From: Prochlorococcus marinus XMU1412
Lineage (GTDB): Bacteria > Cyanobacteriota > Cyanobacteriia > PCC-6307 > Cyanobiaceae
NCBI RefSeq assembly: GCF_017696315.1
Contig: NZ_JAAORJ010000004.1
Location: forward strand, 1-64,000
Direction: 5' to 3'
DNA: 64,000 bases
A program made the translations under genes and the position numbers. Shown piece after piece: positions 1 through 64,000 of the stretch; position 1 is the stretch's first letter; the number at the start of each line of letters is the position of its first letter. The notes under the pieces were generated by a model. That model saw only the letters and a list, made by a program, of their open reading frames with translations. It did no database searches and had not been told where the DNA came from.

Positions 1-50
1 GCGGGTGCTTTGGGAGCACTAGGTCGCAGGTTCGAATCCTGTCGCCCCGA
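1..50 (+). tRNA. tRNA-Pro(TGG), 3' part (5' half outside window)
   Basis: The visible part begins near the D-arm/anticodon-arm junction. It shows an anticodon stem-loop with TTTGGGA (anticodon TGG), the T-arm GGTTCGAATCC and the 3' acceptor strand CGCCCCGA. I read this copy as the functional gene because its 5' end (GCGGGTGC) fits continuation into a normal D-arm, whereas the three downstream copies diverge upstream of the anticodon stem. The 5' half cannot be seen. It is the anchor of the island that follows: three 3' fragments of the same gene lie at 3273, 5668 and 7186. Confidence 0.85.
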
Positions 51-79
51 TTGACTTCTCACGATTCTTAAATAGTCCT

Positions 80-129
80 TGGGCGATCCCTGGGCGATCA
101 TTTGCTATACCTTGCATAGCTTTGCATAC
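80..129 (+). repeat. Left-end tandem repeats of tRNA module 1 (11-bp pair plus 10-bp pair)
   Basis: Thirty bases after the tRNA end are two head-to-tail 11-mers, TGGGCGATCCC (80-90) and TGGGCGATCAT (91-101). Two 10-mers follow, CCTTGCATAG (110-119) and CTTTGCATAC (120-129). The same GGGCGATC unit recurs as an 11-bp-spaced pair at 3124-3143, near the other end of the same cargo. The arrangement resembles arm-type recombinase or excisionase sites, but no integrase is present to test that. Confidence 0.7.
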
Positions 130-258
130 TGCATCGCCCGCTAAAACAACTAAATAAGCAATATTAAACAGACCATTGCTCCAATACTAAAAATTAAGAT
201 CTACCCTTGCGAGTTAATAGTCTTTCAAAATAATCATTTTTTCATTTTAAATAGGTTT

Positions 259-591
259 TTATTTATTAAATTTAAAACCCGAACCACAAGAACTTTTTGT
301 CGCGCCTTTTGGAGTACTAATCAAGAATCCTCCTCCGGATAAATCCTGATAATGATCAAGTGATAGTTCATCTAGTAAACTTTTTTGAGATTCTGGAGCG
401 TAGACAGTTAAGCCATCAGTTCTTGCAAACGGAATTCCTGATTTTTCCCAGATATTAACTCTCAGAAACATCCATCCATCATCAAGAATATCAGGTTGCA
501 AATATAGGAATATTTCTCCAGGTGTACCACGATAAATTGATTGCCTGAGCAATTCATTTGAAGCAGCCTTGGTAATAGTTAAAGAACTCAA
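259..591 (-). CDS. HesB/IscA-like (A-type) protein with a single cysteine
   Basis: A 110-residue protein with the layout of A-type Fe-S carrier proteins: an N-terminal LTITKAASNELL helix, a beta-rich middle, GGGFLISTP, and a C-terminal CGSGF resembling the CGCG tail of IscA/SufA. The first conserved cysteine of the family is absent and the tail holds one cysteine instead of two. Normal Fe-S cluster transfer is therefore doubtful; it may be a divergent iron-binding or non-catalytic relative. It is the first gene after tRNA-Pro and is transcribed toward the tRNA. Family assignment is fairly good; function is unknown. Confidence 0.65.
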   Translation of the reverse strand: MSSLTITKAASNELLRQSIYRGTPGEIFLYLQPDILDDGWMFLRVNIWEKSGIPFARTDGLTVYAPESQKSLLDELSLDHYQDLSGGGFLISTPKGATKSSCGSGFKFNK

Positions 592-730
592 TTTTCAAAT
601 ACACTTAGTACATAGATTAATTATTTTTTAATTCAATAACAAGCATTCCATAATGTTCTCACTTTATTAGCTGCGTAATTTCTCTGAATTTTTTATTTCC
701 TCTCATAAGAAATATCTAAAAACAAAAACA

Positions 731-747
731 AAAATGATATTCATTTT
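731..747. promoter_or_regulatory. Palindromic operator candidate (Fur/Zur-like)
   Basis: AAAATGA-TAT-TCATTTT is a perfect 7-3-7 inverted repeat, 38 bases before the start codon of the P-loop gene at 785. A TTATAC -10-like hexamer lies downstream (about 763-768), so a bound repressor would overlap the promoter. The AT-rich ATGAnnnTCAT core resembles Fur-family boxes of cyanobacteria (Fur, Zur) but is not a full consensus match. The genes behind it look like a COG0523 metallochaperone-type operon, which makes Zur the more attractive guess. Confidence 0.45.
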
Positions 748-784
748 CATTTTGGTGTAAATTTTATACATCAAGTAGTTTTTT

Positions 785-1567
785 ATGAGTCAAACTTGGA
801 TAATATCAGGGCCTCCAGGATGCGGTAAGACAAGCTGGATACTAAATACTTTTAAGAATCACTCTGGAAATTGTGGTTATGTACGTCTTGGCGGATATTC
901 AGAAATTAATTTAGAGCAAGCAATAAATTCAAAAATTGATTTTGCTTTTTTGAAAGATCAAATTCCTAATTTATTAGATTTGTCAAGTTCGAAATTGCCC
1001 TTAGAGGTAGAGAAAGAGAATATTTTGATTATTATTGAATTTCCTCAATTTTTCATACCTAAATTTCAGGGTATTAGTGGTATTGATTTGAGAGTTATAA
1101 AAGAGCTTGAAATATATAATCTTCAACCAAATAAATATTTGCATTTTGGCAGAGATCTAGAATTACCAATAAAGGATACTTTAGATTTTAAAGCAATTGA
1201 ATCATGTAGTATTGACCTCAAAAAAAATATTTGGGATCCTGCAAGTTTAAATACTTTTTGGTTCGAATTAGTGAACGGTGCTTATGGAGACGTATATAGA
1301 GCAAAAGCATTAATGAACTTACCAGATGGTCGTTATATCTTGTTTAACTGGATATTGACTCAGAAAGGTTCTCAGTATCAAACCTTAAATCAAGTTGCTC
1401 CTCTTAATGGAAGACCAGAAAGACACTCTGAAATTGTCATACAAGGGAAAAACTTAAACTTCCAATTAATAAAATCAACTATCAATAATTGCCTTCTTAG
1501 TGATGCTGTTCTAGAGCATCATCAAGCCACACTTAGAAATTCACAATTACAAACTTCTCGAAATTAA
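785..1567 (+). CDS. CobW/COG0523-like P-loop GTPase (G3E family), short form
   Basis: A 260-residue protein with an N-terminal Walker A, GPPGCGKTSW (residues 9-18). The C-terminal third resembles the CobW C-terminal domain (VYRAKALMNLPDGR, then PERHSEIVI). COG0523 proteins act as nucleotide-dependent metal insertases or zinc-stress chaperones. This one is shorter than usual (about 320-400 residues) and I do not see the CxCC metal motif of the zinc-responsive subgroup. It heads a three-gene operon with two phosphoesterase-like genes; the next gene starts 6 bases after its stop. A Fur/Zur-like palindrome lies upstream. Metal specificity is inferred. Confidence 0.65.
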   Translation: MSQTWIISGPPGCGKTSWILNTFKNHSGNCGYVRLGGYSEINLEQAINSKIDFAFLKDQIPNLLDLSSSKLPLEVEKENILIIIEFPQFFIPKFQGISGIDLRVIKELEIYNLQPNKYLHFGRDLELPIKDTLDFKAIESCSIDLKKNIWDPASLNTFWFELVNGAYGDVYRAKALMNLPDGRYILFNWILTQKGSQYQTLNQVAPLNGRPERHSEIVIQGKNLNFQLIKSTINNCLLSDAVLEHHQATLRNSQLQTSRN

Positions 1568-1573
1568 TTAAAA

Positions 1574-2389
1574 ATGAATCAAGCTGTTATTTCATGTTTA
1601 CATGCAAATCTACCTGCAGTAGAAGCCGTATTAAAAGATATTGAATTACAAGGGATTACGAATATTACCTGCCTTGGAGATTTAGTAGGTTATGGTCCTC
1701 AACCTAATGAGGTTATTGAGTTAATCAAAGAGAAAAAAATTGCCACTTGTCAGGGTTGTTGGGACGAAGATGTAGTTGATGGATTAGATGCCTGCGATTG
1801 TAGTTACCCTTCTCAGATCGCTGAAAGGAGAGGTCATTTCGCTCATCAATGGACTACGGAAAAATTAACAAAAGAAAATAAGGATTTTTTAGCTAATTTA
1901 CCCTACTCAATTCGTAAAGATAAATGTCTTTTTGTTCATGGTAGTCCTAATAGTCAACATGAATATCTGCTGCCCGATATGGATGCATTCGCAGCTCTTG
2001 AGAGAGTTGAAAATGCCAAAGCTGAGATTCTATTTTGTGGACATACTCATCAACCTTATATACGTGAACTAGCAAATGGTTCAATTGCCGTAAAGGTCAA
2101 AAACAGTGGTTCGAAAGATATTCAAAAGAAAGAAATGAATTTGCCGATGCGAAAAATAGTAAATGCAGGTTCAGTGGGAGAGCCACGGCATGGAGGAACT
2201 AAAGCTACTTATGTGGTTTATAACGACATCACTAATGACGTAAAAATTAGAGAAGTTGAATATGATATCGAACTTACCTGCAAAGCAATAATAAATGCTG
2301 GTCTTCCTCCGATTTTTGCATGGCGTTTAAAAAACGGATTTGAATTTGCCGAACGAGCTGAAGATGCTTCTCATGTTTGTGAAAGATGA
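1574..2389 (+). CDS. Metallophosphoesterase (YfcE-like) with cysteine-substituted metal sites
   Basis: A 271-residue calcineurin-like phosphoesterase. Ordered motifs are ISCLHANLPAVEAVL (family SDIHGN), GDLVGYGPQP, GCWDEDV (family GNHD), VHGSPN, CGHTHQP and NAGSVGEPR. Two metal-ligand positions differ from the family: Asp in SDIHGN is Cys here, and Asn in GNHD is Cys. The pattern is otherwise well kept, so the protein is probably folded and may bind a thiophilic metal such as zinc. Substrate is unknown. The last codons overlap the next gene by ATGA, implying translational coupling. Confidence 0.75.
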   Translation: MNQAVISCLHANLPAVEAVLKDIELQGITNITCLGDLVGYGPQPNEVIELIKEKKIATCQGCWDEDVVDGLDACDCSYPSQIAERRGHFAHQWTTEKLTKENKDFLANLPYSIRKDKCLFVHGSPNSQHEYLLPDMDAFAALERVENAKAEILFCGHTHQPYIRELANGSIAVKVKNSGSKDIQKKEMNLPMRKIVNAGSVGEPRHGGTKATYVVYNDITNDVKIREVEYDIELTCKAIINAGLPPIFAWRLKNGFEFAERAEDASHVCER

Positions 2390-3108
2390 TAGAACGCTGG
2401 GCACTTATAAGTGGGTTAAAAGGGGATCTAGATACTTATGAACTTATTCAAAAAGATTTAAAAAAAACTCCTGGGAACATAACCCTCTTTGTTTTGGGGG
2501 ATATGATAGGTCCTGAAAAAAACTGTAATAAACTTCTACACAGATTAATTAATCCAAAAAGTAATGATTTACAACCATGGTGCATATATGGTTGGTGGGA
2601 AGAACAAATCCTCTTAGAAAGTGGTTACCGTGGCAATCAAAGAGCTGAAGCTTTGAGAATAAATAAAGGTGAAGAAGTGGTCAAATCTCTAATAAATGCT
2701 GTTGATAAATCATTTCTTGATTGGATAGCAGCACTTCAATTTGGATTTGTTGAACTTGATTGTGGTTTAATTCACGGGAGCTCAAAAGATGTTGGCGACG
2801 ATTTAACATTAGATACCCCGCCATTAACACTCCTGGATAGACTTACACGTCTTCAAGTAAACAGATTATTTACTGCGAGAAGTACACAACAATTTCATTT
2901 GGAATTAACAGAGGGGATTCTTAATTCGGAAGTACACGATTTAACCGGAAATCATAAGAAGGAGCAGAAGGTTCCTCAAAAAGCTGTCATTGGTGTTGGA
3001 GCAGGCAAAAATTATACTCTCTATGATGTAGGGACTGATAATACTCAATTCGTAAGGGCTGGATATCAATCAGAAAAGAAAAAAAATGGATTTGGATTAC
3101 ATTTTTAA
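2386..3108 (+). CDS. Degenerate metallophosphoesterase-like protein
   Basis: A 240-residue protein that follows its neighbour with a 4-base ATGA overlap. It mirrors that neighbour's motif order in eroded form: LISGLKGDLDTYELI, LGDMIGPEKN, YGWWEEQ, LIHGSSKD, FTARSTQQF (in place of GHTHQP) and GVGAGKNYTLYDV (in place of NAGSVG). Most metal-binding His/Asp residues are gone, so this is probably a non-catalytic partner derived by duplication. Forming a heteromer with the preceding enzyme is a plausible role. It ends just before the right-end repeats of module 1. Confidence 0.6.
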   Translation: MIERWALISGLKGDLDTYELIQKDLKKTPGNITLFVLGDMIGPEKNCNKLLHRLINPKSNDLQPWCIYGWWEEQILLESGYRGNQRAEALRINKGEEVVKSLINAVDKSFLDWIAALQFGFVELDCGLIHGSSKDVGDDLTLDTPPLTLLDRLTRLQVNRLFTARSTQQFHLELTEGILNSEVHDLTGNHKKEQKVPQKAVIGVGAGKNYTLYDVGTDNTQFVRAGYQSEKKKNGFGLHF

Positions 3109-3109
3109 A

Positions 3110-3170
3110 CACTAGGTCGCAAGCGGGCGATCCTCGGGCGATCAAATGCTTAACTTTGCAACACTTTGCT
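3110..3170 (+). repeat. Right-end repeats of module 1, with short tRNA-derived piece
   Basis: CACTAGGTCGCAA (3110-3122) matches the tRNA-Pro variable/T-arm segment. It is followed directly by CGGGCGATC (3124-3132) and CGGGCGATC (3135-3143), period 11, then two TTTGC-containing 10-mers (3151-3160 and 3161-3170). This repeats the composition and order seen at 80-129 in the same orientation, which marks the far end of the same module. Confidence 0.65.
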
Positions 3171-3272
3171 GCATATAAGACAATTCTTGAGACTCATTTT
3201 GATAACAAATATTTCAAACTAAAGTCATAGCCTCACTTCGTTCTCAAGGGTACTGTCGCAATTTGCTGATCG

Positions 3273-3319
3273 AGTGCTTTGGGAGCACTAGGTCGCAGGT
3301 TCGAATCCTGTCGCCCCGA
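3273..3319 (+). repeat. tRNA-Pro 3' fragment, copy 2 (attachment-site duplicate)
   Basis: A 47-base match to the tRNA-Pro anticodon arm through the acceptor end (AGTGCTTTGGGAGCACTAGG, then the T-arm and CGCCCCGA). No D-arm or 5' acceptor strand precedes it, so it is not a working tRNA. Such fragments arise when a tyrosine recombinase inserts an element carrying its own tRNA 3' end. Here it separates module 1 from module 2. Confidence 0.85.
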
Positions 3320-3343
3320 CCCTTTAAAAACCAAGTCATAATA

Positions 3344-3368
3344 GCGAGTTACCCAGACTCGCTTTTTT
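3344..3368 (+). terminator. Rho-independent terminator carried behind tRNA fragment 2
   Basis: GCGAGT-7 nt-ACTCGC followed by six T. Nearly the same context (CCAAGTCATA, a hairpin with CCCAGACTC, TTTTTATTGC) follows fragment 3 at 5737, but not the genuine tRNA at position 1. The hairpin therefore travels with the integrated modules. Confidence 0.75.
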
Positions 3369-3393
3369 ATTGCATTTACTTTTTGGCTCATAG

Positions 3394-3415
3394 TGGCCAA
3401 CAAATGGCCAACAAA
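3394..3415 (+). repeat. Left-end 11-bp tandem repeat of module 2
   Basis: Two perfect head-to-tail copies of TGGCCAACAAA, 74 bases after tRNA fragment 2. The sequence differs from the module 1 repeat (TGGGCGATC) but the 11-base period is the same. A near-identical single unit, TTGCCAACAAA, lies at 5569-5579 near the other end of this module, with a weaker TAGCCAGCAAC at 5612. Confidence 0.7.
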
Positions 3416-3511
3416 TTTAAATAAGGATATCTTTTTGTAATTAAAAATAAATATTGATTTACTTATTAAATATTTGCAACTATAAGTAATTACATTAAAT
3501 ATTTTTATTGA

Positions 3512-4627
3512 GTGAAATTATTTAAAGCTTTATCTTTAATTCCAATTGCTTTTGGATCACTTCTTTCTGTCTCAGCTAATGAATACAAATTTGAAGATAT
3601 CAAATTTGATCAAGTTAAAATCAAGCAAGATACATATGAGCCAAAAGACAAATTAGATGAATACATTATTAAGGGAGTAACTTATTCAACCAAATTTGTT
3701 CCATTAATGAATAATGGCGCAGAAGGCAGCGAATATAGCCGCATCATGACTAATGATTTTAAAAAATTATTAGCTGACGCAGGATTTGACTTGGCAAATT
3801 CAACAGCTAATAGTCAAATTCAAAAAATACCATTTTTCGCTCAAACCACTTTCAATATTTCTGGAGGAACAGAATCAGATACAAGTTTCTCGATAAATAG
3901 TTTGATGAAGCTTGGCGAACTTGCAAAAGATGAAGAAGGCGATTTAAAAACTCTGGCATTTTCTCAGGCAAGATTCGCTACTGCCACTAATGCAGATGGT
4001 TCCACTATTAACCTTGGCTTGGGAATCAGAAATCGTCCTAACGATGTATCTATGGTTGGAGCTAATGCGTTCTGGGATTACAGAATGACCAATTATAGTG
4101 ATGCTCACAGCAGACTTGGATTAGGTGGAGAATATTTCTGGAAAGATTTTGAGTTTAGAAATAACTGGTATGTTTCTATAACTAATGAGAAAGATGTAAC
4201 TGTAAAGGGCACATCATATAAAGAAAGAGTTGTTCCAGGATGGGATTTGGAAGTAGGTTACAGACTTCCAAATAATCCAGAACTTGCTTTCTTTGTAAGA
4301 GGATTTAATTGGGACTACAAAAATACCCAAGATAATTCTGGTTTAGAAGGAGCAATTAGTTGGCAAGCTACACCATACGTTGGTCTTGAGGCATGGGTTT
4401 CTAATGAAATTTCTGCAGCTTCTACTACAGTTAATACTTCACTGCCTGGAACGGATGAGACTTTCTTTGGTTTAAGGATGAATATCACTGGTAGCCCTGT
4501 CAAGTTTGAGAAATCTAATTACAAGAAGAACATGATTACTCAAATGACTCAACCAGTTAAACGTAAATATGATGTTCTTTTAGAGCGCTCTTCAGGAAGT
4601 TTTACTAACAGAGCTAAAGGTTCTTAA
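3512..4627 (+). CDS. Inverse-autotransporter-type beta-barrel (intimin/invasin-like) protein
   Basis: A 371-residue secreted protein with a GTG start and a signal peptide (about residues 1-22, cleavage near SVSA-NE). From about residue 90 to 330 it is made of alternating beta strands typical of the inverse autotransporter beta domain: LGLGIRNRPNDVSMVGAN, FWDYRMTNYSDAHSRLGLG, WDLEVGYRLP. No passenger domain follows; the protein ends after the barrel plus a charged tail. It probably sits in the outer membrane as a surface anchor or porin-like barrel. It is cargo of module 2, 34 bases before a second secreted-protein gene. Confidence 0.7.
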   Translation: MKLFKALSLIPIAFGSLLSVSANEYKFEDIKFDQVKIKQDTYEPKDKLDEYIIKGVTYSTKFVPLMNNGAEGSEYSRIMTNDFKKLLADAGFDLANSTANSQIQKIPFFAQTTFNISGGTESDTSFSINSLMKLGELAKDEEGDLKTLAFSQARFATATNADGSTINLGLGIRNRPNDVSMVGANAFWDYRMTNYSDAHSRLGLGGEYFWKDFEFRNNWYVSITNEKDVTVKGTSYKERVVPGWDLEVGYRLPNNPELAFFVRGFNWDYKNTQDNSGLEGAISWQATPYVGLEAWVSNEISAASTTVNTSLPGTDETFFGLRMNITGSPVKFEKSNYKKNMITQMTQPVKRKYDVLLERSSGSFTNRAKGS

Positions 4628-4661
4628 TTTTATTTCTATCTTTTTTTTATTAACACTAAAA

Positions 4662-5516
4662 ATGAAACTTTTTTCTAAATTCTCTTTGAAAGCAACAGCA
4701 GGTTTTAGCTTCTGTTTGGTAGCATCAATCATTTCATCCAATGAGAAGGCTTTTGCAAACGATTGTGAAACTCTTTTTGGAGATAATCCATCAAGTATAA
4801 ATAATGCCTGTTATATAACTCCTAATACTTACAAAATAAGAGTCTACGAAATGGGTTTATGCACAGCTGATCCTCTTGCTGGAACAACCATAAATAGTAG
4901 TGATGAGGTTGTTACAGACAATACTATTACGGATTCTTCATGTACGCCTACTTTCCAATCATCAACAGGAAGTTTAGTTAATTTAGGTGGGAATGCCACT
5001 CAAACATTGACAGGGACCAATATAAGGCCTCCAGCAGGATCTTATCCTTATGCATATATAAAAATCAAAAATACTTTTGGCTTAAAAGGCACATATCAAA
5101 TTAATGATCAAACATTTTATAGTTCTAATGATGGATCTCCAGTTGCAGAAGGATCTTATGATGAATTTGATGAAGATTTAATGGACTTCAGTAATGGAAA
5201 AACATGTTCAGGAAGTCCAGAGTTAGCTGGAGCAGAAGTTTTCACATCAGCGCCTACTGGAACCATGAAGGCGGTTTTAGCTCAAGTAAGTGGTGGTAAC
5301 TTAGGAACTTATACTGCCGACTCTTCATGTGGAAGTTCAACTCATTTATATGGGTCTTTTGCGCCTACTAATCCAGTTGTTATTACAAATGCGACACAAG
5401 GCTTAGAAGTTACTTTCAGTATTACAAAAAGAGGAATGACTGTCTTCCCCGATGGAAGTGGAGGAATGAGTGGCTTTGGAGGTGGGCCCTTTAGTCCTAG
5501 TTTTTCAACCTATTAA
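4662..5516 (+). CDS. Secreted cysteine-containing protein of unknown function
   Basis: A 284-residue protein with an N-terminal signal peptide (hydrophobic FSFCLVASIISS, cleavage near AFA-ND). The mature part is rich in Ser, Thr, Gly and Asn, has scattered cysteines that could form disulfides (C35, C50, C67, C79 and others), and ends in a Gly-rich GGMSGFGGGPF tail. It follows the beta-barrel gene in the same direction, so it may be a surface partner displayed or exported with it. I recognise no domain; a fibre or adhesin role would be a guess. Confidence 0.6.
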   Translation: MKLFSKFSLKATAGFSFCLVASIISSNEKAFANDCETLFGDNPSSINNACYITPNTYKIRVYEMGLCTADPLAGTTINSSDEVVTDNTITDSSCTPTFQSSTGSLVNLGGNATQTLTGTNIRPPAGSYPYAYIKIKNTFGLKGTYQINDQTFYSSNDGSPVAEGSYDEFDEDLMDFSNGKTCSGSPELAGAEVFTSAPTGTMKAVLAQVSGGNLGTYTADSSCGSSTHLYGSFAPTNPVVITNATQGLEVTFSITKRGMTVFPDGSGGMSGFGGGPFSPSFSTY

Positions 5517-5667
5517 ATTTATTTATAGAGATACTTTCCTTGGTTTGAGTATGATTTATCTTAATTTTTTGCCAACAAATATATCCTAGTTTGTCATTTC
5601 AAATTAAGCATTAGCCAGCAACTATTTAGTCATAGTCTATAGACATAGTGTCCAACTGGGCTTGTTA

Positions 5668-5714
5668 AATGCTTTGGGAGCACTATGTCGCAGGTTCGAA
5701 TCCTGTCGCCCCGA
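5668..5714 (+). repeat. tRNA-Pro 3' fragment, copy 3
   Basis: Matches the tRNA-Pro anticodon arm to acceptor end with one change in the variable region (ACTATGTCGCAGG instead of ACTAGGTCGCAGG). No 5' half is present. It marks the module 2 / module 3 boundary. Confidence 0.85.
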
Positions 5715-5736
5715 CTCTATAAAACCAAGTCATACT

Positions 5737-5760
5737 AGAGAGTTTCCCAGACTCTCTTTT
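5737..5760 (+). terminator. Terminator behind tRNA fragment 3
   Basis: AGAGAGT-7 nt-ACTCTCT followed by TTT and A/T-rich sequence. It is homologous in place and context to the hairpin at 3344 but with compensating stem changes (GCGAGT/ACTCGC becomes AGAGAGT/ACTCTCT). The covariation supports selection on the hairpin. Confidence 0.7.
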
Positions 5761-5787
5761 TATTGCTTGCTTTTAGAATAATGAGAC

Positions 5788-5836
5788 TGAGCGAGATTTG
5801 AGCGAGATTCTGCTATACCTTGCATAACCTTGCCGA
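5788..5836 (+). repeat. Left-end repeats of module 3 (11-bp pair plus 10-bp pair)
   Basis: Two perfect copies of TGAGCGAGATT (5788-5798, 5799-5809) are followed after 7 bases by ACCTTGCATA and ACCTTGCCGA (5817-5836). The order and spacing match module 1; the 11-mer sequence is different. TGAGTGTGATT and TGAGCAAGATT at 7041-7062 are the matching right-end units. Confidence 0.7.
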
Positions 5837-5911
5837 GTGATATCTTTCAAAATGATTATGACATCCACAAAATAATCCGAATAATTCTTATGATTTTTAA
5901 AAACAATAAAA

Positions 5912-6082
5912 ATGAAATCGCTCATCTCAAGTAAAAGATCAAAAGCAATATTAGGTATTGGTTTATTAGCTATTGGTATAGGTACTATTTCAAAAAAGGT
6001 AATCAGCTACCCAACTGGAGGATGTATGAAAGGTACTCAGGAATTGACTCTAAATAAAGGGATAAACAATTTATTTATTTAA
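5912..6082 (+). CDS. Small membrane or exported protein, 56 aa, unknown
   Basis: A short frame starting MKSLISSKRSKAILGIG with one hydrophobic segment (about residues 12-26) after a basic N-terminus, then YPTGGCMKG with a single cysteine. It could be a signal-anchored or exported peptide. It is the only + strand gene of module 3 and faces two minus-strand genes. There is no recognised family; coding status rests on the start context, the hydrophobic pattern and absence of a competing frame. Confidence 0.45.
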   Translation: MKSLISSKRSKAILGIGLLAIGIGTISKKVISYPTGGCMKGTQELTLNKGINNLFI

Positions 6083-6094
6083 TAAGTAAGCGTT

Positions 6095-6490
6095 TCAATT
6101 TTTATTGTTAACTAATCCATAAATACATAAAAGAGGATTCATTATTAAAATAATCCAAAAAGGAGGAGGAGGTCCTCCATCAACAATTATCCCAGCATTA
6201 AAAGTATTAAAAAGAGCTACTGCTAAAAAACAAAACATCAACGCTAATTCACCTGATAAAACTTTTCTTAAAGAGGCTTTATCTTTTATGGAACTACAAA
6301 TAATCAATAAACAACCAATTCCCAAATTACTTGCTGCTACAACATCAGCAGTACCTCTAACAAGAAGCAATGTTTCACTTGAAGCATTCCCTGCAATAGT
6401 TTCCACTGAAAAAATGAGTAGGGTAATAATTAACAACCCCAATAGGATATGAAGAGCTCCAGTAGTTTTTAAAATATTTTTTAACTTCAT
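6095..6490 (-). CDS. Four-helix membrane protein, unknown
   Basis: A 131-residue hydrophobic protein with four predicted membrane segments, roughly residues 10-32, 45-66, 80-98 and 108-125. A Pro-rich GGPPPPFWI stretch lies between helices 3 and 4. I recognise no motif that fixes a function; the shape resembles small DoxX-like or DUF4345-like membrane proteins, but that is only general likeness. It is cargo of module 3, in line with the gene at 6555-6944 and separated from it by 64 bases. Confidence 0.6.
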   Translation of the reverse strand: MKLKNILKTTGALHILLGLLIITLLIFSVETIAGNASSETLLLVRGTADVVAASNLGIGCLLIICSSIKDKASLRKVLSGELALMFCFLAVALFNTFNAGIIVDGGPPPPFWIILIMNPLLCIYGLVNNKN

Positions 6491-6554
6491 AAAAAAAGTA
6501 GCTTATTGCCCATTATTTTAGATCGACTATCAAATTCTCACCAATATTTACTTG

Positions 6555-6944
6555 CTAATTCCATAATGACAAATCTGAATCTCCTGATGATCTTTGCATC
6601 CAATGGATTTTCCAAATCCCATCAATCTTTTTGAAGATGGAGGTGACAGTTGGCAAATCATCATTAGGAGTTCCTTTATAAGAAAATTTTGCCCCAAGTG
6701 TAAAAACACACATTGCTACATCGGAAGAGAGAAATTCAAACTTATGAATTTTTGTAATTTCTGCTTTTTCCTGAACCACATCGCCTGAACTCATCATTTC
6801 CTCGAATCCCTTTGCACTTATTGGATTCCCACTAGGCCTAATGAGTAGAAAATCTGAAGTGGCATTATTCACAAAAAATGAGCCCATTTTCTGAGGTGTT
6901 GCTAGCTCATACAACATTGATTCAATTGTTTCTCGATCTGTCAT
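6555..6944 (-). CDS. SnoaL/NTF2-like protein
   Basis: A 129-residue protein with the cone-shaped NTF2-like pattern: an N-terminal helix pair (DRETIESMLYELAT), a central VNNATSDFLLIRPSG strand region, and a C-terminal TSIFKKIDGIWKIHWMQRS typical of DUF4440/SnoaL-like proteins. These are small ligand-binding or isomerase folds; the substrate here is unknown. It is likely the first gene of a minus-strand pair with the membrane protein at 6095. Confidence 0.65.
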   Translation of the reverse strand: MTDRETIESMLYELATPQKMGSFFVNNATSDFLLIRPSGNPISAKGFEEMMSSGDVVQEKAEITKIHKFEFLSSDVAMCVFTLGAKFSYKGTPNDDLPTVTSIFKKIDGIWKIHWMQRSSGDSDLSLWN

Positions 6945-7026
6945 AAAAAAAAGGGTTTTATCCCTCTATGTTAGATCGACTGTCAATCAATATTTACCAG
7001 AATTGAACGATCTAGCGCTCATAGGG

Positions 7027-7062
7027 CACTAGGTCGCAAATGAGTGTGATTTGAGCAAGATT
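7027..7062 (+). repeat. Right-end repeats of module 3, with short tRNA-derived piece
   Basis: CACTAGGTCGCAA (7027-7039) is followed by TGAGTGTGATT (7041-7051) and TGAGCAAGATT (7052-7062). These are diverged copies of the module 3 left-end 11-mer. The tRNA-derived piece in front is the same one that precedes the module 1 right-end repeats at 3110. A weak TTG-containing 10-bp pair may follow at about 7077-7092. Confidence 0.6.
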
Positions 7063-7185
7063 TTGATTATGCACCACATTGCTATATCTTTGTACTTTTT
7101 GGGACTCATAAATTTTCCTGTAATACCAACTTATAAGCTATAGCAATACTTCTTTCTATTAGGGACTGTCGCATTTTTCGTAGCG

Positions 7186-7232
7186 AGTGCTTGGGGAACA
7201 CTAGATCGCAGGTTCGAATCCGTTGAGCCAGA
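7186..7232 (+). repeat. tRNA-Pro 3' fragment, copy 4 (degenerate)
   Basis: AGTGCTTGGGGAACACTAGA and GGTTCGAATCC are still recognisable, but the acceptor end has decayed (CGTTGAGCCAGA). The upstream GGGACTGTCGCA resembles GGGTACTGTCGCA upstream of copy 2. This looks like the oldest attachment site of the stack. Confidence 0.7.
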
Positions 7233-7418
7233 ATAGCTTTTCAGCAATTGTCTAATTTTACTTATGGAAAATCAGGGAAAATGCTCTCCTTTTTAAGCGG
7301 TTTTCTTATGGTTTTCCTTGATACATGTAGAATATTTTTTAATTTTTTAAGATATAAGCTTACAACATATAAATAATAGAGTTGGTTTCTATCCTCATTG
7401 AGCAATGGCTATTAAGTA
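7233..7418. other. Non-coding stretch after tRNA fragment 4
   Basis: AT-rich, with GGAAAAT twice at 10-base spacing (7266 and 7276) and a TTTTCTTATGGTTTTCC stretch in near-mirror arrangement at 7300-7316. This could be a decayed arm-repeat pair like those after the other fragments, but it is too weak to call. Confidence 0.3.
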
Positions 7419-7541
7419 TTGAAGGAATTTTTACTGGAACTTTGGCATAACCATCACGACCCATATCATGCAATTTATGGCATTGGTGGAGTAATAGTAT
7501 TATTGATAATTTATAACTTATTACTTAATAAATATCATTAA
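7419..7541 (+). CDS. Histidine-rich single-helix mini-protein (TTG start), tentative
   Basis: A 40-codon frame starting at TTG encodes ELWHNHHDPYHAIYGIG, then a hydrophobic helix VIVLLIIYNLLL. The dense His/aromatic N-terminus followed by one membrane helix looks like a real small thylakoid or plasma-membrane protein rather than chance. No upstream ATG is available in frame because a stop lies just before the TTG. Unrecognised. Confidence 0.4.
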   Translation: MKEFLLELWHNHHDPYHAIYGIGGVIVLLIIYNLLLNKYH

Positions 7542-7680
7542 CAAGAAACCCTTCCAGAAATTCCAACTAATGAAAGGGTTATTAAATCAACTCGCAACTA
7601 TATAGGATCAATTTATGTCTTGCAGCAAACGTAGAGTTTGCTGACGAGGTTTGGCCTCAATTAATCTATAGCAAAAATAT

Positions 7681-7896
7681 TTAAACTCCCGCTATTTTTC
7701 TTTCAGCTTGTCGTTTTTTTAGAATTGAATAAGCTTGTGAAGCCCATTTTCGAGAAATATCAAATTCAGCATCTAACTTCTCTCTAAGTAATTTGCCAAT
7801 TTTAAATACTTCTATGAAGCCTAGATAAATTATTACCAGCACCTTAGTTATGTTTACTGCAACAGCTGCTATCTTTTCAATTCTTTGATCTTTCAT
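7681..7896 (-). CDS. Small protein with one membrane helix, unknown
   Basis: A 71-residue protein with a hydrophobic segment at about residues 9-28 (AAVAVNITKVLVIIYLGFI), then a basic, helix-prone C-terminus (ISRKWASQAYSILKKRQAER). It stands alone between the tRNA-module stack and the hli gene. There is no recognised family. Confidence 0.45.
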   Translation of the reverse strand: MKDQRIEKIAAVAVNITKVLVIIYLGFIEVFKIGKLLREKLDAEFDISRKWASQAYSILKKRQAERKIAGV

Positions 7897-8300
7897 TTGA
7901 ACTTATCCAAGTCCACTAAAATTACCATTTGTAAGAAATTATGCAAATGTTTTTCAAATTAAAAATAACTTCTAAAAATACTGGTTTTCTTCCTAGCTGC
8001 GACACCCATCATTTAGACCAACTATTAAAACCTTGTGGTACACTAGGTCAACTTTGGGGGAAATTCCATTAAGTTTCAAAAATCTTATAAAGTTTTAGAA
8101 GATAAAAGGGATTATAACTCCAGTTACAGCTTCAAATCGTAGATATATGGTCTTCTGACTTATTGACTTAGAGTACTAGGTGAATTTGTTCCTATCCAAT
8201 TAAATGAAAAAGATAAAAAATATTTGATTGATACAATACCTTTTTAACCTATTTAGCCTTTTTATTTTTTAAGATATGTAAGAGTTAAATTCCTAATAAA
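7897..8300. other. Gene-free stretch with possible attachment-site remnants
   Basis: No supported gene. Short resemblances to the tRNA-derived piece occur (TACACTAGGTCAA near 8040 and GTACTAGGTGAA near 8174), and the last 110 bases contain an open but start-less frame ending before the hli gene. These may be traces of older insertions. Confidence 0.35.
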
Positions 8301-8555
8301 ATGAGTAAATTTAAAGATAACTTTTCGAGCGAAAGCTTTTACCCAGATAGTAATTATTATCTTGACCAGGAGAATACTCCTGAAGAGGACCTAATTAAAA
8401 AAGATCAAAAATCCAATATGGGGGTAAATTTTGAATGGCCAAATACATATTGGTTTATTGCTGAAAGAACAAATGGAAGGCTAGCAATGATTGGTTTCAT
8501 GGCTGTCATTATTAACTACACCTTATTTGGATGGATAGCTTATCCAATCCTATAA
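8301..8555 (+). CDS. hli: High-light-inducible protein (Hli/Scp), long N-terminus
   Basis: An 84-residue protein with the HLIP chlorophyll-binding helix at the C-terminus: AERTNGRLAMIGFMAVIIN (about residues 53-71), holding the conserved E-x-x-N-x-R and AM-x-G residues, then LFGWIAYPIL. Hli proteins bind chlorophyll and carotenoid in the thylakoid and protect photosystems under high light and nutrient stress. The 45-residue charged N-terminus is longer than in the compact Hlis at 41588-42651. The next gene starts immediately after the stop, suggesting co-expression. Confidence 0.9.
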   Translation: MSKFKDNFSSESFYPDSNYYLDQENTPEEDLIKKDQKSNMGVNFEWPNTYWFIAERTNGRLAMIGFMAVIINYTLFGWIAYPIL

Positions 8556-8783
8556 ATGAGTAATTCTAATTTTGACAAAAATGGTATAGATAAGTCTGGG
8601 ACACATTGGCTTCAATATGCTGCGTTTGTTATAACTGCATTTGTTATTTATTTTGGGTGGGCATTTTTCAATGATGCGAATTTTAACCATTTCGCTGTAA
8701 AAATATTCAAGTTCTGGAATTGTAATGGATATAATCCATTAAGTTATTGTGTGATGCGCTGGAGAGTAGATTTTTATCCTTAA
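8556..8783 (+). CDS. Small membrane protein adjoining hli, possibly C-terminally altered
   Basis: A 75-residue protein directly abutting the hli stop codon. It has one membrane helix (about residues 18-38, WLQYAAFVITAFVIYFGWAF) and an NDANFNHF segment. The C-terminus (NGYNPLSYCVMRWRVDFYP) reads less naturally and may result from a late frameshift. No family assigned; position suggests a role with the Hli protein. Confidence 0.5.
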   Translation: MSNSNFDKNGIDKSGTHWLQYAAFVITAFVIYFGWAFFNDANFNHFAVKIFKFWNCNGYNPLSYCVMRWRVDFYP

Positions 8784-8790
8784 AAAATTA

Positions 8791-9022
8791 ATTGCTAGGT
8801 CTTACTGCTTGGTTAATTCAAATAGAACAAGGTTAAAAAAGTTTATCGGAAATGCAAATAAAGAAGATCAATTTTTTAAATATATGTTTATTGATTCTAT
8901 GGAGGGTAAATCCTATATGGGCAAAAACCCTCCTATCATGACAACTAGAAAAGAATAAAAAAGATGCAACTAGAGAAGAATGAGAAAAATTAATTACTCA
9001 GAATTGGAGAAGAACCGAGTAA
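8791..9022 (+). pseudogene. Decayed DUF1651-like gene
   Basis: Conceptual translation gives IARSYCLVNSNRTRLKKF, then KYMFIDSMEGKSYMGKNPPI, then a frameshift into REE-stop-EKLITQNWRRTE. This aligns along its length with the intact 81-residue DUF1651-like protein at 10095-10340 (AKSYWLINSN, EYMFIDTGK, KPPVMT, YERLLSKGWRKIEK). Lesions are an ATT where the ATG should be, an in-frame TAA at 8956, a +1 shift, and a TGA at 8981. The copy lies on the opposite strand, about 1 kb from its relative. Confidence 0.7.
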
Positions 9023-9220
9023 GATTAAACAAAGAAAGAGAGCTTAGGCTGCTAATCCTTAAAAAGTGATCAAATAATCCTCGATTACTAACTAGTAGCG
9101 CTTAGCGTAGTAAGTGTTTCATACTATTCAAGTTATTTCTACCAAAGTCGAAAAGTATAAATCTTACATTTTTGCTAACCAATTTACTACAACTTCCAAA
9201 TTACTCTTATTGGTTTTTGA

Positions 9221-9943
9221 TTAGTCATATGTTTTTGAGGAGTTTTCAAGTAATCCATTTAATTCTAAGAGTTCTTCTTTACTAAGTTCTCTATATTCTC
9301 CTATTGGCACGTCTAACTTAATATTCATAATTCTCACACGCTTTAATGATCGTACTCTATATCCTAAAGCCTCACACATTCTTCTAATCTGGCGGTTAAG
9401 TCCCTGTGTGAGAATTATTTTAAAAATTCTTGGACCCAATTGTTTTACGTAACAATTTTTAGTTATTGTGTCTAGTATTTCAACTCCATTACTCATGCTT
9501 TGAATAAAGTCGCTATTAATCGGGCGATTAACTTTTACAATATATTCCTTTTCATGATTATTTCTTGCTCTAAGTATTTTATTTACGATATCTCCATCAT
9601 TAGTTAAAAAAATCAATCCCTCGCTGAGCTTATCTAATCTTCCGATAGGGAAAATTCTTTTAGGATATTTGATGAAATCTATTACGTTATTGGGTTCTAC
9701 TTTTCTATCTGTTGTGCATACAATTCCTACAGGTTTATTAAAGGCTAAATATATGTTTTTTTGTCTCTTTGATTTTTCTATTCTTTGACCTTTAACTTCT
9801 ACTTGATCACTTTCTTCAACTTTGTCGCCAATATTTGGAATTCTGCCATTAATTGTAACCTTTCCTTCTAAGATTAATCTATCTGCTTCTCTTCTAGAAC
9901 AATAACCGACTTCACTTAAATATTTATTTATTCTGGTAGCCAT
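9221..9943 (-). CDS. rluF: 23S rRNA pseudouridine synthase, RluF/RsuA family
   Basis: A 240-residue protein with an N-terminal S4 RNA-binding domain (MATRINKYLSEVGYCSRREA, GKVTING), then the RsuA-type catalytic domain with IGRLDKLSEGLIFLTNDG, in which the Asp is the catalytic residue, and GLNRQIRRMCEALGYRV. It isomerises uridine to pseudouridine in rRNA. RluF is the best guess from length and motif context, but RsuA or RluB/E-type specificity cannot be excluded by eye. It stands alone, flanked by accessory small genes. Confidence 0.8.
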   Translation of the reverse strand: MATRINKYLSEVGYCSRREADRLILEGKVTINGRIPNIGDKVEESDQVEVKGQRIEKSKRQKNIYLAFNKPVGIVCTTDRKVEPNNVIDFIKYPKRIFPIGRLDKLSEGLIFLTNDGDIVNKILRARNNHEKEYIVKVNRPINSDFIQSMSNGVEILDTITKNCYVKQLGPRIFKIILTQGLNRQIRRMCEALGYRVRSLKRVRIMNIKLDVPIGEYRELSKEELLELNGLLENSSKTYD

Positions 9944-10094
9944 TTTGGATATTTCATTTTTATCTGCACTAAATTAAATAATTTACTAATCTCCTCATAT
10001 TCTAAATCAGCTGTCAATTTTAGTTAATATTCTCATTATTAAATTTCAAATTATTTTCATCAATAATTTCTACCACACAGATCTAGATCTCTTT

Positions 10095-10340
10095 TTAATT
10101 CCAATTTTTTTCAATTTTTCTCCATCCCTTAGAAAGTAATCTTTCATAAATTTCTCTAGCTAAATCTATTTCAACAGAAACTGTATTTGTCATTACTGGT
10201 GGTTTATTTCCTGATCCCCCCACTATTTTTCCAGTATCTATGAACATATACTCAAAAACTCCATCAATACTCTTATCATTTTTCATAAATCTTTTAACTT
10301 CTGAACTATTTGAATTAATCAACCAATAAGATTTAGCCAT
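10095..10340 (-). CDS. DUF1651-like protein
   Basis: An 81-residue protein with the DUF1651 pattern: YWLINSNSSEVKRF, a central MFIDTGK...GNKPPVMT, and a C-terminal AREIYERLLSKGWRKIE. DUF1651 proteins are expanded in marine picocyanobacteria and their function is unknown. Relatives in this window are the intact gene at 27096 and the pseudogene at 8791. It lies 32 bases downstream of the SRAP gene on the same strand and may be co-transcribed with it. Confidence 0.65.
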   Translation of the reverse strand: MAKSYWLINSNSSEVKRFMKNDKSIDGVFEYMFIDTGKIVGGSGNKPPVMTNTVSVEIDLAREIYERLLSKGWRKIEKNWN

Positions 10341-10372
10341 TAATCTAACCTTGGGATTAGTAAACGTTCCAT

Positions 10373-11011
10373 TTAAAACAAACTCATTTGATCAGCTTCT
10401 TTTTTCTTTAAATCCTCTACTAACCAACCATCAGGGGACCAACCCATCATAATTGCAAATAATCCTTTTAATTCATCTGCATCTTTAACTTGCTCTGTCC
10501 ATTGTTCCTCATATCCATTAGGAACGATCACAGGCATGCGGTGATGTAAAGGTTTAACTAAATTATTTGGATGAGTAGTTAAAACGCAGCAACTTTCAAG
10601 TTCTGCTCCATCTGGTGAGGTCCACTTACTCCAAATTCCTCCCAACCAAAAAGTCTCATAATTCGCTTTTCGAACACGATATTTTTTTTCAAAAAAACCG
10701 CTCGCAGGTATTAGGCACCTCTTATGTTTCCAACTTCCATAAAATAATTTTTTTTCTTCTACGGTTTCTGATCTTGCATTAAATGGTCTTGGTCGGTCCT
10801 TATCAAATGGGTCTCTCGCCCAAGGGGAAATAAAGCCCCAAGTCATAAAAGTAGTTTTAATTCTTCCTTCGTTTTTAATTACAAGAACAGGATCATTAGG
10901 TCTTATTAGTCTTTGAGTTTCATATTTAGAATCAAGTCCACTTGGATAGTCTTGTTTCAAAACCTTTGGCAACTTCTCAAATTTAGTTTTCAACTCAAAT
11001 CTTCCGCACAT
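10373..11011 (-). CDS. SRAP-domain protein (HMCES/YedK family)
   Basis: A 212-residue protein beginning MCGRF, where Cys2 after Met removal is the residue that crosslinks abasic sites in single-stranded DNA. Other SRAP motifs are WGFISPWA, NARSETVEE, LIPASGFFEKK (family GFYEW) and HHRMPVI. SRAP proteins shield abasic sites at forks from cleavage and error-prone repair. The Tyr-Glu-Trp triad is changed to Phe-Glu-Lys, but the key Glu is kept. Length is normal for bacterial members. Confidence 0.9.
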   Translation of the reverse strand: MCGRFELKTKFEKLPKVLKQDYPSGLDSKYETQRLIRPNDPVLVIKNEGRIKTTFMTWGFISPWARDPFDKDRPRPFNARSETVEEKKLFYGSWKHKRCLIPASGFFEKKYRVRKANYETFWLGGIWSKWTSPDGAELESCCVLTTHPNNLVKPLHHRMPVIVPNGYEEQWTEQVKDADELKGLFAIMMGWSPDGWLVEDLKKKEADQMSLF

Positions 11012-11203
11012 TGATTTTTAAAATATTTTTAAAACTCACTTTAAAAAAAACAGTAAATTTACCTTATTTTAGATCTACTTTCAGTTTTCTCAAATAAAAA
11101 ACAATTTTTTGATCGTAGAAATTTTTTTATCCAAATAATTAAAAGAAAATATAGATATTGAAAAGCTTCCTCAAATTTAATTTGAATGATTCAAACTTGA
11201 GTT

Positions 11204-11350
11204 ATGACAGACCCTATTCTTTATTTATCTATGTTATTGGGACTTGGAGGAGTTTATGTATTAATCTCTTCTTTCCATGATGATGACGATGGTGATGATG
11301 ATGGAGAAAAATATATTTATAATCTCGAACAAACTAACTTAGCGAGATAG
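11204..11350 (+). CDS. Mini membrane protein with acidic Asp-rich tail, 48 aa
   Basis: MTDPILYLSMLLGLGGVYVL gives one helix (residues 4-22), followed by an acidic run HDDDDGDDDGE and a short polar tail. A single helix plus poly-Asp tail recurs in the 37-residue gene at 13392. It is unrecognised; a role in binding divalent metals or a basic partner would be speculation. Confidence 0.5.
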   Translation: MTDPILYLSMLLGLGGVYVLISSFHDDDDGDDDGEKYIYNLEQTNLAR

Positions 11351-11597
11351 TTGATTTGTTTATAGAAACATTACTTAAAACAGTTTCTTTCAAAAACAGG
11401 CTACCACTGAAAATAGTTTAAAGAAGTAATGGAAATATTGTCTTTTTTTTACCAAAACCACCTGCTCATTATATTAATTTTTAAATTAGGTTGTTGGTCC
11501 TCTATCCGTATATGTTTGTGCCTTAAACCGTACATTTTTATTAGTCGATTGATAAGCATGCCTAGTTAGAACTTAATGGTAACGGAGATAAAATCAA

Positions 11598-11783
11598 ATG
11601 CCTTCAACGCCAATAAAATCTTGTAATAAATATGTGTTGAGTTACAAAGATTCAACAAATAAGACACATGAAGTTGGCTTCTACGCTCGCGATGCATACG
11701 ATTGCCTAATGCTTGCGAGAGAATTCAACTCTTACGTACATGACAATCCCGGATCTGTAATCAGAATCCAACAAAAATTTTGA
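11598..11783 (+). CDS. Conserved-looking small protein, 61 aa, unknown
   Basis: A soluble small protein (SCNKYVLSYKDSTNKTHEVG, then YARDAYDCLMLAREFNSYVH). Beta-strand then helix patterning and balanced composition indicate a real gene; an AACGGAGATAAA Shine-Dalgarno-like stretch lies 8-15 bases before the ATG. It is followed 11 bases later by another small gene on the same strand. No family recognised. Confidence 0.6.
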   Translation: MPSTPIKSCNKYVLSYKDSTNKTHEVGFYARDAYDCLMLAREFNSYVHDNPGSVIRIQQKF

Positions 11784-11794
11784 GTAATTTAATT

Positions 11795-11959
11795 ATGAAT
11801 TTAAAAAGATCACCATTCGCAATTCAAGATAAAAATGCAAGAGATCTTGATAATGCAAAAGATTATCCAACAATTGCAGATTTAATTAGAGAACAGACAG
11901 AACCACAAGATTACGCTAATACAGTTCACCATCGGAGAGATTTAGACTCTCTCGGTTAG
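11795..11959 (+). CDS. Small soluble protein, 54 aa, unknown
   Basis: Encodes MNLKRSPFAIQDKNARDLDN followed by a helical IADLIREQTEP and a charged tail ANTVHHRRDLDSLG. It lies 11 bases downstream of the 61-residue gene on the same strand, so the two likely form a transcript. Composition is natural and hydrophilic. No recognised domain. Confidence 0.5.
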   Translation: MNLKRSPFAIQDKNARDLDNAKDYPTIADLIREQTEPQDYANTVHHRRDLDSLG

Positions 11960-12027
11960 TTTACGAGAATGGCTATTTACTAATTTTTAAAAATTAACGA
12001 TTATGATTAATGTGATTTGTGATTCAT

Positions 12028-12195
12028 TCATAAGATAATATTTTCTTCTTCAAGTTTTTTTTTAAGCTCTATAGGCATATATGCAATATCTTTTTTTATT
12101 GCATTAATGGCATCTCTATACTTTTCGGGTTCAGCTAAAAGCATTTTTATTAAATTGTATTGACTTTCAATTTCTTCAGAAGAGAATTTTCCCAT
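12028..12195 (-). CDS. Small helical protein, 55 aa, unknown
   Basis: MGKFSSEEIESQYNLIKMLL, then EPEKYRDAINAIKKDIAYMP and ELKKKLEEENIIL: an all-helical, charged protein. It lies 60 bases downstream of the DUF3303 gene on the same strand. Its pattern suggests a small helical bundle; no family recognised. Confidence 0.5.
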   Translation of the reverse strand: MGKFSSEEIESQYNLIKMLLAEPEKYRDAINAIKKDIAYMPIELKKKLEEENIIL

Positions 12196-12255
12196 AAAAA
12201 ATATGCACTACACTTTCATATTAAATCAACAGTCAAACACTAAAAAGATTATTTA

Positions 12256-12567
12256 TTAGTTAGAGGCTGCTGCAATTTCTTTATGGACGTAGAGAAATTC
12301 TTTATCTGTTAGAACTGGTGTAACTTCAATTTCTACGCCAAAATTATCGACCCAGATACTACTCCATTTCCAAATATTCTGATGGTTTGAAGATTCAACT
12401 ATTGCCCAACCATTAGCTCCCTCAGGATTTACTACTCGATTAAGAACTTTAAACCCATCAAATTCATCACCTTCGCATCCTCCTTCCACAAAACCCGCAA
12501 AAGCTTCGGCCCCTTGCATATGACTTTCTTGATCTGGAAATTGCCAGTGTACGATGTAAGTTTGCAT
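12256..12567 (-). CDS. DUF3303-like protein
   Basis: A 103-residue protein matching the DUF3303 pattern: MQTYIVHWQFPDQESHMQGA, then FKVLNRVVNPEGANGWAIVE, WKWSSIWVDNF and VTPVLTDKEF. The fold resembles ferredoxin-like (dimeric alpha/beta barrel) small proteins. Function is unknown. It is a common accessory gene in marine cyanobacteria and stands alone here with a helical mini-gene downstream. Confidence 0.7.
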   Translation of the reverse strand: MQTYIVHWQFPDQESHMQGAEAFAGFVEGGCEGDEFDGFKVLNRVVNPEGANGWAIVESSNHQNIWKWSSIWVDNFGVEIEVTPVLTDKEFLYVHKEIAAASN

Positions 12568-12690
12568 GAATAAAATAATTTATTTAATTATTAATTATCG
12601 AATCTTAAAATTAAATAAAAAGTCTTTAAACACTAATTAAAAACTCATAAGCCTAAAAGGCAAACAAATAAAAAAAAAGACTCTTACGAG

Positions 12691-12860
12691 CCTAGGTGAT
12701 GGGGACTCCTATAATGACAAATTAAACAGAAACAAACAACCCCATCAATAGGTAATTTTAAATACTTACAAACACTATATGTAGTGCTAAGATTTTGAAA
12801 AGGCTGGGTGATGGGGATTATCCCGCTTTTTGATTGGGGCGAAGCAAACGCCCTTTTTTT
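12691..12860 (+). ncRNA. Putative structured RNA with competing stems and intrinsic terminator
   Basis: Stem 1 pairs CCTA-gg-TGATGGGG (12691-12704) with CCCCATCA-a-TAGG (12740-12752), 12 base pairs. A second TGATGGGG (12809-12816), identical to the 5' strand of stem 1, lies in the loop of a GC(T)GGG/CCCGC hairpin (12803-12826) and could displace it. A terminator follows: GGGCG-7 nt-CGCCC and seven T (12837-12860). The T-run touches the ATG of a 48-codon frame at 12861. This may be a free small RNA or an attenuator-type leader. No match to a known RNA family is recognised. Confidence 0.5.
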
Positions 12861-13007
12861 ATGGAAAAATTTACTTTAATCAATAAAGCCAGATCGAGAA
12901 TTAAAGTATTTGAACCATTTGATGATAGTTCTAAGAACCCTTCTCTGATTAATGCAATTTTAATCTCTTATGTTTTGTGCTTAAGCGATCAAGTAAGGCA
13001 GTTATGA
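12861..13007 (+). CDS. Short ORF directly after an intrinsic terminator, 48 aa
   Basis: The ATG abuts the terminator T-run of the RNA upstream, so there is no room for a Shine-Dalgarno site. The product MEKFTLINKARSRIKVFEPF, then a polar loop and hydrophobic LINAILISYVLCL, has reasonable composition. If real, expression would depend on read-through of the terminator. It overlaps the next frame by ATGA (13004-13007). Confidence 0.35.
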   Translation: MEKFTLINKARSRIKVFEPFDDSSKNPSLINAILISYVLCLSDQVRQL

Positions 13008-13108
13008 AAGGCTCTAGGGTTGAATCTATCGAAGAGGCGAGAAAAGAATATAAAAAACTTTTAGAGGAAGGGAGGAAAAAAACTTTTCGATTCAACAGTT
13101 TTTTTTAA
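13004..13108 (+). CDS. Charged helical peptide, 34 aa, tentative
   Basis: MKGSRVESIEEARKEYKKLL, then EEGRKKTF: a strongly amphipathic charged helix. It overlaps the preceding short frame by ATGA, a typical coupling arrangement. Small size keeps confidence low. Confidence 0.35.
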   Translation: MKGSRVESIEEARKEYKKLLEEGRKKTFRFNSFF

Positions 13109-13191
13109 AAAATGGTGAATAGGTACTTTACCTAACATTTGACATTATTAAAAATTAATTGCTAGATAAGCTTCAGGATGGAAGATTAAAA

Positions 13192-13359
13192 ATGAAAAAT
13201 GAAATTTATTCAAATATTAAAGATTCAGATGCTTTGGAAAGTTTTTTTGAATGTATAACTTCTTGTAGCATCAATAGTGAGGGAGTAGATTGCACAACAG
13301 CATGTTATGTGAAACATTTAGAACCAAACAATATTGATTATCCTTTAAAATTTTCATAA
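13192..13359 (+). CDS. Small twin-CX3C protein, 55 aa
   Basis: Start chosen at ATG 13192; a longer frame with a TTG start at 13159 exists. The core is ESFFECITSCSINSEGVD followed by CTTACYVKHLE, giving C-x3-C, 8 residues, C-x3-C. This spacing would suit a helical hairpin closed by two disulfides or one structural metal, like small Tim or CHCH proteins by analogy only. I associate similar short ESFFxCxxxC proteins with marine picocyanobacteria, but their function is unknown. Confidence 0.6.
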   Translation: MKNEIYSNIKDSDALESFFECITSCSINSEGVDCTTACYVKHLEPNNIDYPLKFS

Positions 13360-13391
13360 GCAAAGCTTATTAACAATTTTAAATTTCATTG

Positions 13392-13505
13392 ATGTTATTA
13401 CCTCCTCCTCAAGTTATTTTTGGTCTATTGCTTTTATCTATAGCAGTAGTTCTTATCTGGGATATTAGATACAATCCTTTTGGAGAAGACGAAGACGGAA
13501 TTTAA
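13392..13505 (+). CDS. Mini membrane protein, 37 aa
   Basis: MLLPPPQVIFGLLLLSIAVV gives one helix, followed by LIWDIRYNPFGEDEDGI with an acidic tail. Size and shape resemble photosystem low-molecular-mass subunits, but I cannot match it to a named one. The topology is the same as the 48-residue gene at 11204. Confidence 0.5.
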   Translation: MLLPPPQVIFGLLLLSIAVVLIWDIRYNPFGEDEDGI

Positions 13506-13508
13506 TCT

Positions 13509-13625
13509 TCAACTAGGAAGCTGATTTGTAGGTGGTGCGTGGAATTGCCGTTTCTTTCTTTTGAGTCTTTTATAAGCGACTAAAGAGCCTAATAATAATA
13601 ATGTAAAAGCTATTGAGTTAATCAT
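13509..13625 (-). CDS. Mini membrane protein with basic tail, 38 aa
   Basis: MINSIAFTLLLLGSLVAYKR forms one helix, followed by a strongly basic LKRKKRQFH and a Pro-containing end. It is convergent with, and 3 bases from, the 37-residue acidic-tailed gene at 13392. Unrecognised. Confidence 0.45.
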   Translation of the reverse strand: MINSIAFTLLLLGSLVAYKRLKRKKRQFHAPPTNQLPS

Positions 13626-13804
13626 ATCAAGTAGTTTTATATATATAAAAACAAATATGTTCTAAATATCAATGACTAAAGTTATTTTTTCAAAAAGTGA
13701 TTAATTAAGGACTAATTTTTAATATTTAGCTTTTTATATTAGGTATCTAAAACAACTAAAAGAAAATGCTTATCTGACCAAAAGTAATTGCTATGTAATA
13801 AGAA

Positions 13805-13909
13805 TCACTTTTTCTTATTTCTCATTTGATATTGCAGAACGGCTTTAAGATGTTGTACTTCTTTTTCTAAAGTTTCGATTCTTTTTTCTAGTTCTTCATT
13901 AGTTGCCAT
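13805..13909 (-). CDS. Coiled-coil micro-protein, 34 aa
   Basis: MATNEELEKRIETLEKEVQH then LKAVLQYQMRNKKK shows a clear heptad pattern (L, I, L, V, L, V, L at a/d positions). It resembles a leucine-zipper or SlyX-like micro-protein and could oligomerise. No function known. Confidence 0.5.
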   Translation of the reverse strand: MATNEELEKRIETLEKEVQHLKAVLQYQMRNKKK

Positions 13910-14054
13910 ATTTTTTTGAGATTAATTCCCTAATATTTATAATATTAAAAAAGCGATTTATTACGCATGGTAAATGTCTAATAAGTAATAGAACCTATTG
14001 ATGTGCATAATCTCTATAGATAAATTATGCAGAGTATAAATTTAGGGGTGATTT

Positions 14055-14198
14055 ATGAGTGGAGATTATGAGACACTAGAAATCAATCAACCTAAAATTA
14101 CATATTTTCATAAAAGATCCGAAAGTAATACAGAATGGTTAGATGAATTAATCAACCAAATTGAAGATATGAAAAACAATATCTCCAAATCTGCTTAA
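14055..14198 (+). CDS. Small soluble protein, 47 aa, first gene of a coupled mini-operon
   Basis: MSGDYETLEINQPKITYFHK then a helix TEWLDELINQIEDMKNNI. It is followed by four or five small genes with start/stop overlaps (TAATG at 14196-14200, ATGA at 14311-14314). An AGGGGTGATTT stretch upstream can serve as ribosome-binding site. No family recognised. Confidence 0.5.
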   Translation: MSGDYETLEINQPKITYFHKRSESNTEWLDELINQIEDMKNNISKSA

Positions 14199-14314
14199 TG
14201 ACAGAAAAAGAGTTGAAGGAATTAGAGAAATTTGCAAAAGAAAATGGATACAATGACGAGCTAAAAGATATATATTTAAGAGAAGTTATTGACAGAAATA
14301 AAGAATACGAATGA
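14198..14314 (+). CDS. Charged helical micro-protein, 38 aa
   Basis: MTEKELKELEKFAKENGYND then ELKDIYLREVIDRNKEYE: an acidic/basic amphipathic helix. Its start overlaps the previous stop (TAATG) and its stop overlaps the next start (ATGA), so translation is probably coupled across the three genes. Confidence 0.5.
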   Translation: MTEKELKELEKFAKENGYNDELKDIYLREVIDRNKEYE

Positions 14315-14541
14315 GATCAAATTTTCGACCAAATATTCGACTAGCTACAAACATTCTTTTAGTTATTGGTACTTTTGCTATTGCTTTAAAGATCGCTCCA
14401 ATAGCACTGGTATATCAAGAAAAAAATTTATGTATTAAATATTTAAAACATCAAATAGATCGAGACGAACTTATCAAAAGACTAAAAATAGTTAAACAAG
14501 CAAATCCATCTAGTATTTGTGACTCTATCCTCAAAAGTTAA
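14311..14541 (+). CDS. Single-helix membrane protein, 76 aa
   Basis: One membrane helix near the N-terminus (about residues 11-33, ATNILLVIGTFAIALKIAPI), then a soluble helical tail with two cysteines (CIKYLKHQ and SSICDSIL). It is coupled to the gene before it by ATGA and separated from the next by 2 bases. Unrecognised family. Confidence 0.5.
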   Translation: MRSNFRPNIRLATNILLVIGTFAIALKIAPIALVYQEKNLCIKYLKHQIDRDELIKRLKIVKQANPSSICDSILKS

Positions 14542-14543
14542 AA

Positions 14544-14765
14544 ATGCGTATTATTCTTAGAAATTTTAAATTTTTTATTTTTTTATTGCTCTTATCTCTA
14601 AATTTCAATAATTATTCTCTTTCACATATGAGGGGTACATTTCTTTCTGAGGAGGAAGCTGAAAAAAGAGCTTTAGAACTTGGTTGCGAAGGAATACATA
14701 AGAACCAGGATAAATGGATGCCATGCAAAAACGAGAAAGAATTACATATTTATTTGAGGAAATAG
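14544..14765 (+). CDS. DUF3721-like secreted protein
   Basis: A 73-residue protein with a signal-like hydrophobic N-terminus (residues 7-20), then the DUF3721 pattern: GTFLSEEEAEKRALELGC, GIHKNQDKWMPCKNEKELH. The two cysteines of GC and MPC are conserved in that family and could form a disulfide or bind a metal. Part of the 14055-15026 mini-operon. Confidence 0.65.
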   Translation: MRIILRNFKFFIFLLLLSLNFNNYSLSHMRGTFLSEEEAEKRALELGCEGIHKNQDKWMPCKNEKELHIYLRK

Positions 14766-15026
14766 ATGGAAAGATTAAAAACCAATAAAAGAAAAATTCA
14801 CAGAAAAATAACCGCAATTTCAGCAATTCCCTTACTAATTACTATAGTATCTGGGACTATTTATAGTATTCTTCAACCATTAGGAGTAGATGCTTTTTGG
14901 TTAATAAAATGGCATACGGGTAATTTTGGCATTATTAATTTACAACCTTTTTACTCTATATTTCTTGGTATAGCTTCAATAATCTCAATAATATCTGGCG
15001 TTAAACTATTACAAAAAGAATCTTAG
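14766..15026 (+). CDS. PepSY-associated-TM-like membrane protein
   Basis: An 86-residue protein starting at the base after the previous stop. KIHRKITAISAIPLLITIVS (about residues 10-29) resembles the first helix of PepSY-associated membrane proteins, where a His near the membrane edge starts the helix. A second His is in IKWHTGNFG, and a second helix spans about residues 59-82. The two membrane-edge His residues could bind heme or copper; this is inference. Last gene of the mini-operon; DUF3721 is its direct partner. Confidence 0.5.
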   Translation: MERLKTNKRKIHRKITAISAIPLLITIVSGTIYSILQPLGVDAFWLIKWHTGNFGIINLQPFYSIFLGIASIISIISGVKLLQKES

Positions 15027-15054
15027 ATATATTCTAAGCCAAGCCAAAATTTAA

Positions 15055-15252
15055 CTAATTAATACTATTTGCGCCACCACTTACTAAGAAAATTATCGCT
15101 CCTAATGCCATTGTTGCTACACCCATATAAGGATATTTCTTAATTCTTGATTTAGTAATTGGAAGCCATGAAAGGTATCTATCAGATTTATTTAATTCAT
15201 TTTTTTGTCTAGGTGGCAATCCTAATTCTTCTCTTCTTTTAGCTTCGCCCAT
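15055..15252 (-). CDS. DUF2839-like membrane protein
   Basis: A 65-residue protein with the DUF2839 signature start MGEAKRREELGLPPRQ and one membrane helix (about residues 41-60). The SecA-C-like or basic N-terminus and C-terminal anchor are typical of the family, whose function is unknown. A second family member is at 17456-17671. Confidence 0.75.
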   Translation of the reverse strand: MGEAKRREELGLPPRQKNELNKSDRYLSWLPITKSRIKKYPYMGVATMALGAIIFLVSGGANSIN

Positions 15253-15358
15253 AATCTTAAATTTGTTTATGTATCAATATTAAAAATTATGTTCCAAGCC
15301 TGCGAGTTAACTTTATTAAAAACAGAGGTCATTTATAAATAAACAAATTATTTAAAAT

Positions 15359-15478
15359 TTATTTAGCCTTCTTTAAATATAGATTCTTTGTATTTGCCTG
15401 ATCTGATGTAAATAACAAAATTAAGATAGTTCCAACTAGAAATGAAAAAATCATTGTCAAACCAACAACTTCAACCAT
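15359..15478 (-). CDS. Mini membrane protein, 39 aa
   Basis: MVEVVGLTMIFSFLVGTILI provides one helix, followed by LLFTSDQANTKNLYLKKAK. Thylakoid mini-proteins of this size are common in Prochlorococcus, but I cannot name this one. Confidence 0.45.
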   Translation of the reverse strand: MVEVVGLTMIFSFLVGTILILLFTSDQANTKNLYLKKAK

Positions 15479-15660
15479 TTCGCTAGGCAGATAATTTAGA
15501 AACATTAATGAATAGATCTCTTATCTTAAACTTAGCAATTGTATTTTTTATGTAAAGTAAGTATTCCTCATTAAATTTCAAAAAGAACTTTCTGAGACTT
15601 TTTAATCTTTATTTATTTTTATTTGCGGGATAAATCTACTTCTCGCCGATCACAATTTTC

Positions 15661-15951
15661 TTACTTAGCTATTCCTATTTTCTTAAGCAATTTCAGGTAA
15701 GGCAAGGCCCAATTACCAAAGGTAAAAGAGATTGTCGTATTTTTTGTTGTTGGTAATAATGTTTTAGAACGTGTAGAAGCTAATTTAGAAAATATCTTAA
15801 TAGTCTCTGCTTCTAGATTATCCATATCCAATTTTTTTTGAACACCTTGATCTTTCTTTTGGGGCAAATAATTTTCTATAAACCATAAAACTTGATCTAA
15901 ATTTGATTTATTGGGTGAGATTTTAATTTGTTTATTTTTCTTTTTAAACAT
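15661..15951 (-). CDS. Hypothetical protein, 96 aa
   Basis: Basic N-terminus (MFKKKNKQIKISPNKSN), a helix DQVLWFIENYLPQ, then ETIKIFSKLAS and a C-terminal FTFGNWALPYLKLLKKIG. Soluble, basic, no recognised domain. Stands alone, with AT-rich spacers either side. Confidence 0.45.
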   Translation of the reverse strand: MFKKKNKQIKISPNKSNLDQVLWFIENYLPQKKDQGVQKKLDMDNLEAETIKIFSKLASTRSKTLLPTTKNTTISFTFGNWALPYLKLLKKIGIAK

Positions 15952-16089
15952 ATTTATTTACCTCTTAATTACTGAATTAAATTTGCCATTTATATAATTT
16001 TAATCAATAGTAAAAGCATCAAAATTATGTTCTTTTTAACAATAGATAATCGAAAAAATAAATTAATAATTACATAATTTTTATAAAAA

Positions 16090-16113
16090 TAAAAAAGAGG
16101 GATAAAATCCCCC
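16090..16113 (-). terminator. Terminator of the 16140-16310 gene
   Basis: On the minus strand AGGGGGAT-TTT-ATCCCTC is followed by a run of six T, 27 bases beyond the stop codon of the 56-residue gene. Confidence 0.65.
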
Positions 16114-16139
16114 TTTATAGATCAGTTTCAAAAAAGAAT

Positions 16140-16310
16140 TTAATTTTTTGAGTCTTTCAATTTCATTTCTTTTTGTGTTTTCCTGATTCTTTCTTCAAAG
16201 ACGGATCTTCTGTATGGAGTAACTTCTCCACTTTTAGTTGCCAAAAGTTGGGCTTCATATAGCCTATTGGCTCTTTTGATTTTTTCTCTTATTTGTAAGA
16301 GGTTATTCAT
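16140..16310 (-). CDS. Basic helical protein, 56 aa
   Basis: MNNLLQIREKIKRANRLYEA then LATKSGEVTPYRRSVFEER and a Lys-rich helix. Highly basic and helical, so nucleic-acid or ribosome binding is conceivable. A good rho-independent terminator follows. No family recognised. Confidence 0.5.
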   Translation of the reverse strand: MNNLLQIREKIKRANRLYEAQLLATKSGEVTPYRRSVFEERIRKTQKEMKLKDSKN

Positions 16311-16498
16311 GGTCTTTTGCAGTTAATGAGAATCCCGTTCCCTACTCCCATATCATGCGTCCAGAGATATAAACTTGGATGAACGTTAATGAACGATAAC
16401 ATCTCCAAAAAAATTACGCGAGAGTAATTTTTACTAATTTTTCTCAAAAAAATAAAAATTGCATAAATAGCATAAATAAGCTTTTAAGAATAAGTAAA

Positions 16499-16774
16499 TT
16501 AAGATAAAAAAATTGTTTGCGACCCATCATTATTATCATGAATCATTATTTTTTTATTTGGGAAAATATCTGATAATATTCTTTTCAAATTTGAATTATC
16601 TGAAGAAATTATATTACTCATATTTTTTGAATTAATTTTACAATTTTCATCTACAAAAAGTTCATTATTATCACCTTTTTTATTCTCCAGTGATGTCTTA
16701 TTTAGAATCTTAAGTAATAGTTCTGAATCATAATCTTTAAATTCTTCAGGGTTCTCTTTTAAATTTTCAATCAT
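16499..16774 (-). CDS. Hypothetical acidic protein, 91 aa
   Basis: Starts MIENLKENPEEFKDYDSELL and continues Asn/Ser/Lys-rich to MIHDNNDGSQTIFLS. The end pattern (IMIHDNNDGSQTIFLS) looks like a beta hairpin. No recognised domain; low complexity in the middle. Confidence 0.4.
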   Translation of the reverse strand: MIENLKENPEEFKDYDSELLLKILNKTSLENKKGDNNELFVDENCKINSKNMSNIISSDNSNLKRILSDIFPNKKIMIHDNNDGSQTIFLS

Positions 16775-16800
16775 TATTTAGATATCTAATGTTTCTAAAT

Positions 16801-16880
16801 CTTGCATGAGAAATTTGAAGAATACAAGGTATTAATTACCTAAAAATTTCTCTCAAGATAAAAAATCCGGATTTTTTATA
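16801..16880. other. Nested inverted repeats, possible structured RNA or terminator
   Basis: Outer arm CTTG..TGAGAAATTT (16801-16816) pairs with AAATTTCTCtCAAG (16844-16857) with one mismatch. Inside it AGGTA-TTAAT-TACCT forms a second hairpin. An AAAAATCCGGATTTTTT palindrome follows (about 16861-16877). Lies between a minus-strand gene (16774) and a plus-strand gene (16999). Confidence 0.35.
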
Positions 16881-16998
16881 GTAATTTTCTTTAGAAAATT
16901 TAATTCCAAATTAACCAAAGAATGATATTTAAAAAGATTAATTAATCATTTACACCATTTATTTACTTGTTAAGTTGCAATTAAGGGATTCAGAAAAG

Positions 16999-17130
16999 AT
17001 GCCAAGAGTAATTAACAAAAAAATTAGACTTTTAAGATGGTTAAACTCAGGCATGATACTACCATTTATTATTATGGCTGCATCCTCATCAATCATTCTT
17101 TATGGTGTTTTATTTATACTAATAAAATAG
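16999..17130 (+). CDS. Mini membrane protein, 43 aa
   Basis: MPRVINKKIRLLRWLNSGMI has a basic N-terminus, then one helix LPFIIMAASSSIILYGVLFI to the end. Natural composition and a clear start. Unrecognised. Confidence 0.5.
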   Translation: MPRVINKKIRLLRWLNSGMILPFIIMAASSSIILYGVLFILIK

Positions 17131-17139
17131 TTTTCTAAC

Positions 17140-17274
17140 TTAAGCAGCTAAGTTTTCCTCAGATTTAGACATTATCATTGCAGCTTTTTTTAATAAACTA
17201 ACTACTTCTTTTCTTCCAACTGCATTATCAGCTTGACGCATTATTTCAGCATATTTTTTATTTATTTTTTTCAT
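17140..17274 (-). CDS. Small helical protein, 44 aa; paralogue of the 39938 gene
   Basis: MKKINKKYAEIMRQADNAVG then RKEVVSLLKKAAMIMSKSEE. It aligns with the 45-residue product at 39938-40075 (KKYADLIVQANNSTGRKEAL, then SLIKQATKL), sharing KKYA, QA.N, GRKE, SL.K.A. Two independent copies 22 kb apart support both as real genes. Function unknown. Confidence 0.6.
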   Translation of the reverse strand: MKKINKKYAEIMRQADNAVGRKEVVSLLKKAAMIMSKSEENLAA

Positions 17275-17287
17275 AAATAGTTTTAAT

Positions 17288-17362
17288 TTAATCTAAAATT
17301 ACAGCACCTAAAGATGGTGTCAATCGTAAATAATTATCATCTATTATTTTTTCATCATTCAT
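17288..17362 (-). CDS. Micro-ORF, 24 aa, tentative
   Basis: MNDEKIIDDNYLRLTPSLGA followed by VILD. It lies just upstream of the 44-residue gene on the same strand. Too short to judge; listed because composition is protein-like and it may be co-transcribed. Confidence 0.25.
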   Translation of the reverse strand: MNDEKIIDDNYLRLTPSLGAVILD

Positions 17363-17455
17363 TACACATTTATTTTTAATAATTTAAAATCTTTAAAAGT
17401 TTTTTAGGCAATGGTTACAAAGATTCATCAATATCAAAATTCACAATCCTCATAA

Positions 17456-17671
17456 TTAAGCAATATTAAAGGATTTGAAAACATAAAATAAACCTCCGAT
17501 TAGGATAACTATGGCAGCTCCATAAAAAAGAAAAGGGATAATTGGATATTTATATAGTGTGGACCTAACTTTTTGCTGTATGGCTTTTTTATCGAGTTGA
17601 GGCAACTTTATGTCTTCATTTTTTTCTCTAGGCGGAATACCTAAATTTTTTCTTCTCTTTGCCTCGCCCAT
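17456..17671 (-). CDS. DUF2839-like membrane protein (second copy)
   Basis: Start taken at ATG 17671 to give the family signature MGEAKRRKNLGIPPRE; an in-frame extension upstream runs into the preceding gene. 71 residues with one C-terminal helix (about 45-66). It is the third gene of a minus-strand operon (17901-18176, 17674-17904, this gene), 2 bases after the previous stop. Confidence 0.75.
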   Translation of the reverse strand: MGEAKRRKNLGIPPREKNEDIKLPQLDKKAIQQKVRSTLYKYPIIPFLFYGAAIVILIGGLFYVFKSFNIA

Positions 17672-17673
17672 GA

Positions 17674-17904
17674 TTAATACTGAGGTATGCCCATACATTT
17701 TAAATAATTGTTATCAGCTAAATCTAAAATTTGATTCCATTCTTCATGAGATGTTTCCAAATGATTTTTGAAATCTTTTTCAAATTTAAGAATACATCTT
17801 TTTTCTATATTTTCTTGAGAATTATAATTTCTTAAAAAAGTAATGCTCAAATAAGATAATGATGAAAAAACTATAATTACTTTAGCAATTCTAAAACGAT
17901 TCAT
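17674..17904 (-). CDS. Single-helix or exported protein, 76 aa, unknown
   Basis: ATG start at 17904 overlaps the preceding gene's TGA (ATGA). N-terminal hydrophobic segment (about residues 6-22, AKVIIVFSSLSYLSITF) followed by a soluble domain with two cysteines (EKRCILKFEK and LKCMGIPQY) that could pair in an oxidising compartment. Unrecognised. Middle gene of the three-gene unit. Confidence 0.5.
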   Translation of the reverse strand: MNRFRIAKVIIVFSSLSYLSITFLRNYNSQENIEKRCILKFEKDFKNHLETSHEEWNQILDLADNNYLKCMGIPQY

Positions 17905-18176
17905 ATCCAAGATGATTCTTCCATACTTGAGAAATCAACTTTGTGACTTTTTATCCATTCACTATTTGCTTGAACAAACTTTTGAATATTTCCCTCTGGA
18001 GCCTGATGAATACAAATTACTTTTTTAGGATCATCTTTACTGAATCCTCTAAATAGTGGTTTAATATCAAATTCAGAATGTCTTAGATCTGCTTCTTTAC
18101 TATCAAAAATTTTTACCCATTCTTCAAATGTACTTTCAATTTTAAAAGAAATTACAGTTGTTATTTTCCTAGACAT
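17901..18176 (-). CDS. DUF3764-like protein
   Basis: A 91-residue protein with ITTVISFKIESTFEEWVKIF, then a strongly conserved-looking KPLFRGFSKDDPKKVICIHQ, APEGNIQKFVQ and SSMEESSW. Matches what I recall of DUF3764, a small ferredoxin-like-fold family of marine picocyanobacteria with unknown function. A second, more distant relative is at 22168. First gene of a three-gene operon. Confidence 0.65.
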   Translation of the reverse strand: MSRKITTVISFKIESTFEEWVKIFDSKEADLRHSEFDIKPLFRGFSKDDPKKVICIHQAPEGNIQKFVQANSEWIKSHKVDFSSMEESSWI

Positions 18177-18374
18177 TAAAGAATAAGATTTTTTTTATAT
18201 TAAAAGGTATTTCAAACATTTTTCAATTATTTAAACTATCTAATTTTGAAAACAAAATAAATCTAATATAAGAAATCTTATCTTAATCTTCTAAGTAATT
18301 TTCAATAGAACTTTAAAAGAAAAATAATATAATTTTAGTTATCCTAAAAATTAAAGATTTAATCTTAGAAATAC

Positions 18375-18788
18375 TTAATTAAAAGGTGTAGTGTTATTAG
18401 TAGGGGCTATTAATAGGATTTCAAAAACTATACCAGTTATGGCAATTGGTAAAACCCAAATACCAATAAATCTATGATCAAAAAATCTCAAATGGTCTTC
18501 ACCCTTAAAAACATTCCTCAAAGCAGTAAACAGTGTTTCTGGTTGTTTATATGATGGACCATTTTCAGAGGGAGAATATGGTTTAACAAAAGCGGATGAA
18601 GAAGAAAACTTTGCAAACTTTCTAATGAAATAAATTGGCAAAACCCATATAGCAACAAATCTTCCTCCTAACCATTGCCTAGCATTAGGAAGGGCATACT
18701 CTTTTATAGATTTATTCTCTGGCATCCCAGATTCTAAATCACTATAAATATTTTCTAAAGTATCTTTTTTATTTAATTCATTAATCAT
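18375..18788 (-). CDS. Membrane protein with duplicated RFxxIWVLPI helix
   Basis: 137 residues from ATG 18788 (a GTG 9 bases upstream is possible). Two homologous segments, RFVAIWVLPI (43-52) and RFIGIWVLPI (106-115), each begin a membrane helix. A loop with KPYSPSENGPSYKQP joins them. The internal duplication suggests a two-helix hairpin with pseudo-symmetry. Lies at the start of a region rich in photosystem-like mini membrane genes. I recognise no named family. Confidence 0.55.
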   Translation of the reverse strand: MINELNKKDTLENIYSDLESGMPENKSIKEYALPNARQWLGGRFVAIWVLPIYFIRKFAKFSSSSAFVKPYSPSENGPSYKQPETLFTALRNVFKGEDHLRFFDHRFIGIWVLPIAITGIVFEILLIAPTNNTTPFN

Positions 18789-19269
18789 TAAATTCACCTA
18801 TAGATGAGATAAATTCTCTAAAATTTTAATATTTAATAAAAATATTCCTAACTACTAAAATAACTAAAACGTAGTTAAGAATATTTTTGTTGGCTAGGTT
18901 CATAAAGACGGATTGTAAACCGTTGCAGATGCGCCAAATATCTACATACTCTTTATAAATAAAAAACTATTTTTTTAAAAGTAAATAATATACAAAGGCA
19001 TAGATATTTTTTAATTGAAAGAGTTTATTTTTGATACTGAACTTTAACCTTATATTATTTTCTTTTCTAAAAATATTTAAACCTCATTTTCTAAGATTGC
19101 GAAAAAGAAAATGAGGTTAAAGGGAGGTTCTCATTACAAACCGTACTTATCAAAGCTAGCGGCTAGTAGATTGCCCTAATATCTACTTCTATATTTATAT
19201 AATGATTTACTAAATTTAGAAAGATTAATTTTATACAAATAAGTGTTTAATATTTTATATAATTATCAA
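18789..19269. other. Gene-free stretch with a 13-bp perfect hairpin
   Basis: No supported coding frame. It contains the hairpin at 19080-19118 and a CGGATTGTAAACCG element at 18909-18922 that resembles a tRNA anticodon arm (GTA) but cannot be folded into a tRNA. Confidence 0.4.
19080..19118. other. Perfect 13-bp inverted repeat (hairpin)
   Basis: AACCTCATTTTCT (19080-19092) pairs with AGAAAATGAGGTT (19106-19118) across a 13-base loop. No T-run follows on the + strand; on the minus strand the stem is followed by TTAAATATTTTT, so it may terminate transcription from the 19270-19894 genes. It could equally be part of a small RNA. Confidence 0.5.
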
Positions 19270-19368
19270 TTAGGAAAAGCTTATTAATGCAGTTACTAAT
19301 GTTATTGAAAGATGGAAAAAAGCGTAAAGAGAAACTGCAAAAAATAAATACTGTTCTATTGGAATCAT
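19270..19368 (-). CDS. Mini membrane protein, 32 aa
   Basis: MIPIEQYLFFAVSLYAFFHL then SITLVTALISFS: almost entirely one hydrophobic helix with a single mid-helix His. Size matches photosystem or cytochrome b6f mini-subunits, but the sequence matches none I know (not PsaM, PetN, PetL or PsbX by eye). Same strand as, and 34 bases downstream of, the gene at 19403. Confidence 0.45.
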   Translation of the reverse strand: MIPIEQYLFFAVSLYAFFHLSITLVTALISFS

Positions 19369-19402
19369 GATGATTTAATAAATAAAAATAGATAAATTTA
19401 AA

Positions 19403-19585
19403 TTAATTTTTTGTTAAAAAAATATTTTCTAAAATATAATTTTGCTCTATTGATTCATTTTTTTGAGTCATTTTTTTTGACATATTATTTGTTGAACTAA
19501 AAGCTCCCCATTTTCTCAACCAATATAAGGCATAGAAAAAAGCAATAATGAAAGGTGCACCTACAACTAAGTATCTTAAATCCAT
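19403..19585 (-). CDS. PsbY-like single-helix protein
   Basis: 60 residues from ATG 19585 (TTG at 19588 also possible). The N-terminus MDLRYLVVGAPFIIAFFYAL and YWLRKWGAF parallels that of the gene just upstream ([29 protein letters not shown]) and the general MDWRVxVxxxPxxxAxxW pattern of PsbY. The polar C-terminal 30 residues are unrelated to a known subunit. Likely co-transcribed with 19598-19894, whose stop lies 12 bases upstream. Confidence 0.5.
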   Translation of the reverse strand: MDLRYLVVGAPFIIAFFYALYWLRKWGAFSSTNNMSKKMTQKNESIEQNYILENIFLTKN

Positions 19586-19597
19586 CAAAATACCTAA

Positions 19598-19894
19598 TTA
19601 ATAAGATTTAAATTGCATTGCCAAAATAGCACCTAAAAAGAAAACAGTAGGAATGCCTAAAGCATTTACAGCTGCAGTTCTAACAGTAAAAACAGGATAG
19701 CCTTCTGGAGGTCTGCCAGTAGCAGGAACTAGTGCAGTATCATCCCATACTTGATAGTTTTTGAAAGGTGCAACTCCCTTCTTCGGTAGTCCAAGTGGTG
19801 TCAATCTAAATACATCCCATCTACCCAACCAAAAAACTGTAAATATCCATGAAAATACTATTGGTGTAATAACAAGTAAAACTCTAAAATCCAT
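19598..19894 (-). CDS. PsbY-like helix joined to a PsbF (cytochrome b559 beta)-like domain lacking the heme His
   Basis: 98 residues with two helices. Residues 1-24 ([20 protein letters not shown]) resemble PsbY. Residues 66-95 ([20 protein letters not shown], then [10 protein letters not shown]) closely follow PsbF (YPIFTVRWxAxHTLxVPTxF, FLGAxAAMQF). The PsbF histidine that ligates the cytochrome b559 heme is Asn77 here, and the Trp after TVR is Thr73. The protein therefore probably cannot form a b559 heme site, but it may occupy a PsbF-like position in photosystem II or a related membrane complex. It heads a minus-strand set of mini membrane genes. Confidence 0.65.
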
Positions 19895-20116
19895 TTCTAT
19901 AAAGTAATAATTAATTTGGTATTTATTTTGACCTTTTAAAATTATTAATTGATTAAATCATTAACTTATATTTATACAAAAACACTTAATAACATTATTT
20001 TTAATCATTAATCACAACTAATTATGATTAATTGATTTTCGTTAAGTATATTTTTTAAATAAAAATATTTGAATATTTAGTTTGGTGTAGATTTAATTTA
20101 ATAAAAATTAAAAAAT

Positions 20117-20482
20117 ATGGAAAATTTTAGATTTTTACTTTTTGGAATCGCAGGTGTAAGCGTTATTTTTTGGGTTGCAGTAATAGCATTGTGGCATACT
20201 TATATGTTCCCAAAATTCTTTAATGAAGATAAAGGTCTAAATTCAGTTATCAATCAAGAAGTAAATATCTCTACTGAACCCATTTTAGGAAGCTTAGTTA
20301 ATAGTGAAAATTTTAAAAGTAGAGATAAATATTCAATGAAAAATTTAGTTGTGGCCGATTTTTCAACAAGTAATAATTTCACTCTAAATAAACTTTATAC
20401 AACAGTAATGATTGGGGTAACTTTTGCAAGTTTTATATTTATCACATATGGGTTAAGTAGCTCTATTACAACAAATAGTTAA
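20117..20482 (+). CDS. Two-helix membrane protein with PsbY-like N-terminus
   Basis: 121 residues. Helix 1 is near the N-terminus (MENFRFLLFGIAGVSVIFWV) and recalls the MDFRVLL/MDLRYLV starts of the two divergent genes next door. A 60-residue polar loop is followed by helix 2 (VMIGVTFASFIFITYGL, about 96-113). The two-helix layout with a long loop parallels the PsbF-like neighbour. Divergent promoter region 19895-20116. No named family. Confidence 0.5.
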   Translation: MENFRFLLFGIAGVSVIFWVAVIALWHTYMFPKFFNEDKGLNSVINQEVNISTEPILGSLVNSENFKSRDKYSMKNLVVADFSTSNNFTLNKLYTTVMIGVTFASFIFITYGLSSSITTNS

Positions 20483-20566
20483 ATGGAATCTATATATGCA
20501 ATTGTTTTCTTAATTTGCTTCTTCTATTTAATTTTCGACTCTTTTAAAAATACACGTATCAAATAA
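20483..20566 (+). CDS. Micro membrane protein, 27 aa
   Basis: MESIYAIVFLICFFYLIFDS then FKNTRIK. One helix with a basic end; the ATG starts directly after the stop of the two-helix gene, so it is likely co-translated. Size is in the range of PetN or PsbM-like subunits; no sequence match claimed. Confidence 0.45.
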   Translation: MESIYAIVFLICFFYLIFDSFKNTRIK

Positions 20567-20570
20567 ATTG

Positions 20571-20639
20571 CTAATGCTTTTCGCCTTTCAATAAAATTTT
20601 TCTCCTTATATAAAAGAAAACTAATGTAGTTATTATCAT
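20571..20639 (-). CDS. Micro-ORF, 22 aa, tentative
   Basis: MIITTLVFFYIRRKILLKGE followed by KH: a short helix with a basic tail, convergent with the 27-residue gene. Chance cannot be excluded at this size. Confidence 0.2.
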   Translation of the reverse strand: MIITTLVFFYIRRKILLKGEKH

Positions 20640-20945
20640 CACCGGGGGATGAAATGAGATTGAATTAAGATATTCATAATAACTAAAGTTTTCCAATTAC
20701 TTAAAAACAAACTCTAAAAACTATATCCTTTTTTCAAATCTCAAATTGATATATATAAACCATTCTCATGTATAAAATGTTTATATAATTTCTATATTTA
20801 TTTGAAGTTATTAGTAATTAATGATTTTCAAATAGGATGATCATATAATTCTTCACTAAAAATTAATCAAAGTAAGTAAAAACCAATTAGTAAATAACTC
20901 TCTATCGAGGTTTATAATTTTCAAATCTATTGTTTACAACAAAGA
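20640..20945. other. Gene-free AT-rich stretch
   Basis: About 300 bases with no supported gene, hairpin or repeat. Probably carries the promoter for the gene at 20946. Confidence 0.4.
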
Positions 20946-21143
20946 ATGATTAGTTCTGTTAATTTAAAAGATTTGCCTATTCAGGATTTGGTTATCTCAG
21001 GGTTAATAATATTTATTATGTCGACAATTATTGCCAATATTTATGACCCATTATTAGGAATAACTTATGCATTTGGTAATATACTCACTCTTACTTTTTT
21101 GAGTTGGCTATACAAAGAGACCTGGAGTGATCCAAGGAAATAA
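20946..21143 (+). CDS. Two-helix membrane protein, 65 aa
   Basis: DLVISGLIIFIMSTIIANIY (residues 14-33) and ITYAFGNILTLTFLSWLYKE (about 39-58) form two close helices; the end is KETWSDPRK. Natural composition, unrecognised family. It faces a minus-strand mini-gene. Confidence 0.45.
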   Translation: MISSVNLKDLPIQDLVISGLIIFIMSTIIANIYDPLLGITYAFGNILTLTFLSWLYKETWSDPRK

Positions 21144-21173
21144 ATCTAATTAAGACAAAAAATAAATAAAAAA

Positions 21174-21281
21174 CTACTTCTGTATTTTTAATTTTGCAGA
21201 ATACTTTAAATTAACAATGTAAGTTGCAAGAAGAGAAAGTATCAAAAAAAATAATAAGCTTTCCAAGGTAGATTGGGGCAT
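21174..21281 (-). CDS. Mini membrane protein, 35 aa
   Basis: MPQSTLESLLFFLILSLLAT then YIVNLKYSAKLKIQK. One helix with a basic tail. An in-frame ATG 6 bases upstream (21287) is an alternative start. Unrecognised. Confidence 0.4.
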   Translation of the reverse strand: MPQSTLESLLFFLILSLLATYIVNLKYSAKLKIQK

Positions 21282-21416
21282 AACCATGAGTAGTACCAAA
21301 AATGATATATCTTTAAAGAAACGAATTCTGAAAAAAAATCAACCCTTTCATTATTTTTTATTCTCAAAATTATAAATTTAATTTGTCTTATAGGATATCA
21401 GTGAATTAGTTTTAAT

Positions 21417-21773
21417 TTAAATTAAAAAATATTTTTCTGCCCTCCTAAAGGCTTTTATTGCGCCTTTATAATCAAGATTTTTTAATTTTTCCTTACTTTT
21501 TTGTTCCAGCATTTTTACTATTTCATTTCTCTTTATTTCATCAATTTTCAGCTTATGATCAAATATAAGATCAAATTTTGAGGAATACAATCTAGACAAT
21601 TCTTCTCTATATTTTTCAATAATTTTTTCATCACAAGATTTGGATTTCAATATTGCATTAGCCTTCATTTTGTCATCAATTGCCCCTTTAAAGTTTCCAA
21701 GTTTAAATTTCTTTTCACTTGATCTAGTTAGCTTAATAATATTTCCTAATATCAATTCATTAGAATCTTTCAT
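21417..21773 (-). CDS. Helical protein with two KGAI (TPR-like) repeats
   Basis: 118 residues, all helical and highly charged. Two similar units, FKLGNFKGAIDDKMKANAIL (about 23-42) and KLKNLDYKGAIKAFRRAEKY (about 96-115), resemble single TPR motifs at either end of a long helix. Possibly a scaffold or interaction protein. No named family. Confidence 0.5.
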   Translation of the reverse strand: MKDSNELILGNIIKLTRSSEKKFKLGNFKGAIDDKMKANAILKSKSCDEKIIEKYREELSRLYSSKFDLIFDHKLKIDEIKRNEIVKMLEQKSKEKLKNLDYKGAIKAFRRAEKYFLI

Positions 21774-21853
21774 TTATTAATCTTACCCTAGGTTAATGCT
21801 ATCAGAATAAAGAAAAAACAACTTATTTTTTTAATACTCAAATAATTAAATAA

Positions 21854-22180
21854 TTAACCATTAACAAGTCCTTTTTCAAGAAGTAAATCGAAAATCTCCA
21901 CACTTTTCGTTTTCCCAAATTTGGGGGGCTTATGTAAATCTAATATTTCAGCAAGGCACAAAATCCAATAAGTATCTTTTTTTAAATTTAGACCTTCGCA
22001 AATATGAGTGGGAGCCGATTTAAAACAGCCAAAATCTATTGATATATTAATGTTCATGATTTGAGTTTCAAGTTCCAGACTTAAAAGTTCTATTTCTTGC
22101 TCAGAAAGGGATGTCCCAAAAGAATATGATTCAATTAAAAGTTGATAATTCATAAAAGATTTATTTTTCAAGAAATCCAT
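21854..22180 (-). CDS. Hypothetical protein; paralogue of the 40190 gene
   Basis: 108 residues (ATG 22180; internal ATG 22153 avoids overlap with the gene upstream). C-terminal half APTHICEGLNLKKDTYWILC, LAEILDLHKPPKFGK aligns with the product at 40190-40480 (APKNICKKLGLDEKSCWQLC, CAAVLDSSRPLKNGQ). Shared pattern: AP-x2-IC-x2-L-x-L, then W-x-LC-x-A-x2-LD-x3-P-x-K-x-G. Helical, two conserved cysteines, function unknown. Confidence 0.55.
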   Translation of the reverse strand: MDFLKNKSFMNYQLLIESYSFGTSLSEQEIELLSLELETQIMNINISIDFGCFKSAPTHICEGLNLKKDTYWILCLAEILDLHKPPKFGKTKSVEIFDLLLEKGLVNG

Positions 22181-22449
22181 CGAGTTATTTTTGTACCCGC
22201 ATAAATATGCCCTGAAGCTTCAACAATAGGTTTTGTTTCAGGATTCATAAAAATATCGTATAGAACATTTTCTGGTCCTTGAAAAATTACAGTTGCCCTT
22301 TGAGGATCTTCTAATGATTTACCAATATAAAATGTTTTAACTCCCATTTCTTTAAACATCGACTGCTGTTCCTCAGCATTCATATAAGATTCATATTGCT
22401 CGAACGTATTACTTAGTTGAAAATCTAAAATAGTCGTTTCAATGGTCAT
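22168..22449 (-). CDS. DUF3764-like protein (second, divergent)
   Basis: Start chosen at ATG 22449 (MTIETTILDFQLSNTFEQYE); a 14-codon upstream extension exists. Middle and end: MFKEMGVKTFYIGKSLEDPQ, RATVIFQGPENVLYDIFMNP, EASGHIYAGTKITRW. Same two-part layout as 17901-18176 (strand, helix, then DPxxxxVI.QxPE), compatible with DUF3764 or DUF1330-like ferredoxin folds. Function unknown. Confidence 0.55.
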   Translation of the reverse strand: MTIETTILDFQLSNTFEQYESYMNAEEQQSMFKEMGVKTFYIGKSLEDPQRATVIFQGPENVLYDIFMNPETKPIVEASGHIYAGTKITRWIS

Positions 22450-22588
22450 AGCAGTAATAAGATGTTTTTTAGATTTTAAATCTTTTTGCAAAAAAAATAA
22501 TTCAATAAAGATTAGTTTTTATTAAGCAATGTATTAACTAATTTTTATTTATGGGTTATAAATCAACTATAAAAAACAGATTTTAATT

Positions 22589-23932
22589 TTGGACTCAAAA
22601 ATTTCTCCAAGAGAACAATGGACTAGTAAGTTGGGATTCATTCTTGCAGCTGCTGGTAGCGCAGTAGGTCTTGGTAACCTTTGGGGTTTCGCCTACAGAG
22701 CCTCTCAAGGTGGAGGTGCTGCTTTTGTACTTTTATACATACTAATCGTTTTAATTGTATGCCTTCCAGTATTTGTTGCTGAAATGGCTTTAGGAAGAAA
22801 CGCTACTGCCAGCACATTACTTGCACCAGTAAAGTTAGCTGGGAAAAATTGGTATCCATTAGGAATTCTTTTCTTTATAGCTCCCTTGGGAATAGCATCA
22901 TATTATTCAGTCATAATGGGGTGGACCGCAGATACCTTGTTCCATTCATTATTTTTTGGATTACCAAAAAATTTAAGTGAAGCAGAAGCTTTCTTTGGCT
23001 CAATTAGTAGTGGAAGCAGTGTTTTATTGGGGCACCTATTAAGTCTTGTTCTTACAGCCATAATAGTTTCATCAGGGATAAAAAAAGGAATCGAGAAGGT
23101 GACACGATTCTTTATGCCTATACTTTTTATAATTCTTCTATCGCTAGCAATATGGGCCATTTCACTTTCAGGAGCATGGGAAGGATACAAAACATTTTTG
23201 TTTAAGTTTGACTTTGATGAATTGAGGAACCCTCAAACAATAAGAAATGCTTTTACACAAGCTTTCTTTTCTTTAAGTTTAGGAATTGGAGTTATGGTGA
23301 CTTATGCTTCCTATTTGAATAAAAAGAGTAATCTTCCAAAACTAAGTGTTGGAGTTGCATCATTGGATACTTTGGTAGGTCTTATGGCAGGACTTATTAC
23401 CTTTCCTATTGTTTTAACATTTGGTTTAAGTGATGCTATTTCTGAATCAACAGTTGGTGCATTATTTATATCAATACCTACGGGCCTTGGTTCATATGGA
23501 GCGGTTGGAAGAATTGTAGCTGTTGCATTTTTTGCACTAGCTTATATTGCAGCAATAACTTCCTCTGTTTCATTATTGGAAGTTCCAGTTTCCTCATTAA
23601 TGGATAAATTTGGTTTTAAAAGAGAAAAATCTGTTTGGCTTATAACTCTTTTCCTATTCTTAGCAGGTATTCCTTCTGCATTGAATTTAAACATTCTAGG
23701 AACCATTGACTCGATTTTTGGAGGGGTATTACTTATCTTTGGTGGATTCTTGGTTACTTTCTTTATGGGATGGGTAGTACCTGGAAAGTTTAATGAAGAA
23801 CTTAGTGATTCAAAAGTAGGAATCAAAACGACACGTTATTTGAAATTCATGACAAGATGGGTTGCGCCCCCAATTATTGGTTTTGGACTATTTATTAGTG
23901 TGTTTGATTTGCTCAAAGGCTGGGTAAGTTAG
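22589..23932 (+). CDS. Sodium-dependent transporter, NSS/SNF family
   Basis: A 447-residue membrane protein with about 11 to 12 helices and a TTG start. The N-terminal signature SKLGFILAAAGSAVGLGNLW is the unwound helix 1 of LeuT-type transporters that binds sodium and substrate; EMALGRNA and later SFSLSLGIGV-type segments follow. It would carry an amino acid or related amine into the cell using the sodium gradient, a natural choice in seawater. Substrate cannot be read from sequence. Monocistronic. Confidence 0.9.
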   Translation: MDSKISPREQWTSKLGFILAAAGSAVGLGNLWGFAYRASQGGGAAFVLLYILIVLIVCLPVFVAEMALGRNATASTLLAPVKLAGKNWYPLGILFFIAPLGIASYYSVIMGWTADTLFHSLFFGLPKNLSEAEAFFGSISSGSSVLLGHLLSLVLTAIIVSSGIKKGIEKVTRFFMPILFIILLSLAIWAISLSGAWEGYKTFLFKFDFDELRNPQTIRNAFTQAFFSLSLGIGVMVTYASYLNKKSNLPKLSVGVASLDTLVGLMAGLITFPIVLTFGLSDAISESTVGALFISIPTGLGSYGAVGRIVAVAFFALAYIAAITSSVSLLEVPVSSLMDKFGFKREKSVWLITLFLFLAGIPSALNLNILGTIDSIFGGVLLIFGGFLVTFFMGWVVPGKFNEELSDSKVGIKTTRYLKFMTRWVAPPIIGFGLFISVFDLLKGWVS

Positions 23933-24306
23933 AAAAATTTCACAAGTAATATAGTGCGGAAATGAGGGGGGTGGGATAAGTCGATCAACAAATTAAATCG
24001 TGAAACTTTTTGCGCATTATTTGAAAGCAAGCCTAAAAAACTTGTCAATATATTAGTATTTGCAGTCGTTCTTGTTTAAAAAGTTGATGTGTTGGAGAAG
24101 TTCTTTTTTATTTTTTAAAATCCAAAAAAATTTTTCCAAAAAAATGTCTTACCGCGGATCCTTTTTTTAATTAAGTATTAACTTTTAACTTAAATTTAAT
24201 TTTAAACGTATCGCCAAAAACCATCCCTAATAGAATCTATATAAGATACATTTAGGTGTTTAATTTAAAGAAATTAGAGCGCCTAAAAGAATAGATAACA
24301 AATTTG
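23933..24306. other. Intergenic stretch, no supported gene
   Basis: Contains a GAAATGAGGGGGGTGGGAT G-rich spot (about 23960) and a start-less open frame (about 23975-24079) reading RETFCALFESKPKKLVNIL. No start codon fits that frame, so I do not call it. It presumably holds the selO promoter. Confidence 0.4.
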
Positions 24307-26010
24307 ATGTCAACAAAATCTGATTCATTAAAAGGAAAGCTTACAGAAAATTTTTCTGAATTTTCTCAACTATCTGACTATTCTTTTATGAATTCTCTTA
24401 AAGCAGATCCTCAATCAACAAAAGATGGAAATGATCACAAGCCGCGTTCAATATATTCAGGTCATTATGTACCAGTTGTGCCAACTGCTATTCCAGAACC
24501 AGAATATATTTCCCATAGCAACAAACTTTTTAAAGAACTAAGGCTAAGCTCAGATCTTACTAAAGACGAGAATTTTTGTCGTTTTTTCTCAGGTGATATT
24601 TCTGTTGCTAATTATCCAATGAGTCCTGTTGGTTGGGCAACAGGTTATGCATTATCAATTTACGGAACTGAATATACCCAACAATGTCCCTTTGGCACCG
24701 GCAATGGTTATGGCGATGGCAGAGCAATTTCTGTTTTTGAAGGTTTATTCAATGGGAAAAGAATGGAAATGCAACTTAAAGGAGGAGGTCCAACTCCCTA
24801 CTGTCGTGGAGCAGATGGCAGAGCTGTCTTAAGGTCTAGCGTACGAGAATTTCTCGCACAGGAATTAATGGATGCATTGGGAATCCCTACCTCAAGATCT
24901 TTAACACTTTATGTCTCACGTTCAGAAATAGTCAGAAGACCGTGGTATTCCAAAGGGTCCAGATATTTTGAACCTGATATCATGATTGATAATCAAGCGG
25001 CAATTACTACGAGAGTCGCTCCATCTTTTTTACGTGTAGGCCAGATTGAACTTTTTGCAAGACGAGTTCGTAATAATGCGCATGATGAGGCGCTCAATGA
25101 ACTAAAGATGATAGTTCAACATCTAATTGATAGAAATTATAAAGATGAAATTGAATATGAGATTTCAATTGAAAGTAAAGTAATAAAACTGGCTTCTTTA
25201 TACAGATCAAGACTCATATCACTTATAGCCAACTGGATGAGAGTTGGTTATTGCCAGGGTAATTTCAATAGTGATAATTGTGCTGCTGGTGGATATACCT
25301 TGGATTATGGCCCCTTTGGATTCTGTGAATTATTTGATCCAAGATTTCAACCATGGACAGGTGGAGGTGAACATTTCTCATTTTTTAACCAGCCTTCTGC
25401 AGCGGCAATCAACTTTAAAACATTCTGTTCATCTCTTAGTCCGTTACTTTCACGAAGCAAACAAGATCAAGAAAAGTTAGATCAAATCGAAAAGGATTTT
25501 TCTGAATTAATGAATAAGGAATTGATGAAAATGTGGGCAAACAAGCTTGGTTTAGAACATTACAACGAAGCTCTAATAAATGATTTTTTTAATCTCATGG
25601 TCATTTCAAAAGCAGACTATACAATTTTGTTCCGCAAACTCTCTAAAATCCCTGATAACTTAGATTCTTTAAAAGACTGTTTCTATCTACCAATTAATGA
25701 CGAGCTCAATAATAGGTGGGAAGTATGGCTTCAAAACTGGCAATCAATCTTGAAGAAAGAGGGGAATATTAAAGCGAAATCAGCATCAATGAAATCCCTT
25801 AATCCAGTCTATACTTGGCGCGAATGGATGGTCGTTCCCGCATATGAAGAAGCTGAAAAAGGAAATTACAAAAAAATAAAAGAGTTACAGGATGTCTTTA
25901 GCAATCCATATATAGAACAATCCTCAGAAATAGATCAAAAATATAATCGACTAAAGCCAAGCCAGTATTTTAACTATGGAGGAGTATCTCACTACAGCTG
26001 TTCTTCATAA
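24307..26010 (+). CDS. selO: SelO/YdiU family protein adenylyltransferase
   Basis: A 567-residue protein (ATG at 24307, preceded by an in-frame TTG). SelO hallmarks include MQLKGGGPTPYCRGADGRAV, LRSSVREFLAQE, RVAPSFLRVG, NFNSDNCAAGGYTLDYGPFG and the C-terminal NPVYTWREW. SelO is a pseudokinase-fold enzyme that transfers AMP to proteins and is tied to redox stress responses. Length is normal; the family's C-terminal selenocysteine position reads SHYSCSS, a cysteine form. Stands alone. Confidence 0.9.
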   Translation: MSTKSDSLKGKLTENFSEFSQLSDYSFMNSLKADPQSTKDGNDHKPRSIYSGHYVPVVPTAIPEPEYISHSNKLFKELRLSSDLTKDENFCRFFSGDISVANYPMSPVGWATGYALSIYGTEYTQQCPFGTGNGYGDGRAISVFEGLFNGKRMEMQLKGGGPTPYCRGADGRAVLRSSVREFLAQELMDALGIPTSRSLTLYVSRSEIVRRPWYSKGSRYFEPDIMIDNQAAITTRVAPSFLRVGQIELFARRVRNNAHDEALNELKMIVQHLIDRNYKDEIEYEISIESKVIKLASLYRSRLISLIANWMRVGYCQGNFNSDNCAAGGYTLDYGPFGFCELFDPRFQPWTGGGEHFSFFNQPSAAAINFKTFCSSLSPLLSRSKQDQEKLDQIEKDFSELMNKELMKMWANKLGLEHYNEALINDFFNLMVISKADYTILFRKLSKIPDNLDSLKDCFYLPINDELNNRWEVWLQNWQSILKKEGNIKAKSASMKSLNPVYTWREWMVVPAYEEAEKGNYKKIKELQDVFSNPYIEQSSEIDQKYNRLKPSQYFNYGGVSHYSCSS

Positions 26011-26052
26011 AAGTTTAATCCTCATACTGATAGAACAACTTTGAGAAAAATC

Positions 26053-26475
26053 TTATTTATTTATGGCCGTAGGCATTCCAACAACTGATACAACTCCCAC
26101 GTGAAGTATGGCCGGCTTCTTCCCAACACTTTTCACATAGTGGGGGCCCCCATTATTACTCTCTATAAATGCATCACCTGCTTTAAAGAAATTAATTTCT
26201 TCACCCCTCACATGCTTTAATCTTCCTCTGGTGACATGAATCAACATTGGGGAAGGATGAGTATGAATTGGAGTTTTCAAGCCAACTGGAATTTTTACTT
26301 TTAAGAGTCTTAATTCAGGCTTACCCTCGAGATAATTAAAATTTTTACCACTTAGTCCTTTTGAACTTTGAATAATAGGTATAACTTCAATCTTTTCTTC
26401 TGCAAGAGAAGGTTTTGGTAAAGCTAAAGTCCCAATAAAAAGGAAGCAAACTGGAATAAATTTTTTTAATTTCAT
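26053..26475 (-). CDS. Secreted cupin-domain protein
   Basis: ATG 26475 preferred over a GTG 18 bases upstream. 140 residues: signal peptide (about 1-25, ending PSLAEE), then a cupin core with VGLKTPIHTHPSPMLIHVTR (His ligands), GDAFIE and GGPHYVKS. Mononuclear metal-binding beta-barrel in the periplasm or lumen; substrate unknown. The HTHP motif and the later His fit the cupin metal site. Confidence 0.75.
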   Translation of the reverse strand: MKLKKFIPVCFLFIGTLALPKPSLAEEKIEVIPIIQSSKGLSGKNFNYLEGKPELRLLKVKIPVGLKTPIHTHPSPMLIHVTRGRLKHVRGEEINFFKAGDAFIESNNGGPHYVKSVGKKPAILHVGVVSVVGMPTAINK

Positions 26476-26528
26476 TAGATATTTGAGTTTCACTAATAAT
26501 AGGTAGTTTGCAAAAATAATAAACTAAT

Positions 26529-26690
26529 TTATTTTTTATATAACTTTTCTAATTGCTTAATTTCCTCTCTTAAATCCTTACCTCTATTATTTAATTTATT
26601 ATTCTTAATAACTATTGGGATAATCCACCAGGCTTGAAGACCTAAAAAGATAAATACTAGGATCAATAATTCAAAAGTACCAGGCTGCAT
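26529..26690 (-). CDS. Single-helix protein with coiled-coil tail, 53 aa
   Basis: MQPGTFELLILVFIFLGLQA gives one helix, then a charged helical tail LREEIKQLEKLYKK. Resembles small membrane-anchored coiled-coil proteins. Unrecognised. Confidence 0.45.
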   Translation of the reverse strand: MQPGTFELLILVFIFLGLQAWWIIPIVIKNNKLNNRGKDLREEIKQLEKLYKK

Positions 26691-26763
26691 TTGATAAATA
26701 ACCCTTCTTTGTTAATAACATTATTCTAAAAGTTATTAAACATTCATGAGATATTAAATATTT

Positions 26764-26946
26764 CTAGGCTGCCTCTAATTCAATGTTAAGTTCAATTCCC
26801 TTTGAAATGATTGCTTCTTTAAATTCAATAAGTTTGGAAATTATTCTTTGCTTCTCAGGTTCAGTTTTATGGATATCATCTACAACTTCCTGCATTGCAA
26901 GTGTTACTTTTTGTAGTTTGATTTCTAGATCTTCCCTGTAATTCAT
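26764..26946 (-). CDS. Helical protein, 60 aa, unknown
   Basis: MNYREDLEIKLQKVTLAMQE continues as an uninterrupted charged helix to LNIELEAA. Likely a small coiled coil. No domain recognised. Confidence 0.45.
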   Translation of the reverse strand: MNYREDLEIKLQKVTLAMQEVVDDIHKTEPEKQRIISKLIEFKEAIISKGIELNIELEAA

Positions 26947-27095
26947 AAACTTAAAGAAATTATCTTATTTATTAAAAAACAAAATAATTATTAGTAAATA
27001 AGTACTTAACCTTAAAAGGATTGACAGCAAAACAAGAAGGATATAATTTATAGTACAAACGTATCAATAATTAGCCAGCCGATTAAAGGTAAAGT

Positions 27096-27365
27096 ATGGA
27101 TCCTAAGTACTCATTTGGTTGTAGCACTAGCAAACCTAAAGGATGCCTACTAAATCCCGAAGGCAGCAGAATTATCTTTTTCGAAGAATGCAAAAATTCT
27201 CCTAAACCTAATTTAAAAATTCATACTCATCTTTTCTACACAAATCACCTTGGAGAACCTGGAGGGTACAAATCCTCTGAAAAACTCAACATAGATTCAG
27301 CCTGGGAAAAGTGGCACGAACTGCACCAAAAAGGGTGGACAGAAGTATCTCATAATTACGGATAA
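27096..27365 (+). CDS. DUF1651 protein
   Basis: 89 residues with the DUF1651 pattern: PKGCLLNPEGSRIIFFEECK, LFYTNHLGEPGGYKSSEKLN, SAWEKWHELHQKGWTEVSHN. The W-x2-L-x2-KGW ending is the most conserved part. Function unknown. Relatives at 10095 and (decayed) 8791. Lies just before the nitrate cluster on the same strand but with a 163-base gap. Confidence 0.8.
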   Translation: MDPKYSFGCSTSKPKGCLLNPEGSRIIFFEECKNSPKPNLKIHTHLFYTNHLGEPGGYKSSEKLNIDSAWEKWHELHQKGWTEVSHNYG

Positions 27366-27468
27366 ATGATCCGGCCAAGAAAAAGCCTTTATGTTTTTAT
27401 GAGCTTAAGAGTTTCCTAAAATATGGAATTCGATGTTAAAAATAAATAATCAATATTTATTGACATTT

Positions 27469-27482
27469 GTATATGAAGAAAC
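27469..27482 (+). promoter_or_regulatory. Imperfect NtcA-like box upstream of nirA
   Basis: GTA-TATGAAGA-AAC, one mismatch from GTA-N8-TAC. A weak AAGAAT -10 candidate lies 22 bases downstream (27505-27510), the spacing usual for NtcA-activated promoters. nirA is normally under NtcA control, which favours it, but the site is weaker than the two at 37112 and 37226. Confidence 0.35.
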
Positions 27483-27528
27483 ATTAAATTGTCTAAAATC
27501 TCATAAGAATAAAAGAATAAAAATTAAT

Positions 27529-29052
27529 ATGCAATATTATTTAAATGATAAAAAATTAAATAAGATTGAAAAGCAAAAGGCGGAGAAAGATGGTCTGAAA
27601 ATTTTTGAAGAGTTAGATGATTACGCTCTTAAAGGGTGGGAAGAGATGGATGAAGTAGATTTGCAAATGCGCTTAAAGTGGTATGGCCTTTTTTGGAGAC
27701 CAAAAACTCCTGGAAGATTTATGATGAGGCTTAGAGTTCCCAATGGAATTCTGAACTCTAATCAGTTGAAAGTAATCGCGTCAATAGTCGCTAGATATGG
27801 AGAAGACGGTTCTGCAGATATAACAACTAGGCAAAATATTCAATTAAGGGGGGTTTTGATAAATGATCTACCAGATATTATTAAAAGACTTAAAGAGGTT
27901 GATATTACATCCGTTCAGTCTGGAATGGATAATCCAAGGAATGTTACTGGAAATCCACTAGCGGGAATTGATCCTGAAGAAATTATAGATACAAGAAAAT
28001 ATACTTCTGAATTAGAAAATTACTTAACAAATTCTGGTAATGGCAACCCCGAATTCTCGAATTTACCAAGGAAGTGGAATACTGCAGTAGCAGGAGCAAA
28101 AGATAATTTTCTTCTACATAATGATCTTATCTTTCATCCTGTTTTTAAAAATGGAATTTTAGGCTTTGGTGTCTGGGTAGGAGGAATTTTATCAGCAACT
28201 TTGAATGCTTATGCTATACCTCTAGATGTCTGGGTAGAAGAAAAAGATATATGCAAAATAACTGGAATTATTTGTTCCCTTTGGCGAGATAATGGAGATA
28301 GATTTCTAAGAAATAAAGGAAGATTTAGATATTATTTGAACTCTATAGGTATCGAAAAATTTAGAGAACTTGTAGAAGAAAAATTTGGAACTTTACCCAA
28401 CGATCCAGGCTCAATTTTCAACGAAAAACAAAGAAGTTTATTTGGGATTAATAAACAAAAACAGAATAATCTTTACTTTGCTGGATTACACATTCCGGTA
28501 GGAAGATTATGTGTAGAAGACATACAAGAAATTGCAAGATTAAGTGAAAAATATGGACAGAGTGAAGTAAGACTAACCGAAGATCAAAATCTAATTATTG
28601 TTGGCCTGAAAGATAATATTTTAGAAGAATTTGGTAATGAAGAAATTATGAATAAATTCAAATTAAATCCCTCCCATTTTTCAGCAAGTACTGTTTCATG
28701 TACAGGGAGTAGTTATTGTAGCTTTGCTCTTGCAAATACCAAAGATGTCGCAAGGAATATTTCTGAAAAATTAGATCGAGAACTTGAATTATCAGAGGAA
28801 GTTAAAATCCATTGGACAGGATGTCCAAATAATTGTGGACAAGCTCATATGGGTGGTATAGGCATGACTGGTACAAAGGTAAAAAAAGAGGGCGGTGGAA
28901 CTGAGGATGGATATAATGTAAGTATTGGAGGAAGACAAGATCACCTGCAAACTTTAGGTGAAACCGAATTTAAAAAAGTTAGTAAACATGAAATTTATAA
29001 TTTAATCAAAGAAATTTTAATCAACAAGTTTAATGCAAAGTTAAAAACCTAA
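27529..29052 (+). CDS. nirA: Ferredoxin-nitrite reductase
   Basis: Reduces nitrite to ammonium with six electrons from ferredoxin. I set the start at ATG 27529 (507 residues, normal for NirA); a 32-codon upstream extension lacks family likeness and would cover the promoter. Siroheme/4Fe-4S ligands: C391 and C397 (SCTGSSYC), C432 and C436 (GCPNNCGQ). Other family blocks are WYGLFWRPKTPGRFMMRLRV, DITTRQNIQLRG and GMDNPRNVTGNPLAGIDP. First gene of the nitrate assimilation cluster; followed 9 bases later by the HEAT-repeat gene. Confidence 0.95.
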   Translation: MQYYLNDKKLNKIEKQKAEKDGLKIFEELDDYALKGWEEMDEVDLQMRLKWYGLFWRPKTPGRFMMRLRVPNGILNSNQLKVIASIVARYGEDGSADITTRQNIQLRGVLINDLPDIIKRLKEVDITSVQSGMDNPRNVTGNPLAGIDPEEIIDTRKYTSELENYLTNSGNGNPEFSNLPRKWNTAVAGAKDNFLLHNDLIFHPVFKNGILGFGVWVGGILSATLNAYAIPLDVWVEEKDICKITGIICSLWRDNGDRFLRNKGRFRYYLNSIGIEKFRELVEEKFGTLPNDPGSIFNEKQRSLFGINKQKQNNLYFAGLHIPVGRLCVEDIQEIARLSEKYGQSEVRLTEDQNLIIVGLKDNILEEFGNEEIMNKFKLNPSHFSASTVSCTGSSYCSFALANTKDVARNISEKLDRELELSEEVKIHWTGCPNNCGQAHMGGIGMTGTKVKKEGGGTEDGYNVSIGGRQDHLQTLGETEFKKVSKHEIYNLIKEILINKFNAKLKT

Positions 29053-29061
29053 AATATATTA

Positions 29062-29790
29062 ATGAGCAAAAATGAATCTGAAATATTAGAAGTTTTAAAT
29101 GGATTAGGTTCAAAAAAATTAGATCTTGATATTCTTTTTTCCTACTATTCATTGAAATTATCTTTTGAGATTCGTAAAGTTATTGCGGAAAAGATAGGTA
29201 TGCAAGAAAGGAAAGGCTATTTTTTACTTGAAAAGATGATAAAAAAATTTGGCCTTAAAGTTGAATTTATTGAGGCCCTTAAATTAACAAATGAAAAAGA
29301 TGCAAAAGATCTTTTACTAAAAAATCTTTATCAAAATAATAAGTTAAATATTCATATAATTAATGCTTTAGAGCCATGGGGAGGAGAAATTGAACTTAAA
29401 TTAATCAGAGAAATATTCGATATTTGCGAAATAGATTTTTGGATTGCAGGTCTTAATATTCTTCATTTCAAAGCTCATCAATTAACTGATGAAATATTAT
29501 TATCTTTTATTGATCAAATAAAAATTTACGATGATTTCAAAATCAACTACAAGATAATCTCTATTTTAAAAAGAAGAGAAAGCGAAATAGTTTGTAAATT
29601 GCTCTATAAATATTCTTTAAATAAAGAATTAGAAATCGCTAAATACGCAATTTTTTCTTTAGGGAGCATTTGGAATGATAATAGTTTTGAAAAATTATCA
29701 AAATTAGAACATGAGATAAAAGATCCTTCTCTACTTAAATGCATAAAAAATCAAAAATTGATCTCAAATCAATTTCTAATCAATAAATAA
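29062..29790 (+). CDS. nirX: HEAT-repeat-like protein downstream of nirA (NirX/NirB-like)
   Basis: 242 residues, all helical, with HEAT-like helical pairs (for example LEIAKYAIFSLGSIW near residues 192-206). A protein of this kind follows nirA in marine picocyanobacteria (nirX) and, by position, recalls NirB of Synechococcus, which is needed for full nitrite reductase activity. It probably assists NirA maturation or stability; this is inferred from neighbourhood. No catalytic motif seen. The gap to nirA is 9 bases, so one transcript is likely. Confidence 0.65.
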   Translation: MSKNESEILEVLNGLGSKKLDLDILFSYYSLKLSFEIRKVIAEKIGMQERKGYFLLEKMIKKFGLKVEFIEALKLTNEKDAKDLLLKNLYQNNKLNIHIINALEPWGGEIELKLIREIFDICEIDFWIAGLNILHFKAHQLTDEILLSFIDQIKIYDDFKINYKIISILKRRESEIVCKLLYKYSLNKELEIAKYAIFSLGSIWNDNSFEKLSKLEHEIKDPSLLKCIKNQKLISNQFLINK

Positions 29791-29799
29791 ACTAGAGAA

Positions 29800-30294
29800 T
29801 TATTTTTTTAACTTATCAATGAGATTTATTAAATTACAAGGTTTTGTATTTTGATTAAGTTGATAAGAAATTATATCGTGCCAACCTGTCATCACAGCAT
29901 CCTTAGATCCCGGCAAAACGAATAAAAACTTACCATTTGCAGACCCCGCAATACACCTACTTTGTAAAGTACTAGTTCCTATCTTTTTAAATGATAAAAA
30001 TCTAAAAGTCTCCCCAAAACCATCAATCTCTTTATCTAATAAAGGTCTAATAGCCTCAGGAGTAACGTCCCTAGCTGTAATTCCTGTACCACCTGTAGTA
30101 ATAATCACATCAATATTTGGATCTGAGATCCAATCGCTTGTATATTTTCTAATTAGATAAATATCATCTTTGCAAATTATCTTATCAACGACATTATGTC
30201 CTGATCTCTCAGCCTCTTGAAGGAGATAATTTCCACTCTCATCATTTTTTGTGTTACGAGTATCAGAAACAGTAAGCAAAGCTATAGAAACCAC
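29800..30294 (-). CDS. moaB: Molybdenum cofactor biosynthesis protein MoaB/Mog
   Basis: 164 residues of the MogA/MoaB fold: LLTVSDTRNTKNDESG, IITTGGTGITARDVTPEA, LPGSKDAVMTGW. The TGGTG and PGS motifs bind molybdopterin; the protein adenylates molybdopterin before metal insertion. Convergent with nirX and divergent from moaD. Confidence 0.85.
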   Translation of the reverse strand: MVSIALLTVSDTRNTKNDESGNYLLQEAERSGHNVVDKIICKDDIYLIRKYTSDWISDPNIDVIITTGGTGITARDVTPEAIRPLLDKEIDGFGETFRFLSFKKIGTSTLQSRCIAGSANGKFLFVLPGSKDAVMTGWHDIISYQLNQNTKPCNLINLIDKLKK

Positions 30295-30329
30295 TTAAAA
30301 TTAAACCATTAGTTACTAGATCACTATAG

Positions 30330-30581
30330 ATGGAAAGTGAAAAATCTAACAAAATTAAGGTGGTTTTATTATCTAGTATCGCTGAAGATCTAGGATGGAA
30401 TGAAAAATTTCTTATAATTGAAGGGTCTCAAATGAAGGTTTTTTCTGTATGGAATTTAATTAATTCTAATTTACCGCAAGATAATATTATCGTTTCTATT
30501 AATCAAGAAATTACAGATATGGATGCGATGATTAATCCCGATGATGAGGTGGCATTTATGCCAATGTTTACCGGTGGATAA
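30330..30581 (+). CDS. moaD: Molybdopterin synthase small subunit MoaD
   Basis: 83 residues with a ubiquitin-like fold ending MFTGG; the C-terminal Gly-Gly is the residue pair that becomes thiocarboxylated and donates sulfur to precursor Z. DEVAFMPMFTGG is typical. The last 8 bases overlap the start of moaE, the large subunit, ensuring matched expression. Confidence 0.9.
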   Translation: MESEKSNKIKVVLLSSIAEDLGWNEKFLIIEGSQMKVFSVWNLINSNLPQDNIIVSINQEITDMDAMINPDDEVAFMPMFTGG

Positions 30582-31026
30582 TTTAAGAATAAAATTTAAA
30601 ATCCTAGAAGAGACTTTTAATCCTTATAAAGAATTCGAACTTTGGGAAAAGGTAAATAAAAATTCAGCAAACTCATTTTTTATTGGGAGAGTAAGGCCCT
30701 TTGATCAATTTGGAAATGATTTAAAGAAACTAGAAATCGTTCATTATAAAGGAATGACCGAAAATTATATTAAAAGATATTTAATGAAGATTTCTGAAAA
30801 ACAGGATGATTTATGTATTTTTCTCTTGCACAGGATAGGTTTCATTTACCCTAACGAGCCTATTATTTTAATAGCAGTAAGTGCTAATCATAGAGGCATT
30901 GCAAATAAATATCTCCAAGAAATACTTGAATTTACAAAATACAAAGTTCCTTTTTGGAAAAAAGAATGGACTTTCAAAGGATCCTCATGGGTAAAAAAGA
31001 ATACTGACTTAGGCTTTGAATTATAA
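30574..31026 (+). CDS. moaE: Molybdopterin synthase large subunit MoaE
   Basis: GTG start at 30574 within the moaD end gives 150 residues; a longer open frame to 30541 lacks family likeness. Conserved blocks: FFIGRVRPFD, LEIVHYKGM, LLHRIGFIYPNEPIILIAVS, HRGIA and PFWKKEWT, where the Lys pair binds substrate. Forms the heterotetramer with MoaD that inserts two sulfurs into precursor Z. The 3' end overlaps moeA on the other strand by 6 bases. Confidence 0.9.
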   Translation: MDNLRIKFKILEETFNPYKEFELWEKVNKNSANSFFIGRVRPFDQFGNDLKKLEIVHYKGMTENYIKRYLMKISEKQDDLCIFLLHRIGFIYPNEPIILIAVSANHRGIANKYLQEILEFTKYKVPFWKKEWTFKGSSWVKKNTDLGFEL

Positions 31027-32283
31027 AAAATTATTTTTTAAAAGTTGTGCCCATAATAAATTTCCTTTTTGACAAAACTCAATTTCAGAAGGTATTTCTA
31101 TTAATAAATCTGAATTAGATATTGAACTAATCTTTGATGAGGATTGTTCTTCAGAAATATCTGCAATTAATTCACCTTCTTCATTAACGATAAGTTTTCC
31201 TCTAAGCAATTCGGGTCTCCCTTTTCTTCTTTTCAAATCAGAATTCAGCTTAACCTTAATCCTAAGAGGGAATTCAATATTAGTAATTCCTTCAAGTTTC
31301 TGAAGTGCGGGCCAAACAAGTTGGATAAAAGTAATAGCTGCTGAAACGGGATTCCCAGGTAATCCAAAATAGGGAATTTTTTTGTTTATCAATCCAAAAG
31401 CAAAGGGTTTTCCTGGCTTTAAAAATAGTTTCCAAAATTTAATCTCTCCTATCTCGTTAATAATATCTTTTAAAAAATCTTTTTTACCCACTGATATCCC
31501 ACCAACTGAAATAACCACATCATTAAATTCAGAAATATTACTAAGAGAATTTTTAATATTTTGATAATTATCTTTTTCTAAATGCATTTCATTAATTTCA
31601 AATCCAAGATTTTTTGCGATTGATTTTATCAAGATACTATTACTTTCCCATATTTCACCAGTCTTTCTTGCAGTTCCTGATTTGATAAGTTCATCTCCAG
31701 TAATTAGTAAACCTAATTTAGAAACTTTACTAACTTTTATAGTTTTTATCCCACAACTTGCTAATTTACTTAAAATCCCAGGTGTAATCTTTACCCCCTT
31801 CTTGATTAATATTTCACCTTTAAATACTTGATCATTTTTTTCTCTAATCCAAGAGTTATTAGATGATGTTTCTTTTTTAAAAATATACTCATTTCCGTTT
31901 AAAAATTCTAAAGAAACTTGTTCTTGAGCTATCACAGAAAAACAATTATCTGGAACAAATGAACCTGTGCTAATAGTTACAGCTTCACCTTTTTTAAGAA
32001 GATCATTAAATGGCTTTCCGGGAAAAGACTCTCCTACAATTTTCCATTTATTCCCTTTAGTTGATTCTCCTAACGCATATCCATCCATAACTGATGATCT
32101 ATAACCTGGCATGTCTTCCTCAGATAAGATTTCCTCCATAGAAACTTTTCCAAGTGCTTCGTCTAAATTGATCTCTTCCTTATGTAAAATTTCATTATTC
32201 GCTATTAAAGTATCTATCTCATCCAAGATTTTTTTAATAGCATCGTTTAAATAAAGACCCTGATTATTGATATCAATTCCCAT
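31021..32283 (-). CDS. moeA: Molybdopterin molybdenumtransferase MoeA
   Basis: 420 residues. N-terminal block MPGYRSSVMDGYAL, middle beta domain (GEILIKKGVKITPGILSKLA), then the MogA-like domain with VVISVGGISVGKKDFLKD and LKPGKPFAFGLINKKIPYFG, LPGNPVSAAI. MoeA inserts molybdate into adenylated molybdopterin. Full length. Downstream of moaC on the same strand with 12 bases between, so a moaC-moeA unit. Confidence 0.9.
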   Translation of the reverse strand: MGIDINNQGLYLNDAIKKILDEIDTLIANNEILHKEEINLDEALGKVSMEEILSEEDMPGYRSSVMDGYALGESTKGNKWKIVGESFPGKPFNDLLKKGEAVTISTGSFVPDNCFSVIAQEQVSLEFLNGNEYIFKKETSSNNSWIREKNDQVFKGEILIKKGVKITPGILSKLASCGIKTIKVSKVSKLGLLITGDELIKSGTARKTGEIWESNSILIKSIAKNLGFEINEMHLEKDNYQNIKNSLSNISEFNDVVISVGGISVGKKDFLKDIINEIGEIKFWKLFLKPGKPFAFGLINKKIPYFGLPGNPVSAAITFIQLVWPALQKLEGITNIEFPLRIKVKLNSDLKRRKGRPELLRGKLIVNEEGELIADISEEQSSSKISSISNSDLLIEIPSEIEFCQKGNLLWAQLLKNNFL

Positions 32284-32295
32284 TATTGTGAGTAC

Positions 32296-32781
32296 TTAAC
32301 TTCTTTTTAATATTCCATTTTTACCACCTTTTTTTTCTAAAAGGCGAATATTATCAATAGTCATAAAAGGATCTAAAGCTTTGAGCATGTCATATAGAGT
32401 GAGAAGTCCAATTGAAACTGATGTAAGAGCCTCCATCTCAACGCCTGTTTTAGAATGAGATTTGCAAAAAGCAATAATTTTAATTGCTTTCATTGATTCA
32501 CAAATTTCAAAATCAATTGTGATTTTATTCAATGATAAATTATGACAGAGAGGAATAAGTTCTGAGGTTTTTTTTGCACCATTTATTGCAGAAAATCTAG
32601 CCGCTGCAAAAATATCACCTTTTTTAATTTTTTCATTTTTTATTTTTTCTAATATTTCTTTGTTTAAATTAATATATCCTTCTGCTAAAGCCTCTCTTTT
32701 AGTTTCTACTTTATCTGAAATATCAACTATGTTCATTTCTCCCCTTTCATTAATATGAGTTAAAGATTTATCCATTTCCAT
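32296..32781 (-). CDS. moaC: Cyclic pyranopterin monophosphate synthase MoaC
   Basis: 161 residues (ATG 32781 or 32775). Family blocks: LTHINERGEMNIVDISDKVE, KGDIFAAARFSAINGAKKT, LIPLCHNLSL, FCKSHSKTGVEMEALTSVSI and YDMLKALD. With MoaA it converts GTP to precursor Z. Leads the moaC-moeA minus-strand unit. Confidence 0.92.
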   Translation of the reverse strand: MEMDKSLTHINERGEMNIVDISDKVETKREALAEGYINLNKEILEKIKNEKIKKGDIFAAARFSAINGAKKTSELIPLCHNLSLNKITIDFEICESMKAIKIIAFCKSHSKTGVEMEALTSVSIGLLTLYDMLKALDPFMTIDNIRLLEKKGGKNGILKRS

Positions 32782-32882
32782 TTAGCAATTTATTCAATAA
32801 TACAAAAAATAAAATTTTTAATAAAGCTAATATCAATTTTTTATACTTAGCATTAATTTATTAATAAAATATCAATTTAGTT

Positions 32883-33344
32883 TTGGTTAACAAACAATCA
32901 AATCATTATTTTAATTTCGAGGATGATTTTATTAAAGACTTAAGATGCATTCCTTTATGTGTAAGAAGGAAACTTGATTTGATTGGAATAAAATTAAAAC
33001 TTACTCATTGGCAAGATTTTAATTTAATTGAAAAAAATAAGATAGTAGATTGGCCAGATTCAAAAAACGATCTCATTGATTTAAAAACTTTTTTAAAAGA
33101 AATTACATCTAATTCAAAATATGGAGAAGCAAAAGAAATAGAAATTTCAATTAATCAACCTTGGCAAAATAAAAATAAAGTTCCTGACCAAGTTTTAAAA
33201 TCTGCACTAGCAAGGGGAATTAATATTTCAGTTGAAAAATGGAGAAATTTAAGCGAATTAGATAGATTTGCTTTTTGCAAATTAGTTAGACCAAGTCATG
33301 AACACAACAATTTGGATAGAGCATTTGATGAGATTCTGAAATAA
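32883..33344 (+). CDS. Nitrate reductase-associated protein
   Basis: 153 residues with a TTG start. FNFEDDFIKDLRCIPLCVRR then KLDLIGIKLKLTHWQDF is the hallmark of the cyanobacterial nitrate-reductase-associated family. It probably aids NarB maturation or activity; the mechanism is unknown. Convergent with narB, with 9 bases between stops, and divergent from moaC. Confidence 0.8.
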   Translation: MVNKQSNHYFNFEDDFIKDLRCIPLCVRRKLDLIGIKLKLTHWQDFNLIEKNKIVDWPDSKNDLIDLKTFLKEITSNSKYGEAKEIEISINQPWQNKNKVPDQVLKSALARGINISVEKWRNLSELDRFAFCKLVRPSHEHNNLDRAFDEILK

Positions 33345-33353
33345 GATTATTGC

Positions 33354-35465
33354 CTAGTTTGGAACAATTATTACTGAGCATGCTTTTAATTCTGGTTGTT
33401 TTGATATCGGGCATGACTTTTCATGCATCAAGGAGTTTACTTCACACATATTTTTTTGACTAAAACCCCAATGCATTGGTAAAAAAACTGTACCTACTTT
33501 AATTTTGTCAGTAATCTGAACTTTTGCTTGAACTTCCCCTCTTTTGGATTTAATTTTTACTATTTCATCATTTTTGATTTTTAAAGATAAAGCATCTTTA
33601 GAATTAATTTCCAATAACGGTTCTGGATTATTTTTTGTAAGTTTTTGAACTTTAGAAGTTCTTGTCATTGTATGCCATTGACTTAGATATCTTCCAATTG
33701 TCAAAATTAGTGGGTACTCATCTGAAGGGGGTTCAGCCAACCCAATAGGATCATCAATACAAAAATTTGCTTTTCCAGTCACAGTTGGGAAATAACCATC
33801 TTCATATAATCTTTTTGAAGATGTACTAGGTACGCTGCCTTTAGGATAAGGCCATTGTTGAGGACCATGATTTTTTAATAATTGATATGATAATCCGCTC
33901 ATATCGCATAATCTTTTTGTAGTAGTTTTTAAAAATTCATCATAAACTTCCGATGAAGATTCATATTCAAATTGTTTGAAATAGCCTATCTTCTGTCCTA
34001 ATTCAGCAAATATTTGCCAATCTGGTTTTGAATTTTTATTCGATTCTCTGAAAGATGGGCAAAGGGTTACTCTTCTTTCTGAATTTGTCATAACACCATC
34101 TTTTTCGCTCCATTGAGCTGCAGGCAATACTAGATGAGCATATTTAATTGATTCACTTTGTTCATAAGATTCGTTGAGGATAATTAAAGGACATTTTAAA
34201 AGTGCTTTTTTTACAAAGTTTAAATTAGGCATGCTAACCAAAGGGTTCGTAGCTGCAATCCACCAAATTTTCACAGATCCTTTTTTTATAGCTTCTATTT
34301 GTTCAAATGCAGATAGACCCTGTTTTGCAGATATCTTTCCCTCAGGGAACCCCCATATTTTTTCAATTTCATTCCTATCTATTTTATTTTTTACGAACCT
34401 ATATCCTGGAAGAAGGTGCGATAGTCCTCCTGCTTCTCTTCCACCCATAGCGTTTGGTTGGCCAGTTAAGGAAAAAGGGCCAGAACCTTCTTTGCCTATT
34501 TGGCCGGTCATTAAATGAATATTTATTAGCCCATTTACTGCTGCTGTACCCTCTTGCCTTTGATTCAAACCCATCGACCAAAGACTTAGAACATTTTTGC
34601 TTTCTCCCCATAATTTTGCAATATCAATAATTGTTTTCTCGGATATATTGCAAATTTCACTTATTTTTTTTAAATCCCATTTTTGTATATGTTTTACAAA
34701 ATCAAAATAGCTTTCGGTCGACTTATCAATGAAATTTTGATCAGTTAATTGATTCTTATAAAGATAATTCGCAATCCCAATAAATAAAAATAGATCTGTT
34801 CCAGAAGAAATTTGTAAGTAAAAATCTGCTATGGATGAAGTTTCAGTTTCTCTTGGATCAATTACTATTACTTTTAAATTATCATTTACATTTCTTTTAC
34901 GTTTTTTAATTCGATCAAAAAGAACGGGATGACATTCTGCAGTATTTGTCCCTATTAATAAAATTAAAGAGCAATGATCAATATCTTCATAACAACAAGG
35001 TGGGCCATCAGAGCCGAAACTTCTGTTATATCCAGCTACTGCTGAGCTCATACATAGTCTTGAATTAGCATCAAAATTATTTGTGCCTATTGCTCCCTTG
35101 AGAAGCTTTTGGGCTACGTAATAATCTTCAGTATGAAATTGACCTGAGCCATACATAGCTATTGAATCAGGTCCATAATTTTTTATAGAACTCAAAATAT
35201 TCTCTTTCAGAATTTCGTATGATTCGTCCCAGGAAATTTCTTTAAATTCTTCATTTAAATTTTCCCTATAAAGTGGTTCTTTTAATCTCCCGTCTTTTAA
35301 AGTCTCACATACTGTTGCTCCTTTTACGCACAATTTACCTTGAGTTGAAGGACTATCCCTATCTCCACTTACTAACCATTTATCATCAGAAACCGAACTT
35401 TTAGGCTTCATTTTTAAACCACAGCCAACACCGCAATATGGGCATTGACTTTTAGTAAAATTCAT
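33354..35465 (-). CDS. narB: Ferredoxin-nitrate reductase
   Basis: 703 residues of the molybdopterin oxidoreductase family. N-terminal 4Fe-4S ligands C8, C11, C15 and C46 (CPYCGVGCGL, GKLCVKGA). Mo-bis-MGD binding blocks include FDANSRLCMSSAVAGYNRSF with the Cys ligand, LIGTNTAECHP, and the C-terminal MHWGF region. Reduces nitrate to nitrite using reduced ferredoxin in the cytoplasm. Length is normal. It lies 35 bases downstream of the permease gene on the same strand and shares its promoter. Confidence 0.95.
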   Translation of the reverse strand: MNFTKSQCPYCGVGCGLKMKPKSSVSDDKWLVSGDRDSPSTQGKLCVKGATVCETLKDGRLKEPLYRENLNEEFKEISWDESYEILKENILSSIKNYGPDSIAMYGSGQFHTEDYYVAQKLLKGAIGTNNFDANSRLCMSSAVAGYNRSFGSDGPPCCYEDIDHCSLILLIGTNTAECHPVLFDRIKKRKRNVNDNLKVIVIDPRETETSSIADFYLQISSGTDLFLFIGIANYLYKNQLTDQNFIDKSTESYFDFVKHIQKWDLKKISEICNISEKTIIDIAKLWGESKNVLSLWSMGLNQRQEGTAAVNGLINIHLMTGQIGKEGSGPFSLTGQPNAMGGREAGGLSHLLPGYRFVKNKIDRNEIEKIWGFPEGKISAKQGLSAFEQIEAIKKGSVKIWWIAATNPLVSMPNLNFVKKALLKCPLIILNESYEQSESIKYAHLVLPAAQWSEKDGVMTNSERRVTLCPSFRESNKNSKPDWQIFAELGQKIGYFKQFEYESSSEVYDEFLKTTTKRLCDMSGLSYQLLKNHGPQQWPYPKGSVPSTSSKRLYEDGYFPTVTGKANFCIDDPIGLAEPPSDEYPLILTIGRYLSQWHTMTRTSKVQKLTKNNPEPLLEINSKDALSLKIKNDEIVKIKSKRGEVQAKVQITDKIKVGTVFLPMHWGFSQKNMCEVNSLMHEKSCPISKQPELKACSVIIVPN

Positions 35466-35500
35466 AAAATTTCTTTTATAAATATCTAAATAGTTATTGG

Positions 35501-37054
35501 TTAAACATAATTTTCAGCTTTTTCGCCTTCATAAGCATCCGCGAATGATCCTTGAGGTTCCTTTAAAAAGAAATAACAGAAGAATCCAACTATTAATCCT
35601 GCTATACCTAAAACTTGGAAGAAGGCACTATTTGAAGCAGCAATTATTTCTGGAGAAGGATCTTTACCTCCACCCATCCATAAAGGTAAAAGGCTATAAA
35701 TATTTAAATAAGTTACCGCACCAACATTTCCATAAGCCCCAACCAATCCAGCTATTTGTCCTGTAACTCTTTTTTTAACTAAGGGTACTAAAGCAAAAGT
35801 TGAACCTTCTCCAGATTGTACAAAAAATGAACAAAGCATCGTTAAAAATACAGCCATAAGAATTCCTGCTGATCCTGTAAAAGTTCCAGGTTTTATTAAA
35901 GACATCAATAGATATCCAAACCCTAATCCCATAGTTAGGAATCCCATTGTATTTTTTCTATTGCCTGTTCTGTCAGATATCAATCCTCCGGCAGGTCTAG
36001 CTATTAAATTCACAAATGCATAACATGATGCAAGAATTCCGGCTACAGCTTTAGGTAAATCAAATGTAAATTCAAAGAAACTAGGAAGCATTGAAACTAC
36101 TGCCAATTCTGATCCAAAATTTACGATGTAAGTTAATTCCAAGATCGCTACTTGTTTGAATTCATATCTATCTTCTTTAGGGTAAATTTTAGTTCCATTT
36201 AATAATTCAATATTCGTTCTTATAATTCCCCAAGTTTGGAAAATAAACCAAGCTAAAACTGCGATTAAGGCTATTGGATAAGTAGATGAAGTAAGGAAAC
36301 CTACTTTTTGAAGTCTCCAACATAGGACTGAAAGAATTGCTGCGAATGGGACATTCATTCCAATTAAACCCCAGAAATCTCTTATACTCGTCACTTCTAA
36401 ACCAGCTGTTTTTGCAGGCCTTTGATAAGGTTTTCCTGGAGGTGTATCAGTCACACTAAAGAAATAAATAATTCCATAAACGAAAGAAATAATTCCTGTA
36501 AGAGCTATAGCCCCCCTCCAATTAAGTACAGCTCCAGTAGGTAACTCAAACCCTCCTGAAAAAGACAAGAATCCAGCTACGGCAACAAGAGAAAGAGCGG
36601 AAAAAGCAGATCCAAAATTTCCCCATCCTCCATATATTCCCTCAGCCAAACCAATTTCTTTCGGAGGGAACCACTCAGAGACCATTCTTATTCCGATAAC
36701 AAAACCTGCTCCTACTATTGATAAAAGCAATCTCGCAATAACAAGTTGATTGAAGTCTTGAGCACTAGCAAATAATAAACATGGCACGACAGAAAATATC
36801 AAAATTGTTGAGTAAGTTTTTCTTGGGCCAAATTTATCCAATAACATTCCAATCAAAACTCTTGCAGGGATAGTCAAAGCGACATTACATATTGCTACTG
36901 TTCTAATTTGAGCAACAGATAAACCTAAATCGGCTTTAACAGTAGTTGCAAGAGGTGCGAGGTTAAACCAAACAACAAAAGTAAGGAAAAAGGCAAACCA
37001 GGTGAGGTGAAGAGTTCTATATCTGCCATTTAAAGACCAAACGTCACTTAACAT
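35501..37054 (-). CDS. nrtP: Nitrate/nitrite MFS permease (NrtP/NapA type)
   Basis: 517 residues, 12 membrane helices. Nitrate porter signature segments: FVVWFNLAPLATTVKADLGL, VGAGFVIGIRMVSEWFPPKE, LAEGIYGGWGNFGSAFSALS and the C-terminal half GQIAGLVGAYGNVGAVTYL. A high-affinity nitrate and nitrite transporter in the plasma membrane, called napA or nrtP in marine cyanobacteria. A perfect NtcA box lies 57 bases upstream. First gene of the nrtP-narB operon. Confidence 0.93.
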   Translation of the reverse strand: MLSDVWSLNGRYRTLHLTWFAFFLTFVVWFNLAPLATTVKADLGLSVAQIRTVAICNVALTIPARVLIGMLLDKFGPRKTYSTILIFSVVPCLLFASAQDFNQLVIARLLLSIVGAGFVIGIRMVSEWFPPKEIGLAEGIYGGWGNFGSAFSALSLVAVAGFLSFSGGFELPTGAVLNWRGAIALTGIISFVYGIIYFFSVTDTPPGKPYQRPAKTAGLEVTSIRDFWGLIGMNVPFAAILSVLCWRLQKVGFLTSSTYPIALIAVLAWFIFQTWGIIRTNIELLNGTKIYPKEDRYEFKQVAILELTYIVNFGSELAVVSMLPSFFEFTFDLPKAVAGILASCYAFVNLIARPAGGLISDRTGNRKNTMGFLTMGLGFGYLLMSLIKPGTFTGSAGILMAVFLTMLCSFFVQSGEGSTFALVPLVKKRVTGQIAGLVGAYGNVGAVTYLNIYSLLPLWMGGGKDPSPEIIAASNSAFFQVLGIAGLIVGFFCYFFLKEPQGSFADAYEGEKAENYV

Positions 37055-37111
37055 GAAAATTTTTCGAGATTAATTTTTAAGCAATTTATATTTCGATCAA
37101 TGCATTCATTT

Positions 37112-37125
37112 GTATTATTTAATAC
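37112..37125 (-). promoter_or_regulatory. NtcA box of the nrtP-narB operon
   Basis: GTA-TTATTTAA-TAC, a perfect GTA-N8-TAC. On the minus strand it is followed 21 to 23 bases later by TATAAATT (complement of about 37083-37090), a good -10 of TA-N3-T form. This is the classical NtcA-activated promoter layout, upstream of the nitrate permease start at 37054. Confidence 0.8.
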
Positions 37126-37225
37126 GAAATTTAGTTTTTAAGAAATGCAACTTTTTTAAAAGGCTAGAATTAATAGTCAGCACTAATAAAATCAAAATTG
37201 GGGAAAATTAGTAATCTGATTATTG

Positions 37226-37239
37226 GTATTATCCGATAC
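37226..37239 (+). promoter_or_regulatory. NtcA box upstream of mobA-moaA
   Basis: GTA-TTATCCGA-TAC, a second perfect GTA-N8-TAC, 33 bases before the mobA start. A -10 at the usual 22-base distance (about 37258-37266, AATATTGCC) is weak and would leave almost no leader. The site may serve mobA or act jointly with the 37112 box on the divergent promoter. Confidence 0.65.
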
Positions 37240-37272
37240 ATAAAGTACTCGTGGAAAAATATTGCCTAAGTT

Positions 37273-37878
37273 ATGGAAATAAAACTTAAAAAATTTAAAG
37301 CATTCATTTTGGCTGGTGGCAAGAGTTCAAGGATGGGATCTGATAAAGCACTAATTAAACATCATGAAGGAGGAAATTGGCTGACTCACAAAATAAAAAT
37401 ATTAAATAACCTTAATTTAGAGACTTTTGTAATAACAAATTATACTTCTCATCTAAAGGAAGTTGATAAAAGCAATAATGTTGAGTTTATTTCAGATGCC
37501 CAACCCTTTGATGGACCATTAACTTGTTTAGAACAAATTTTTTCATCTTTTAAAAAAACTACTAAAAATATCCTAATTGTCCCAGTCGATATGCCTAATT
37601 TGAATACAAAATTAATTTATTCACTTTTTAAATCATGGGAAGAAAATCAAAATTTTGCGTTAATATCCCATGATGGAATTTTTGCACAACCATTATTCGG
37701 AATTTATCCCATCAATGAAGAAAATCATTTTAAATTAAAAAAAAAGTTATCCTCTGGGAAGAAAAATTTTCTCGGATGGGTTGATCAAATTCCCCATAGA
37801 TATTTCTATGCAAAAAATGGAGATTTAATTAATATAAATTCCAAGAGAGAATTCTTAAATATGAATAATGGGATTTAA
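37273..37878 (+). CDS. mobA: Molybdenum cofactor guanylyltransferase MobA
   Basis: 201 residues. N-terminal nucleotide-binding motif AFILAGGKSSRMGSDKALIK, then VPVDMPNLN and a conserved FAQPLFGIYP region. Adds GMP to molybdopterin to form the MGD cofactor used by NarB. The end overlaps moaA by 11 bases. Confidence 0.88.
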   Translation: MEIKLKKFKAFILAGGKSSRMGSDKALIKHHEGGNWLTHKIKILNNLNLETFVITNYTSHLKEVDKSNNVEFISDAQPFDGPLTCLEQIFSSFKKTTKNILIVPVDMPNLNTKLIYSLFKSWEENQNFALISHDGIFAQPLFGIYPINEENHFKLKKKLSSGKKNFLGWVDQIPHRYFYAKNGDLININSKREFLNMNNGI

Positions 37879-38929
37879 GCAATTGGAGGATAATAGAAAA
37901 AGAAAGTTAAAAGTTTTAAGGTTATCTCTTAAACAAAATTGCAATTTTTCGTGTATTTACTGTAAGCCTGAGAACTATAGTTTGGATGTTTTAAATATTG
38001 AACAATTTAAAAAGTTAATTTTAGTCAGTTGTCGATTAGGGGTAAATTCTTTAAGAATCACTGGAGGAGAACCTTTATTGAGTTCTCAATTAGATGAACT
38101 TCTTTATGAAATTAAATCGCAAAGATTAGAAGAATCAAATCCAGTAGCTAATTTACAGGATATTTCTCTAACCACAAATGGATATTTGCTCTCTAAGAAA
38201 AAAGCTAATGAGCTTTTTAAAAATGGTTTAGACCGCATAACAGTAAGTTTAGATGCGATTGATCCTGATATTTTTTCAAACATGATTGGAGAGGAAAATA
38301 AAATTATTGGCAAAGAAAAATTATTTACTGTCCTTGAAGGAATAGATCACGCAATTAATGCTGGATTTAATCCAAAGGCGGGGAAATTAAAAATAAATGC
38401 AGTTATAAAAAAAGAGATTAATGATAATCAAATTTTTGAATTAGTTGATTTTGCAAAAAAAAGGTCTATAGAAATTCGTTTCATTGAGTATATGGACGTA
38501 GGGATATCTAATAATTGGCAGCCATCAGATGTTTTTTTCTCTGAAAGAATTATTAGGTTATTAAAGAAGAAACATCGATTAAAAGACTACGGAAGAAAGG
38601 AGGGACAAACTGCCAATAGATGGTACATGAGTGATTCAAATAGTTTTGTTAGTACAATTTCTTCAATCAGTAATCCTTTTTGTTCAGACTGTAATAGATT
38701 GAGGATAACTAGCGATGGTTATGCTTATACATGTCTTTTTTCTAATGAAGGTATAAATCTAAACCCATGGTTGTCTCTACCAATTAATCTCCATGAATTG
38801 GAAAATAAAATCAAGAGCATTTGGGAAGCTAGAGAAGATAACTATAGTGAAGATCGATTTAAAGTATTAGAGAAAACAACTGACAAAAATCAAAAAATTC
38901 ATCCATCAATGTCATATCTTGGGGGATAA
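37868..38929 (+). CDS. moaA: GTP 3',8-cyclase MoaA (radical SAM)
   Basis: 353 residues. Radical SAM cluster ligands C25, C29, C32 (CNFSCIYC); SAM-binding RITGGEPLL; second 4Fe-4S ligands C272, C275, C289 (FCSDCNRLRITSDG, TC). Catalyses the first step of molybdopterin synthesis with MoaC. Ends MSYLGG, the C-terminal GG needed for catalysis in MoaA. Overlaps mobA, implying coupling. Confidence 0.92.
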   Translation: MGFKQLEDNRKRKLKVLRLSLKQNCNFSCIYCKPENYSLDVLNIEQFKKLILVSCRLGVNSLRITGGEPLLSSQLDELLYEIKSQRLEESNPVANLQDISLTTNGYLLSKKKANELFKNGLDRITVSLDAIDPDIFSNMIGEENKIIGKEKLFTVLEGIDHAINAGFNPKAGKLKINAVIKKEINDNQIFELVDFAKKRSIEIRFIEYMDVGISNNWQPSDVFFSERIIRLLKKKHRLKDYGRKEGQTANRWYMSDSNSFVSTISSISNPFCSDCNRLRITSDGYAYTCLFSNEGINLNPWLSLPINLHELENKIKSIWEAREDNYSEDRFKVLEKTTDKNQKIHPSMSYLGG

Positions 38930-39004
38930 AAAATTATTTAGTATAAATAACAACATCATATATTCTTAATTCGAGGGAAATTATCTTCAAATTTATATTC
39001 TTGG

Positions 39005-39145
39005 ATGCGTTTAGCGATCTTACTTGGTTTTATTTTTGGGGTAACTCACGGAACTGTTGTTTCCGAAAGTTATTCTGCAAACAATTATGAAAATAATCAA
39101 TTATTTTTTACTCAAAAAAATTCAAATATATTTTCATCACTTTAA
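39005..39145 (+). CDS. Small exported or membrane protein, 46 aa
   Basis: MRLAILLGFIFGVTHGTVVS looks like a signal peptide or anchor, then a polar Asn/Ser-rich tail (YENNQLFFTQKNSN). Located 75 bases after moaA. Unrecognised; the N-terminus is the main evidence. Confidence 0.4.
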   Translation: MRLAILLGFIFGVTHGTVVSESYSANNYENNQLFFTQKNSNIFSSL

Positions 39146-39222
39146 AATTTAATTTCTTATTTTTTAATAAGTTTTTGTATTGCCATTAACATCTTGTAAA
39201 TTAAATTATACTTATAGTTAAA

Positions 39223-39306
39223 ATGTAGCGTAGACTACATAAACGTTCATCTCGTTTAACGAGCCGCATTAAGATTGAAGCCAAGGAACGGGGACTTCAG
39301 TCAAAA
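39223..39306 (+). promoter_or_regulatory. Palindrome and structured leader before the 39307 gene
   Basis: ATGTAG-CGTAGA-CTACAT (39223-39240) is a perfect 6-6-6 inverted repeat. It is followed by AACG..CGTTTAACGAG and GAAGCC...GGGGACTTC elements that can fold. The stretch has higher GC than its surroundings and may be an operator plus a regulatory 5' leader. Confidence 0.4.
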
Positions 39307-39636
39307 ATGAAATTTAGTCACATAACTATTATGTCTAATAACGTATCTACCTCAGTAAGTAGTAACAATATTACTGCTGTATTTGCAGGTTTTCTTGGAG
39401 CATTTATTGTTGGTTCTCTTGGAGTCCAACTTGTAAGAACCCAAAAGCCTTCTTTTCAATCTCAACCATTAAAAGTTCAACCAGTTATCGCTCATCAATC
39501 AACTTTATGGGCAGCTTTAGGAGAACAAGATACTCTTATTGTTAAAAATAAAGTTTCTAATGCAAAAACTACAGGAGTTATCCCTGTTATAGGTTCTGAA
39601 GCAACTCTTTGGGCTCCTCTAGGTTTAGGTAATTAG
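39307..39636 (+). CDS. Single-helix protein with two STLWA/ATLWA motifs
   Basis: 109 residues from ATG 39307 (internal ATG 39331 would give MSNNVSTSVS). One helix at about residues 24-44 (VFAGFLGAFIVGSLGVQLVR), then two similar motifs in the soluble tail: HQSTLWAALGEQDT and SEATLWAPLGLGN. The repeated TLWAxLG suggests a short binding motif used twice, perhaps for a membrane complex. Structured leader upstream, strong terminator downstream: an independently regulated gene. Confidence 0.6.
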   Translation: MKFSHITIMSNNVSTSVSSNNITAVFAGFLGAFIVGSLGVQLVRTQKPSFQSQPLKVQPVIAHQSTLWAALGEQDTLIVKNKVSNAKTTGVIPVIGSEATLWAPLGLGN

Positions 39637-39662
39637 TAAATTAGGTTTTTTAATAAACCGGA

Positions 39663-39687
39663 GGGGGTTTTTAACCCCCTTTTTTTT
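39663..39687 (+). terminator. Rho-independent terminator
   Basis: GGGGGTT-TTT-AACCCCC followed by eight T, 27 bases after the 39636 stop. Confidence 0.9.
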
Positions 39688-39937
39688 ATTAATTGCATTA
39701 AAAAGATGATTGAAAATTTTCAATCCAATTCATGGATAACTATAAATTAAATCAGGGTTTGAAAACAATGTAATCGTAGATACCAACAGCTTTTTTATTA
39801 ATTGATTATAAATTAAAAACACGAGTTAACCCGTTCCAATTTGTTGACTCTGAGGTTTAACCGTTGACTCCTTATCTACTTCTAGTTGTGACTCGCTAGT
39901 TTCAAGATTCAAAAACGGTATTCATATATCTTAAATT

Positions 39938-40075
39938 ATGGAAAAAAAAATCGCAAAGAAATACGCCGATCTTATAGTTCAGGCTAATAATTCAACTGGC
40001 AGAAAAGAAGCTTTGTCATTGATTAAACAAGCAACAAAATTAAAAACCAAACTTGATCAATACGAAATGATGTAG
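39938..40075 (+). CDS. Small helical protein, 45 aa; paralogue of the 17140 gene
   Basis: MEKKIAKKYADLIVQANNST then GRKEALSLIKQATKLKTKLD. Aligns with the product at 17140-17274 over its whole length. Two helices joined at GRKE. Conservation between the two copies argues for a real protein family; function unknown. Confidence 0.6.
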   Translation: MEKKIAKKYADLIVQANNSTGRKEALSLIKQATKLKTKLDQYEMM

Positions 40076-40189
40076 TCTCTTAAAATCTAGAGGATATTCA
40101 AGATGAGGTAGACACTAGTTCCTTTTTTTTTTATCCTACTATAAAAAATACTAAGAGATTATTTAACTTCTCTGCTTTAATAAAATATC

Positions 40190-40480
40190 GTGGAATTAAC
40201 TGAGCTAATTAGGGATTACGTTGCTACAGAATTATTATCAAGTATTGAAATTGATTTTCTTGAAGGAGAATTATGGGAAACAACTCAACATATTGCAGAA
40301 ATAAATACAGTTATCAAAGCCCCAAAAAATATATGCAAGAAATTGGGACTAGATGAAAAATCTTGCTGGCAACTATGTTGTGCAGCCGTTCTTGACTCCT
40401 CAAGACCATTAAAAAATGGACAAAATAGAGTAGATGATTTTAAAAAATTAATTAATCGATATGAAATTAGCTATATATAA
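40190..40480 (+). CDS. Hypothetical protein; paralogue of the 21854 gene
   Basis: 96 residues, GTG start. APKNICKKLGLDEKSCWQLC then CAAVLDSSRPLKNGQ mirrors the gene at 21854-22180. Helical, with a Cys-rich segment (SCWQLCCAAV). It precedes two genes on the same strand that lead into the amidotransferase gene. Function unknown. Confidence 0.6.
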   Translation: MELTELIRDYVATELLSSIEIDFLEGELWETTQHIAEINTVIKAPKNICKKLGLDEKSCWQLCCAAVLDSSRPLKNGQNRVDDFKKLINRYEISYI

Positions 40481-40492
40481 ACTAAAGACTCA

Positions 40493-40789
40493 ATGATACG
40501 TTTACTTATTGCATCAATTCTTTTTTTTACTCCACTAGGAGGTTTTGCTGATGAAAAGCAAAGAGAAATTGAGAATGAAGCTATAAATCTTGTTATTAAG
40601 AAATATGGAAAAGGCTTAGAAAATAGATTAAAAGGAACGGGAGTAACTCCCAGTTATCGAAGTTGGTATGAAAATGATTGTTTTGTAAGTATTGCAGCAG
40701 GTACATACCATGAAGATACTTGGTCGGCAATGAAGTGGTTTAGCGTTAATGTCTGTTCTGAATCAGCTGAAATAATGGAAAGTGAATGA
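40493..40789 (+). CDS. Secreted small protein, 98 aa
   Basis: Signal peptide (about 1-19, IASILFFTPLGGFA-DE), then a helical segment and two cysteines (ENDCFVSIAAG and VNVCSES) that may form a disulfide. Ends with an ATGA overlap onto the amidotransferase start. Unrecognised family. Confidence 0.55.
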   Translation: MIRLLIASILFFTPLGGFADEKQREIENEAINLVIKKYGKGLENRLKGTGVTPSYRSWYENDCFVSIAAGTYHEDTWSAMKWFSVNVCSESAEIMESE

Positions 40790-41523
40790 AGGAAATAAAA
40801 CGCCTATTAGTTTTGCAGCATTTAGAAATAGAGGGGCCTGGTCTTTTTGAACAATTTGCTAAAGAAAGAGATTTAAAAATAGAAATTATTCGTTTAGATA
40901 ATAAAAATGCTCTGCCGCAAACAAAAAAAGGTGACTTAATTTTAATTATGGGTGGACCAATGGGAGTTAAAGATATTGGGAGCGAAAAATATCCATGGCT
41001 TAAGTTAGAAAGAGATTTTATAAAAAAAGAATTAGAAAATGAGAGACCTATAGTCGGTGTTTGCTTAGGTGCTCAGTTGCTTGCGAGTGCTGCTGGGGGA
41101 GATGTAGAAATTCTCAAATATGGATCACCTCCAAAAGCATTCCCAGAAATTGGATGGTCTCAAATTTTTATAGACAAATCGAATAAAGACTTTAAAGCAC
41201 TGTTTGAAGACCCTTTTCATGTACTACATTGGCATGGAGATAGGATTTTATTACCTAATAAAGCAGTACTCATTGCTAGTAGTGCACGTTGTAAGGAACA
41301 GTTTTTTAGGATTGGTAATTTTGCTTACGGATTACAATTCCATATAGAGACGACGGGGGGAATGATAAATAACTGGATTAAAGAAGATAAAGAGTTTGTC
41401 CTTAAAGGATTAGGCTTAAATGGTCAGGAAATTTTAAAAGAAGAGAATAAAAAATATATTGATAAAACTTTTTCAAAAAGAAAGCTTCTAATAAGTAAAT
41501 TATTTGAATTATTAGATAATTAA
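40786..41523 (+). CDS. Class I glutamine amidotransferase-like protein
   Basis: 245 residues. Catalytic nucleophile elbow GVCLGAQLLASAAGG (Cys about 93), oxyanion LIMGGPMG, and C-terminal His-x-Glu in YGLQFHIETT. This is the stand-alone GATase1 type related to GMP synthase glutaminase domains, which often act as gamma-glutamyl peptidases or amide-transfer partners. No synthetase domain is attached and the partner is unknown. Translationally coupled to the secreted gene before it. Confidence 0.85.
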   Translation: MKEIKRLLVLQHLEIEGPGLFEQFAKERDLKIEIIRLDNKNALPQTKKGDLILIMGGPMGVKDIGSEKYPWLKLERDFIKKELENERPIVGVCLGAQLLASAAGGDVEILKYGSPPKAFPEIGWSQIFIDKSNKDFKALFEDPFHVLHWHGDRILLPNKAVLIASSARCKEQFFRIGNFAYGLQFHIETTGGMINNWIKEDKEFVLKGLGLNGQEILKEENKKYIDKTFSKRKLLISKLFELLDN

Positions 41524-41540
41524 AAAGGGCATAATCCAGT

Positions 41541-41563
41541 AAAAAAGGGCTTGATAAAGCCCT
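41541..41563 (-). terminator. Terminator of the minus-strand hli gene
   Basis: On the minus strand AGGGCTT-TATC-AAGCCCT is followed by six T. It lies 25 bases beyond the hli stop codon at 41588. Confidence 0.7.
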
Positions 41564-41587
41564 GAAAAAATTTAAAAAGGATTTTTA

Positions 41588-41716
41588 TTAGAAAATACCT
41601 GGAAGAATTTGACCAGTAAAATAGTAGGCTCCAACAAGAGCAAACATTCCAAGCATTGCTGCTTTACCATTAAGCTTTTCAGCTTTTTCGGTCATGATTT
41701 TTTTTGCGAATTCCAT
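41588..41716 (-). CDS. hli: High-light-inducible protein, 42 aa, with Arg-to-Lys change
   Basis: AEKLNGKAAMLGMFALVGAY then YFTGQILPGIF is the HLIP helix. The usual NGR is NGK: the Arg that forms the chlorophyll-binding ion pair with Glu is Lys here. The rest is typical. Divergent from three hli genes on the + strand, sharing about 300 bases of upstream sequence. Confidence 0.85.
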   Translation of the reverse strand: MEFAKKIMTEKAEKLNGKAAMLGMFALVGAYYFTGQILPGIF

Positions 41717-42020
41717 AATAAAGTGAAATAAATTATATCTAAAAACTAATTATTCAAATTTCAGAATGATGTAGTTTTTTCTACCAAATTGATATCTTTC
41801 TAAGAATTTAAAAATAAATACTTAAACAACAAATTGAACTCCTAATAGTTTTCGAGGCAATCTGTAAAGCGTAGCAAGCCTAAAAAACAACTATTTAAAA
41901 GCTTATATCGCATATATGTTACATTTATGTAGCAAATATCTTGAAAATAACTTAATTTAGGCTTAATGCTTTACATTTGTTAATAGTAGTGTTACATTAG
42001 TTAACAATTACACAACTTCA
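41717..42020. other. Divergent hli promoter region, no gene
   Basis: No coding frame supported. The last 80 bases hold AT-rich repeats (TTTACATTTGTTAATAG, TGTTACATTAGTTAACAA) that look like promoter and operator sequence for the + strand hli operon; I cannot assign a regulator. Confidence 0.4.
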
Positions 42021-42227
42021 ATGGCTAATTCAAACGTAACTACTGAATCAGGCGGCAGGCAGAACATGTTTCCAACTGAAACACGTCCTTACATAGATGA
42101 GTCTGTTTCATACGACAGCTACCCACAAAATGCAGAAAAAGTTAATGGTCGTTGGGCGATGATTGGCCTTGTTGCATTAGTTGGTGCTTACGTTTCAACT
42201 GGACAGATCATTCCTGGCATTTTTTAA
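42021..42227 (+). CDS. hli: High-light-inducible protein, 68 aa
   Basis: Charged N-terminus (to about residue 38), then AEKVNGRWAMIGLVALVGAY and VSTGQIIPGIF. The Glu, Asn, Arg and AMIG residues needed for chlorophyll binding are present. First gene of a four-gene hli operon; its stop overlaps the next start (TAATG). Confidence 0.92.
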   Translation: MANSNVTTESGGRQNMFPTETRPYIDESVSYDSYPQNAEKVNGRWAMIGLVALVGAYVSTGQIIPGIF

Positions 42228-42487
42228 TGAGTCCACTTTCAGGTTTTTTAGCCGTAATTGTATTCTTTACGGCCACCCTTGTTGCTTACCTAACCAAGCA
42301 ATTTCAAAACGAAAATTTAAACTATTCATCATCTAAACAAATGAAAAACACAAACACAAAAGTCAAAACAATCGAAAAAGAGAAAGTTGTTGCTGAAACT
42401 CTCAACGGAAGATTCGCAATGCTTGGACTAATTGCTGCTGTTGGAGCATATCTAACAACAGGTCAAATAATTCCTGGTTTCGTTTAA
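42227..42487 (+). CDS. hli: High-light-inducible protein with extra N-terminal helix, 86 aa
   Basis: Starts in the TAATG overlap. An N-terminal hydrophobic segment (residues 5-22, SGFLAVIVFFTATLVAYL) precedes a Lys-rich linker and the HLIP helix AETLNGRFAMLGLIAAVGAY, LTTGQIIPGF. Two membrane segments make it a two-helix Hli variant. Confidence 0.88.
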   Translation: MSPLSGFLAVIVFFTATLVAYLTKQFQNENLNYSSSKQMKNTNTKVKTIEKEKVVAETLNGRFAMLGLIAAVGAYLTTGQIIPGFV

Positions 42488-42522
42488 AAACCTACAATTT
42501 AACAATTCTACAAATCAGAAAA

Positions 42523-42651
42523 ATGGAAAATTCAAAACCAACTTATTGGCAAAACGCCGAGAGAACTAATGGAAGAATGGCAATGATGGGCTTATTTGCA
42601 TTAGTTGTAAATTATGGCTTATTCGGCTGGATAATCCCAGGAATTTTTTAA
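42523..42651 (+). CDS. hli: High-light-inducible protein, 42 aa
   Basis: Compact Hli: WQNAERTNGRMAMMGLFALV then NYGLFGWIIPGIF. All chlorophyll-site residues present. Its AERTNGR...LFGW ending is closer to the 8301 gene than to the two upstream. Confidence 0.9.
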   Translation: MENSKPTYWQNAERTNGRMAMMGLFALVVNYGLFGWIIPGIF

Positions 42652-42652
42652 A

Positions 42653-42832
42653 ATGAATTTAGGCTTACTTTTTCTTAAAGTAAATACTTTGGGAGTAATA
42701 ACTCTTTCTGAACTTGATTGGATAACTAACCATCAATCTGAATTTTCAAGGCTAGATATGGCTTTAGTTATTAAAATCGGCCGTCTTATGGATTCTGGAG
42801 TGGTGGAAATTGATAATAGATTACCTATTTAA
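42653..42832 (+). CDS. hli-operon companion protein, 59 aa
   Basis: Begins 1 base after the hli stop. Soluble, helix-rich: VNTLGVITLSELDWITNHQS, RLDMALVIKIGRLMDSG. I recall small proteins like this following hli clusters in Prochlorococcus. The fold suggests a small helical or winged-helix-like unit. Function unknown; last gene before a strong terminator. Confidence 0.65.
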   Translation: MNLGLLFLKVNTLGVITLSELDWITNHQSEFSRLDMALVIKIGRLMDSGVVEIDNRLPI

Positions 42833-42854
42833 TTTTTAAAAATTGATCGTCATG

Positions 42855-42892
42855 AGTGTTTGTCAATAGGGATACTGACAAGCACTTTTTTT
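42855..42892 (+). terminator. Terminator of the hli operon
   Basis: AGTGTTTGTCA-10 nt-TGACAAGCACT, an 11-bp stem with one T:G pair, then seven T. It lies 22 bases after the companion gene stop. Confidence 0.92.
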
Positions 42893-43040
42893 ATGAGAAA
42901 AAATATTTGTAAAAAAAGAGATTGTTTCTTAGCTAAAAACAATCTCTCAATTACCTAATTCTTACATGAGAATTTCAAGTAAGCTTTCAGATCTTAACTG
43001 ATTTGTTTTTATAGTAAATCCGTAAAAATGCTTTTGTAAT

Positions 43041-43256
43041 TTATCTTTTTAAACCACCTTTTTTTATCCAAAGGAACCATGTAACCCAAATAGGAGGAAG
43101 GAATCTGAATAAAAAAGAAATTTTGTATATATAAAATGGGGCATTTTCACTTTGAAATAAATTCATCAAAAAGGAAGATATAGTTACCCAAAGTAAAATT
43201 ATTAACATATTTGCTCCCAACAAAGCGAACTTATTTTGTTTGAATATTTTTGGCAT
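43041..43256 (-). CDS. Two-helix membrane protein, 71 aa
   Basis: Helices at about 10-33 (FALLGANMLIILLWVTISSF) and 46-63, ending KKGGLKR. Unrecognised. First from the left of three minus-strand membrane genes here; each has its own AT-rich spacer. Confidence 0.45.
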   Translation of the reverse strand: MPKIFKQNKFALLGANMLIILLWVTISSFLMNLFQSENAPFYIYKISFLFRFLPPIWVTWFLWIKKGGLKR

Positions 43257-43314
43257 AGGGTAATTTTTTTATATTCTTAATTTTAAATAATCTCGGGAAA
43301 TAAATTATACATTT

Positions 43315-43566
43315 TCAAAAAAACTTCAAATTTAAAATCCATATCCAAATAAAAAAAGTACTAAATTTCAATCCCTCTCCAAATAACAATCCAAAAGCGA
43401 TAGGAGGAGAAAATATTAAAAAAAGAATAGAGAATAAACTAAATAAAGCAAATGATCCTCTTAGAAAAAAATTCTTTCTTTTTGTTCTTCTTAGATTTTT
43501 TAAAGTATTCCACTCCCATTCGATAAACCTATAGAACTTTTCCGATAATAAAAAAAAATACTTCAT
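43315..43566 (-). CDS. Two-helix membrane protein, 83 aa
   Basis: Basic aromatic N-terminus (EKFYRFIEWEWNTLKNLRRT), then two hydrophobic helices (about 37-55 and 58-80). Phe-rich. No family recognised. Confidence 0.45.
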   Translation of the reverse strand: MKYFFLLSEKFYRFIEWEWNTLKNLRRTKRKNFFLRGSFALFSLFSILFLIFSPPIAFGLLFGEGLKFSTFFIWIWILNLKFF

Positions 43567-43619
43567 TGATATTATTAATTTCTATCGGCTTTTCTTATTT
43601 ATAAAATTAATTTCATTTG

Positions 43620-43910
43620 TTAGCAATAAACCTTGTCCCCTTCTTCAGAAAGATAGTAAATTTTATTTTCTGTACTTACGAAGAAAGTTAATCCCTTATA
43701 TTGTGATCTTTTAAATTTATCTAATCTAAGTTTGTGTAAATCCCAATTATCAGTACTTATGTCAGGATTAAATTCTTGTTCTTTAAAGAGAGGGATATAA
43801 GTTGGAATAATTTTTGTTTTTTGGGCTAACCCTCTATTTCTTTTTGAATAAAAAAATAATAATAATAAAAGTATAAAAAAAAGAATTAATAATATATTTA
43901 TCATTGTCAA
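43620..43910 (-). CDS. Membrane-anchored small protein, 96 aa
   Basis: N-terminal anchor INILLILFFILLLLLFFYSK (residues 4-23), then a soluble domain ending STENKIYYLSEEGDKVYC. The beta-hairpin-like end and anchor suggest an inner-membrane or lumen-facing protein. Unrecognised. Confidence 0.5.
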   Translation of the reverse strand: MTMINILLILFFILLLLLFFYSKRNRGLAQKTKIIPTYIPLFKEQEFNPDISTDNWDLHKLRLDKFKRSQYKGLTFFVSTENKIYYLSEEGDKVYC

Positions 43911-44048
43911 TTTTTCTAATTTGAAAAAACTTTAATTTGGAGAATCAAGAACTTTTCACAATAAATTTCTTAGTAAGTAAAAAATCCTATTTTTATATTC
44001 TTGTATTTTTGAATACTTATCAAGGGTTTACCTAAATAAGATTATAAA

Positions 44049-44210
44049 ATGAGTCGCATTTTCAACATGACTCAAAATTCCATGAATACTCCTTATGCAA
44101 AAAGAGTAGCCGAAAAATTTAGAGAGGCTCAAAACTATTTAAAAACTAATGGTTTTAGTAGATCAACTAAACATTTACTGGAAGATATTGAAAATTCTGT
44201 TGAAAAATAA
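44049..44210 (+). CDS. Small helical protein, 53 aa
   Basis: MSRIFNMTQNSMNTPYAKRV then AEKFREAQNYLKTNGF and a helical end. Internal ATG at 44067 is an alternative start. Its stop overlaps the next start (TAATG). Unrecognised. Confidence 0.5.
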   Translation: MSRIFNMTQNSMNTPYAKRVAEKFREAQNYLKTNGFSRSTKHLLEDIENSVEK

Positions 44211-44368
44211 TGCCAATACCCCCTCACTTACCACAACTACAATATGGCTACGATGATGGCTTTACAACCATTGTTTTTGGGTTAATAGGAAGTTGCTTAG
44301 GATGTATTTTAATTTTATTAATTTCATTTTTTGAATTTAAATTCAAAAAGCAAAATAGTAAGCCTTAA
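44210..44368 (+). CDS. Single-helix membrane protein, 52 aa
   Basis: MPIPPHLPQLQYGYDDGFTT, then a helix IVFGLIGSCLGCILILLISF with a CLGC pair, ending in Lys-rich sequence. Coupled to the gene before it by TAATG. Convergent with ychF. Confidence 0.5.
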   Translation: MPIPPHLPQLQYGYDDGFTTIVFGLIGSCLGCILILLISFFEFKFKKQNSKP

Positions 44369-44376
44369 GAGACTTT

Positions 44377-45468
44377 CTAAACATTAAATAAGAACTCCAT
44401 TACATCACCTTCGTTAACAATATATTCCTTACCTTCACTTCTTAAAAGACCTTTAGTTTTTGCATTGGCAATTGAACCCGAATCAATTAAATTTTGATAC
44501 GAAATAGTCTGAGCTCTTATAAATCCTTTTTCAAAATCAGTATGAATTACTCCTGCTGCCTGCGGCGCAGTCATCCCATCTTTTATAGTCCATGCTTTTG
44601 TCTCCTTTTCTCCAGTGGTGAAATAAGTTTTTAATCCCAATAATTTATATGTTGATCTAATTAAAGAACTTAATCCCCCTTCTTCTACTCCTAAACCAAT
44701 AAGGTAGTCTTTTTTATCTTCTGGTTCTAACTCTATTAATTCAGATTCTACTTGCGCTGATATTTTTATACATTCTGCATTTTCATTGATTGCAAAACTC
44801 TGAACTTTTGATGAGAAATCATTACCTTCAGCTAAATCATTTTCATTCAAATTTGTCGCGTAAATAATTGGTTTAGAAGTAAGGAAGCCTAGTTGCTTAA
44901 TTATTAAATTTTCTTCTTCACTCAAAGATATTGATCTAACTGAAAGTCCTTTCTGTAGCTCTTCTTCAATTTTTTCTAGTAAATCATCTTCTTTTGCTGC
45001 CTCTTTACTAGTTCTAACCTGTTTTTTAATTCTTTCTCTTCTTTTTTGGAGTTGGGATAAATCAGCTAAATTCAATTCCAGATTAATTATCTCAATGTCG
45101 TCCAAGGGATCTACTTTACCGGATACATGAATTACATCACTATCTTCAAAGCACCTCACAACATGAACTATTGCATCAACCTCCCTAATATTAGATAAAA
45201 ATTTATTTCCCAAACCCTCACCTTTACTGGCTCCTTTTACTAGTCCTGCGATATCTACAAATTCAATTTTTGTTGGGATAATATTTTGGCTAGAACTTAA
45301 ATCACCTAACTCCTGTAACCTTTGATCTGGGACTGAAACTATACCTTTATTAGGTTCTATCGTACAAAAGGGGAAATTAGCTGCTTGAGCTTTAGCATTT
45401 TCTACAAGTGCATTAAATAAAGTTGATTTTCCAACATTTGGTAATCCAATAATACCGGCTTTTAACAT
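44377..45468 (-). CDS. ychF: Redox-regulated ATPase/GTPase YchF
   Basis: 363 residues of the Obg-related YchF family. Walker A GLPNVGKSTLFNAL, switch region NFPFCTIEPNKGIV, G3 FVDIAGLVKGASKGEG, G4-type ATNLNEND (altered, fitting ATP preference), and a C-terminal TGS domain (TTGEKETKAWTIKDGMTAPQ). Universal ribosome-associated P-loop protein involved in stress responses. Full length. Core genome begins here. Confidence 0.93.
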   Translation of the reverse strand: MLKAGIIGLPNVGKSTLFNALVENAKAQAANFPFCTIEPNKGIVSVPDQRLQELGDLSSSQNIIPTKIEFVDIAGLVKGASKGEGLGNKFLSNIREVDAIVHVVRCFEDSDVIHVSGKVDPLDDIEIINLELNLADLSQLQKRRERIKKQVRTSKEAAKEDDLLEKIEEELQKGLSVRSISLSEEENLIIKQLGFLTSKPIIYATNLNENDLAEGNDFSSKVQSFAINENAECIKISAQVESELIELEPEDKKDYLIGLGVEEGGLSSLIRSTYKLLGLKTYFTTGEKETKAWTIKDGMTAPQAAGVIHTDFEKGFIRAQTISYQNLIDSGSIANAKTKGLLRSEGKEYIVNEGDVMEFLFNV

Positions 45469-45612
45469 TTGAAAAAATTTATGGAAAAATTATTCAGAAA
45501 ACATCTTCTAGTAATATAGTATTTACTTAACCAATCTTGGATAAGTTAATTATAATCGACTTGATTATTTATTTAGTTCCCAAATATTCTCAATTACTGT
45601 TTTTCAAAAGAA

Positions 45613-46674
45613 ATGCTTGATTTAATAAAAAAAAATATAAATCTAAGAAGTGGAATTATATTACTTTCTTTAACTATATTTTTTGTTTTCATAACCAATT
45701 CCTTCAAGAAAAATAAATCAAAAGACATTTCTGATTTTGTAGTTCAAGTTAAAAAAGGAATCCTCTCAGATTCAATTAATACAAGTGGTGAAGTAAAAGC
45801 AATCAGGACAAGCAATATTGGACCTCGGAAGCAAGGTGTAATAAAAGAAATCAAAGTAGATGAGGGCGATCTTGTAAAAAAAGATCAGGTTTTAGCTTCA
45901 CTTGATGATGAAGACTTTATCTATAAAATTGAAGAACTTGAATTAAATGTAGAAAAACAAAAATCTGAATTTTTAAGAAGAGAATATTTATATCAAGAAG
46001 GTGCGGTAAGCAAAGAAGATTACGAAAGTTATAAAAATAACTACAACATTAGTAGCGCCAAACTTAATGATGCAAAAGCTGAAAAAAGTTTCTATCTAAT
46101 TAAAGCTCCTTATGGAGGAAAGATTACTGCAAAATATGCGGAGATAGGATCTTATGTCACACCAAGTACAAACTTAAGTTCAGACCCTAAAACCAAAAAC
46201 TTTATTTTTGAACTATCAGAGGGTCTTGAAATTGTTGCCAAAGTTCCTGAGAGTGACATTGGCAGAATAAAAATAGGTCAAGAAGCCTCAGTAAGAATTG
46301 AAGCTTATCCCTCAAAAAAATATAGTGCCATAGTTAAAAAAATAGCTACAAGAGCTGTTAAAGATAATAATGTAACCTCATTCGAAGTAACTTTAAATTT
46401 TAAAGATATTTTTGAAGAAATTAAAATTGGAATGACTGCAGATCTTGAATTTAGAGTCGAAGGTATTGAAGAAAAAATCCTAGTGCCAACAGTTTCTATT
46501 GTCACAGAAAAAGGTGAAAAAGGAATTTTGAAAGTTGATAAAAACAATTCTCCCAAATTTGAAAAAATCGAAATTGGTATTAGTAGTGGGAATAAAACTT
46601 CAGTCATTGATGGATTAGAACCTGGAGAGCAAATCTTTATTGATATTCCACCTTGGGCTAAGAAGAGAAAATGA
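45613..46674 (+). CDS. RND/ABC-type membrane fusion (HlyD-like) adaptor
   Basis: 353 residues. N-terminal membrane anchor (about 13-29), barrel-sandwich hybrid lipoyl halves (GVIKEIKVDEGDLVKKDQVL and APYGGKITAKYAEIGSYVTP) flanking a coiled coil (about 100-150), then beta-barrel domains with VPESDIGRIKIGQEASVRIE. It links an inner-membrane pump to the outer envelope; the pump is not in the window. Ends in an ATGA overlap with polA. Confidence 0.85.
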   Translation: MLDLIKKNINLRSGIILLSLTIFFVFITNSFKKNKSKDISDFVVQVKKGILSDSINTSGEVKAIRTSNIGPRKQGVIKEIKVDEGDLVKKDQVLASLDDEDFIYKIEELELNVEKQKSEFLRREYLYQEGAVSKEDYESYKNNYNISSAKLNDAKAEKSFYLIKAPYGGKITAKYAEIGSYVTPSTNLSSDPKTKNFIFELSEGLEIVAKVPESDIGRIKIGQEASVRIEAYPSKKYSAIVKKIATRAVKDNNVTSFEVTLNFKDIFEEIKIGMTADLEFRVEGIEEKILVPTVSIVTEKGEKGILKVDKNNSPKFEKIEIGISSGNKTSVIDGLEPGEQIFIDIPPWAKKRK

Positions 46675-49601
46675 GTTTAAAATCTGAAAACTCTAAAAAA
46701 CCAATTTTACTTTTAGTCGATGGTCACTCACTTGCTTTTAGAAGCTTCTATGCATTTAGCAAAGGGATTGATGGAGGTTTAACCACTAAAGAGGGATTCC
46801 CAACAAGTGTTACTTATGGATTTCTAAAAAGTCTTCTGGATAATTGCAAAAATATTAGTCCTGAGGGTGTTTGTATTACTTTTGATACCGAAAAACCAAC
46901 TTTCCGACATGAATTAGATCCAAATTACAAGGCCAATAGAGATGTAGCACCAGATGTTTTTTTTCAGGATATTGAACAACTAGAAATCATTTTAGAAGAA
47001 AGCCTTAATTTACCAATTTTTAAATCTCCAGGATACGAAGCAGATGATCTCTTAGGCACAATTGCAAATGATGCTTCTTCTAAAGGATGGTGCGTGAATA
47101 TTCTTTCTGGGGATAGGGACTTATTTCAATTAGTAGATGATCAAAAAGATATTTATGTTCTTTATATGGGTGGTGGTCCATATGCAAAAAGTGGTAATCC
47201 AATTCTTATAAATGAAAATGGAGTAAAAGAAAAATTAGGTGTAGCGCCAGAAAGAGTAGTTGATCTTAAAGCTCTAACTGGTGATAGTTCTGATAATATT
47301 CCTGGTATTAAAGGGGTAGGTCCAAAAACTGCAATTAATCTACTAAAAGAAAACGATACCCTTGATGGGATTTATCAGGCTTTGGGCAAGATTCAGCAGA
47401 ATAATGATAAAAAATATAAGGGATTCATAAAAGGTTCGGTTATTGAAAAGCTCAGAAACGATAAGCATAATGCTTTTCTTTCAAGGGATTTAGCAAAAAT
47501 AAATACTGAAGTGCCTTTGATATTAAGTGATGGTTATGAATTAAAAAATATAAATCAAGAACTACTTTCAAAGTCACTGCAAAAACTTGAATTATCAACA
47601 CTACTCCGGCAAATTGATATTTTCAATTCAACTTTCAGCAAAGGTGGTTTTGACAAGAATAATATGGCTAAAAATGAGGAGAAAGATCCAAAGGTCTCTA
47701 GTAAAAGTGAATTAGAAAATAGTGAAAATAAAATCCCTAAAATCAAAGTAACTGTTGTAAATGATTTTAAGTTACTTGATAAATTAATTCAAAGATTAGA
47801 AAAGACCAATGAGATAGTTTCTTTAGATACAGAGACTAATAGTTTAAATCCAATCGATGCGGAACTGGTTGGGATAGGGCTATGTCTTGGAGAAGAAACT
47901 GATGATTTATTTTATATCCCCCTTGGTCATCAAACAAAAAAAGAGACCCCAAATCAATTATCGATTGAAGATGTTTTCTCAAAACTAAGAACTTGGATAG
48001 AAGATCCAAAAAAAGAAAAGGCACTTCAAAATTCTAAATTTGACAGGCAAATATTTTTTAATCATGGACTTGATCTTAAAGGGGTAACCTTTGACACCTT
48101 GTTAGCAGACTATCTTCTAAATAATCAGGAGAAGCATGGTTTAAGTGAAATTAGTTTTAGATTATTTGAATTTAAACCTCCTTCATTTAAGGAAACAGTT
48201 GGAAAAAATAAAGACTTTTCATTTGTTGATATTGATGAAGCTAGTATTTACTGCGGTTACGATGTATTTCTAACTTTTAAGATTGTCAAAATTTTTAAAG
48301 AAAGATTTTCAAAGGAAAAAGATGAATTAATCAAATTATTCGAAGAAATCGAGCTGCCCTTAGAGCCGGTATTGTCTCAAATGGAAATGAATGGAATAAC
48401 CATTGACATACCTTATTTAGATAAACTCTCAAAAGAACTAAAAAGTACTTTAGAAGATATTGAAAGTAAAGTTTATGAATTAGCAGAGGAGACTTTTAAT
48501 CTATCTTCACCAAAACAACTAGGTGAGATCTTGTTTGAAAAATTAAATTTGGATAAGAAAAAATCACGGAAAACAAAAACAGGATGGAGTACAGATGCAG
48601 TAGTTCTTGAAAGATTAGTCGACGAACATGAAATAATTCAACATTTAATAAAACACAGAACTTTTAGCAAATTACTTAGCACCTATATTGATGCTCTTCC
48701 AAATCTTATAAACGAAAAGACAGGAAGAGTTCATACAAACTTTAATCAAGCTGCTACAGCAACTGGGAGACTAAGTAGTAGCAATCCTAATCTTCAAAAT
48801 ATCCCGGTTAGGACTGAATTCAGCAGGAGAATCAGAAAAGCATTCTTGCCTGAAAAAAATTGGAAACTTTTATCAGCTGATTATTCTCAGATCGAATTAA
48901 GAATACTTGCTCACTTAGCGGATGAAGAAATACTAATTAATGCGTTTCATAAAAATGATGACATTCATTCTTTGACTGCAAGATTAATTTTCGAGAAAGA
49001 AGAAATATCATCCGAAGAAAGGAGAGTTGGGAAAACAATAAATTTCGGAGTTATCTATGGTATGGGTATAAAAAAGTTTGCCCGTTCAACAGGAGTGAGT
49101 ACTCCAGAGGCAAAAGAATTCCTAATAAAATACAAAGAAAGATATTCAAAAATTTTCAAATTTCTTGAACTCCAAGAAAGGCTAGCCTTATCAAAAGGTT
49201 ATGTAAAAACAATTTTTGGTCGAAAAAGAGAATTTAAGTTTGATAAAAATGGACTTGGAAGATTAATAGGGAAAGATCCTTACGAAATTGACCTGCAATC
49301 TGCAAGAAGGGCTGGCATGGAAGCACAGTCATTAAGAGCCGCAGCTAATGCACCAATTCAGGGTTCAAGTGCAGACATTATTAAAATTGCAATGGTTCAA
49401 CTAAATAAGAAATTCATAGAAATGAATGTTCCCGCAAAAATGCTTTTGCAAGTACATGATGAATTATTGTTTGAAGTTGAACCAGATTCTTTGGAAATTA
49501 CGACGAAATTAGTAAAGAAGACTATGGAAGATTGTGTAAAATTAAATGTGCCTCTTTTAGTTGATATTGGTATTGGAGACAATTGGATGGAGACAAAATA
49601 A
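46671..49601 (+). CDS. polA: DNA polymerase I
   Basis: 976 residues, full length. Domains: 5' nuclease (about 10-300, with DGHSLAFRSFYAF, GYEADDLLGT, GDSSDNIPGIKGVGPKTA), 3'-5' exonuclease (about 345-545, DTETNSLNPIDAELVGIG intact with Asp and Glu) and polymerase (about 560-976, LLSADYSQIELRILAHLADE, RRVGKTINFGVIYGMG, LLQVHDELLFE). Both nuclease activities look preserved. Overlaps the adaptor gene by 4 bases. Confidence 0.96.
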   Translation: MSLKSENSKKPILLLVDGHSLAFRSFYAFSKGIDGGLTTKEGFPTSVTYGFLKSLLDNCKNISPEGVCITFDTEKPTFRHELDPNYKANRDVAPDVFFQDIEQLEIILEESLNLPIFKSPGYEADDLLGTIANDASSKGWCVNILSGDRDLFQLVDDQKDIYVLYMGGGPYAKSGNPILINENGVKEKLGVAPERVVDLKALTGDSSDNIPGIKGVGPKTAINLLKENDTLDGIYQALGKIQQNNDKKYKGFIKGSVIEKLRNDKHNAFLSRDLAKINTEVPLILSDGYELKNINQELLSKSLQKLELSTLLRQIDIFNSTFSKGGFDKNNMAKNEEKDPKVSSKSELENSENKIPKIKVTVVNDFKLLDKLIQRLEKTNEIVSLDTETNSLNPIDAELVGIGLCLGEETDDLFYIPLGHQTKKETPNQLSIEDVFSKLRTWIEDPKKEKALQNSKFDRQIFFNHGLDLKGVTFDTLLADYLLNNQEKHGLSEISFRLFEFKPPSFKETVGKNKDFSFVDIDEASIYCGYDVFLTFKIVKIFKERFSKEKDELIKLFEEIELPLEPVLSQMEMNGITIDIPYLDKLSKELKSTLEDIESKVYELAEETFNLSSPKQLGEILFEKLNLDKKKSRKTKTGWSTDAVVLERLVDEHEIIQHLIKHRTFSKLLSTYIDALPNLINEKTGRVHTNFNQAATATGRLSSSNPNLQNIPVRTEFSRRIRKAFLPEKNWKLLSADYSQIELRILAHLADEEILINAFHKNDDIHSLTARLIFEKEEISSEERRVGKTINFGVIYGMGIKKFARSTGVSTPEAKEFLIKYKERYSKIFKFLELQERLALSKGYVKTIFGRKREFKFDKNGLGRLIGKDPYEIDLQSARRAGMEAQSLRAAANAPIQGSSADIIKIAMVQLNKKFIEMNVPAKMLLQVHDELLFEVEPDSLEITTKLVKKTMEDCVKLNVPLLVDIGIGDNWMETK

Positions 49602-49625
49602 ACCTTATGAAATACTAAATTTAAA

Positions 49626-51095
49626 ATGATCAAACTTTTTAATACTTTAAGCAAAAGAGTTGAGGTTTTTGAGCCTATTGATGATGTAGTAAAAATTTAT
49701 TGTTGTGGTGTAACTGTTTATGATTTATGCCATCTTGGTCATGCCAGAAGTTATATAGCTTGGGATGTATTGAGAAGATTTTTAATTTACAGTGATTTCA
49801 AAGTGAAGTATGTTCAAAATTTTACAGATATTGACGACAAGATCTTAAAAAGAGCTAAAGAAGAAAGCAGTTCAATGAAGGAAGTATCTGAAAAAAATAT
49901 TATTGAATTTCATAAAGATATGGATTCTTTAGGAATAATGCGTCCGGATAGTATGCCAAGAGCAACGAATCATATATGCAATATCTGCTCCTTTATAACC
50001 ATCCTTGAGGACAAAGGTTATGCATACTCTAGGGATGGAGATGTTTATTATTCTGTTTTTAAAAATAAAAATTATGGAAAGCTAAGTAATCAAAATATAC
50101 AAGAACAAAATATCAATCAGCAAGGAAGAATGGCTAATGATGAAAATAGTAAAAAACTTAATCCGCAAGATTTTGCACTATGGAAAAAAGCCAAAGATGA
50201 TGAGCCATTTTTTGATTCGCCATGGGGTAAAGGTAGGCCAGGATGGCATATTGAATGTTCGGCGATGGTTAAAGATGAATTAGGAGATACTATTGATATC
50301 CATTTAGGTGGTTCTGATTTGATTTTTCCACACCATGAGAATGAAATCGCCCAATCAGAAGCAGCCAATGGTAAAAAGCTAGCGAACTATTGGTTACACA
50401 ATGGGATGGTCAATGTAAATGGACAAAAGATGAGTAAATCCCTTAAAAATTTTAAAACTATCAGAGAGCTAATTAAGTCAGGTATAAGCCCTATGACCTT
50501 GCGATATTTTGTTATGACTGTGAATTATAGAAAACCACTTGATTTTACTGAAGAAGCTTTAAGGAGTGCATCAGAAGCTTGGAAAAACATTAATGTAGCC
50601 CTTTCTTTTATGGACCTTACAAAAGACGCTTTTAGATCTATTGATAAAAATGAATATATCGAAGAAGAATATAAAGAGAAAATAAGCTTTGAATTATCTC
50701 AAAAAAAGCTTAAATTTACTGAGGCTCTAGGAAATGACCTTAATACAGCAGGTGCTATTGCAATTATTTACGATTTAGCAAAACCATTAAAAAACTTTTT
50801 AAACCAATTTCAAAGGGTCGAAGGGTTTAAAATAGACCAAAATGAGAAATTCTTTCTATTTGAGAATTTTAAAACTCTTGAAAAGTTGACTGAGGTACTT
50901 GGTCTTAAAAAAGAGGTTTTAGTAAAAGAAAGTAAAATAACAGAAGAAGAGATCTCAACCCTTATCAATGAAAGATTGAAAGCAAAAAAAGAAAAGAATT
51001 ATACAAAGGCTGATGAAATAAGGAATTTGTTAAACGAAAAAGGTATTGAACTTATTGATCAATCAAAGGAAATAACAACATGGATAAGGATCTAA
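49626..51095 (+). CDS. cysS: Cysteinyl-tRNA synthetase
   Basis: 489 residues, class I. HIGH motif as HLGH (CHLGHARSYIAWDV), zinc ligands around CCGVTVYD, GWHIECSAM and the HHENE block, KMSKS as GQKMSKSLKNF. C-terminal anticodon-binding helices present. Charges tRNA-Cys. Lies 24 bases after polA and may share its transcript. Confidence 0.96.
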   Translation: MIKLFNTLSKRVEVFEPIDDVVKIYCCGVTVYDLCHLGHARSYIAWDVLRRFLIYSDFKVKYVQNFTDIDDKILKRAKEESSSMKEVSEKNIIEFHKDMDSLGIMRPDSMPRATNHICNICSFITILEDKGYAYSRDGDVYYSVFKNKNYGKLSNQNIQEQNINQQGRMANDENSKKLNPQDFALWKKAKDDEPFFDSPWGKGRPGWHIECSAMVKDELGDTIDIHLGGSDLIFPHHENEIAQSEAANGKKLANYWLHNGMVNVNGQKMSKSLKNFKTIRELIKSGISPMTLRYFVMTVNYRKPLDFTEEALRSASEAWKNINVALSFMDLTKDAFRSIDKNEYIEEEYKEKISFELSQKKLKFTEALGNDLNTAGAIAIIYDLAKPLKNFLNQFQRVEGFKIDQNEKFFLFENFKTLEKLTEVLGLKKEVLVKESKITEEEISTLINERLKAKKEKNYTKADEIRNLLNEKGIELIDQSKEITTWIRI

Positions 51096-51177
51096 ATTTT
51101 AAGAAAAAAACCAATTTGAAATTTTTGTTTTTTAAATACACCTTTAAATGGGAAGATATTAGAAATATCAGATAAAA

Positions 51178-52407
51178 TTGAAATACATTACCGTGCTCGG
51201 TTCTACTGGTTCAATTGGGACTCAAACTCTCGAAATAGCTAGTGAGCAGCCTGATAAGTTTAAAGCCGTAGCTCTTTCCGCAGGAAGAAATATTAATTTA
51301 TTAACAGAACAAGTTAAAACACATAAACCAGAAGTAGTTGCGATTGAGGATGAAAATCTTATAGAAGATTTAAAAGATAATATTAATAACTTAGATTTGG
51401 ATAGTGCTCCCTTGGTTTTGAGTGGAAAGGAGGGGATTAACGCAGTTGCAGCATGGGATAAGGCAGATACTGTGGTTACAGGGATAGTAGGATGTGCAGG
51501 CTTAATTCCAACAATGTCAGCAATTAATGCGGGGAAAAATATCGCACTTGCTAACAAAGAAACTTTAATTGCGGCAGGGCCAATTGTTATTCCTGCATTA
51601 AAGAAAAATAATAGTAGGCTTTTACCTGCTGATTCAGAACACTCTGCCATCTTTCAATGTTTACAAGGATTACCCAATTATGAAAATGCAGATTTTTCAA
51701 CAGGAGAGATACCTAAAGGTTTAAAAGCCATACATTTAACAGCTTCTGGTGGTGCTTTCAGAGATTGGGCTGTTGAGGATTTAAAGCATGTCACAGTGGA
51801 AGATGCAACTTCACATCCTAATTGGGATATGGGAAAAAAAATAACTGTAGATTCTGCAACTCTTATGAATAAAGGATTAGAAGTTATAGAAGCTCATTAT
51901 TTATTTGGAACCTCTTACGAAAATATCGAAATAGTTATCCACCCTCAAAGCATTATTCATTCAATGATTGAGATGGAAGATTCTTCAGTATTAGCTCAAT
52001 TAGGTTGGCCAGATATGAAACTACCCATTTTATATGCGATGAGTTGGCCTGAACGATTTAAAACAAATTGGAAAAGATTAAACCTAAGTGAAATTGGAAA
52101 ATTAACTTTTAAAGAGCCAGACGAGTTTAAATATCCATGCATGGGACTTGCCTATGCAGCAGGAAAATCTTCTGGGACTATGCCTGCAGTCTTAAATGCT
52201 GCTAATGAAATGTCTGTTGAACAATTCCTTAAAGAAAAAATTTCTTTTCAAGAAATTCCAACATTTATAAGTAAAGCTTGTGAATCACATATGGAGAATT
52301 TGAATTTGAGTCCCGAATTGGAGGATATTCTTGAAGTAGACAATTGGGCCAGACTTTTTGTTGAGCAAGAAATTAAAAAAGGGAAAAAATACGTAAGTAT
52401 TGGATAA
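51178..52407 (+). CDS. dxr: 1-deoxy-D-xylulose 5-phosphate reductoisomerase
   Basis: 409 residues with a TTG start. NADPH-binding [70 protein letters not shown] (metal and substrate loop). Second step of the MEP isoprenoid pathway, feeding chlorophyll phytyl chains and carotenoids. Full length. Confidence 0.96.
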
Positions 52408-52425
52408 AAGTGAATATTAAAAAGC

Positions 52426-52450
52426 ATCTGTTTAAATGAACAGATATTTA
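52426..52450 (+). terminator. Weak terminator candidate after dxr
   Basis: ATCTGTT-TAAATG-AACAGAT, a 7-bp stem, followed by ATTTAACC with few T. It may instead be a processing hairpin. Confidence 0.4.
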
Positions 52451-52526
52451 ACCGAGTAGCTACTCCCTGAGAGAACAAAATTTTAATGTTATACCCAAGT
52501 TGAATTGACTAAACTTTGCAATTTTA

Positions 52527-53171
52527 TTAAAGGCTAAAAACAAGGTATTCAATATAATTTTTAATTGTATTAACCTCCACATTAGTTTTTATAGATTCAT
52601 ATCTAAAAGTTTTTGACTTAAATCTTCTACCATCTCCTAACTGTTTAGTATCTATAAGTTTTGGTTTTCCAAAACATTTTTTCCATACTTTTTTATTGTA
52701 AGGAACTGGGTCTTTTGGAAATGAAGGCCATTGATCAGATTCAGATTTCTCCATCGCATAATCTGAAAATTCATTAATAAAAAATAGTTGCCTATTTATA
52801 TCATTCTTTAAATCAGGACATTTTCCTGTTTTTACAAAATTCAAAGCTTCTTCAAGAAGTTCTTTCTTTAATGCTTTCTCTTCAGCTACGGCTAATTCAT
52901 CTGTTATTCTTGCAGTTTTTTCTACTTCAGTCTCTGTTGGTATTAAAAATATAGGAGCAATACTTAATGGAGCTCCAACAATTCCAATTAATGCCCATCT
53001 CAAAAACTTATTTGGTAATTTGCCATCTTTCTCTTTAAGTTTTTTGTTTAAAACATATAAAACTAACGGAGATGTAATCCATCCAAGAGGAAGACCTAGC
53101 GTCCCAAATAAAAATGCTATTAAATAACCTCTCTTTTTTTCTGATAAAGGCTTCTTTTTATTTTCTTCCAT
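52527..53171 (-). CDS. Two-helix membrane protein with soluble tail, 214 aa
   Basis: Basic start (KKKPLSEKKRG), two helices (about 15-42 and 58-76), then a long helical soluble part with single cysteines at GKCPDLK and KKCFGKPK, ending KNYIEYLVFSL. No recognised family. Stands alone between dxr and the ferredoxin-like gene. Confidence 0.55.
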   Translation of the reverse strand: MEENKKKPLSEKKRGYLIAFLFGTLGLPLGWITSPLVLYVLNKKLKEKDGKLPNKFLRWALIGIVGAPLSIAPIFLIPTETEVEKTARITDELAVAEEKALKKELLEEALNFVKTGKCPDLKNDINRQLFFINEFSDYAMEKSESDQWPSFPKDPVPYNKKVWKKCFGKPKLIDTKQLGDGRRFKSKTFRYESIKTNVEVNTIKNYIEYLVFSL

Positions 53172-53313
53172 AAATAAAGAACTAATTACACCTTATTTTA
53201 AATTAACCCAAGATCTTAGGAATTTGCTTTATTCTTTGAAATAGAAATTTTTACGGGTATTTATCTTATGCCTTAGAATTGACTTAAAGGCAGTAATACA
53301 AAGGGATTTAAAA

Positions 53314-53661
53314 ATGACAAAATGGGTAAATAAACACCTTCTACTATGCGCAACACCCACAAAACAGAAATGCTTTAAAGGCAATGAAGGTCAAAAAACA
53401 TGGGAATGTCTGAAAAAGACTTTAAAAAAATTTGAGAATGATCCCTGTACAAAAAACGTTCATATATTAAGGTCAAAAGCTGACTGTTTAAGGATATGTA
53501 AGAACGGCCCGATTCTTCTTGTGTGGCCTGATGGTATTTGGTACGAGAAAGTTTCTCCAGAAAAAATTTCAGAAATTTTTACCTCACATATTATTAACGG
53601 TAAGCCAATAGAAAAATGGATTTTTAAAAAAACACCATTTTTAAATAGTCCTAGATACTAA
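53314..53661 (+). CDS. Thioredoxin-like 2Fe-2S ferredoxin
   Basis: 115 residues. Cysteine pattern C-x7-C (LLCATPTKQKC) and later C-x3-C (ADCLRICKNGP), followed by LLVWPDGIWYEKVSPEKISE, typical of thioredoxin-fold 2Fe-2S proteins related to NuoE and CcdA-linked ferredoxins. Soluble electron carrier or cluster-based sensor; partner unknown. Its 3' end overlaps the hydrolase gene on the other strand by 11 bases. Confidence 0.8.
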   Translation: MTKWVNKHLLLCATPTKQKCFKGNEGQKTWECLKKTLKKFENDPCTKNVHILRSKADCLRICKNGPILLVWPDGIWYEKVSPEKISEIFTSHIINGKPIEKWIFKKTPFLNSPRY

Positions 53662-54736
53662 TAAACCAGTTCTTTACTACTTCGTCTGACCAGCAGCCAT
53701 TAATAGAGTGAAAACCATTATGACCTCCTTTTTCAGTTATAAAAATAGTAAATTTATCAATAAATTTCCCTCTTAAATCCAAAGTTGCATTATATGGAAC
53801 CCAAGGATCATCCTTGGCATGAATAAAAAGCATTTGAGGTAATTTTTTTATTGAGTTTTGGATTCTAAATATTGGAGAAGCTTTAACATAATAATCTTCT
53901 AAAGAATCAAATCCCCAACTTGGAGCTGTAAATTTCTGATCAAATTCCCTAATGCTTTTTAAAGATCTAATTTTTTTTCTTAATTTTTCATTATTTAGAA
54001 TTTTGCCTTCATCATTAAATCCGTCCCATAACTGATTTTTTAAGCGATGAAGTAACCATTTTTGGTAGATATAATTTCTAGATTTTTCAATACAGAGACT
54101 GCATGATGATAAATCTAAAGGGCTACTCACACAGGCTAGGCCATCTAAAAGTTTTTCTCCTTTGTTTTCATCGTAATCTAAGCAGGCATTTAAAAGAATT
54201 GTTCCGCCTAAAGATAATCCAACTCCGTAAATTGGAAGATTATTCATCTTAATCAGATCTTTAAACTCTAAATTAATGAATTTTTTAAAATAATTAATTG
54301 CTGAAATAACATCACTGGAGCATCTAGCACAATAATTTCCTTTAGCTAAATATCTTGCAGATCCAGATCCTCTCAGATTTAATTTAAGAACTCCAAAACC
54401 ATTATTTGCTAATTTCCTAGAGATTCTTCTTAAACCAAACCGTTTAGTTGAGCCCCCTAAACCATGTGTAACGATTACAAAACCCCTAAGTGAGTCTAAG
54501 TTTTCAGGTAATTCTAAAAACCCTAGAAGATAATCACATTCAAATTTTTTAGAAAGAATTTTATTAATCGGAAAGAATATTTTTTTATTTTTTTTTGATT
54601 TACCAAGATCAATAATAAAAGTATCTCTCAAAGTTTGTAAGTCGCCACCTATCCAAGGTAAGGCTTCTCGAAATGGCTTATTTTTTAGGTAATCTGAAAA
54701 ACTAAAAGATATACTATTATTTCTCCCCAACTCCAA
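53651..54736 (-). CDS. Alpha/beta hydrolase, YheT-like
   Basis: 361 residues of the EMBL/YheT esterase type: HGLGGSTKRFG, LRGSGSARYLAKG, nucleophile elbow YGVGLSLGGTILLNA (Ser), DDPWVP (Asp) and EKGGHNGF (His), a full catalytic triad. Probably an esterase or lipase of unknown substrate. Its start overlaps the end of pntB by 20 bases. Confidence 0.8.
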   Translation of the reverse strand: MELGRNNSISFSFSDYLKNKPFREALPWIGGDLQTLRDTFIIDLGKSKKNKKIFFPINKILSKKFECDYLLGFLELPENLDSLRGFVIVTHGLGGSTKRFGLRRISRKLANNGFGVLKLNLRGSGSARYLAKGNYCARCSSDVISAINYFKKFINLEFKDLIKMNNLPIYGVGLSLGGTILLNACLDYDENKGEKLLDGLACVSSPLDLSSCSLCIEKSRNYIYQKWLLHRLKNQLWDGFNDEGKILNNEKLRKKIRSLKSIREFDQKFTAPSWGFDSLEDYYVKASPIFRIQNSIKKLPQMLFIHAKDDPWVPYNATLDLRGKFIDKFTIFITEKGGHNGFHSINGCWSDEVVKNWFISI

Positions 54737-56156
54737 GATCCTTTAATTCTCCAATCAAATCATTCAGTACTTTTTTTGCATCACCAAAGACCATTGAGGT
54801 ATTTGGCAGATCAAATAAATCATTTTTTATTCCAGAGTAACCTGCACTCATACCACGTTTAATTACAAATACCGTTCTTGCTTCCTGCACATCAAGAACT
54901 GGCATGCCATATAAAGGAGAAGAGCTATCATTTTTAGCTTGAGGATTAACCACATCATTTGCTCCTAAAACTAAAACAACATCCGTTGCTGGAAAATCAG
55001 GATTTACAACGTCCATCTCTTTAAGTTGTTCGTAAGGAACATCTGCTTCTGCTAAAAGTACATTCATATGTCCAGGCATTCTCCCCGCTACAGGATGAAT
55101 TGCGTAAACAACTTCAATACCATTTTGCTCTAGTTTTTTTGTAACTTCCCTTAAGGTATGTTGAGCTTGAGCTACCGCCAGACCATAACCAGGAACAATA
55201 ATTACCTTGTTGGCTGCCTCTAAAGTTAATGCACATTCTTCAACACTGCAAGAAGTTATATTTGTATATTCTCCTGAACCAGAAGAGGATGTACTTTGTG
55301 CAGATAAAGATCCTCCAAAAAGAACTGAGACCAATGATCTATTCATACCCTTGCACATTACTTGAGTAAGTATTAGGCCTGCTGCTCCAACCATTGCGCC
55401 TGCTACTATCAAAAGCTGACTATCTACAACGAAACCTGCTGCTGCTGCTGCAATCCCAGAATAGCTATTTAATAAAGATATAACGACTGGCATATCAGCT
55501 CCACCAATTGGTAAAGTAACTCCAATACCTAATAAAGAAGAAACTATAACTAAAAGCCAAATAGAGCTTGCATTGCCGTTTATCAAATCAAAAAAGGCTA
55601 TCAATGAAGCAACTGCAAAAACAATATTTACAAAATGTCTAACTTTGCTCTGCGTCCATCCTGGAGTTGACAACCAACCCTGTAACTTTGCCATCGCCAC
55701 AATTGAACCTGTGAAAGTTATGGCGCCAACAAATATAGAAATAGATATTGAAACTTCGTTAATCAGTGACTTAAAGAAATCAAAATTTTCATGGCCACCA
55801 GATATAGGAAAAATAGCTACTCCTAAGGCCACTAAAAGCGATGACATTCCTCCACAACCGTTGAACAATGCCACTGTTTCAGGCATGGAGGTCATAGGTA
55901 CTTTTTTTGCAAGAATTGCTCCGAATAAACTACCTATGATTGATCCAATTATTATCCAAATCCAAGACTGAATAGCAATTCCAGAAGTGCCTAAATAATA
56001 AGAAAGTAATCCTACTACTGATAACGACATTGCAAATGCAGCTAATCTATTGGCATCCCTTGCTGACTTTACTTTTGACAACCCTTTTATTCCCAACGCC
56101 AGTAAAAGTACTGCTAGAAGGTCAATTACGAATTTAATGATTACAGGTAGATTCAT
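54717..56156 (-). CDS. pntB: NAD(P) transhydrogenase beta subunit
   Basis: 479 residues. N-terminal helices (about 9) with GADMPVVISLLNSYSGIAAA, and a C-terminal NADP(H)-binding dIII domain from about 290: VPGYGLAVAQAQHTLREVTK, HPVAGRMPGHMNVLLAEADV, VLVLGANDVVNPQA, KRGMSAGYSGI. Couples proton movement to hydride transfer between NADH and NADP in the membrane. Third gene of the pntA1-pntA2-pntB operon. Confidence 0.95.
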   Translation of the reverse strand: MNLPVIIKFVIDLLAVLLLALGIKGLSKVKSARDANRLAAFAMSLSVVGLLSYYLGTSGIAIQSWIWIIIGSIIGSLFGAILAKKVPMTSMPETVALFNGCGGMSSLLVALGVAIFPISGGHENFDFFKSLINEVSISISIFVGAITFTGSIVAMAKLQGWLSTPGWTQSKVRHFVNIVFAVASLIAFFDLINGNASSIWLLVIVSSLLGIGVTLPIGGADMPVVISLLNSYSGIAAAAAGFVVDSQLLIVAGAMVGAAGLILTQVMCKGMNRSLVSVLFGGSLSAQSTSSSGSGEYTNITSCSVEECALTLEAANKVIIVPGYGLAVAQAQHTLREVTKKLEQNGIEVVYAIHPVAGRMPGHMNVLLAEADVPYEQLKEMDVVNPDFPATDVVLVLGANDVVNPQAKNDSSSPLYGMPVLDVQEARTVFVIKRGMSAGYSGIKNDLFDLPNTSMVFGDAKKVLNDLIGELKDLGVGEK

Positions 56157-56164
56157 GTTAAAAA

Positions 56165-56458
56165 TTACTTTTTATTTGATGGTTTACGACTAAACATTGC
56201 GAGCATTCGATCAGTTACAAAGAAACCACCTACAACGTTGAAAAGAGCAAATCCAAGAGAAACTGAACCAATGATTAAAAGTGGTACGTTACCTTCTGCT
56301 TTTACAATTAAAGTCAAGGCTGCCAGCATTGTTATTCCTGAAATTGCATTTGCTCCACTCATTAGAGGTGTGTGAAGAGTGGGAGGAACTTTTCCAATTA
56401 ACTCGAGGCCTAATAAACTACCAAGTAAAAGAACCCAAAGAAGACTTATAAAAGACAT
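56165..56458 (-). CDS. pntA2: NAD(P) transhydrogenase alpha subunit, membrane part
   Basis: 97 residues with three helices; ends GGFFVTDRMLAMFSRKPSNK. TPLMSGANAISGITMLAAL is the conserved dII segment. In cyanobacteria the PntA polypeptide is split; this is the membrane-spanning piece. Separated by 8 bases from pntB and 12 from the soluble alpha subunit gene. Confidence 0.92.
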   Translation of the reverse strand: MSFISLLWVLLLGSLLGLELIGKVPPTLHTPLMSGANAISGITMLAALTLIVKAEGNVPLLIIGSVSLGFALFNVVGGFFVTDRMLAMFSRKPSNKK

Positions 56459-56470
56459 AAATTTAAAACC

Positions 56471-57601
56471 TCAATTTTCAAAAACTTTATTTTGAAGAAC
56501 AACTCCTTCATCGCTTAATAAACATCCAGAAATGAGTTCATCCTCTTTATCTAATTTAATTAGACCATCTTTTATAAATGGTGTAATCAAAGATGTTAAG
56601 TTCTTAGCATAAAGTGAACTTGCATCATAAGGAACTGAAGAGGGTAATTCGCCAGCTCCTATAAGTTTTACGCCATCTTTGATAATAGTTTCATTTGATT
56701 TTGTTCCTTCGCAGTTCCCTCCTTGAGAGACAGCTAAATCAATAACAACTGCTCCAGACCTCATTTTTTCAATCATGGGCGAGTCTATTAACACAGGGGC
56801 CTTTTTACCTAGAACTTGTGCAGTACATATAGCAACATCAGCTTCAGATAAATATTTAGTTAAAGTTGCCTTCTGTTTTGAGAGGAATTCGGGTGTGACA
56901 GCTTTTGCATAACCTCCTGCCTCTCCTGGCTTTTCCTCAACTTCAGGAAGTTCTATAAATCTTGCTCCGAGGGACTCTACTTGTTCTTTAACAGCAGGTC
57001 TAATATCAGATACAAATACTATTGCTCCAAGTCTTTTTGCTGTCGCAACTGCCTGTAATCCTGCAACGCCTCCACCAAGAACCACTACTTTGGCAGGTTG
57101 GACTGTCCCTGCTGCAGTCATAAGCATTGGGAAATATCTATCTAACTCACTTGCAGCCAAAAGAACTGCTTTATATCCAGCAATATTGGCCTGTGACGAA
57201 AGAACATCAGAAGATTGAGCTCTACTAATCCTCGGAAGCAACTCTAGTGATAAAGCTGAAATCTTATTACTATTTATAATCCTAAGAAGGTCCTTATTAC
57301 CATATGGGTTAAGAAGACCAAGAAGAACAGCGCCTTTCTTTAACCTAGTTAAATTATCCTCTGATGGAGTTTGAACACAAAATACTAAGTCCGCTTCACC
57401 CCAAATTTCTTGATCTAAGTTGTTTATTATTGTTCCACCCGATTCTTCATATGATAAGTCACTAAATCCTGATAATTTTCCTGCTGAACTTTCAATATAA
57501 ACATCACATCCAAGGCTTTTTAATTTCTTTACTGCTTCTGGTGTAGCTGAAACTCTCCTTTCACCAGAGCTTGTTTCGGAAGGAATAAGTATCTTTGTCA
57601 A
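56471..57601 (-). CDS. pntA1: NAD(P) transhydrogenase alpha subunit, NAD-binding part
   Basis: 376 residues, alanine-dehydrogenase-like. SSGERRVSATPEAVKKLKSL, then VVVLGGGVAGLQAVATAKRL (dinucleotide fold), VEEKPGEAGGYAKAVTPEFL and ICTAQVLGKKAPVL. Binds NAD(H) as domain I of the enzyme. First gene of the operon; the upstream gap to 57729 carries the promoters of both this operon and the divergent gene. Confidence 0.94.
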   Translation of the reverse strand: MTKILIPSETSSGERRVSATPEAVKKLKSLGCDVYIESSAGKLSGFSDLSYEESGGTIINNLDQEIWGEADLVFCVQTPSEDNLTRLKKGAVLLGLLNPYGNKDLLRIINSNKISALSLELLPRISRAQSSDVLSSQANIAGYKAVLLAASELDRYFPMLMTAAGTVQPAKVVVLGGGVAGLQAVATAKRLGAIVFVSDIRPAVKEQVESLGARFIELPEVEEKPGEAGGYAKAVTPEFLSKQKATLTKYLSEADVAICTAQVLGKKAPVLIDSPMIEKMRSGAVVIDLAVSQGGNCEGTKSNETIIKDGVKLIGAGELPSSVPYDASSLYAKNLTSLITPFIKDGLIKLDKEDELISGCLLSDEGVVLQNKVFEN

Positions 57602-57728
57602 TTTATTTATTTTTTTAACATACTAAATATAAATTGAAGAAAGTCAAAAGTCTTGGATTTTTGTTAAAAATATATTTTCTTTTCTATAAAAAATAGCTAT
57701 CTAGAATATATAAGTACCAAATTATCCA

Positions 57729-58307
57729 ATGAGTATAAAAGCAATCGAATGTCCTGATGGAGTTTGCCACAGTCATCATGGTGGTCATGCTGTTCCAAGG
57801 CAAGCCATGCAGAAAAATCTAGAAAAGCATGGTAAAGACTGGTGTGAGAAATTAGCAGAGAGAATTTATGAAATGTCAGTTGATACTTATTCACAGACAG
57901 TCATGCCCAGTCTCCACTCGGCAGGTTGGCAAAGAAGACATTTAGATTGGGAGTTTAAGCTGGCAGAAAATGATTCTGAACCTGATGAAGCTCTTGTTGA
58001 AGGAATTATTAATGCCACAGAAAGCTTTCTAAGGAGTAGTGAGGTACATCGATTATTTATCCAGGAATTAGTTCAGGGCACATTCGAGGAAGCAAATGAT
58101 AAAAAAATAATTTCTAAAGCAATAAAATCTATCATCGAAGAGGAAATTGTTAGTTCACTAAGAGAAAAGAAAGAAACTCTTTTAAAGAAAATATCCGCAA
58201 AATTAATATCAGAAGAAAAAGTTAGCGAGGAACTTGCAATAAATTCAGCTAAAGAGGGTTTTGAGGAAGTTGAAAGGCTACTTGCAAATCATAGCGAGGC
58301 AGTCTAA
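57729..58307 (+). CDS. Conserved hypothetical protein with N-terminal Cys/His cluster
   Basis: 192 residues. The first 25 hold CPDGVCHSHHGGHAVPRQAM, a dense Cys2-His4 patch able to bind a metal. The rest is helical and soluble: DWCEKLAERIYEMSVDTYSQ, LHSAGWQRRHLDWEFKLAEN. Likely a conserved picocyanobacterial protein; function unknown, nickel, copper or zinc binding is an inference. Divergent from pntA. Confidence 0.65.
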   Translation: MSIKAIECPDGVCHSHHGGHAVPRQAMQKNLEKHGKDWCEKLAERIYEMSVDTYSQTVMPSLHSAGWQRRHLDWEFKLAENDSEPDEALVEGIINATESFLRSSEVHRLFIQELVQGTFEEANDKKIISKAIKSIIEEEIVSSLREKKETLLKKISAKLISEEKVSEELAINSAKEGFEEVERLLANHSEAV

Positions 58308-58461
58308 CTCTATTTCTTTATATTTTCTTTATAATTAACCCAAAAATTGGCTCAAATATAAACTAAAGATTAAATTATTGTTTGGAAGTACAAAGTTGTA
58401 ACTTATTAGACAATAGATAGGTTGTCTGATGTGTTTATGTATATACAACTTAGAACTTTCA

Positions 58462-58686
58462 ATGGACAATTTCATTAGAAAAAGGATCGATATTGCGACC
58501 TGTTGGGCTACCAACAGAATTTCTGCAATGGACACTTTAGAAAGGTATGAAGACAGTTATGCAATCGCAGAAGAATTTAGGGAGTGGATACTACATATTG
58601 GAGAAAAGAACGAAAACTTAAAAGATTCTGTTTTAAACTTCCCAAAGGAATTGAAAAAGTTATTAGACCAAAAAGTCAACGATTGA
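58462..58686 (+). CDS. Small helical protein, 74 aa
   Basis: ATG 58462 chosen; the longer frame from 58429 adds MCLCIYNLELS, which does not look like a protein start. MDNFIRKRIDIATCWATNRI, MDTLERYEDSYAIAEEFREW: soluble, all helical. Lies between the Cys/His protein and trxB on the same strand. Unrecognised. Confidence 0.6.
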   Translation: MDNFIRKRIDIATCWATNRISAMDTLERYEDSYAIAEEFREWILHIGEKNENLKDSVLNFPKELKKLLDQKVND

Positions 58687-58765
58687 GTAATAAATCTATC
58701 GAGTGAAATCCGCCCTACATTATTTGGGTTTGTTTATTATTATAAGAAGTGAAATTAGCAAATAA

Positions 58766-60142
58766 ATGGAAAATAAAGAGAATGGTTCAAACGTAGAAAA
58801 TGTTGTAATTATAGGCTCGGGACCTGCGGGGTACACTGCAGCAATATATGCTGCAAGAGCAAATCTTCAACCATTACTTGTAACAGGATTTAATTCTGGT
58901 GGAATTCCAGGTGGGCAATTAATGACTACAACATTTGTTGAAAATTATCCAGGCTTCCCAGATGGAGTACTGGGTCCTGAATTGATGGATCTAATGAAGG
59001 CTCAAGCAGAAAGATGGGGCACTAATTTATACGAAAGCGATGTAGTCTCAATAAATACTGATTCACATCCCTTTGAATTAAAAACTTTAGAAGGAACTAT
59101 AAAAGCAAACGCAATTATTATTGCAACTGGAGCAAGTGCAAACAGATTAGGCGTTATAAATGAAGATAAATTTTGGAGTAAAGGAATAAGTGCTTGTGCA
59201 ATATGTGATGGAGCCACCCCACAATTTAGAGATGAAGAATTAGCTGTTATTGGAGGAGGAGACTCTGCATGTGAAGAAGCGGCATACCTCACAAAGTATG
59301 GCAGCAAAGTGCATTTGATTGTTAGATCAGAAAAATTAAGGGCCAGCGCAGCAATGGTTGATAGAGTAAAAGCTAATCCAAAGATAGAAATCCATTGGAA
59401 CACAAAAGTTGATAAAGCTGATGGCTCTGAATGGCTTGATAGAATAGAAACTATTCACTCTCAAGAAGGTAAAGGGGAAATTAATATAAAGGGTCTTTTT
59501 TACGCCATAGGACACACGCCAAATACGAAGTTCTTAGAAAACAAAATTGATTTAGATAATAAAGGATATATTGCTTGCAAATCAGGAAGACCAGAGACAT
59601 CTATTGAAGGAATTTTCGCTGCAGGTGACGTTGTAGATTCAGAGTGGAGACAAGGAGTTACTGCTGCAGGAACAGGCTGCATGGCAGCATTAGCCACTGA
59701 AAGGTGGCTAGCCGAGAAGAACTTAGCAAAAACCATAGTCAGAGAAACACCCGAACCAGAAAAAAAACTTAATTCATCAGATTTCAATGAAGACGAGGTT
59801 AATGAAGATACCTTCGATTCAAACTCTGAATGGCAAAAAGGCAGTTATGCATTAAGAAAGCTTTATCACGAGAGTAAAAAACCTCTCTTAGTTATTTTTA
59901 GCTCCCCAAGCTGCGGCCCATGTCATGTCCTGAAACCTCAATTAAAAAGGGTAATTAAAGAACTTGATGGTGCAGTGCTCGGAGTTGAAATAGATATTGA
60001 TAAAGATCAAGATATTGCAAAACAAGCTGGTATAAATGGCACCCCAACAGTTCAACTCTTTAAAGAAAAGCAATTAAAAAAACAATGGCAAGGCGTCAAA
60101 CAAAGAAGTGAGTTTAAAGAAGCTATAAAAAATATTCTCTAA
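58766..60142 (+). CDS. trxB: NADPH-thioredoxin reductase with C-terminal thioredoxin (NTRC)
   Basis: 458 residues: FAD-binding GSGPAGYTAAIYAARANLQP, NADPH-binding GGGDSACEEAAYLTKYG, redox pair C144-C147 (CAICDG), then a linker rich in acidic residues and a thioredoxin domain with C383-C386 (SCGPCHVL). The fusion lets one polypeptide reduce its own thioredoxin with NADPH, as in NTRC of oxygenic phototrophs, supporting peroxiredoxins. The active site reads SCGPC rather than WCGPC. Confidence 0.93.
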   Translation: MENKENGSNVENVVIIGSGPAGYTAAIYAARANLQPLLVTGFNSGGIPGGQLMTTTFVENYPGFPDGVLGPELMDLMKAQAERWGTNLYESDVVSINTDSHPFELKTLEGTIKANAIIIATGASANRLGVINEDKFWSKGISACAICDGATPQFRDEELAVIGGGDSACEEAAYLTKYGSKVHLIVRSEKLRASAAMVDRVKANPKIEIHWNTKVDKADGSEWLDRIETIHSQEGKGEINIKGLFYAIGHTPNTKFLENKIDLDNKGYIACKSGRPETSIEGIFAAGDVVDSEWRQGVTAAGTGCMAALATERWLAEKNLAKTIVRETPEPEKKLNSSDFNEDEVNEDTFDSNSEWQKGSYALRKLYHESKKPLLVIFSSPSCGPCHVLKPQLKRVIKELDGAVLGVEIDIDKDQDIAKQAGINGTPTVQLFKEKQLKKQWQGVKQRSEFKEAIKNIL

Positions 60143-60151
60143 AGAAACTTT

Positions 60152-60418
60152 TTACTTATTATTCCTCTTTGGATTATTTTTATTAGTTGTAGGTCTAGCA
60201 TTCCCTGCGTTTCTTTCTCTATAAGTTATCCTGCCCCTAGAAAGGTCATAAGGGCTTATCTCAACTAAAACTTTATCTCCAGCTAATAATTTAATTCTAA
60301 ATTTAGTCAATTTACCTGCGGCTCTGCATAAACATTGATGTCCTTCAGGTTGTTCCAAGGTAACCAAATAAAATCCATTCCCCTGCTCTTTTTCTATTAC
60401 ACCTGAAGTTTCAATCAT
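60152..60418 (-). CDS. infA: Translation initiation factor IF-1-like protein
   Basis: 88 residues with the S1/OB fold of IF-1: MIETSGVIEKEQGNGFYLVT, LLAGDKVLVEISPYDLSRGR, ITYRERN. The C-terminus adds a basic Asn/Lys-rich tail (TTNKNNPKRNNK) beyond the usual 72 residues. The EGHQCLCRAAG stretch replaces the typical GHKVLAHISGK. It may be a second, specialised IF-1 rather than the ribosomal-operon copy. Confidence 0.8.
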   Translation of the reverse strand: MIETSGVIEKEQGNGFYLVTLEQPEGHQCLCRAAGKLTKFRIKLLAGDKVLVEISPYDLSRGRITYRERNAGNARPTTNKNNPKRNNK

Positions 60419-60510
60419 TAATTAATCTTTTACTAATTTCATATTATCAGAAAAAGATTGGCCAAAATTGATTTAAGAAAAATTACATACGTAAAAATAT
60501 AAAATTCAAT

Positions 60511-60723
60511 TCAAATTGAAAATTTAATTTCATTGATTATTTGAAGTTGACCATAGTAAAAATTTGCTTTTGCAATTTTTTCAGAATCCTCTAATTGATC
60601 AAAAAAAACAAACCCAAGGCTTTCCCATAATGACGATCCGCAAACGTTGTTCAATTCATTTTTTGCTTCTTTTGCAAAATTATCTAGTTTTCGTTCAAGA
60701 CTTTTAGATTTAGAAACAGACAT
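60511..60723 (-). CDS. Small helical protein, 70 aa
   Basis: Start at ATG 60723 (MSVSKSKSLERKLDNFAKEA); the longer frame overlaps the Ycf39-like gene. Continues ELNNVCGSSLWESLGFVFFD and a helical end. Soluble with one Cys. Conserved-looking, unrecognised; directly downstream of the Ycf39-like gene. Confidence 0.55.
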   Translation of the reverse strand: MSVSKSKSLERKLDNFAKEAKNELNNVCGSSLWESLGFVFFDQLEDSEKIAKANFYYGQLQIINEIKFSI

Positions 60724-60775
60724 AATAAATAATATACATAGTACAAATATACTATCTAAGTCTAAAATTGCAATA

Positions 60776-61738
60776 TTAAAAAGGTAATCTCTTTTTTTCT
60801 TCAATATTAAGATCTGCTTCCATTTCCCTTAATCTTTTAAGTATTTGTTGGTAGTACTCTTTTATATAACTCTCTAGTGAGGTCATATCTTCTTTTTTAA
60901 GTTCCAATATTTCGTAAGTTTTGCTCATATCAGCATCTAATGATTCACCACTACTAGTTACTTCAGCAAAAGCCAATCGCTCAGCAACATTAAGAGAATC
61001 TTGGAAAAAGGAAACCACTTTTTGAGTGACATTTATAAGGAAGGGGGAAACTCTAAAGATTTTCGCCTTTTTTTCACTAAATTTTTCACATAAAGATATA
61101 ACTTCATTTGAATCCCATGCTTTGGGACCTACTAATGGCAATGATGTTCTGTGAGTTTTTGGATTATTTACTGCTGCCACAACAACTTTCGCCATATCTT
61201 GAGTATTCATATAAGCAATTTTAGTTGGAGTACCACTCATCCAAACTGCTTGACTATCCAAGATTGGGATGGCGAATTGACCAATAACTCCTTGCATAAA
61301 AGCTGCGCATTTGAAGATTGTATAGTCAAGGGAAGATTTCTCAAGAAGTTTTTCAGTGCAAAATTTAATATCCATCAAAGGGACATTTCTAAACTTTTCT
61401 GTTAAAAGGATAGAAAGGAATATTACCCTTTTTACATTTAAAGATTCACATGCATTGAATAAGTTAAGCTTCCCATCCCAATCTATTTCATAGATACTTT
61501 TAGGATCATCTGGCCTGCTAGTCGCCGCATCAATAACTGCTTCAATATCTTGCAATGCATATTCAATATCAGAAGAATTTAATAAATTACCTTTTGTTAG
61601 TTCACAACCCCACTCTTGTAGAAAGGAGGCTTTTCTTGGGTTTCTGACAAAGCATCTAACTTCATGTCCATCTTCTATAGCTTGCTTTGCTATTTGTCTA
61701 CCAAGTGTCCCTGTTGCTCCCACTAAAAGAATCTTCAT
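60776..61738 (-). CDS. ycf39: Ycf39-like NAD(P)-binding protein
   Basis: 320 residues, atypical short-chain dehydrogenase/NmrA type. MKILLVGATGTLGRQIAKQA holds the GxxGxxG motif; ERLAFAEVTSSGESL and the C-terminal helix are typical of Ycf39. Ycf39 works with Hli proteins in delivering chlorophyll to newly made photosystem II D1. The many hli genes in this window fit that role. Confidence 0.9.
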   Translation of the reverse strand: MKILLVGATGTLGRQIAKQAIEDGHEVRCFVRNPRKASFLQEWGCELTKGNLLNSSDIEYALQDIEAVIDAATSRPDDPKSIYEIDWDGKLNLFNACESLNVKRVIFLSILLTEKFRNVPLMDIKFCTEKLLEKSSLDYTIFKCAAFMQGVIGQFAIPILDSQAVWMSGTPTKIAYMNTQDMAKVVVAAVNNPKTHRTSLPLVGPKAWDSNEVISLCEKFSEKKAKIFRVSPFLINVTQKVVSFFQDSLNVAERLAFAEVTSSGESLDADMSKTYEILELKKEDMTSLESYIKEYYQQILKRLREMEADLNIEEKKRLPF

Positions 61739-61795
61739 ATTTAAGATTTACTTAACTTGTAGACCATAACTCAATTTGTGATGTATTCGTGAGAA

Positions 61796-61894
61796 TCAAT
61801 CTCCCTGAAACTTTAATAACAAAGCGCCACCAACTAATCCTATTGGTATCAGTATCCAAAAAACTGCTGCAATACTAAAAATTTCTTTAGCCAT
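61796..61894 (-). CDS. petM: Cytochrome b6f complex subunit PetM
   Basis: 32 residues: [20 protein letters not shown] then [12 protein letters not shown]. The FWILIP and [10 protein letters not shown] features match PetM (subunit VII), a single-helix subunit of the thylakoid cytochrome b6f complex. Confidence 0.9.
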
Positions 61895-61987
61895 AGTAAA
61901 ATTTAATGATTACTATAATTTACATTCAATATACATTTATTTGTTAAAAAAGTAGATAATGCAAATATCTTGAAAATTTTTGAATAC

Positions 61988-62926
61988 ATGAATAATAATT
62001 TCAAAGAAAATATAAACTTTCCCAATTACTGGAATTGGAATGGTTTTAAAATTTGTTGGAGTGTTACAGGCGAAGATAATAAAGTTCCAATTATCTTTCT
62101 CCATGGATTCGGCGCTAGTCGAAAACATTGGAGAAACAATTTAGAATATTTCGCGAAAAGGAATTGCGCCTCATATTCATTAGATTTAATAGGATTTGGA
62201 GATTCAGATCAACCTGGTATTACACAAATTGGAAAACTAGATAATGAGATTTGGTCTAATCAAGTGAAAGACTTTATTGCACAGGTGATAAGACCGAAGA
62301 ATTCTGGGAAAGTAATTCTTATTGGCAATTCCCTTGGATCACTAGTTGCTTTAACATGTGCTGTTTCATTAGAGGATCAGATTGCAAAAGTTATTGCATC
62401 CCCGCTGCCAGATCAAATTCAAGAAAATAAAAAGTCGAAAAAAAAATCATCATTTAAAAAATTTCAAGATAAATTCATAAAAATATTTTTTATATTTTTT
62501 CCTTTGGAAATTATTTTATTTTTAATAACCAAATTAGGTGTTATAAAACTGGGACTAAATTCTGCCTATTTCAAAAAAGATAATATTGATCGCGAATTAA
62601 TAGATTTGGTAACAAAACCAGTTCTAAGGAGCACTTCAGCTAGATCATTAAGAGCAATGTGTATTGGAATGTCTTCAAGAGATGAAAAATTTCAAGCTTC
62701 TTACCTTTTGAGAAAACTGAGCGCCTCAAAAAAAGTTCCTTTCTTATTGATTTGGGGAGAAAAAGATAATTTCATACCTTTGTTTATTGGTAAAAAGATT
62801 GCAAATTTTCATAGATGGGTAAAATTAAAAATAGTATCCAATTCAGGGCATTGTATCCATGATGAAGACCCTTCAGTTTTCAATAGAATTTCTTATGAAT
62901 GGATTAGCGATTTAAAAACCTTTTAA
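61988..62926 (+). CDS. Alpha/beta hydrolase
   Basis: ATG 61988 (a TTG at 61970 is also in frame). 312 residues: VPIIFLHGFGASRKHWRNNL (oxyanion loop), LDLIGFGDSDQP, nucleophile elbow LIGNSLGSLVA, WGEKDNFIP (Asp) and SNSGHCIHDEDP (His). Close in type to cyanobacterial esterase/hydrolase genes near ilvH; substrate unknown. Ends 3 bases before ilvH. Confidence 0.85.
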   Translation: MNNNFKENINFPNYWNWNGFKICWSVTGEDNKVPIIFLHGFGASRKHWRNNLEYFAKRNCASYSLDLIGFGDSDQPGITQIGKLDNEIWSNQVKDFIAQVIRPKNSGKVILIGNSLGSLVALTCAVSLEDQIAKVIASPLPDQIQENKKSKKKSSFKKFQDKFIKIFFIFFPLEIILFLITKLGVIKLGLNSAYFKKDNIDRELIDLVTKPVLRSTSARSLRAMCIGMSSRDEKFQASYLLRKLSASKKVPFLLIWGEKDNFIPLFIGKKIANFHRWVKLKIVSNSGHCIHDEDPSVFNRISYEWISDLKTF

Positions 62927-62929
62927 AAA

Positions 62930-63454
62930 ATGAAACATACATTATCAGTTCTTGTAGAAGATGAATCTGGAGCCTTGAGTAGAATCTCTGGTCTCTTTGC
63001 TAGAAGGGGATTCAACATAGATAGCCTTGCAGTAGGACCTGCAGAAGCTAAAGGGATATCAAGGTTAACAATGGTAGTAGAGGGTGATGATGAAACTCTT
63101 CAACAAATGACTAAGCAACTTAATAAGTTATTTAATGTTCTGGGAGTTGTAGATTTTACTAATCTCGCAGCTGTTGAGAGGGAATTGATGTTACTAAAAG
63201 TTTCATCGAAAGAAGATACTAGGAGTAATATCCTTGATATAGTACAGATATTCCGTGCAAAAGTTGTTGATGTATCAGATATGGCCTTAACTCTCGAGGT
63301 AGTTGGAGATCCTGGGAAGTTGGTTGCTCTAGAGAAATTACTCGAGCCATACGGTATCCTTGAAATTGCGAGGACTGGAAAGGTAGCTCTTAAACGCTCT
63401 TCAGGAGTTAATACAGAGATGTTGAAAATAAATAAATATTCTCTAGAAATTTAA
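62930..63454 (+). CDS. ilvH: Acetolactate synthase small subunit
   Basis: 174 residues: N-terminal ACT domain ([34 protein letters not shown]), then the second regulatory domain ([31 protein letters not shown]). Regulatory partner of acetohydroxyacid synthase in branched-chain amino acid synthesis, giving valine feedback. Its stop overlaps the cyclophilin stop on the opposite strand. Confidence 0.94.
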
Positions 63455-64000
63455 TTAGATATCTGTACTGCTTTGATATAGTCTTCTTTATTGATTTTTT
63501 CGAGTACGTCTAATCCTTTAATAATCTTTCCAAAAATAGAATATCTTCCATCTAATTCTGGGATCTTACTAGTTACAAAAAAAAATTCAGTAGATGAAGA
63601 CTTATTCTTACCTCTCTTAACCATAGCGATTGATCCACTCTCAAAAGTATTAACTAAATTTTCAGTTTCATTAGGATTTTTTATTTGATAGTTATATCTT
63701 GGTTTTATTTCTTCTTTGAACTTTATTTCTAAAGGTATTGATGGACTTGTCTTATTCAGGTTTTGTTTTCGTTGAATATAAAATTTATTTTCCGGATTAA
63801 CACCACCATGTATAAACCTTATTTGGGGATAATCTATTATTTTATAAAATTTTTGATTTACATAAATATTATTGTCTATGTTTTCCAGAAAGTTTGATAC
63901 TGTTAATGGGTTATCTTTACCAAATAATTTAACCTCAAAATCACCTTTTGTAGTTTTAAAGTTAACTATTTTATTACTTTGTGAACAATTGAATTTAAGT
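63451..64000 (-). CDS. Cyclophilin-type peptidyl-prolyl isomerase, cut by window end
   Basis: Minus-strand gene whose 5' end lies beyond the window; 182 codons visible. [72 protein letters not shown] match the cyclophilin core. Catalyses proline isomerisation; a Cys near the visible start (FNCSQ) could be a lipidation site if a signal peptide precedes it, which cannot be seen. Catalytic Arg and Phe positions are partly altered (QIRFIHGG). Confidence 0.85.

Follow-up and report, generated by a model that had tools for sequence, protein, structure and literature searches.

According to the relevant sections of the source articles, cytochrome b559 is a component of photosystem II (PSII) in all oxygenic phototrophs (PMC9214863), and PsbY adjoins it in the complex (PMC4823308). 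A second psbF gene, located outside the psbEFLJ operon, is reported for Synechococcus sp. PCC 7335, and its product, PsbF2, was found in PSII; PsbF2 retains the heme-ligating histidine and is 75% identical to PsbF1, and the relevant passages of the two reports do not refer to a PsbY helix (PMC8689208, PMC9843442). Two NCBIfam models, NF002720 and NF002717, describe a long form of the beta subunit, a name that implies a cytochrome. A single chain with both a PsbF and a PsbY helix is present in PDB entries 7ymi/7ymm, where the PsbF part comes first and the histidine is kept. We take this chain to come from Acaryochloris marina; no paper on Acaryochloris PsbF/PsbY was found in the open-licence PubMed Central literature.

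Here we describe a gene, C0, located in a stretch of 64,000 nucleotides from Prochlorococcus marinus XMU1412 (contig 4, NZ_JAAORJ010000004.1), hereafter the window. The strand and coordinates of C0 are exact: it is a minus-strand open reading frame of 98 residues (Table 1). An earlier sequence-only reading had proposed that its product is a PsbF-like protein without the heme histidine, fused to a PsbY-like helix. In profile searches, residues 63–88 matched PF00283 with 33.1 bits, above the Pfam cut-off of 30, and residues 1–98 of 98 matched NF002720 ('cytochrome b559 subunit beta, long form') with 212.2 bits, against a cut-off of 127. With the NCBI PsbF equivalog TIGR01333, C0 scored 55.0 bits and fell short of the cut-off of 61.15. 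A phmmer search of the PDB returned 33 distinct sequences at E<=10, all of them PsbF chains, and the best match (2.7e-11) was a 99-residue chain with PsbF-like and PsbY-like stretches. The motif YPVFTVR and a further 10-residue stretch of the PsbF surface were invariant in 17 aligned rows, one of which carries a single mistyped residue. C0 resembles PsbF (PF00283, TIGR01333) in sequence along the membrane helix and the stretch leading into it from the N-terminus, but differs from it in the missing ligand histidine, in an extra PsbY-like helix, and in lying away from psbE.

Table 1. Coordinates of C0, its parts and its cassette neighbours in the window
Feature	Position	Strand	Evidence
C0, 98-residue PsbY-like/PsbF-like fusion	19598..19894	-	NF002720, 7.3e-64; PF00283, 3.7e-8
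C0 residues 1-25, first membrane helix, PsbY-like	19820..19894	-	Profile-profile 95.5% vs PsbY; helix 3-25 in low-confidence model
C0 residues 66-95, second membrane helix, PsbF-like	19610..19699	-	Sequence matches; helix 68-95 in low-confidence model
C0 codon 77, Asn (AAT), PsbF heme-ligand position	19664..19666	-	ATT on + strand; family alignment
61-residue protein (60 from ATG), similar to the N-terminal portion of C0 and lacking a PsbF part	19403..19588	-	NF002717, 4e-6, residues 2-43; 80/80 high-light-type loci
C6, 32-residue single-helix protein	19270..19368	-	At its place in 80/80 high-light-type loci
C1, 140-residue protein (137 from ATG), probably two helices	18375..18797	-	78/78 loci
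C2, 121-residue two-helix protein, divergent from C0	20117..20482	+	77/77 loci
C3, 41-residue single-helix protein with HPP motif	20571..20696	-	74/77 loci

The likeness of the first helix to PsbY became apparent only with the family alignment. As a single sequence, C0 matched PF06298 (PsbY) over residues 1–13 with an E value of 0.093 and 13 bits, below the cut-off of 24, whereas the separate, normal PsbY of the same genome reached 38.1 bits. When the N-termini of the C0 family were compared with 25 PsbY sequences in a profile-profile alignment, the probability was 95.5 (E 1.5e-8, score 36.1, 22 columns), in contrast to probabilities of 0.49–1.05 and scores of 10.4–13.7 for five other families of small membrane proteins used as controls. 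The PsbY set was drawn from 31 loci, 27 of which yielded a sequence with the pattern, and two evident false picks were removed. The family profile retrieved 34 distinct PDB sequences at E<=1, of which 33 matched in the PsbF part and one was a PsbY chain (E 0.49). On these comparisons the fusion reading stands, with PsbY homology established over a short stretch. Hydropathy and a low-confidence AlphaFold model (mean pLDDT 60.2, pTM 0.34; usable for helix limits only) agreed on two helices and an intervening loop; against the one PDB chain passed by Foldseek, the model gave no match at Z 2 or more. Residues 24–74 contain 7 K/R and 4 D/E, charges which place the loop on one side of the membrane and agree with the cytoplasmic N-terminus of PsbF.

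In order to compare the ligand site across genomes, sequences of the family were collected by the motif around it with any residue allowed at the site itself, a procedure that misses members with another motif. The ligand position was Asn in all 95 distinct proteins (from 158 loci, many of which are repeats of the same genomes) and His in the five normal PsbF sequences compared. The Trp located four residues before the ligand was replaced by Thr in 94 of the 95. Both Asn codons were used, AAT in 144 of 170 loci and AAC in 26. Among 87 distinct genes of the high-light type, pN/pS was 0.105 in helix 1, 0.172 in the loop and 0.038 in helix 2; for helix 2 across all groups (117 distinct stretches) it was 0.068. 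Because the Asn is invariant while both codons are in use, and because purifying selection is strong, it is not a one-strain mutation. These results confirmed what had been proposed for both halves of the protein, and showed that the Asn extends to other genomes. Of the two outcomes that the sequence-only reading had named as refuting it, a PsbF resemblance that fails in profile tests and an Asn limited to one strain of a His-bearing family, neither was observed. Taken together, the results show C0 to be a real and conserved PsbF paralogue, devoid of the heme ligand and joined to a PsbY-like helix. Since the ligand His is missing in the 95 distinct members examined, C0 should not be classified as cytochrome b559 beta, even though NF002720 and NF002717 describe its family. 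The one member seen with the PsbF Trp (TVRWLAIN) also has a short loop; it occurs in loci L157 and L205, from genome G111, and perhaps lies near the ancestral state.

The same data bear on whether C0 might be a functionless psbF duplicate in decay. Its presence is patchy, repeats of the island type occur around it, and in genome G042 (locus L166) the C-terminus is frameshifted after VFF, through either damage to this copy or an error in sequencing. However, pN/pS values of 0.038–0.172 already contradict decay, the Asn stays constant while its codon varies, and several divergent genus groups carry the gene. We therefore regard decay as very improbable.

The source genome (1.73 Mb) also encodes PsbE with its His, a normal His-bearing PsbF and a normal PsbY. 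The expectation that a regular psbF exists elsewhere was correct: it lies together with psbE on contig 1. Across 400 genomes from the same family, we counted 100 with the C0 gene in the result rows, comprising 43 of the 68 listed genomes of the same genus, 46 genomes with a match above the NF002717 cut-off, 7 that belong to genus group g64, and another 4, of which one is partial. Class-wide, in 388 genomes, at least 20 full-length matches were found, all within the same family; the other matches listed were PsbF-only, except for two that span the model only when 2 and 7 stop codons are read through. Among the best 80 of 144 relatives, the nearest named ones were from Prochlorococcus, with a few titled uncultured Synechococcaceae. 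C0 is absent from many high-light genomes, and also from complete genomes. We take the carriers to include MIT9312, AS9601, MIT9215, MIT9515, SS120 and MIT9211, and MED4 and MIT9301 to be without it. In MIT9312, C0 presumably lies at 1.09 Mb and the normal psbF at 0.29 Mb.

As to whether such a protein has been described, the sequence-only reading knew of none, which held in part. NCBIfam models for the family exist, and one paper, in the portion bearing on this gene, lists a 'PsbF-like protein' of MIT9312 whose transcription was reduced along with psbB, J, K, T and O under HDPE leachate, a response uninformative as to function; we infer from the tag number that this fits C0 better than the normal psbF. 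The lost ligand and the fusion are mentioned neither in the NCBIfam entry nor in the passages on this family in the open-licence PubMed Central literature. PSBF_PROMA in the relevant section of the SS120 proteome paper (PMC5451487) is most likely the normal PsbF.

C0 belongs to a cassette of six genes in a fixed arrangement that encode small proteins, most of them membrane proteins, as observed in 80 named high-light-type loci (Table 1; for each neighbour, only high-light-type loci with enough flank were counted). This cassette extends beyond the coordinates that the sequence-only reading had covered. In-frame stops among the neighbours were limited to one copy of the PsbY-like 61-residue protein and one of C1. 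Of 61 same-genus genomes, 26 have C0, and full-length C2 is present in exactly those 26 (the G042 copy of C0 being the frameshifted one); C1 occurs in 27, of which 25 are C0 carriers; G032 and G054 have C1 without C0, and G013 has C0 without C1. The genes of the cassette are thus nearly always all there or all missing. Genome G050 carries two complete cassettes (L159, L160) at different places, about 360 kb apart. Matches to C2 fragments in G009 and G005 were considered as decaying cassettes, a candidate that was rejected because both matches extend to contig ends.

Such an arrangement might indicate that C0, C1, C2, C3, C6 and the PsbY-like protein form a separate membrane complex, in which the PsbF-like helix would have been co-opted as a packing module away from PSII. 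The fixed cassette in high-light-type loci and the near-identical presence across the 61 same-genus genomes argue for this, as does C1, which is found with C0 in 9 of the 12 groups of loci; C6 is found in 7. (High-light genomes, g86 and g64 were counted as one group each, together with nine single loci; L157 was left unassigned. The high-light C6 is linked to the low-light C6 family through place and look alone.) In contrast, C2 and C3 are near C0 in only 4 of the 12 groups and are often missing nearby in low-light and g64 loci, although in L151 they lie about 4 kb from it, and the conserved residues of the PsbF face suggest the old partner, PsbE. We consider a separate complex unlikely.

No PSII relatives of the cassette partners were found in Pfam or PDB, and C1 had no relative of any kind there. 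The AlphaFold model of C1 (mean pLDDT 53.8, pTM 0.23) was usable for helix limits only. In C1 and its relatives the stretches GxRFxAIWVLP and RFxxIWVLPxAITG resemble each other, and both coincide with predicted helices. A degenerate PsbF/PsbE pair, considered because of this repeated R-F-x-A-I-W-V-L-P motif, was not supported: the profile-profile probability against the C0 helix-2 alignment was 0.07. C3 has a His before Pro-Pro at the helix start in 60 of 74 high-light matches, the position being unreadable in the other 14. In low-light loci L148, L149, L151, L161 and L163, a one-helix protein of 51–54 residues (C10) lies near C0; it is slightly PsbX-like in look, and two sequences gave no Pfam match. 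L163 further shows, near 5000–5900, a run of small proteins of the high-light-inducible type at 2–3 kb from C0, one of which is Chloroa_b-bind. Some loci have metal-related neighbours, which differ by lineage: g86 and g34 have flavodoxin, high-light genomes and one locus of g69 an Nramp-type transporter, and g41 an ABC ATPase and CobW (one example of each family was named by Pfam). They are only a hint of metal limitation. By eye, no Fur- or Zur-type site was recognised upstream of C0, and an inverted sequence of the type TAATCAT..ATGATTA was seen in the C0/C2 intergenic region (window 19895–20116).

Repeats of a 22-base tRNA T-arm sequence (<=3 mismatches) were found around the cassette. Among 74 loci with both flanks, of 81 sequences (C0 was not located in L107), the repeat preceded the C0 start by 700–1300 bases in 22 and followed it by 1300–1900 bases in 26; 13 loci had it on both sides and 39 on neither. 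The offsets were nearly constant, at about -1064 and +1602, with none in between, against an expectation of 0.075 per 600 bases from the rest of the loci; the bracketed piece runs from C3 to C1. Repeats of tRNA ends thus flank the cassette in about half of the high-light-type loci, as in genomic islands. In Prochlorococcus, a known genomic island is marked by tRNA-Pro repeats of 48 bases. In the window no T-arm repeat brackets the cassette and ARAGORN found no tRNA, but four plus-strand matches, at 29–39, 3298–3308, 5693–5703 and 7211–7221, were seen against 0.14 expected, and the first 8 kb have the appearance of an island. In high-light genomes the cassette looks exchangeable. The sequence-only reading had suggested a search for the fusion in cyanophages, which brought no confirmed relative: the phage collection gave no match at E<=0.01, and for five pattern matches among viral contigs no relative was confirmed. 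A phage origin of C0 was rejected on these grounds.

The sequence-only reading had offered three candidate roles for the protein: to replace PsbY/PsbF, to act as a placeholder in assembly, or to stabilise damaged centres under light stress. The PsbF face persists, whereas the ligand has been lost and so, in 94 of 95 proteins, has the Trp close to it; the simplest reading is therefore that C0 docks on PsbE and binds no heme. A solved PSII chain joins PsbF and PsbY, so a single chain is able to serve both positions. From sequence comparison we favour, tentatively and at somewhat under even confidence, the interpretation that C0 is a heme-free, one-piece stand-in for PsbY and PsbF, through which the b559 site would be heme-free in some PSII centres. 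In this mechanism, helix 2 would dock on PsbE in the manner of PsbF, helix 1 would occupy the adjoining PsbY position, and a loop of about 40 residues, probably cytoplasmic, would connect them. Asn in place of the ligand His, together with Thr in place of Trp, would leave PsbE without a bis-histidine heme site, and centres taking up C0 would have an iron-free, redox-silent b559 site. Some centres would be built with C0 in certain circumstances, perhaps during repair or when iron or heme runs short, and the normal psbEF genes would stay.

Several observations are consistent with this stand-in role. Helix 2 has the lowest pN/pS, and its PsbF surface is nearly unchanged although the ligand position is always Asn; helix 1 is PsbY-like, and PsbY is a neighbour of b559; PsbE with its His is encoded in the source genome; and the loop charges fit. 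Furthermore, PsbE His mutants of T. elongatus form apo-b559 PSII at wild-type level, whereas b559 His mutants of Synechocystis and Chlamydomonas mostly accumulate little PSII, as stated in the pertinent sections of one article (PMC9214863). Also against a stand-in, normal psbF and psbY are present and nothing forces substitution, the PsbY homology is limited to 22 columns, the cassette partners lack PSII relatives, many high-light genomes are without C0, and one copy is frameshifted.

The coexistence of normal psbF and psbY would suit a placeholder in assembly or repair, in which C0 would hold a PsbE/D2 intermediate at the b559 position, would later be swapped for PsbF and PsbY, and would never enter a working centre. 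The b559 subunits work with D2 early in PSII assembly, according to the same sections (PMC9214863), and loss of heme would leave the intermediate redox-silent. However, a core assembly factor is expected in all strains, yet complete genomes lack C0, and we consider this role unlikely. Returning to the stand-in, its combination with the island data, namely a facultative heme-free PSII variant of Prochlorococcus and relatives in which the chain of an exchangeable island cassette would replace PsbY and PsbF and make b559 redox-silent in a fraction of the PSII centres, appears to us rather doubtful.

In summary, our results suggest that the NCBIfam name of the C0 family misleads, and that surveys of psbF may mix two different genes. 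The role of the b559 heme is still debated, and C0 would represent a natural experiment in an abundant ocean phototroph, with the PsbF surface kept and no heme ligand. If the cassette moves between island sites, a core position of the photosystem would be open to cassette exchange.
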